From positions 1 through 20,643 of the forward strand of contig CALFBU010000129.1 of assembly GCA_937951455.1 (NCBI GenBank): 20,643 bases of DNA, written 5' to 3'. Source of the DNA: an uncultured Rhizobiaceae group bacterium (lineage in GTDB: Bacteria; Pseudomonadota; Alphaproteobacteria; Rhizobiales; Rhizobiaceae). Below, one piece after another: positions 1-20,643 of the stretch; the stretch's first letter is position 1, and every line of letters begins with the position of its first letter. Under the pieces are notes generated by a model. The model was not told the DNA's origin and made no database searches. It saw only the letters and a list, made by a program, of their open reading frames with translations. The position numbers and the translations under genes were made by a program.

Positions 1-355
1 GCCGATGTATTTCATCAATGAATAAAACATCGCGGTCTTCAAGATTGGTGAGCAGAGCCGCCAAGTCACCCGCTTTGGCAATCACAGGGCCAGAGGTTGA
101 ACGAAAATTAACGCCCAATTCTTTCGCCATGATTTGTGCGAGCGTTGTTTTGCCAAGCCCCGGAGGACCCACAAACAACACATGATCGAGCGCCTCACCA
201 CGCTTCTTTGCCGCCTCAATAAATACCTTGAGATTAGCACGCGCCGCTGCTTGGCCAACAAAATCATCCAGCGACTGCGGACGCATCGCGACGTCTATGT
301 CGGCAAGGGTATCGTCGCCCTGTTTTTCTGGCGTTATGATGCGTTCATCGGTCAT
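1..355 (-). CDS. ruvB: Holliday junction branch migration ATPase RuvB, N-terminal part (truncated by window edge)
   Basis: RuvB is the hexameric AAA+ motor that, with RuvA, drives branch migration of Holliday junctions in recombinational repair. Only the first 118 residues are present; the rest lies beyond the left edge. The protein begins [10 protein letters not shown]. It shows the RuvB N-terminal pattern with [11 protein letters not shown] near residue 26, a Walker A loop GPPGLGKT at about 63-70 and a Walker B DEIH at about 114-117, all intact. The ATG overlaps the stop of ruvA by four bases (ATGA), so the two are translationally coupled. It is the last visible gene of the ruvC-DUF3445-ruvA-ruvB unit. 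Identification is certain from the motifs and the ruvA neighbour; nothing can be said about the C-terminal winged helix. Confidence 0.97.
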
Positions 356-969
356 GAGGAAAGCTCCTTCAAGCCAAGCCTGATAAGTGTGGCACTGTCA
401 GCATCTTCACCCGCTTTTGCCAAGGCAGATGAAACCGCACCTGCAGCCTGTTGCGAAGAATACCCCAGATTACCCAAGGCAGAAACGGCATCTTGAACCG
501 CGCTTGAGGCTACGCCATCACCAATGTCATGTGCCAGACCCATTTCTGCTGCACTATCGGCTGAATAAGCAGGCACTTTATTTTTAAGTTCAAGCACAAT
601 GCGCTGTGCAACCTTTGGGCCGACGCCAGGTGCTCTTGCGACCATGGCCTTGTCTTGCAGAGCAATTGCGGACGCAAGTTCTGAAGCTGATAAAGTCGAT
701 TGAATCGCTAGTGCAACTTTTGCGCCTACCCCTTGCACGCTTTGCAAGAGCTTGAACCAATCGCGCTCCATGTCATTGGCAAAACCGAATAGCTTGATCT
801 CGGTCTCCCGCACATGCGTTTCAATCATCATGGTGCAAGGTTCATTGAGTGCGGGAAGTGAGCCAAGTGTACGCGCTGAGCAATGCACTTCATACCCCAC
901 GCCTCCAACATCGATGATGATTGTTTCATCCCCGACTGAATCCAATATGCCCTTTAGTTTCCCAATCAT
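352..969 (-). CDS. ruvA: Holliday junction branch migration complex subunit RuvA
   Basis: RuvA binds four-way DNA junctions as a tetramer and loads RuvB. The 205-residue protein has the family's normal length. The start [10 protein letters not shown] and the beta-rich first ~65 residues match the OB-fold domain. Two helix-hairpin-helix elements follow, [12 protein letters not shown] near residue 79 and [12 protein letters not shown] near 113. A linker leads to the small C-terminal three-helix domain (about 158-205) that contacts RuvB. The ATG overlaps the TGA of the upstream demethylase-like gene by four bases, and its own TGA overlaps the ruvB ATG by four bases. Translation is therefore coupled on both sides. 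No promoter of its own is visible, so expression should depend on transcription from ahead of ruvC. Confidence 0.97.
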
Positions 970-1811
970 GTCGCGTCCACCAATTTCTGTAATCTTGATA
1001 TCAGAATATCGCGTCCCTCGTCTAATCCTTTATAGGCAAGTTCGGCCCCATTCATCATGTTCAATAATCGGATAAACCCTTGCGCAATCTCAGCTTTGTC
1101 ATTGCGTTGTTTCAAAGCATCAAACGGGTCCACATAAATGCGTATTGTAAAAAGAATATCGCCAGACTTGGGCAGCTTGGTCAGCGTTTGCCGCTCGACT
1201 CGTAAATAACAATCTGTACGCTGGTTCATGTGTTCGCTGGAACGATCATCATGATAAAGCTCATCATCATTATAGATAGACCAGTTAAACCGTTCGACGG
1301 GCATTCCGATTTGCAAGTTGTCAAAAATTCGCTCAATCATGCTTGCATTGCGCGACCCTTCATTAAAATTTGGCACAGGCGCATGCACATCATGCAAAGG
1401 CTTGCCGATTTTATCCTGCAGCGCCCAGGACGAAGGAAAACAAACAGAGCCGGCTACCAACCGCCAACCCTGCTCAGATTTTCGCATAATTACCAGATCT
1501 TCTTGCACTAACATTGCAGCTTGCAGCAGCGGCGATAAAGAACGATCAACCTCTCGCATAGGTAGCCCATGTTTTTCAATGTAATCAGAGATTAAATCAA
1601 AAACTTCCAGCTGCGCATTTTGCGTGTCTTCTTTTGCCTGAAAAACCTGTTCAGGAATTTCCTTCATCAGTCGTTTTTTCTCAGTCAAAAAGAAATCAAA
1701 CGTATCGTCAAAATCCAACCAAGCACGTTCGTCAAAAGGCCTCAGCCCAAGTTTGAAAAGTGCCTCCGAACCATCGTAAGGCGTGTGTTTTAGATTAGAA
1801 TGATGCTGCAA
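966..1811 (-). CDS. DUF3445 / heme-dependent oxidative N-demethylase-like protein
   Basis: This 281-residue protein resembles the DUF3445 family, now known as HODM-like heme-dependent oxidative N-demethylases. These enzymes use a PAS-type fold with heme b to demethylate small amines. Support comes from conserved-looking blocks: HTPYDGS near residue 9, a segment around 124-150 containing [12 protein letters not shown] and [11 protein letters not shown], and [13 protein letters not shown] near 175-187. The reading frame begins with TTG inside the last codons of ruvC (17-base overlap). No ATG lies upstream of the conserved HTPYDGS block, so TTG is the likely start. The TGA overlaps the ruvA ATG. 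Family members often sit with reductase or ferredoxin-like subunits; none is visible here. The substrate is unknown, and the placement between ruvC and ruvA gives no metabolic hint. Family assignment is from memory of motifs and is fairly firm. Confidence 0.82.
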
Positions 1812-2304
1812 TCTTCATTTCCATGTGGCCACGTTGATGCGCGTGACAAATCGCAATGGCCAAAGCATCAGCTGCATCATCTGAATCATATTTCGCCTTG
1901 GGCAAAAGCATGTTGACCATGAGTTTAATCTGCGCCTTGTCTCCATGGCCAACACCAATCACGGTTTTCTTCACCGCGTTCGGCGCATATTCCGCAACCG
2001 GCAAACCACTACGTGCAGGCACAAGCATGGCAATGCCCCTCGCCTGCCCAAGCTTAAGGGTAGCTTTTGCATCCTTGTTGACAAACGTGTGCTCCACCGC
2101 TGCCTCATGCGGCATATGCTGGTGAAGCACTTCACTCAATCCGTCATGTAATTGACACAGCCTTGAAGCCAAATCGGCCTTTGCATCAGAACGCACAGTA
2201 CCCGCCGCCACAAAGGTAAGAGAAGAGCCTAGTGACTCCAAAACGCCCCACCCCATGTTACGAAGGCCGGGATCAATCCCAATTATTCGAATCGCTTCTT
2301 GCAT
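1795..2304 (-). CDS. ruvC: Crossover junction endodeoxyribonuclease RuvC
   Basis: RuvC is the dimeric endonuclease that resolves Holliday junctions by symmetric cuts. The 169-residue length is typical. The RNase H-like fold is marked by [12 protein letters not shown] near residue 9 (catalytic Asp11), [11 protein letters not shown] near 68 (Glu71) and [15 protein letters not shown] near 142 (Asp143 and Asp146). The four acidic metal ligands are thus all present. The start ATG is preceded by AGGGTG at 2310-2315 with a five-base gap, a good ribosome binding site. It is the first gene of a tightly overlapping unit running into the demethylase-like gene, ruvA and ruvB. In many alphaproteobacteria yebC lies directly upstream; here three plus-strand genes separate them. 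Confidence 0.97.
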
Positions 2305-2385
2305 ATAATCACCCTAAATCAATCAAACTGACCTTGCATCAAAAAAGTGAACAAAACAGAAACATTCAACAAGTTCATTTTCATT

Positions 2386-2413
2386 TTGTAAAACTTTCTA
2401 TGTATATTATATT
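2386..2413 (+). promoter_or_regulatory. Likely sigma70-type promoter of the AraC-type regulator
   Basis: TTGTAA at 2386-2391 and TATATT at 2408-2413 are separated by 16 bp. Transcription from about 2420 would leave a leader of roughly 20 bases before the ATG at 2439. It would exclude the upstream in-frame ATG at 2400, supporting the chosen start. Based on inspection only. Confidence 0.5.
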
Positions 2414-2438
2414 GCAAGATAGGAAAGTGAGCATTCAC

Positions 2439-3467
2439 ATGATTGAAACGATTGATTTGGTAATACGGTCAGCCTGTGTAGGCATATGTGCCCTTATGGC
2501 AATTCACTTTATATCGATCAGACCTGTTTCCCGTAAAACAGTATCCACAATAGTGTTTTTAGTATCAGCGTCTGGAATGATCATCGCAACCTCACTACTT
2601 TCCATGCAATTCGGACAGCAATCCGCAACCTGGGCTTTGGTTTCCACGATTATGATATCCACCAGTCCGGTATTCATCGCATGGGGCTTGCTTGAACTGT
2701 TTGAAGACAATCTGAAAATCCAGCCCTGGCAGATTGGGTTTGTAACCTTTTCTGTAGCAACTCATTTCATGGGTGGCATTCATCCCGTTTTTGATACGAT
2801 ATGCCATGTTACTTCTTTGATGATTTATGGCTATCTGTTTTACATCACGATCACGACCCGGAAACACGATTTGGTCATGGCGCGCTGCTTGTTCAGGCTC
2901 TGGTTTATGGGGGGTGCTGCCTTGGCAGGTTTCTCCTTTACTGCACTTCACTGGTATTTTGGCGACTTTGGTTTACCGGATTGGTATTATGTTTTCAAAG
3001 CATCTGTTTTGCTTACTCTCACCATCATCTTCGCCTATTGGGCGCTTAAGGTTCGTGAACATGTTTGGGCATTGCCGCAAAATTTTGCCATGAAGAGACC
3101 TGAGACCCTAGTCCCGGCAGAAGTTGCCCTATTGACCAAACTGCAAGCCTCGATGAAAGAGGACGTCTGGCGCGAAGAAGGGCTCACCATTCGAAAACTT
3201 GCCGAGAACCTTGATGCGCCAGAGCATCGTTTGCGCAAGGTCATCAACCAAGGGCTTGGCTATCGTAACTTCGCAGCTTTCGTAAACGAGCATCGCATCG
3301 GAGCAGCCTGTGAAGTTCTGGCTGATCCGGTTAAAGCCGATATTCCCGTTATCACTATCGCTTATGAAGTTGGCTATGCCTCACTTGGACCTTTCAATCG
3401 TGCGTTTAAGGATATCGTTGGCGAAAGTCCTACCGAGTATCGCAAACGATTGTTTTCACCCGCTTAA
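2439..3467 (+). CDS. Membrane-anchored AraC-family transcriptional regulator
   Basis: The protein has 342 residues when started at the ATG at 2439. An open frame continues upstream through the antisense of ruvC, but the promoter position favours this start. Residues 1-205 carry about seven hydrophobic segments (roughly 6-26, 36-56, 67-87, 98-112, 121-139, 154-174, 186-205) with short loops. A linker leads to a C-terminal AraC-type double helix-turn-helix (about 248-338), with LTIRKLAENLDAPEHRLRKVI and the hallmark second motif IAYEVGYASLGPFNRAFKD followed by GESPTEYRK. This is the layout of one-component regulators whose sensor is an integral membrane domain. The signal is unknown. The next gene downstream, a small secreted protein, has three 20-bp-spaced elements in its promoter, so it is the best candidate target. 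The regulator could also act elsewhere; autoregulation is possible. Confidence 0.9.
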   Translation: MIETIDLVIRSACVGICALMAIHFISIRPVSRKTVSTIVFLVSASGMIIATSLLSMQFGQQSATWALVSTIMISTSPVFIAWGLLELFEDNLKIQPWQIGFVTFSVATHFMGGIHPVFDTICHVTSLMIYGYLFYITITTRKHDLVMARCLFRLWFMGGAALAGFSFTALHWYFGDFGLPDWYYVFKASVLLTLTIIFAYWALKVREHVWALPQNFAMKRPETLVPAEVALLTKLQASMKEDVWREEGLTIRKLAENLDAPEHRLRKVINQGLGYRNFAAFVNEHRIGAACEVLADPVKADIPVITIAYEVGYASLGPFNRAFKDIVGESPTEYRKRLFSPA

Positions 3468-3483
3468 ATCTTTCTAAAACAAA

Positions 3484-3543
3484 ACTCGCCGATTTTGAAA
3501 AAAGCTGATCATTTTTGAAAAAGGCTTATCATTTTCGAACGCG
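3484..3543 (+). promoter_or_regulatory. Three direct repeats with 20-bp period, candidate AraC-type operator
   Basis: Three copies of a TTTT(Y)GAA-type element fall exactly 20 bp apart, with the G at 3497, 3517 and 3537. The last two copies match over most of their length: GCTGATCATTTTTGAAAAAG at 3504-3523 and GCTTATCATTTTCGAACGCG at 3524-3543. The first (3484-3503) keeps GATTTTGAAAAA. AraC/XylS proteins commonly bind direct repeats about two helical turns apart. The third copy covers the place expected for the -35 element of the downstream promoter, as for an activator. That the adjacent regulator binds here is inference. Confidence 0.7.
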
Positions 3544-3559
3544 GCGAGAATCCTTTCCA

Positions 3560-3565
3560 TAAAAT
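3560..3565 (+). promoter_or_regulatory. Candidate -10 element of the small secreted protein gene
   Basis: TAAAAT at 3560-3565 stands about 17 bp after the end of the third 20-bp repeat. No good TTGACA-like -35 is present; GAACGC lies at the -35 distance. A promoter with a poor -35 overlapped by an activator site would fit positive control by the neighbouring AraC-type protein. Confidence 0.4.
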
Positions 3566-3607
3566 TTCTAAATTCAAGGTGTCCTCAAAAAACGAAAGGA
3601 AGACACC

Positions 3608-3832
3608 ATGAAAACGAACACAAAATTAATCGCCCTTACCACAGCCACACTCATTGCATTGGCACCGACAACAGCAAGCGCGATGAGCTTTTCAGACAAT
3701 GTTTTTAGCTGGCCTACAGATTATAAAAGCGAAAAAGCTTCTACAGCCACCAGCACCTTTGATGGCAAAGTGAAAAACCTTGAAATCAAAAATCCTACAA
3801 AAAACAAAACACAAACTCAAAAGCGTAAATAA
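3608..3832 (+). CDS. Small secreted protein of unknown function
   Basis: A 74-residue protein with a clear Sec signal peptide: basic start MKTNTK, hydrophobic core about 7-20, and cleavage expected after TASA at residue 25. The mature part of about 49 residues is hydrophilic. It begins MSFSDNVFSW, is rich in Lys, Thr and Ser, and ends in a strongly basic tail; it has no cysteine. AAAGGA at 3595-3600 lies seven bases before the ATG, a good ribosome binding site. A hairpin terminator follows at 3848, so the gene is probably monocistronic. Upstream are three spaced repeats likely bound by the adjacent AraC-type membrane regulator. I recognise no family. It could be a periplasmic stress or envelope protein, or an exported peptide; the sequence does not decide. 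Confidence 0.8.
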   Translation: MKTNTKLIALTTATLIALAPTTASAMSFSDNVFSWPTDYKSEKASTATSTFDGKVKNLEIKNPTKNKTQTQKRK

Positions 3833-3847
3833 GTGTACAGCCCATGA

Positions 3848-3882
3848 ACTTGGCGGGACAGTTTTCCGCCAAGTCATTTTTC
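3848..3882 (+). terminator. Intrinsic terminator after the small secreted protein
   Basis: ACTTGGCGG at 3848-3856 and CCGCCAAGT at 3866-3874 form a perfect nine-pair GC-rich stem with a nine-base loop, followed by CATTTTTC. It lies 16 bases past the stop and separates this gene from the exporter. Confidence 0.8.
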
Positions 3883-3903
3883 TGGTTCCAACATCGAACC
3901 AAA

Positions 3904-3931
3904 TTGGACATCGCTTTCCAACTGCTAGATT
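3904..3931 (+). promoter_or_regulatory. Tentative promoter of the TauE/SafE gene
   Basis: TTGGAC at 3904-3909 and TAGATT at 3926-3931 with a 16-bp spacer lie just after the terminator and 40 bp ahead of the exporter's start. TAGTAT at 3941-3946 is an alternative -10. Weak evidence, from inspection only. Confidence 0.3.
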
Positions 3932-3970
3932 GCTAGGTTTTAGTATATCAAACCGACAAGCGATTTTTAC

Positions 3971-4735
3971 TTGGAACTAGCCCTTACCTATCTTTCTCAA
4001 ACACCGATGCAAATTGTCATTGCCATTGTATTCATCACTGGCATTGTTCGTGGCTTTGCGGGCTTTGGCTCTGGCATGATCATCGGCCCTTCCACTGCTT
4101 CTTTCTTCGGCCCACAAATGGCGTTGATCATGATCACGGTTATGGATGCCATCCCAACACTCACGCTAGTTTGGAGCGCTCGTCGTGATGTAAACTGGAA
4201 AGAGATTATCCCAGTTGTTATCGGCTATGCGGTTCTGGCTCCCCTCGGCATTTGGCTTTTGGTAACAGGCGATGCCACTGCGCTTCGCTGGTTTATATCC
4301 ATCAGCATTTTAATGGCTGTTGCAATTCTTTGGTCTGGCTGGAAGTACACAGGCTCCCGTTCCAATGCGGTATCTTTCTCCTTTGGCGGATTGGGCGGCT
4401 TTATGGGTGCAGCGGCAGCCCTTCCTGGCCCTGCGGTTCTTGTTTATTGGCTGGCGAGTGCTGCAAAAGCCGTCACCGTCCGCGCAAACATGATTTACTA
4501 TCTGTTTCTGACAGACCTCATCGTCATCGTCGGCTACATTTTCGCAGATCTTTATACCATCGAAGGGATTGTGCGAGGATTACTTTGCGTGCCGGGATAT
4601 TTCATCGGCATACAAATCGGCGCAAGATTTTTCTCAGGCGCCAGCGACGCAACCTATCGCCGCGTCGCATTCCTCATGATTTTACTGGCAGCGATCACCT
4701 CATTGCCAATGCTCGACAGCGTCCTATCCAGATAA
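3971..4735 (+). CDS. TauE/SafE-family membrane exporter (sulfite exporter-like)
   Basis: A 254-residue very hydrophobic protein with about seven or eight membrane segments. The N-terminal block IVFITGIVRGFAGFGSGMII (about 20-38) carries the glycine-rich G-F-G-S-G signature of TauE/SafE-type transporters. A second related glycine-rich half begins near residue 137 (FGGLGGFMGAAAALPGP). Members export sulfite, sulfoacetate or other small organic anions; the actual substrate cannot be read from sequence. The frame opens with TTG at 3971, with a stop just upstream at 3941. The first ATG is at 4007 and would cut into the first helix's lead-in, so TTG is preferred, although neither has a clear ribosome binding site. 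Its stop is two bases from the stop of yebC on the other strand. No sulfur gene is nearby. Confidence 0.88.
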   Translation: MELALTYLSQTPMQIVIAIVFITGIVRGFAGFGSGMIIGPSTASFFGPQMALIMITVMDAIPTLTLVWSARRDVNWKEIIPVVIGYAVLAPLGIWLLVTGDATALRWFISISILMAVAILWSGWKYTGSRSNAVSFSFGGLGGFMGAAAALPGPAVLVYWLASAAKAVTVRANMIYYLFLTDLIVIVGYIFADLYTIEGIVRGLLCVPGYFIGIQIGARFFSGASDATYRRVAFLMILLAAITSLPMLDSVLSR

Positions 4736-4737
4736 CT

Positions 4738-5493
4738 TTATTCAGTTGAAAGCTTGGCCATCACTTCATCTGAAATTTCGAAGTTTGAATAAACGTTTTG
4801 AACGTCATCATCTTCATCCAGCGCATCAAGCAGTTTTAACAAGGTCCCAGCCTTGTCTTCATCAACCGGCGTATTGTTTTGCGGCTTCCAGGTTGATTTA
4901 ACGCTTTCAGCTTCACCCAATGATTCTTCGAGGTTTTTCGTCACCTCTCCAAATGCATCAAACTCACACAGAATAACGTGCCCATCTTCATCAGAAGTGA
5001 CATCATCCGCACCCGCTTCGATGGCAGCTTCCATGATCTCGTCTTCAGTGCCGGTTTCAGGCTTGTAGGTAATCTCGCCCATGCGATCAAACATGAAAGA
5101 AACCGAACCCGATTCCCCCATCTGCCCACCGTTTTTGGTAAAGCAGGCACGGATGTTTGAAGCCGAACGATTTTTATTATCCGTCAGCGCTTCAACTACA
5201 ATCGCAACACCGCCCGGGCCATAGCCTTCGTAGCGGATTTCTTCATAATCTTCACCGCCTGCACCAGATCCCTTGGTCACCGCACGCTGGATATTATCCT
5301 TCGGCATGGATTGCCCCTTGGCGTTTTGAATGGCCAAGCGAAGACGAGGGTTCATGTCAGGGTCTGTTACGCCCCCACCCATTTTCACCGCAACGGTAAT
5401 TTCCTTGGAAAGACGCGAAAACATCTTTGAGCGGATCGCATCCTGACGCCCCTTGCGGTGCTGAATATTCTTGAATTTTGAATGGCCTGCCAC
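4738..5493 (-). CDS. yebC: YebC/PmpR-family protein (translation/transcription regulator)
   Basis: The 251-residue protein has the family's normal length and starts with the hallmark [19 protein letters not shown]. Then come a basic helical N-terminal domain (about 1-80, with [15 protein letters not shown]), the [23 protein letters not shown] block near 83-105 and acidic C-terminal domains. YebC proteins have been described as DNA-binding regulators and, more recently, as factors that help ribosomes at proline stretches. The start is GTG, with AGGAG at 5500-5504 six bases upstream, an excellent ribosome binding site. In related genomes yebC directly precedes ruvC; here a regulator, a secreted protein and an exporter on the opposite strand intervene. 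No terminator separates it from the converging exporter. Confidence 0.96.
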
Positions 5494-5635
5494 GGCGCAC
5501 TCCTGTCATTGGTTGTTTATATTGAGACGCTTATAAAAAACCATAGGCGCTACGTCTAGTAGGCAAAACAAATGCAATCTGGTTTACTCTTCTCTCTAAC
5601 TTGTGGGAGAAGGAAAAGCATAAATCCACATTCAC

Positions 5636-6898
5636 TCATCCAAACACCCGTCCAGCATGAATGCCCAACCCTTGAGCGACCGCGTCCATAGAACGGTGTT
5701 TTACAAAATTCGCATGGGGGAAAACATCTGAAACTGTTTTAATCAGAACAGGCGTATTGGAAGCGCCTCCTGTTAGCATGATGGTGTCGATTTGGTCTGC
5801 GGTGATATTGGCGGCAGTTGTTACTTCTTTAAGCGCGTTTGAAATTTTATCCATGATATCTTCAACGCATAATTCAAAGGCGTCACGCGTGACGTTTGTG
5901 TTTAAGCCTGTTTCGATAAAGCCAAGATCCAGGTTTGCATGATCGCTGTCGCTCAAACCAATTTTTGCAGATTCAACTGTAGCGCAGATTTGGTGCGCTA
6001 GTCTTTCTTCCATGACATACAGTAATCGCTCTAAAAGCGGTTTATCAAGCGATTGCCTCAGCAAGTCTTGCGCAAGTCGAATGTTTTTTGGATCGTAAGC
6101 AAAAATGATTTTGTGCCAGGTCGATAAATCTATAAAAATGCTTGGCGGAACTTCTGAAATCGTGTTGCCAAAATCTGATTTAAGCTTGCTTTCATACCCA
6201 AGCAGGCGCATCGCAGAAACGAGATTAAGCTGCACATCCAAATTCGTACCGCCAATGCGCACGCCCCAATTAGCGAGCACATCGTCTTTTCTATCCAAAG
6301 CCTTATCTGCGTCAGGGCGACATCGGATGACTGAAAAATCTGACGTGCCCCCACCGATATCAACGACCAATATAATCTGTTCTTGCTTGATTGTGCGCTC
6401 ATAACTTAGCGCGGCTGCAATCGGTTCGTATTGAAACTCAATGTTCTTGAATCCAACATCTTGAGCAATAGATTTCAGTCTTGAAAGTGCTGTTTCATTG
6501 ATATCATCACCTGATCCAACAAATTGCACCGGCCTACCCAGCACAACATTTTCAAGATCGCTTTGCGTTGCACTTTCGGCAGAACTTTTAAGGTGAGCGA
6601 CAAGCTGCGCAATGGCTTCATTAAACTTTACAACGTTACGGCCCGCTCTCGTTTGCATCTCATAGGTTGAGGAGCCAAGCAGGCTTTTTAAGCCCCGCAA
6701 CAAACGCCCCTCGCCGTAGGCCACATATTCAGAAATCGCCTCACGCCCAAGCAACATATTGCCACCATCAAAAGGATAATAAAGTGCACTTGGCGTAGTT
6801 TTATATCCTTGCTCTAGCGCAACCAGTTCATACCCATATTCATGCTTAATACTGATGGCAGAGTTTGATGTGCCAAAATCTATGCCACAATGTTTCAA
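5636..6898 (-). CDS. Hsp70-family ATPase of YegD type, no substrate-binding domain
   Basis: This is an actin-fold Hsp70-like ATPase of about 420 residues that stops where the DnaK nucleotide-binding domain would end (AQGLGIHAGRVFG). The substrate-binding domain is therefore absent, as in E. coli YegD. Nucleotide motifs are intact: phosphate-1 GIDFGTSNSA at the N-terminus, phosphate-2 VVDIGGGTSDFSVI near residue 180, and the adenosine motif IMLTGGASNTPV near 375. LGRPVQFVG and FQYEPIAAALSYE also fit YegD. I place the start at TTG 6898, which gives MKHCGIDFGTSNS. A GTG at 6931 would add 11 residues and overlap the upstream oxygenase gene by 29 bases. It follows that oxygenase gene closely, so they are probably co-transcribed. 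Client and role are unknown. Confidence 0.9.
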   Translation of the reverse strand: MKHCGIDFGTSNSAISIKHEYGYELVALEQGYKTTPSALYYPFDGGNMLLGREAISEYVAYGEGRLLRGLKSLLGSSTYEMQTRAGRNVVKFNEAIAQLVAHLKSSAESATQSDLENVVLGRPVQFVGSGDDINETALSRLKSIAQDVGFKNIEFQYEPIAAALSYERTIKQEQIILVVDIGGGTSDFSVIRCRPDADKALDRKDDVLANWGVRIGGTNLDVQLNLVSAMRLLGYESKLKSDFGNTISEVPPSIFIDLSTWHKIIFAYDPKNIRLAQDLLRQSLDKPLLERLLYVMEERLAHQICATVESAKIGLSDSDHANLDLGFIETGLNTNVTRDAFELCVEDIMDKISNALKEVTTAANITADQIDTIMLTGGASNTPVLIKTVSDVFPHANFVKHRSMDAVAQGLGIHAGRVFG

Positions 6899-6902
6899 AA
6901 AA

Positions 6903-7523
6903 CTATTCCCAACCGTAATTAAAACTGACACTGATACGGTCTTCTTCCGCCATGTTCATCGGCACTTCGTGGCGGAGCCAGCTTTCCCATAGTAAAACAT
7001 CACCTACGTCTGGTTTAACGTAAATAAAACTTCGCATTTCATCACGTGCGTCCGCGTTTCTTGTCGGTGCTGCCATCATCATGGCGTGGCGGGGATCTTC
7101 GAATTTTATAGCACTTGCATCTTCTGGCATGGCAACATAGGTGGTTCCGCTGATAACGCTATGGGGGTGCAAATGGGAGGTATGAATACCCCCTTCTGGC
7201 AAGATGTTAATCCAAAGCGCGTTGAGTTTTAGCTTCTTGCCATCAAGATCAAATTCAAGATCCTCGGCAAACTCTGCGACGTGTTTATCTAGCGCTTTAA
7301 CCAGATCCTTAAAAATCGGAAACCGCCAAGGAAGATCATCCAGCGAGGCATAGCTTGTATAACCCGGAAAATCATTGGCTTCACACCAGTTCTGGCCTGC
7401 CTCATCATCTTCTGCAATGGAAAGACACGTGGTTTCAAGCTCAGCTTGGTCGATCTTTTTACCAAGCTCAGAGAGCTTTGCGCGGTAAAGACGGGTAACA
7501 AAAAGGGAATCAATTTTGGACAT
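6903..7523 (-). CDS. Putative 2-oxoglutarate/Fe(II) oxygenase (TIGR02466 / 2OG-FeII_Oxy_5 type)
   Basis: A 206-residue protein with the double-stranded beta-helix signature of a family annotated as putative 2OG-Fe(II) oxygenases. A histidine cluster with His114, His117, His119 and His121 (GIHTSHLHPHSVISGTTYV) should supply iron ligands. The distal segment GDVLLWESWLRHEVPMN carries His185, and Arg196 in DRISVSFNY is the likely 2-oxoglutarate anchor. The start is ATG at 7523, with AAGAG directly before it and no clear spaced ribosome binding site. The gene is followed after four bases (or with overlap) by the YegD-type Hsp70 gene, suggesting an operon. Such oxygenases hydroxylate proteins or small molecules; the substrate is unknown. 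A link to the chaperone-like neighbour is speculation from position only. Confidence 0.88.
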   Translation of the reverse strand: MSKIDSLFVTRLYRAKLSELGKKIDQAELETTCLSIAEDDEAGQNWCEANDFPGYTSYASLDDLPWRFPIFKDLVKALDKHVAEFAEDLEFDLDGKKLKLNALWINILPEGGIHTSHLHPHSVISGTTYVAMPEDASAIKFEDPRHAMMMAAPTRNADARDEMRSFIYVKPDVGDVLLWESWLRHEVPMNMAEEDRISVSFNYGWE

Positions 7524-7660
7524 CTCTTTTCATAACCCAAGGTTGATAAGAGTGCGAGAAATTTTCGGAAAACAACGCATATTCCAAACCAGCGCTTGCG
7601 CAATTGAACATAGCCCTATTAAGTCAGGGTAGTCACGCAAAATGCACATACGGAATTTCC

Positions 7661-8551
7661 ATGACAGTCAACAAGGCATTCGATGCAAAGGCCAACTTGG
7701 CGGGCAGTCTTTGGATGGTACTTGCCATGGCAACCTTCGCCGTTGAAGACATGTTTTTAAAAGCAGCTTCCCAGCATATGCCTGTTGGACAAGTGTTGGT
7801 AGTTTTCGGCATTGCCGGCAGTATCCTTTTTGCACTGATTGCAAAACTGAGTGGTGAAAAACTTTACACACCCGAAATCAATTCCAAGCCGATGCGCCTG
7901 CGCGTTGTTTTTGAAACCATTGGGCGTTTGTTTTATATTCTCGCACTGGCCTTAACGCCATTATCCTCTGCAACGGCAATCCTGCAGGCTACACCGCTGG
8001 TCGTCGTGGCTGGTGCTGCCCTGATATTCAAAGAAAAAGTCGGCTGGAGAAGATGGACAGCGATTTTTATCGGCCTCTTGGGGGTGCTTATTATTCTGCA
8101 GCCTGGCACGGATAGTTTTTCTGCGCTCTCAATTTTGGCCGTCATCGGCATGTTGGGACTGGCAGGACGTGATCTTGCAAGTCGCGCAGCACCTGCTTCG
8201 CTGAGTTCATCCATTCTGGGATTTTACGGATTTTTATGCGTCATTGTTTCAGGCACGATGTTTTCGCTCTGGGATGGGAAAAGCTACTTAATGCCACCAC
8301 TGGATGGCGCGCTTTATTTAACTGGGGCAATTTCGTTCGGCATCATTGCCTATACCAGTTTGATGAAAGCTGTTCGAACGGGAGAAGTCTCTGCCGTTAC
8401 ACCCTTCAGATATTCCAGGCTATTGTTCGGCGTTATGTTTGGTGTTTTGCTGTTTGAAGAAACATTAAGCGCACCCATGTTGTTTGGATGCGCCTTGATA
8501 GTCTGTTCAGGCCTATTCGTCATGTGGCGGGGCAAGAAATCTAAAACTTAG
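7661..8551 (+). CDS. EamA-type drug/metabolite transporter (DMT superfamily)
   Basis: A 296-residue integral membrane protein with about ten hydrophobic helices in two similar EamA halves. The first half contains the typical AILQATPLVVVAGAALIFKEKVGWRRW and then GLLGVLIILQPG (around residues 105-150). The second ends with TPFRYSRLLFGVMFGVLLFEE before a last helix and a basic tail. Such proteins move metabolites, amino acids or nucleoside derivatives across the inner membrane; no substrate can be assigned. The frame is open upstream to a TTG at 7604, but the ATG at 7661 is preferred. CGGAA lies a few bases ahead of it, and the conserved first helix begins about 15 residues later. It is divergent from the oxygenase/YegD pair and convergent with a small unknown gene. 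Confidence 0.9.
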   Translation: MTVNKAFDAKANLAGSLWMVLAMATFAVEDMFLKAASQHMPVGQVLVVFGIAGSILFALIAKLSGEKLYTPEINSKPMRLRVVFETIGRLFYILALALTPLSSATAILQATPLVVVAGAALIFKEKVGWRRWTAIFIGLLGVLIILQPGTDSFSALSILAVIGMLGLAGRDLASRAAPASLSSSILGFYGFLCVIVSGTMFSLWDGKSYLMPPLDGALYLTGAISFGIIAYTSLMKAVRTGEVSAVTPFRYSRLLFGVMFGVLLFEETLSAPMLFGCALIVCSGLFVMWRGKKSKT

Positions 8552-8571
8552 ACTGTGTATGCCTTAAAGCA

Positions 8572-8790
8572 TTAGCCTAGTGGAACAGTTTCTTTCGGAT
8601 TATACCAACGTTTTTGGTTGTGTAGATGACCAAGAAGCTCACGAATTTTCTTTGCTGATTCCTGCTCGGGATTTTTCTCATTCCACTTTTCAGGACAAGG
8701 TTTTGTCAAACGCCCCATCTCGGAGCGCAACGCATCCTCGATTAGCTCAAGTTGATCTGGATTAATTTTGAATTCCGGATTGTAACCCAT
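8572..8790 (-). CDS. Conserved-looking small hypothetical protein (72 aa)
   Basis: A 72-residue soluble, charged protein that I do not recognise. It begins MGYNPEFKINPDQLELIEDA and looks largely helical, with a possible amphipathic helix at about 12-27 and another at 44-60. It has one cysteine, no signal peptide and no membrane segment. The reading frame is supported by a strong ribosome binding site: GAGGTG on the minus strand five bases before the ATG (8796-8801). It converges on the transporter, with 20 bases between the two stops. Upstream, between it and the phosphodiesterase gene, lies a large nested palindrome (8880-8909) that may control it. No neighbour suggests a function. Confidence 0.65.
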   Translation of the reverse strand: MGYNPEFKINPDQLELIEDALRSEMGRLTKPCPEKWNEKNPEQESAKKIRELLGHLHNQKRWYNPKETVPLG

Positions 8791-8879
8791 ATTCGCACCT
8801 CATTTATTGATACTTTTACTACTTAACGGGCGGCGAACGGTTAAACCAGAAACTTCGAGTCGTTTTGTTAATATGTGAA

Positions 8880-8909
8880 TTTACAAAATTACATTTGTAA
8901 TGTTGTAAA
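8880..8909. promoter_or_regulatory. 30-bp nested palindrome, candidate operator
   Basis: TTTACAA (8880-8886) pairs with TTGTAAA (8903-8909), and inside them ATTACA (8888-8893) pairs with TGTAAT (8896-8901), all about one centre (TT, 8894-8895). Only one position (8887/8902) breaks the symmetry. GAA at 8877-8879 and TTC at 8911-8913 extend it after a one-base offset. With only two G-C pairs per arm and no T-run, it is more like a protein site than a terminator. It lies between the phosphodiesterase stop and the small gene at 8790. Confidence 0.6.
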
Positions 8910-8929
8910 CTTCCATAAGATAAATCAAG

Positions 8930-9745
8930 TTACCATGGTAAAACTTCATCCAACCTTGGACCAAGCCTCAAAGGCTTAATGGATACCGCAAGTCCCGTTT
9001 TATCATCAATCTCAATGCCGACACCAGCAAGCGTTGCTTCTCCAGTTGCCGGTTCAAAGCGGTTTTTATTGACCTTGGTCGTAAAGCGGTTGATAGGCTC
9101 TTCTTTTTCCATACCAAGCGATGAATCGTAATCCCCACACATGCCCGCATCAGACATATATGCCGTGCCACCGTTCAGGATTTGGTGATCTGCGGTCGGC
9201 ACATGGGTATGGGTTCCCACCACAGCTGAAACTTTACCGTCCACAAAATGCGCAAAACATTGTTTTTCTGAAGTGGCTTCCGCGTGAAAATCGATGAAGA
9301 TCGCATCTACTGCGCCCCCCATCTCTGCGCCTTCAAGGTGTTTTTCAACACTGGTAAAAGGACAATCCAGATCAGGATGCATAAAGACACGCCCCATAAT
9401 ATTCATCACCATAATGCGCGCGCCATTTTTCGCTTCATACACAAACGCCCCTCGCCCTGCAGTACCAGCAGGGTAGTTAGCAGGGCGCAGAAAACGATCT
9501 TCGCGGTCAGCCAGACCAATCGCTTCTTTTTGATCAAAGACATGATTGCCGGTTGTGACCACGTCAGCGCCTGCATCCAGCGTTTCATTGTAAATTTTCT
9601 CGGTAATCCCAAAACCATTGGCGGCGTTTTCGCCATTGACGATGACAAAATCTGTTTTCTGGCTTTCGATCAAACTAGGTAACTTGTCATAAACTGCTTC
9701 ACGACCGACTTTGCCAACCATGTCGCCCAAAAATAAAAGTCTCAT
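8930..9745 (-). CDS. YmdB-type metallophosphoesterase (TIGR00282 family)
   Basis: A 271-residue dinuclear-metal phosphoesterase, the normal family length. Metal and active-site residues are all visible: Asp8 in LFLGDMVGKVGR, Glu39/Asn40 in NGENAANGFG, Asn67/His68 in TTGNHVFDQ, His154 in DFHAEATSEK and His179/His181 in GTHTHVPTAD. GMCGDYDSSLGM near residue 203 is also characteristic. Bacterial homologues such as Bacillus YmdB hydrolyse 2',3'-cyclic nucleotides and influence biofilm and RNA turnover; the role in alphaproteobacteria is less clear. The ATG follows the cyclo-ligase stop by four bases, with AGGATGA just ahead, so it is translated from the same message. It closes the DUF4164-zapA-6S-fthC unit. 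The E. coli protein also called YmdB (a macrodomain protein) is unrelated. Confidence 0.93.
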   Translation of the reverse strand: MRLLFLGDMVGKVGREAVYDKLPSLIESQKTDFVIVNGENAANGFGITEKIYNETLDAGADVVTTGNHVFDQKEAIGLADREDRFLRPANYPAGTAGRGAFVYEAKNGARIMVMNIMGRVFMHPDLDCPFTSVEKHLEGAEMGGAVDAIFIDFHAEATSEKQCFAHFVDGKVSAVVGTHTHVPTADHQILNGGTAYMSDAGMCGDYDSSLGMEKEEPINRFTTKVNKNRFEPATGEATLAGVGIEIDDKTGLAVSIKPLRLGPRLDEVLPW

Positions 9746-9749
9746 CTAA

Positions 9750-10328
9750 TCATCCTATTCGCGGATGATATCCGCTCTCGCTTAGCAATGCATCAAGTGG
9801 TTGGTCGTGTGGTTCAACAGGAACGCGTTCCTCATGCTGACAATCAAACGCCATGCCGATTAATCTTGGTTTGATGCCCTTGTCGATGATCTTGGCAATG
9901 GCCCGGTCGTAATGCCCAGCGCCATAACCGATGCGCCCGCCATGACAATCAAAAACCGAAAGAGGCATAATCAACAAGGACGGATCAAGCACTGCTGCAT
10001 CTTCTGCAGGTCCGCGCGTACCAAAGCCTGTATCAATCAGTTCCGCACCACGCACCAACTCACGGAAGACAATCGTGGTCTTGTCCATAACCACCGGTAA
10101 GCAAAGTCTTGCGCCAAGCTTGCGAAACTCATCCATCAAAGGGCGCGGGTCAATCTCTGAACGTATGGGGAAAAAACCGGAAACAACCGTGCCAGCCTGA
10201 AACTCAATATGCTCAGCACCATGCGCGGTTGCTTCAAGCGCTTTTTCAATTCGAACATCTGCAGGAAGTGCATCGCGCCTGGCAAGGGATGCTTTGCGCA
10301 GTTCGGATTTCAATTCCTGGTGGTTCAT
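9750..10328 (-). CDS. fthC: 5-formyltetrahydrofolate cyclo-ligase
   Basis: This enzyme converts 5-formyl-THF to 5,10-methenyl-THF with ATP, returning a folate storage form to one-carbon metabolism. With the ATG at 10328 the protein has 192 residues, the usual size. It begins MNHQELKSELRKASLARRDA, has FFPIRSEIDPRPLM near 53 and LCLPVVMDKTTIVFRE near 76, and carries the ATP-binding loop GRIGYGAGHYDR near 131. The frame stays open upstream to 10391, but that segment lies in the tail of the RNA gene region and has no family similarity. The order zapA, 6S RNA, cyclo-ligase is the same as zapA-ssrS-ygfA in E. coli, where 6S RNA and this gene share a transcript. A clear ribosome binding site is lacking (only GAAGAA upstream). 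Confidence 0.94.
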   Translation of the reverse strand: MNHQELKSELRKASLARRDALPADVRIEKALEATAHGAEHIEFQAGTVVSGFFPIRSEIDPRPLMDEFRKLGARLCLPVVMDKTTIVFRELVRGAELIDTGFGTRGPAEDAAVLDPSLLIMPLSVFDCHGGRIGYGAGHYDRAIAKIIDKGIKPRLIGMAFDCQHEERVPVEPHDQPLDALLSESGYHPRIG

Positions 10329-10399
10329 AAGTGAATTCTTCGTCTGGAAATATAAAGTAGCGCACCACCACGGCCGGTAGACAGTAGACAATCCGGGAA

Positions 10400-10414
10400 A
10401 CCTACTATGTAGGT
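10400..10414 (-). terminator. Hairpin at the 3' end of the structured RNA (possible weak terminator or processing site)
   Basis: On the minus strand ACCTAC and GTAGGT form a perfect six-pair stem with a three-base loop, followed by only TTTCCC. The short T-run makes it a weak terminator. It overlaps by three bases the closing stem proposed for the RNA, so the two may be alternatives. Read-through into the cyclo-ligase gene is expected. Confidence 0.35.
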
Positions 10415-10615
10415 GGGCGCCGTATGAAAAGACCCACGAGCCTAATCAGGGACAGCTCCCTAAGGAATGCGTAAGGCCCCAGGAATAAGTGTGTCTTATC
10501 GAACCAAGCAGTAACGCTAACACCTATATAGGTGCGAGCCCGATGAATGTCATTAGGCAAAGCGATGAAACTTTTCTTACCCATAGCTCCCTTATTGGGA
10601 ATTCTGGCGCCAACC
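10412..10615 (-). ncRNA. ssrS: Probable 6S RNA
   Basis: A gene-free stretch between zapA and the cyclo-ligase, the conserved site of 6S RNA in proteobacteria. 6S RNA mimics an open promoter and sequesters sigma70 RNA polymerase. The minus strand folds into nested long-range stems: GGTTGGCGCC (10615-10606) with GGCGCCCACC (10421-10412, one mismatch); GTAAGAAAAG (10580-10571) with CTTTTCATAC (10431-10422, one mismatch); GCCTAAT (10558-10552) with ATTAGGC (10446-10440). Local hairpins are CACCTATATAGGTG (10521-10534) and GATAAG...CTTATT (10484-10500). A long rod with unpaired centre and about 200 nt length fits 6S. Exact ends are uncertain. A 77-codon frame across it has no family likeness or start signal and is taken as chance. 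Confidence 0.65.
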
Positions 10616-10668
10616 AAGGGCGACATGGTTGAATTCATGACGACACGATCAAAAACAACGCACAGCTG

Positions 10669-11031
10669 TTAGGCACTACCCGAAAGCTTCAGACTCAACT
10701 GCTCGATTTTTTTGGCTGCATCTTTAATGCCTTTTGCGAGATCATCATCGCCTGCCTGTTTTTGACGTGATTCAATGGCTTTGGTTTCTTTAACCTTGAC
10801 GAGTTCCGCTTCTAACTTGGCAAGTTTTTCTTCCAACTCATCGACCTTGTCGGTCACCATGACGCCAGCCATAACGGTCAGGCGCTGGTCTCCAATCTCG
10901 CCGAATGAGCCTTTGAGTTGATCAACATGGCCGTCAAATTTAGCAGCCAATGCAAGAAGGTGACCTTCCTGCCCCTCGTCACAGGCCATTCGGTAGTTTT
11001 TGCCGTTTATGGTTACATTTACACTTGGCAA
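10669..11031 (-). CDS. zapA: Cell division protein ZapA
   Basis: ZapA is a small FtsZ-associated protein that bundles protofilaments and stabilises the Z-ring. The 120-residue protein starts MPSVNVTINGKNYRMACDEG, the beta-rich head typical of the family. LLALAAKFDGHVDQLKG and GDQRLTVMAGVMVTDKVDELEEKL follow, and a long coiled coil runs from about residue 58 to 80 and again near the end. The start codon is TTG. AGGAG lies eight bases upstream, overlapping the TAG of the DUF4164 gene, and no ATG fits. The eleven-base gap and the nested ribosome binding site imply co-transcription with the DUF4164 gene. It is followed by the probable 6S RNA, as in many proteobacteria. Confidence 0.94.
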   Translation of the reverse strand: MPSVNVTINGKNYRMACDEGQEGHLLALAAKFDGHVDQLKGSFGEIGDQRLTVMAGVMVTDKVDELEEKLAKLEAELVKVKETKAIESRQKQAGDDDLAKGIKDAAKKIEQLSLKLSGSA

Positions 11032-11042
11032 TGCACCAACTC

Positions 11043-11324
11043 CTAGATTTGCTTTTGTTCAACGACACCACGAATGGATTCCATGGCATCAACAAGGCGG
11101 CGCGAAACTTCCTTGTTAACATGTTGAAGCTGTTGGGCACGTTCCTGAGCCAAATCAAGCGATTCCGCCAGTCTCGTACGATCAGCCCCCATGCGCTGCA
11201 CTTCTGCCTCCGCATCACCCAGCGCTGCTTCACGCTCAACGCGCGCATCTACCGCTTTTTCTAGCCGCACAAGCGCAACATTAAGCTGAGAGAACGCATC
11301 AGCCAAAGGGTTATTATCAGTCAT
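11043..11324 (-). CDS. DUF4164 small coiled-coil protein
   Basis: A 93-residue protein that is almost entirely one predicted coiled coil, with heptad-like LNVALVRLEKAVDAR, LGDAEAEVQRM and LAESLDLAQERAQQLQHV. It starts MTDNNPLADAFSQL. This matches the DUF4164 family that sits directly upstream of zapA in alphaproteobacteria. The partnership suggests a role linked to ZapA and division (the family may be a ZapB-like partner), but that is inference. The ATG at 11324 is chosen over upstream frame extension to 11402 because family likeness begins there and AAAGG lies about ten bases ahead. The likely promoter lies at 11475-11504. Confidence 0.85.
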   Translation of the reverse strand: MTDNNPLADAFSQLNVALVRLEKAVDARVEREAALGDAEAEVQRMGADRTRLAESLDLAQERAQQLQHVNKEVSRRLVDAMESIRGVVEQKQI

Positions 11325-11474
11325 AAACTCAAGACCTTTACACGTTAATCCAGACATCCCTGCTAACCAGAAACCTGCAAAAAATACTGAACAAGAACCC
11401 ATATTCGAATATGCAAATAGCTCAAACGTTCAAACAAGCACGAATCACCGCCATGACAAGCACTTACAGCATTA

Positions 11475-11504
11475 TTATTAGGCAATACGTGAAGCAAAGG
11501 TCAA
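11475..11504 (-). promoter_or_regulatory. Likely promoter of the DUF4164-zapA-6S-fthC unit
   Basis: On the minus strand TTGACC (11504-11499) and TAATAA (11480-11475) are 18 bp apart. Transcription would start near 11467, leaving a leader of about 140 bases before the DUF4164 ATG. By inspection only. Confidence 0.5.
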
Positions 11505-11519
11505 TTGCCGAATTGGGTT

Positions 11520-11533
11520 ACCCCCAAGGGGGT
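11520..11533. promoter_or_regulatory. GC-rich palindrome ACCCCC-AA-GGGGGT
   Basis: A perfect six-base inverted repeat around AA lies 15 bp upstream of the minus-strand -35 box and about 55 bp upstream of the plus-strand one. It stands out in an AT-richer intergenic region. A two-base loop makes a terminator hairpin poor, so a protein site is more likely. The binding protein is unknown. Confidence 0.4.
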
Positions 11534-11588
11534 GTTCAACTTACGTTACATCAAGTGACACTTTCCCCAATTTGCCCCTCTGGCTCCA

Positions 11589-11616
11589 TTGACTCTTTTG
11601 CCCTACCTGATAAACG
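11589..11616 (+). promoter_or_regulatory. Likely promoter of tkt
   Basis: TTGACT at 11589-11594 and TAAACG at 11611-11616 are 16 bp apart. The transcript would start near 11623, with a leader of about 80 bases before the tkt ATG. An AATCG-GG-CGATT inverted repeat (11653-11664) lies in that leader. By inspection only. Confidence 0.45.
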
Positions 11617-11701
11617 TTCGCGCGAGTAAGGTAATGCCTTTAAATTGTCTTAAATCGGGCGATTAATTACCATCCCTGAAATTCTTATCCTGCGAGATAG
11701 C

Positions 11702-13708
11702 ATGAACAAGAAGAATTCTTCCAATGACATGGCAAATGCCATTCGTTTTCTCTCAATAGACGCAGTACAAGCAGCAAATTCTGGCCACCCGGGTCTCCCC
11801 ATGGGCGCCGCTGATATTGTGACGGTTCTATTCACCAAATACATGCATTTCGATGCAAAACATCCACATTGGCCAGATCGCGACCGCTTCGTGTTATCAG
11901 CAGGTCACGGCTCTATGTTGCTTTATTCTCTTCTATACCTTTTGGGTTATGAAGATATCGACATTGATCAGATTAAAAACTTCCGTCAATTGGGTTCAAA
12001 AACCGCTGGCCACCCGGAATACGGTCATGCAGCTGGCATTGAAACCACCACTGGGCCATTAGGCCAGGGCATTGGTAATGCAGTGGGCATGGCAATCGCT
12101 GAGCGCAAAATGAATGCAGACTTTGGCGATGATCTGACCAATCACTATACTTACTGTTTGGCAGGTGACGGATGTTTGATGGAAGGCATCAGCCAGGAAG
12201 CGATTACGCTTGCAGGCCACTTAAAACTCAACAAGCTGATAGTCTTCTGGGACAATAATTCAATCTCAATCGACGGCCCGATTTCAATGACGGATTCAAC
12301 AGACCAGATTGCACGCTTTAAGGCATCTGGCTGGAATACCATTCACATTGATGGTCACAATCATGATGAAATTGGTGAAGCCATCGAAAAAGCCCAAAAG
12401 AGCGACAAGCCAACGATGATTTCGTGCAAAACCACCATCGGTTTTGGCTCGCCAAATGTTGCGGGTAAATCGAAGGCACACGGCGCCCCCTTGGGCGCAG
12501 AAGAAATTGCACTTACCAGAGAAGCTTTGGGCTGGGAGGCTGAACCGTTCAAAGTCCCTGCAGAAATTCTGGATGACTGGCGTATTGCAGGTCTGCAGTG
12601 TTGTAAAGAGCATAAAGCCTGGGAGAAGCGCTATGAAAGCGTCGATGCAGAGCTTAAAGGCGAGTTTGAACGCAGAATGCGCGGCGATATTCCATCCGAT
12701 CTTGGCGATGCCATTCTCAAGATGAAAAAGAGCCTTGCCAAAGAACAACCAAAGATGGCTACACGCCAATCTTCACAAGCAGTTCTGGAAGTTATTAACG
12801 GCGTTGTACCAGAAACGGTTGGCGGCTCTGCTGACTTGACTGGGTCCAACAACACCAAGACAAGCCAAACAGACATTTTCTCTGCCCAAGATTATTCAGG
12901 CCGCTTTATTCACTATGGCATCCGCGAGCATGGCATGGCAGCTGCGATGAACGGCATGGCACTGCACGGCGGTCTTGTTCCATATTCAGGTGGATTTTTA
13001 ATCTTCTCGGATTACTGCCGCCCGTCTATTCGTCTGGCAGCTTTGATGGGCATTCGTGTTATTCATGTTCTAACCCATGATTCCATCGGCCTTGGCGAAG
13101 ATGGCCCAACACACCAGCCGGTTGAACACATGGCAGCGCTTCGTGCGATCCCTAATCTTTATGTCTTCCGCCCGGCAGATACTTGTGAAACCGCTGAGTG
13201 TTGGCAAATTGCCATGGAAGCACAAAAGACGCCAAGTGCAATCGCACTGACCCGTCAGGGGCTTCCAACAGTCAGAACCGAGTTCACCGAAGACAACCTT
13301 TGCGCCAAAGGGGCTTATGAATTATCGCCTGCGTCTGATGATGCGGCAGTAACAATCTTTGCTTCAGGTTCAGAAGTTGAAATTGCACTTGATGCGCAAA
13401 GCCAATTGGAAGAAGCAGGTTCACCAACGCGTGTTATTTCCGTACCCTGTTTTGAACTTTTTGAAGCGCAATCAGAAGATTATCAAAAATCAATCATTGG
13501 CGATGCGCCTGTGAAAATTGCAGTTGAAGCTGCAATCAAGCAAGGTTGGGAACGTTTCATCGGTAGTGAGGGAACATTCATTGGCATGAACGGCTTTGGT
13601 GCTTCCGCACCAGCTGCACAACTTTTTGAACACTTTGGCATTACGGCAGAAGCAGTGGTAGAAGCCGCAACCGATAAATTAGAAAAACTTGAAAACGCAG
13701 ACGCATAA
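11702..13708 (+). CDS. tkt: Transketolase
   Basis: Transketolase moves two-carbon ketol units between sugar phosphates in the pentose phosphate and Calvin pathways, using thiamine diphosphate. The 668-residue protein has the standard length and three-domain order. The N-terminal signature [20 protein letters not shown] (about 19-38) is present. The ThDP motif runs from GDGCLMEG near 155 to NNS near 185. The pyrimidine-domain catalytic Glu lies in [18 protein letters not shown] near residue 409. [20 protein letters not shown] is the later signature. The ATG at 11702 has only a weak purine-rich site ahead (GCGAGA). It is followed after 29 bases by gap, so the two are probably one transcript. 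Confidence 0.97.
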
Positions 13709-13737
13709 GATCTGCGTATAAACTTGGAGAAAATGAC

Positions 13738-14739
13738 ATGACTTTAAAAGTCGGTATTAACGGATTTGGCCGCATTGGCCGTAACATTCTTCGCGCAATC
13801 ATCGAATCGGGTCGCACAGACATTCAGGTTGTTGCAATCAACGACCTTGGCCCGGTTGAAACTAACGCACACCTGATGCGCCACGATTCAGTACACGGCA
13901 AATTCCCGGGCACAGTGACAGTCGATGGCGATACAATGGACGTAGGCCAAGGCCCAATCCGAGTAACAGCGATCCGTGACCCAAAAGAACTGCCATGGTC
14001 AGATGTTGATATTGCGATGGAATGTACAGGCTTTTTCGCAAGTAAGGAAAAGGCAAGCCAGCACCTTGAAAATGGTTCAAAGCGCGTTTTGATTTCTGCG
14101 CCAGGCGGTTCAGACATTCCGACAATCGTTTATGGTGTAAACCACGACACGCTTACAGGCGATGATCTGGTTGTTTCAAACGCATCTTGTACAACAAACT
14201 GTTTGGCACCTGTTGCTTATGTCTTGAACAATGCTTTCGGCATTGAAAAAGGCTATATGACTACCATCCACTCCTACACAGGTGACCAGCCAACGCTTGA
14301 TACAATGCACTCGGATCTGTACCGCGCACGTGCTGCAGCTATGTCGATGATCCCGACTTCAACAGGTGCTGCTAAAGCCGTTGGCCTGGTATTGCCAGAC
14401 CTAGCTGGCAAGCTTGACGGTTCTTCAATCCGCGTACCAACACCAAATGTATCGGTAGTGGACTTGAAATTCGTACCAAAGAAAAACGTTACAAAAGAAG
14501 AAGTAAACGCTGCCATCAAAACTGCTGCCGAAGGTGAACTAAAAGGCATCTTGGATTACGTGACACAGCCATTGGTATCAATGGATTTCAATCACGACCC
14601 ACATTCATCAAATTTCGCTGAAGATCAAACAACAGTGCTAGACGGTAACCTTGTTCGCATCCTGACGTGGTACGACAACGAATGGGGGTTCTCAAACCGC
14701 ATGTCAGACACAGCAGTTGCTATGGGTAAATTGATTTAA
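13738..14739 (+). CDS. gap: Glyceraldehyde-3-phosphate dehydrogenase, type I
   Basis: This enzyme oxidises glyceraldehyde-3-phosphate to 1,3-bisphosphoglycerate. The 333-residue length is normal. The Rossmann start [11 protein letters not shown], the active-site block [12 protein letters not shown] (Cys near residue 151), the His of TIHSYTGDQ near 178 and [11 protein letters not shown] near 311 are intact. AINDLG near residue 33 keeps the aspartate that favours NAD over NADP. GGAG lies nine bases before the ATG. The gene sits between tkt and a run of three small genes that start only a few bases after its stop. They may therefore share its message. Confidence 0.97.
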
Positions 14740-14743
14740 CTTC

Positions 14744-14911
14744 ATGTCTAAAACTGTTGAGTTAGCTCTAGCATTTGGTTTCATTGGGTTTTTAATATTC
14801 CTGATAGGATTTGCTTTTTACAAATCTTCAGGATCAAATAAAAACAAATCAGCCTCTTCTAGATTTGATGAACACAGACATAACCCTGGCTCAGGACCAG
14901 GGATTGATTAG
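14744..14911 (+). CDS. Small single-pass membrane protein (55 aa), glycine-tailed
   Basis: A short frame starting four bases after the gap stop and coding for 55 residues. It begins MSKTVELALAFGFIGFLIFL, one strong membrane helix at about 5-26, continues with a Ser/Lys/Asn-rich stretch, and ends NPGSGPGID. No clear ribosome binding site precedes the ATG, so translation may be coupled to gap. I recognise no family. The next small protein shares the same plan: N-terminal helix, charged middle and a Gly-rich tail ending in GID. That similarity makes it more likely that both are real genes. Confidence 0.6.
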   Translation: MSKTVELALAFGFIGFLIFLIGFAFYKSSGSNKNKSASSRFDEHRHNPGSGPGID

Positions 14912-14919
14912 ACTGTAAT

Positions 14920-15114
14920 ATGACAAATACCATTACAATCTTTATGGCCATCGCGTTGATCATCATCGCGGTGGCCTTTTTGCTTTCATGGATGTTTCGT
15001 AAAAGCATCAAACGCGACAAGCAGATTGAAAAACTGCACGAACGTCATGATGACGAACTGGGTTCAGGCGTCGGCACGGGCATCGGGATTGATAAAGTGG
15101 ATGGAGAGTATTAA
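14920..15114 (+). CDS. Small single-pass membrane protein (64 aa), glycine-tailed
   Basis: A 64-residue protein with an N-terminal membrane helix (MTNTITIFMAIALIIIAVAF and on to about residue 25). A basic patch RKSIKRDKQIEKL and an acidic/glycine tail with ELGSGVGTGIGID near the end follow. The positive charges after the helix predict that the tail is cytoplasmic. It follows the 55-residue frame by eight bases, and its TAA overlaps the next gene's ATG by one base (TAATG). No family is recognised. It shares a layout and GxGID-like tail with its neighbour, so the two may be diverged duplicates or may act together. Position behind gap suggests co-transcription but no function. Confidence 0.7.
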   Translation: MTNTITIFMAIALIIIAVAFLLSWMFRKSIKRDKQIEKLHERHDDELGSGVGTGIGIDKVDGEY

Positions 15115-15425
15115 TGCCCCTGGAACTCAGACCCAATTGTGAATGCTGCGATAAGGATTTGCCCAACGGCCACCCAGAAGCGATGATATGCACGTGTGAG
15201 TGCAGGTTTTGCAAACCTTGCGTGGATGATATTTTAAGCAACGTTTGCCCGAACTGCGGAGGCGGATTTGTACCCCGCTCTACTCGACCATTCATTGCAC
15301 GTCGTAGTGGGGTTAGCATCGCCCATCAACCTGCAAGCGACATACGCCGTTATACAAAATATTCAAAAGAAGAACTGATCGAATTTGCCAATCAGGCAAA
15401 CCACATCCCACCTGAAAAACGCTAG
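15114..15425 (+). CDS. DUF1272 cysteine-rich zinc-binding-like protein
   Basis: A 103-residue protein matching the DUF1272 family pattern LELRPNCECCDKDLP at the start. Ten cysteines lie in the first 48 residues (9, 11, 12, 26, 28, 30, 33, 36, 45, 48), including CRFCKPC and CPNCGGGFV. They are spaced like a RING/zinc-ribbon cross-brace, so at least one zinc site is expected. The family is short; here a further ~45-residue tail ends in HIPPEKR. GGAGAG six bases upstream is a good ribosome binding site, and the start overlaps the previous stop. The function of the family is unknown. It probably ends the tkt-gap transcript, converging on the lipoprotein gene. Confidence 0.87.
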   Translation: MPLELRPNCECCDKDLPNGHPEAMICTCECRFCKPCVDDILSNVCPNCGGGFVPRSTRPFIARRSGVSIAHQPASDIRRYTKYSKEELIEFANQANHIPPEKR

Positions 15426-15438
15426 TCAGATTTATCTG

Positions 15439-16182
15439 TTAGCACACAACACATTTGATGACGGTTGCACCATCTTCGGTAGTAGTTTCCGTAATCGCTT
15501 CATCGGGCGCTGCAATAACAGGCTCTGGTGTCGCCTGAACAGCGGGTTGCGTTGGCACTGCAGAAGCAACTACAGGCGCAGGTGCTGGTTTCTTTTGAGG
15601 CTTGATTACAGGCTTTGTGTTGCTTTCGTTGGACAGTGAAAAAACATCCTGGGTAGCAAAATGTCTTTGTACGGATTGCGGCACTTCTTGCATGCCGTAG
15701 AGCCTTGCAAATGCGTTTTTCAAGGACAGTCTAATCATGTTCTTTTCGGCATTTTGCTTGGCCTGCGAATTGCTCAGGTTTTCAGCAGTGACATGATAAT
15801 AGGTTACAGGCAGGCTTCTAAAGACCTCACCAGAAGCTTCTTCGCGAAGCGTAGCTGTGTATCTAATATAAGTGCGGTCACCTGATGCCGCAGAAGCATT
15901 AGGATCGCGATAATTAACATCGGTGACTTCAATTTCCAAAGGGTATTCTGCAGAAACAGAGCCCATCGCATCGTTATAAACACTGGCTGTGTTCTTGCCC
16001 GCATTGCGCATTAATCCGCGTAAACGATTTGAGTTTTCAACGCCATCAGCCATGTTTACATAAACATCTGATACCTGAAACTGAGCAGGCGCAAACGTTT
16101 GTGTCGTTTGAAAACCATTGTTAGCGGCACACCCGGCAACAAACAATAGCGATGCAGTGTAAAGTGCAATTTTTCGAATCAT
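15439..16182 (-). CDS. Lipoprotein of unknown function
   Basis: A 247-residue predicted lipoprotein. The signal peptide MIRKIALYTASLLFVAGC ends in a lipobox with Cys18, and the following Ala-Ala would send it to the outer membrane if standard Lol rules apply. Residues about 30-170 form an alpha/beta region with YPLEIEVTDVNYRD and a Tyr/Thr-rich strand segment. From about 185 on comes a Pro/Ala/Val-rich low-complexity linker and a short acidic stretch ending in CVVC. A possible GGCGGA ribosome binding site lies a few bases before the ATG. It is a lone minus-strand gene between gap and pgk. I recognise no family with confidence. The C-terminal cysteine pair is unusual. Confidence 0.82.
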   Translation of the reverse strand: MIRKIALYTASLLFVAGCAANNGFQTTQTFAPAQFQVSDVYVNMADGVENSNRLRGLMRNAGKNTASVYNDAMGSVSAEYPLEIEVTDVNYRDPNASAASGDRTYIRYTATLREEASGEVFRSLPVTYYHVTAENLSNSQAKQNAEKNMIRLSLKNAFARLYGMQEVPQSVQRHFATQDVFSLSNESNTKPVIKPQKKPAPAPVVASAVPTQPAVQATPEPVIAAPDEAITETTTEDGATVIKCVVC

Positions 16183-16194
16183 AATCCGCCCCCG

Positions 16195-16249
16195 TTGACT
16201 TTAGGGCAGAATACAAAATTTATGGTTAACCAAGAGTTAACTTTTAACC
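16195..16249 (+). promoter_or_regulatory. pgk promoter region with GGTTAACC palindrome
   Basis: TTGACT at 16195-16200 and an AT-rich ATTTAT around 16218-16223 make a possible promoter. Over its expected start site lie GGTTAACC (16224-16231, perfect palindrome), GTTAAC (16236-16241) and TTAACC (16244-16249). Repeated GTTAA/TTAAC half-sites resemble sites of LacI-type carbon regulators in alphaproteobacteria, and the placement would suit repression. The same region separates the divergent lipoprotein gene. Confidence 0.4.
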
Positions 16250-16322
16250 TAATGACTTGAGAAGATTGTCACTTCTGCTAAGAAACACGCAGTATTTTTA
16301 TCACAAACAAAAGAGTTGCTTC

Positions 16323-17516
16323 ATGGCCAGTTTTAAAACCCTTGATGATGTCGAAGTTAAAGGTAAGCGCGTTCTGGTGCGCGTCGATCTTAACGTACCA
16401 ATGGCTGATGGTCAGGTAACGGACGCAACCCGTATTTTGCGCATCTTGCCTACGATTGGCGAGATATCAGAAAAAGGCGGCAAGGTTATTCTGCTGGCGC
16501 ATTTCGGTAGACCAAAGGGCAACATTAATCCTGAGATGTCACTCTCACCGGTCGTACCGACCCTATCCGACATGATTGGAAAACCTGTTTCTTTCTCAAC
16601 CGATTGCGTCGGACCGATGGCAGAAGCCGCTATCAGCGCTATGCACGATGGAGATGTTACCCTGTTGGAAAATACACGCTTCCACGAAGGCGAAGAGAAA
16701 AACGATGATACCTTTGCGGCAGAACTTGCAAAAAATGGCGACCTCTTTGTCTCCGATGCTTTCTCCGCAAGCCACCGCGCACATGCATCAACAGAAGGAC
16801 TGGCACGCCACATGGAGGCTGTTGCCGGCCGCACCATGCAGGCAGAGCTCGAAGCGCTTGAAGCTGGCCTTGGTGATCCGGAACGCCCGGTTATTGCAAT
16901 CGTGGGCGGTGCAAAGGTTTCTACCAAGCTTGATTTATTGAGCAATCTGGTGACCAAAGTGGACCGCCTTGTCATTGGCGGCGGCATGGCAAATACATTT
17001 CTTGCCGCGCAAGGCGTTGATGTTGGCAAATCCCTTTGTGAACATGATTTAGGTGATACGGCACGTGAAATTCTGACAAAGGCAGAACAAGAAAACTGCG
17101 AAATCATACTGCCGGAAGATGTTGTGGTTGCTGGCGAATTTGCAGCAAACGCCCCCAATTCAAATATAGCAGTTACACAGTGCCCGGCAGACAAAATGAT
17201 CCTTGATGCAGGGCAAGCGACCGTACAATACATCATCTCAAAGATCGAAACGTCAAAAACACTGATCTGGAATGGTCCATTGGGTGCCTTTGAAATCGAA
17301 CCTTTCGACATAGCAACGGTATTGGTTGCAAAAGCGGCAGCCAAACAAACACGTGAGGGCAAACTTGTCTCTGTTGGCGGCGGAGGGGATACGGTTGCAG
17401 CCCTGAACCATGCCGACGCATCCAAAGATTTCACCTATGTATCAACCGCAGGTGGTGCATTTCTGGAGTGGATGGAAGGCAAAGATTTGCCAGGCGTTTC
17501 TGTGCTTAAAAAGTAA
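16323..17516 (+). CDS. pgk: Phosphoglycerate kinase
   Basis: Phosphoglycerate kinase interconverts 1,3-bisphosphoglycerate and 3-phosphoglycerate with ADP/ATP. With ATG at 16323 the protein has 397 residues, the normal length. VRVDLNVPM near residue 18 (substrate Asp and Asn), [12 protein letters not shown], the [10 protein letters not shown] block near 59, [12 protein letters not shown] near 117, GGAKVSTKL near 197, NGPLGAFE near 317 and [11 protein letters not shown] near 351 are all present. The frame is open upstream to 16257, but that part precedes the conserved start [11 protein letters not shown] weak AAGAG lies ahead of the ATG. Its own promoter region with palindromic sites separates it from the lipoprotein; fba follows after 142 bases. 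Confidence 0.97.
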
Positions 17517-17541
17517 TCGAACGTTTTAAAGGAGCGTTAAA

Positions 17542-17649
17542 ACTAATTCCAAATGGTTGTCAAAAACCTCTGAACACTTTTGGGTCTTAATTGATTATTC
17601 TTACTTTAGAAAGTAAACTGCGCCAAATCATGCAAACCACTAATTCCAA
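17542..17649. repeat. Short direct repeat ACTAATTCCAA (two copies)
   Basis: The same 11 bases occur at 17542-17552 and 17639-17649, flanking most of the pgk-fba spacer; the second copy runs into the fba ribosome binding site. They could be chance, scars of a small duplication, or sites in the leader. Confidence 0.4.
17591..17619 (+). promoter_or_regulatory. fba promoter with overlapping palindrome
   Basis: TTGATT at 17591-17596 and TAAACT at 17614-17619 have a 17-bp spacer. Between them TTACTTT (17601-17607) and AAAGTAA (17610-17616) form a perfect seven-base inverted repeat around AG, overlapping the -10. That is a classical repressor position. Transcription would begin near 17626, giving a leader of about 33 bases. 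Confidence 0.5.
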
Positions 17650-17658
17650 GGAAAAACT

Positions 17659-18720
17659 ATGAAACCAGGTGTTGTTACTGGAGCAGAATACACGGAGCTT
17701 GTTGCAGCTTGTAAAGAAGGCAAATATGCAATGCCTGCCGTCAATATTTCTGGCACAAATACGATCAATGCTGTGATGGAAGCAGCAGCACAAGCCAAGT
17801 CTGATGTTATTATCCAACTATCAAATGGCGGTGCAGGTTTTTACGCTGGTAAAGGCATTGCATCTGCGCATGATGGCATGGTCATGGGCGCAGTATCTGC
17901 CGCTCAACATGTACATCTATTAGCTGAGCATTACGGCATTTGTGTTGTCCTTCATACAGATCATGCAAACCGCAAACTGATTCCATGGATCGATTCACTG
18001 ATTGAGCAAAACGCAAAATACCGCGAAGCTTTTGGCAAACCACTTTTTTCTAGCCACATGCTGGATTTATCTGAAGAAGCACCAGAAGCAAATGTTGCAA
18101 CATGTAAAGAATACTTGGCAAAACTTGATGCAATCGATATCAGTTTGGAAATCGAACTAGGCGTCACAGGCGGCGAAGAAGATGGCGTGGGTTCGGATGA
18201 CATTTCAGACTCCTCAAAACTTTACACAACTCCAGAAGATGTTTGGTACGCATATCAAGAGCTACAAGGCCTAGGCCATTTCTCAGTTGCTGCAGCATTC
18301 GGCAATGTGCACGGCGTTTACAAACCCGGCAACGTAACCCTTCAGCCAAAAATCTTGCGCGATTGTCAAAAACATGTTGCTGAAAAGCTTGGCGACGGAA
18401 ACGCTAATCCTTGTGATTTTGTCTTCCATGGTGGCTCAGGTTCTGACGAAGCAGACATAAAAGAAGCAATTGGTTACGGTGTGTTCAAAATGAACATCGA
18501 CACAGATACGCAGTTTGCTTTCTCTTCTGGTGTTTATGCAAACATGAAGCAAAAGCCTGTTGCATTTGAACACCAAATCGATCCTAACGATGGCACACCT
18601 TACAAGTCATTTTATGACCCAAGAAAATCTCTTCGCGCGGGTGAAGAAAGCGTTGTTGCAAGACTGCAAGAAGCGTTTGAAGTTTTGGGCAGCAAGGGCA
18701 ATTCAATCGCTGGCGCTTAA
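17659..18720 (+). CDS. fba: Class II fructose-bisphosphate aldolase (E. coli FbaA type, class IIA)
   Basis: This zinc enzyme cleaves fructose-1,6-bisphosphate to dihydroxyacetone phosphate and glyceraldehyde-3-phosphate. It has 353 residues, close to E. coli FbaA. Class II features: YAMPAVNISGTNTINAVMEAA near 23-43, zinc-site HTDHANRKLIPWID near 98, LEIELGVTGGEEDGVGSD near 165, VHGVYKPGNV near 217, and HGGSGSDEADIKEAIGYGV with MNIDTDTQFA near 257-283. AAGGA lies six bases before the ATG. A private promoter with a palindrome precedes it, and a strong terminator follows. As far as I recall, well-studied Rhizobiaceae carry a class I aldolase near pgk, so the class IIA type may mark a different lineage or a replacement. 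Confidence 0.96.
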   Translation: MKPGVVTGAEYTELVAACKEGKYAMPAVNISGTNTINAVMEAAAQAKSDVIIQLSNGGAGFYAGKGIASAHDGMVMGAVSAAQHVHLLAEHYGICVVLHTDHANRKLIPWIDSLIEQNAKYREAFGKPLFSSHMLDLSEEAPEANVATCKEYLAKLDAIDISLEIELGVTGGEEDGVGSDDISDSSKLYTTPEDVWYAYQELQGLGHFSVAAAFGNVHGVYKPGNVTLQPKILRDCQKHVAEKLGDGNANPCDFVFHGGSGSDEADIKEAIGYGVFKMNIDTDTQFAFSSGVYANMKQKPVAFEHQIDPNDGTPYKSFYDPRKSLRAGEESVVARLQEAFEVLGSKGNSIAGA

Positions 18721-18745
18721 AACCTAAACAAAGATAGATTATTAT

Positions 18746-18773
18746 AAGCCCAGCAATTATGCTGGGCTTTTTT
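18746..18773 (+). terminator. Strong intrinsic terminator after fba
   Basis: AAGCCCAGC (18746-18754) and GCTGGGCTT (18761-18769) form a perfect nine-pair stem with loop AATTAT, followed by a run of six T ending at 18773. It lies 25 bases past the fba stop. Confidence 0.95.
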
Positions 18774-18789
18774 ATTGGAATTAGATCTC

Positions 18790-19974
18790 GTGAAATCAGA
18801 AAACTACGACGCAATCATCCTGGGAGCAGGCGGTGCTGGCTTAATGTGCGCAGCGACAGCTGGACAGCGTGGCCAAAAGATTCTTTTGCTTGATCATGCC
18901 GATGCACCAGGTAAAAAAATTCTGATCTCGGGTGGTGGCAGATGCAACTTCACCAACACCAAAACAACCCATAAAAACTATCTCAGCAAAAACCCGCATT
19001 TCGCAAAGTCAGCCTTGGCACGATACAAGCCAAAAGACTTTATCGATCTGGTCGACAAATATCATATCGCTTGGCACGAAAAGACTTTGGGCCAGCTCTT
19101 CTGTGATGTATCAGCCAAGCAAATTGTCGCCATGCTTTTGGATGAATGTGAAAAAGGCAAGGTGGATTTAAAACTGAGCAAAGAAATTAAATCCGTTTCG
19201 CATGGCGATAATCTTTTCACCGTTGAAACCAATAGCGGCACGTATCATGGAAAAGCATTGGTCATTGCAACAGGCGGGCCTTCCATTCCCAAAATGGGCG
19301 CAACAGGCTTTGCTTATGATTTGGCACGTCAATTCAAAATGAAAGTCGTAGAACCCAAACCAGCGCTTGTACCTTTTACACTTAGCAAGGATGAAGCGCT
19401 GTTTACTGAGCTTTCAGGCATCGCAACCGACACGATTGCCAAACACGGTAAAACACAGTTCAAGGAAGCATCTCTCTTCACGCATAAAGGGTTATCCGGT
19501 CCTGCAATTTTGCAAATTTCGTCTTACTGGAAACATGGCGAAGCCATCGCAATAGACTTTACCCCAGAACAAAAACAGGGATGGCTTGTGGCGCTTAAAG
19601 AGGCGCGTCCCAACATCAATTTTGAAACCGCCATCGCCCAGCAATTGCCTGATCGGTTGGCGGAAGTCTTGTGTGATAAATTACCGGTTCAAAACAAAAG
19701 ACAATTGGGCGACTGCAAAAATGCAAACCTTGCACATGCAGAGCAAATGTTAAAGAGCTGGCAATTCAAACCGAATGGCACAGAAGGTTTTGCCAAAGCG
19801 GAAGTCACCATCGGCGGCATCTCTACCGATGAACTATCCTCCAAAACCATGGAAAGCAAGAAAGTCAAAGGGCTTTACGCAATTGGTGAAGCCGTTGATG
19901 TTACAGGCTGGCTGGGCGGCTACAATTTCCAATGGGCTTGGGCCAGCGGTGTTGTAGCCGGAGAGGTCTTATAG
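18790..19974 (+). CDS. BaiN/RdsA-family NAD(P)/FAD-dependent oxidoreductase (HI0933-like)
   Basis: A 394-residue flavoprotein of the HI0933-like family (PF03486). The Rossmann FAD motif AIILGAGGAGLMCAATAGQRG is at the N-terminus. GKKILISGGGRCNFTN near residue 40 is a hallmark. ATGGPSIPKMGATG near 158 and the C-terminal FAD block GLYAIGEAVDVTGWLGGYNFQWAWASG near 361 are intact. The family includes BaiN and the rRNA-related RdsA; for this protein the substrate is unknown. The start is uncertain. GTG at 18790 is preferred because the only earlier in-frame start, TTG at 18775, touches the T-run of the fba terminator and would lack a leader. GGAA ahead of GTG is a weak ribosome binding site. A promoter just upstream is not evident. 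Confidence 0.92.
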   Translation: MKSENYDAIILGAGGAGLMCAATAGQRGQKILLLDHADAPGKKILISGGGRCNFTNTKTTHKNYLSKNPHFAKSALARYKPKDFIDLVDKYHIAWHEKTLGQLFCDVSAKQIVAMLLDECEKGKVDLKLSKEIKSVSHGDNLFTVETNSGTYHGKALVIATGGPSIPKMGATGFAYDLARQFKMKVVEPKPALVPFTLSKDEALFTELSGIATDTIAKHGKTQFKEASLFTHKGLSGPAILQISSYWKHGEAIAIDFTPEQKQGWLVALKEARPNINFETAIAQQLPDRLAEVLCDKLPVQNKRQLGDCKNANLAHAEQMLKSWQFKPNGTEGFAKAEVTIGGISTDELSSKTMESKKVKGLYAIGEAVDVTGWLGGYNFQWAWASGVVAGEVL

Positions 19975-20090
19975 ACAATTTTAACTAAGTAAGTCATTCT
20001 TTCTAAATACTTTCTCAGCCTCAAGGTTTTCTATCTGTTTACGTTTGGATGGTAACAACAAACTATGATCAAAAAAATTTGGGGCAAAAG

Positions 20091-20643
20091 ATGAAGCGAC
20101 GCGCATTAGACAAAAACAAAGGGTATATGATCATTATCAATACCTGCCTTTTTGCTATAGGCTCAGTACTTGTTTTTATGCATTGGTTCCAAGGGGTAGC
20201 TGAACAAGATTTTATTACCTCTTTCAAGCAACTTGCTCTCAACGACACTGCCTTGCTTTCCACCGTTGCAATTTTGATTGGTGGTCTTTTTTACTCAATT
20301 GTAATTTTGAGGCCGGAGGCTGCCAAACGCCAAAGGGAAAAAGAACTGTTGCGCCTCACGATGGAGGCAACCGAGCACAAGGATTACGTGGATACACAAA
20401 CTGGTTTTTACAACAAACTATATTTTGACAAAACACTCGAAACCTATCTGACGGAATTTTCTGAAACCGAAGAAAGACTTGGCCTGTTTGTCGTTGAAGT
20501 CGTCAGCATTGGTGAGGTGGAGACTGATATTATAAAAGATATTGGCACTACGCTGATTAACACCGCAAGAGATTACGATGTTATCGCGAAGATTAGTCCT
20601 ATGAAATTTGCCATCATCACGCCGCATATCAAATCAAGTGACA
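20091..20643 (+). CDS. Membrane protein with degenerate GGDEF-like domain, N-terminal part (truncated by window edge)
   Basis: The frame starts at ATG 20091 and is open to the right edge (184 codons). Two membrane helices lie near residues 13-30 and 63-82, and a loop of about 30 residues between them should be periplasmic. After a basic/coiled linker (RQREKELLRLTMEATEH) comes DTQTGFYNKLYFDKTLE, the usual opening of a diguanylate cyclase domain (compare D-x-L-T-G-L-x-N-R). The core strand LGLFVVEVVSI also fits. Where an active enzyme has R-L-G-G-D-E-F, this protein reads KISPMKFAII, so the catalytic signature is missing. It is probably a non-catalytic GGDEF-type signalling or scaffold domain. 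The C-terminus (perhaps an EAL domain) lies outside the window. The exact family is moderately sure. Confidence 0.75.
   Translation, partial: MKRRALDKNKGYMIIINTCLFAIGSVLVFMHWFQGVAEQDFITSFKQLALNDTALLSTVAILIGGLFYSIVILRPEAAKRQREKELLRLTMEATEHKDYVDTQTGFYNKLYFDKTLETYLTEFSETEERLGLFVVEVVSIGEVETDIIKDIGTTLINTARDYDVIAKISPMKFAIITPHIKSSD

Follow-up and report, generated by a model that had tools for sequence, protein, structure and literature searches.

How a transcription factor held in a membrane reaches the promoter that it controls is an open question, and it is one on which the regulator family described here may bear. In a 20,643-nucleotide stretch of an uncultured Rhizobiaceae group bacterium (contig CALFBU010000129.1; this whole stretch is called the window below), a gene for an AraC-type membrane protein is followed by three repeated elements and a gene for a small secreted protein (Table 1). 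Does the first gene control the second through these elements, as an earlier note on this DNA had supposed, and is the small protein the effector of the system or its signal? The comparisons presented below make it likely that the regulator is a transmembrane activator of the one-component kind whose single dedicated target, an envelope gene, can be exchanged; the whole would form a self-contained cassette.

Table 1. Coordinates of the cassette, its control elements and the genes at its borders (window positions)
Feature	Position	Strand	Evidence or remark
ruvC, left border, outside the cassette	1795..2304	-	adjoins tauE in G005, G007 and G009
Transmembrane AraC-type regulator, 342 aa	2439..3467	+	HTH_18 match, AF2 model, homologues
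Three-box operator, period 20 bp	3490..3541	+	self-similarity, genus alignment, matrix scans
Box 1, CGATTTTGAAAA	3490-3501		
Box 2, CATTTTTGAAAA	3510-3521		
Box 3, CATTTTCGAACG	3530-3541		
Probable -10 element, TAAATT	3569..3574	+	alignment of six genus promoters
Ribosome-binding site, GAAAGGA	3594..3600	+	invariant in 6/6 genus promoters
Small secreted protein, 74 aa	3608..3832	+	coding evidence, AF2 pLDDT 60
Terminator-like stem-loop with T-tract, 3' of the small gene	3848..3874	+	stem of 11 pairs
TauE/SafE family permease gene (tauE), right border, outside the cassette	3971..4735	+	present also without the cassette

The regulator carries a predicted transmembrane region and a DNA-binding domain in one chain, the combination that defines transmembrane regulators. 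Although its open frame extends upstream to a GTG at 2232, the ATG at 2439 is the point where the homologues begin. Residues 1-204 form a seven-helix bundle, which a linker (about 205-225) joins to an AraC DNA-binding domain (about 226-339). A profile search places HTH_18 at residues 254-337 (E 1.1e-14; 54.9 bits, above the cut-off of 33.6), while HTH_AraC, at 26.1 bits, falls slightly below its cut-off of 26.6; both profiles match all 55 members of the regulator family examined (Pfam, E <= 0.01). The protein thus belongs to the AraC/XylS family by its DNA-binding domain, and its sequence matches in the PDB are AraC domains, for instance those of AraT, ToxT and Rns. The AF2 model (pLDDT 89.4, pTM 0.65) contains seven long helices (2-26, 32-50, 63-88, 96-113, 116-143, 147-174 and 181-204), and together with the HTH_18 match it confirms the fusion of a seven-helix membrane domain to an AraC domain that had been read from the letters. 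Hydropathy alone gives six peaks in this protein and between four and seven segments across the 55 members (seven in 24, six in 19, five in 11 and four in one). The amino end would lie outside and the carboxyl end inside, since Lys and Arg reside mostly in loops that would then be cytoplasmic. Three residues between helices 5 and 6, D144, L145 and R149, are invariant across the 55 rows; they may sit on the presumed inner face and take part in relaying the signal to the DNA-binding domain. No Pfam or NCBIfam family was found for the seven-helix part of the window protein, and the sole Pfam matches among the 55 members (E <= 0.01) were HTH_18, HTH_AraC, PilB3_C and Sigma70_r4, with no transmembrane family and neither 7TMR-DISM nor LytTR. 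Relatives number 1352 proteins at E <= 1e-10, some of which are perhaps alike in the DNA-binding domain alone.

The neighbouring gene encodes a signal peptide of about residues 1-25 (by eye) and a mature part with an SWPTDY motif and a basic C-terminus. Among four genomes its third codon position is the most variable in all six pairs, with dN of 0.13-0.26 and dS of 0.78-2.4, and by this pattern of substitution the protein is under purifying selection. AF2 yielded no confident fold beyond the signal-peptide helix (pTM 0.14), and no Pfam match was found; a PepSY hit (NCBIfam) of 16 bits against a cut-off of 60 was sub-threshold and taken as chance. At E <= 0.1 the protein matches 24 protein clusters, one of which, P0001, is probably its own. 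The codon-position pattern and the ribosome-binding site kept in every genus promoter bear out the 74-residue signal-peptide protein that had been proposed. Its supposed own terminator fares less well: a stem and a T-tract are indeed there, but the scanned region holds two such sites against 2.2 expected by chance, so that the stem proves little by itself.

What occupies the place of the small gene in other genomes bears directly on its role. A scan of species genomes returned at least 579 relatives, of which the best 80 loci were kept; those among the matches listed belong to Rhizobiales, Rhodobacterales, Sphingomonadales, Caulobacterales-type genera and a few Gammaproteobacteria. The locus set, which includes loci from these best 80, comprises 102 of 110 loci after removal of eight that length and position marked as duplicate contigs (L062-L065, L074, L085, L104 and L124), and 96 of the 102 lie outside the genus. 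The partner is a fatty-acid-hydroxylase-like (FA_hydroxylase) membrane enzyme in 60 of the 102, found within 300 bp of the regulator frame in 56 (47 downstream, nine divergent) and farther away in four; Pfam confirmed FA_hydroxylase in all six that were tested, three of them fused to DUF2147. Small secreted proteins are the partner in 31 loci and fall into four sequence groups, A (that of the window, six loci), B (10), D (8) and R (7). The remaining 11 have other partners, and L111 (lipoprotein-like) as well as L095 and L137 (UrcA-family) are counted there. The sequences of groups B and D both end in [FY]P...G and could form a single family. A recurring aromatic-proline pair (SWPT, FPSAP, YPSAP, FPEPG) was judged too short to count as common sequence.

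On a quick tree of the regulators each small-protein group occupies one side of a branch, with support of 91-100, and the partner changed between small protein and hydroxylase at least three times. A single clade of all small-protein loci is rejected (AU test on the quick tree, p 1.9e-42). The clade of 26 that contains the window's group also includes Rhodobacterales loci of hydroxylase and R type and, from the window's own family, one hydroxylase locus (L039). Could the small protein nevertheless be a ligand of the seven-helix domain, as the earlier note had also entertained, or a feedback inhibitor, closing an autocrine or envelope-feedback loop? The bundle may resemble receptor folds, and small exported proteins of several groups adjoin regulators in 23 of 30 same-family loci and in seven Rhodobacterales loci. 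By eye, however, no sequence is common to the groups, and a hydroxylase-like partner is found instead in 58 of 80 relatives' loci (the best 80 of at least 579 relatives). As most relatives examined have such an enzyme in the partner slot, a peptide encoded there is not a general requirement of the bundle; a ligand role is accordingly unlikely, and the small protein would better be regarded as one of several interchangeable targets.

If the small gene is a target, its promoter should be where the regulator acts. The three boxes are spaced by exactly 20 bp, as had been claimed, and their self-similarity scores 34 of 48, whereas none of 20 shuffles exceeds 26. In the six genus promoters the -10 element reads TAAATT in four, TAAGTT in one and TAGATT in one, and it sits 29 bases past the last GAA, that of box 3, in all six. 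The scan found no recognisable -35 and no sigma-70-type promoter ahead of the small gene. With the -10 so located, the -35 would be expected at about 3546-3551, which puts box 3 just upstream of it; the earlier placement of the last element over the -35 therefore has to be corrected, as the flank CGGCGAG (3542-3548) is the sole part that reaches this position. Boxes 1 and 3 double as an inverted repeat (3485-3501 / 3532-3548), in which 79 of 102 base pairs match in register over six genomes and 19-42 when the arms are slid by 1-3; two of its positions are changed on both sides, one in G003 and one in G004. Furthermore, box 3 fits the operator matrix about equally well reversed in five of the six genus operators, which makes a plain triple direct repeat uncertain, and given the inverted repeat, box 3 may be read backwards in the genus. 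A second, unrelated tandem duplication, also with a 20-bp period, lies about 75 bp upstream of the regulator at locus L003 (G006) and scores 34 of 48, its shuffles reaching 27 at most.

The inverted repeat with its two compensated positions could suit DNA looping or a symmetric complex, and the regulator might act as a repressor of the adjacent gene or by looping between boxes, rather than as an activator. Activation from a position upstream of the promoter core is common among AraC proteins. The boxes occupy just such a position, and with no -35 found, the arrangement points to activation rather than repression; repression or looping seems about as improbable as the ligand role.

Activation through the boxes presupposes that the boxes belong to the regulator, and the earlier note had named the conservation of the pair and of the repeats in relatives as one check. 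Within the family the regulator occurs in 26 of 297 genomes (E <= 1e-20), a count that may miss a few regulators as up to seven candidates per genome were scored. The triple pattern, at three or fewer mismatches, was found in 10 family genomes, eight of the 26 with the regulator and two of the 271 others; it adjoins the regulator in all eight, the reversed control gave none, and the matches in the regulator-negative G009 (three mismatches) and G301 (two) were taken as chance. This strict pattern is absent from the other 18 regulator-positive family genomes. An earlier matrix had been trained on ten operators from loci that it then scanned and was not independent; a matrix built from five genus operators is, and outside the genus it scores higher on the flanks of 78 of the 96 loci than on any of 20 dinucleotide shuffles of those flanks. 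When periods of 16-26 were tried, 20 bp came out best in 76 of the 96. Among the 18 loci that failed to beat all of their own shuffles is L131, where the operator lies outside the scanned 700 bp. The pair, the spacing and the operator thus recur far beyond the genus, and the refuting outcome that the earlier note had set for such a comparison, a lack of conservation in relatives, did not occur.

The operator can also be assigned to one of the two genes. Within 330 bp upstream of the partner or in its first 60 bp, an operator scoring at least 10 was found for 67 of 91 located partners, leaving 24 without. It reads toward the partner in 59 of the 67 (53 of 61 outside the genus, which itself contributes six of the 59) and fits better reversed in eight, at a median of 66 bp before the partner start codon; some distances and misses are rough, hydroxylase starts having been set by script at the first ATG or GTG. 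The same direction prevails for partners that lie downstream or upstream of the regulator and for divergent ones. At the majority of loci the operator can therefore be taken as that of the partner and not as that of the regulator.

Might the repeats serve another, more general factor, with the regulator acting elsewhere? The box core is nearly palindromic and A/T-rich, and binding of the regulator to the boxes is inferred from conservation. Three findings speak against a general factor: the pattern has a single match in the 2.3-Mb assembly of the organism itself at three or fewer mismatches, it is concentrated in regulator-positive family genomes in the proportions given above, and the sites follow the regulator through differing gene orders and partners. 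Such a factor is consequently a poor prospect, and we retain the regulator as the protein that probably binds the boxes. No second operator site that would indicate a wider regulon was found in this assembly, which is about 72% complete.

Within the genus the cassette behaves as a unit. Six of 12 genomes carry the regulator, and all six have the operator and an adjoining protein of 74-75 aa with a signal-peptide-like start, those of G003 and G004 being too diverged for homology search and recognised by position. In G005, G007 and G009 a distance of 147-223 bp between ruvC and tauE leaves no room for the regulator and small gene; neither cassette gene is there, and the genomes have no regulator match at E <= 1e-20. 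As G002 and G008 have no tauE match and G011 meets a contig end, the locus was judged in nine of the 12 genomes: six have both genes, three neither and none a single one. The weak terminator evidence would sit well with chance neighbours, an orphan small gene having come to lie behind an unconnected AraC gene, but a pair kept in six genomes and jointly absent from the same site in three, purifying selection on the small gene and a conserved operator make this reading negligible. In G010 the regulator (L005/L038, G010:C18:79919-80872) has an in-frame gap of about 20-24 residues over the first helix-turn-helix, and both the operator and the small gene are kept; this would be odd if the regulator must bind the operator, and an assembly fault may be responsible.

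Domain architecture, conserved pairing, the operator with its spacing and direction, joint presence or absence and the exchange of partners can all be read from the sequences compared, and they suggest the following scheme. The regulator would span the inner membrane, the amino end facing outward and the AraC domain the cell interior, and a membrane or periplasmic cue would alter the seven-helix bundle. The AraC domains of two or three molecules would then occupy the three boxes upstream of the neighbour's promoter and recruit RNA polymerase, a step proposed on the ground that no -35 is present there. The target would be a small exported protein in the genus and a fatty-acid-hydroxylase-like membrane enzyme in most relatives examined. 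Adjacency may matter here, as a membrane-bound factor could reach a promoter whose product is exported nearby. The hydroxylase partners suggest membrane state as the cue. A broader proposal is tentative and somewhat more doubtful than not: that receptor-like seven-helix transcription factors, widespread and mainly alphaproteobacterial, read membrane state directly and switch on a single envelope effector apiece, encoded next to them, and that disordered secreted proteins of small size have repeatedly displaced a membrane-lipid-modifying enzyme while sensor and operator stayed the same. If it were true, both effectors would answer the same membrane problem.

Several known systems resemble this one in part. 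At the promoters that they activate, regulators of the AraC/XylS family bind half-sites spaced by about two turns, usually as two boxes. The present regulator has the C-terminal AraC DNA-binding domain in common with them, whereas a seven-helix membrane domain replaces the usual soluble N-terminal domain and the boxes are three. In 7TMR-DISM and LytS-type receptors a seven-helix membrane sensing domain is joined to a signalling output; here the output would be DNA binding itself, and the seven-helix part has no Pfam family in the 55 members.

Membrane-bound AraC regulators have been described before. In Saccharophagus degradans, a 2008 report counts 16 of 31 AraC-type proteins as membrane-bound, places several near polysaccharide- or carbohydrate-degradation genes that they are thought to regulate and proposes them as detectors of extracellular polysaccharides (PMC2386152). 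As described there, they too are one-component AraC-type membrane proteins with target-like genes adjacent; in contrast to the envelope partners here, and compared by description alone, their neighbours are carbohydrate-degradation genes (PMC2386152). Transmembrane transcription regulators such as ToxR and VtrA are an established class, in which a single protein of the cytoplasmic membrane both does the sensing and contacts DNA, as would be the case here (PMC10269533). The word AraC is absent from the main text of that account, and its supplementary domain tables may include AraC domains; relative to the class as presented there, the seven-helix part, the triple 20-bp operator and the exchangeable adjacent target would be additions (PMC10269533). 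HigX of Caulobacter is likewise an alphaproteobacterial membrane-embedded factor tied to the envelope with no apparent periplasmic domain, but by its description it has four helices, a LytTR domain, an inverted-repeat motif and several target promoters (PMC13384398). Searches of open-access literature yielded no paper on a regulator family with a triple operator and an exchangeable partner. The earlier statement that no system of this exact form had been described therefore stands to that extent, with the reservation that membrane-bound AraC regulators beside target-like genes were already on record, as reported for Saccharophagus (PMC2386152).

With an operator that can be recognised and a target next door in many members, the family would lend itself to tests of sensing, DNA capture and the exchange of effectors in environmental species that are in culture, such as Oricola indica JL-62 (L124, small-protein type) and Ruegeria (L067/L069, hydroxylase type). 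Several small secreted proteins that are orphans, and the FA_hydroxylase-DUF2147 enzymes as well, would also gain a first frame, namely that a membrane sensor co-regulates them. The fusions of the latter kind are located at L039:158-1378, L066:1632-2825 and L118:5429-6685, and DUF2147 also occurs as a separate gene next to the hydroxylase, for instance at L105 and L117, a recurrent pairing. Several loci contain more than one frame matching the regulator profile (two at L098, three each at L118 and L128, and four at L123, two of which are short or weak), as tandem regulator paralogues before a hydroxylase gene. The gene next after the operator in the two Planktomarina loci (L131:2323-2922 and L139:1773-2381) encodes a protein of 200-203 aa; that of L131 had no Pfam or NCBIfam match. 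Elsewhere in the window, the minus strand at 5636-7523 encodes an Hsp70/actin-like protein of 431 aa in a frame that overlaps with a 2OG-Fe(II) oxygenase gene.
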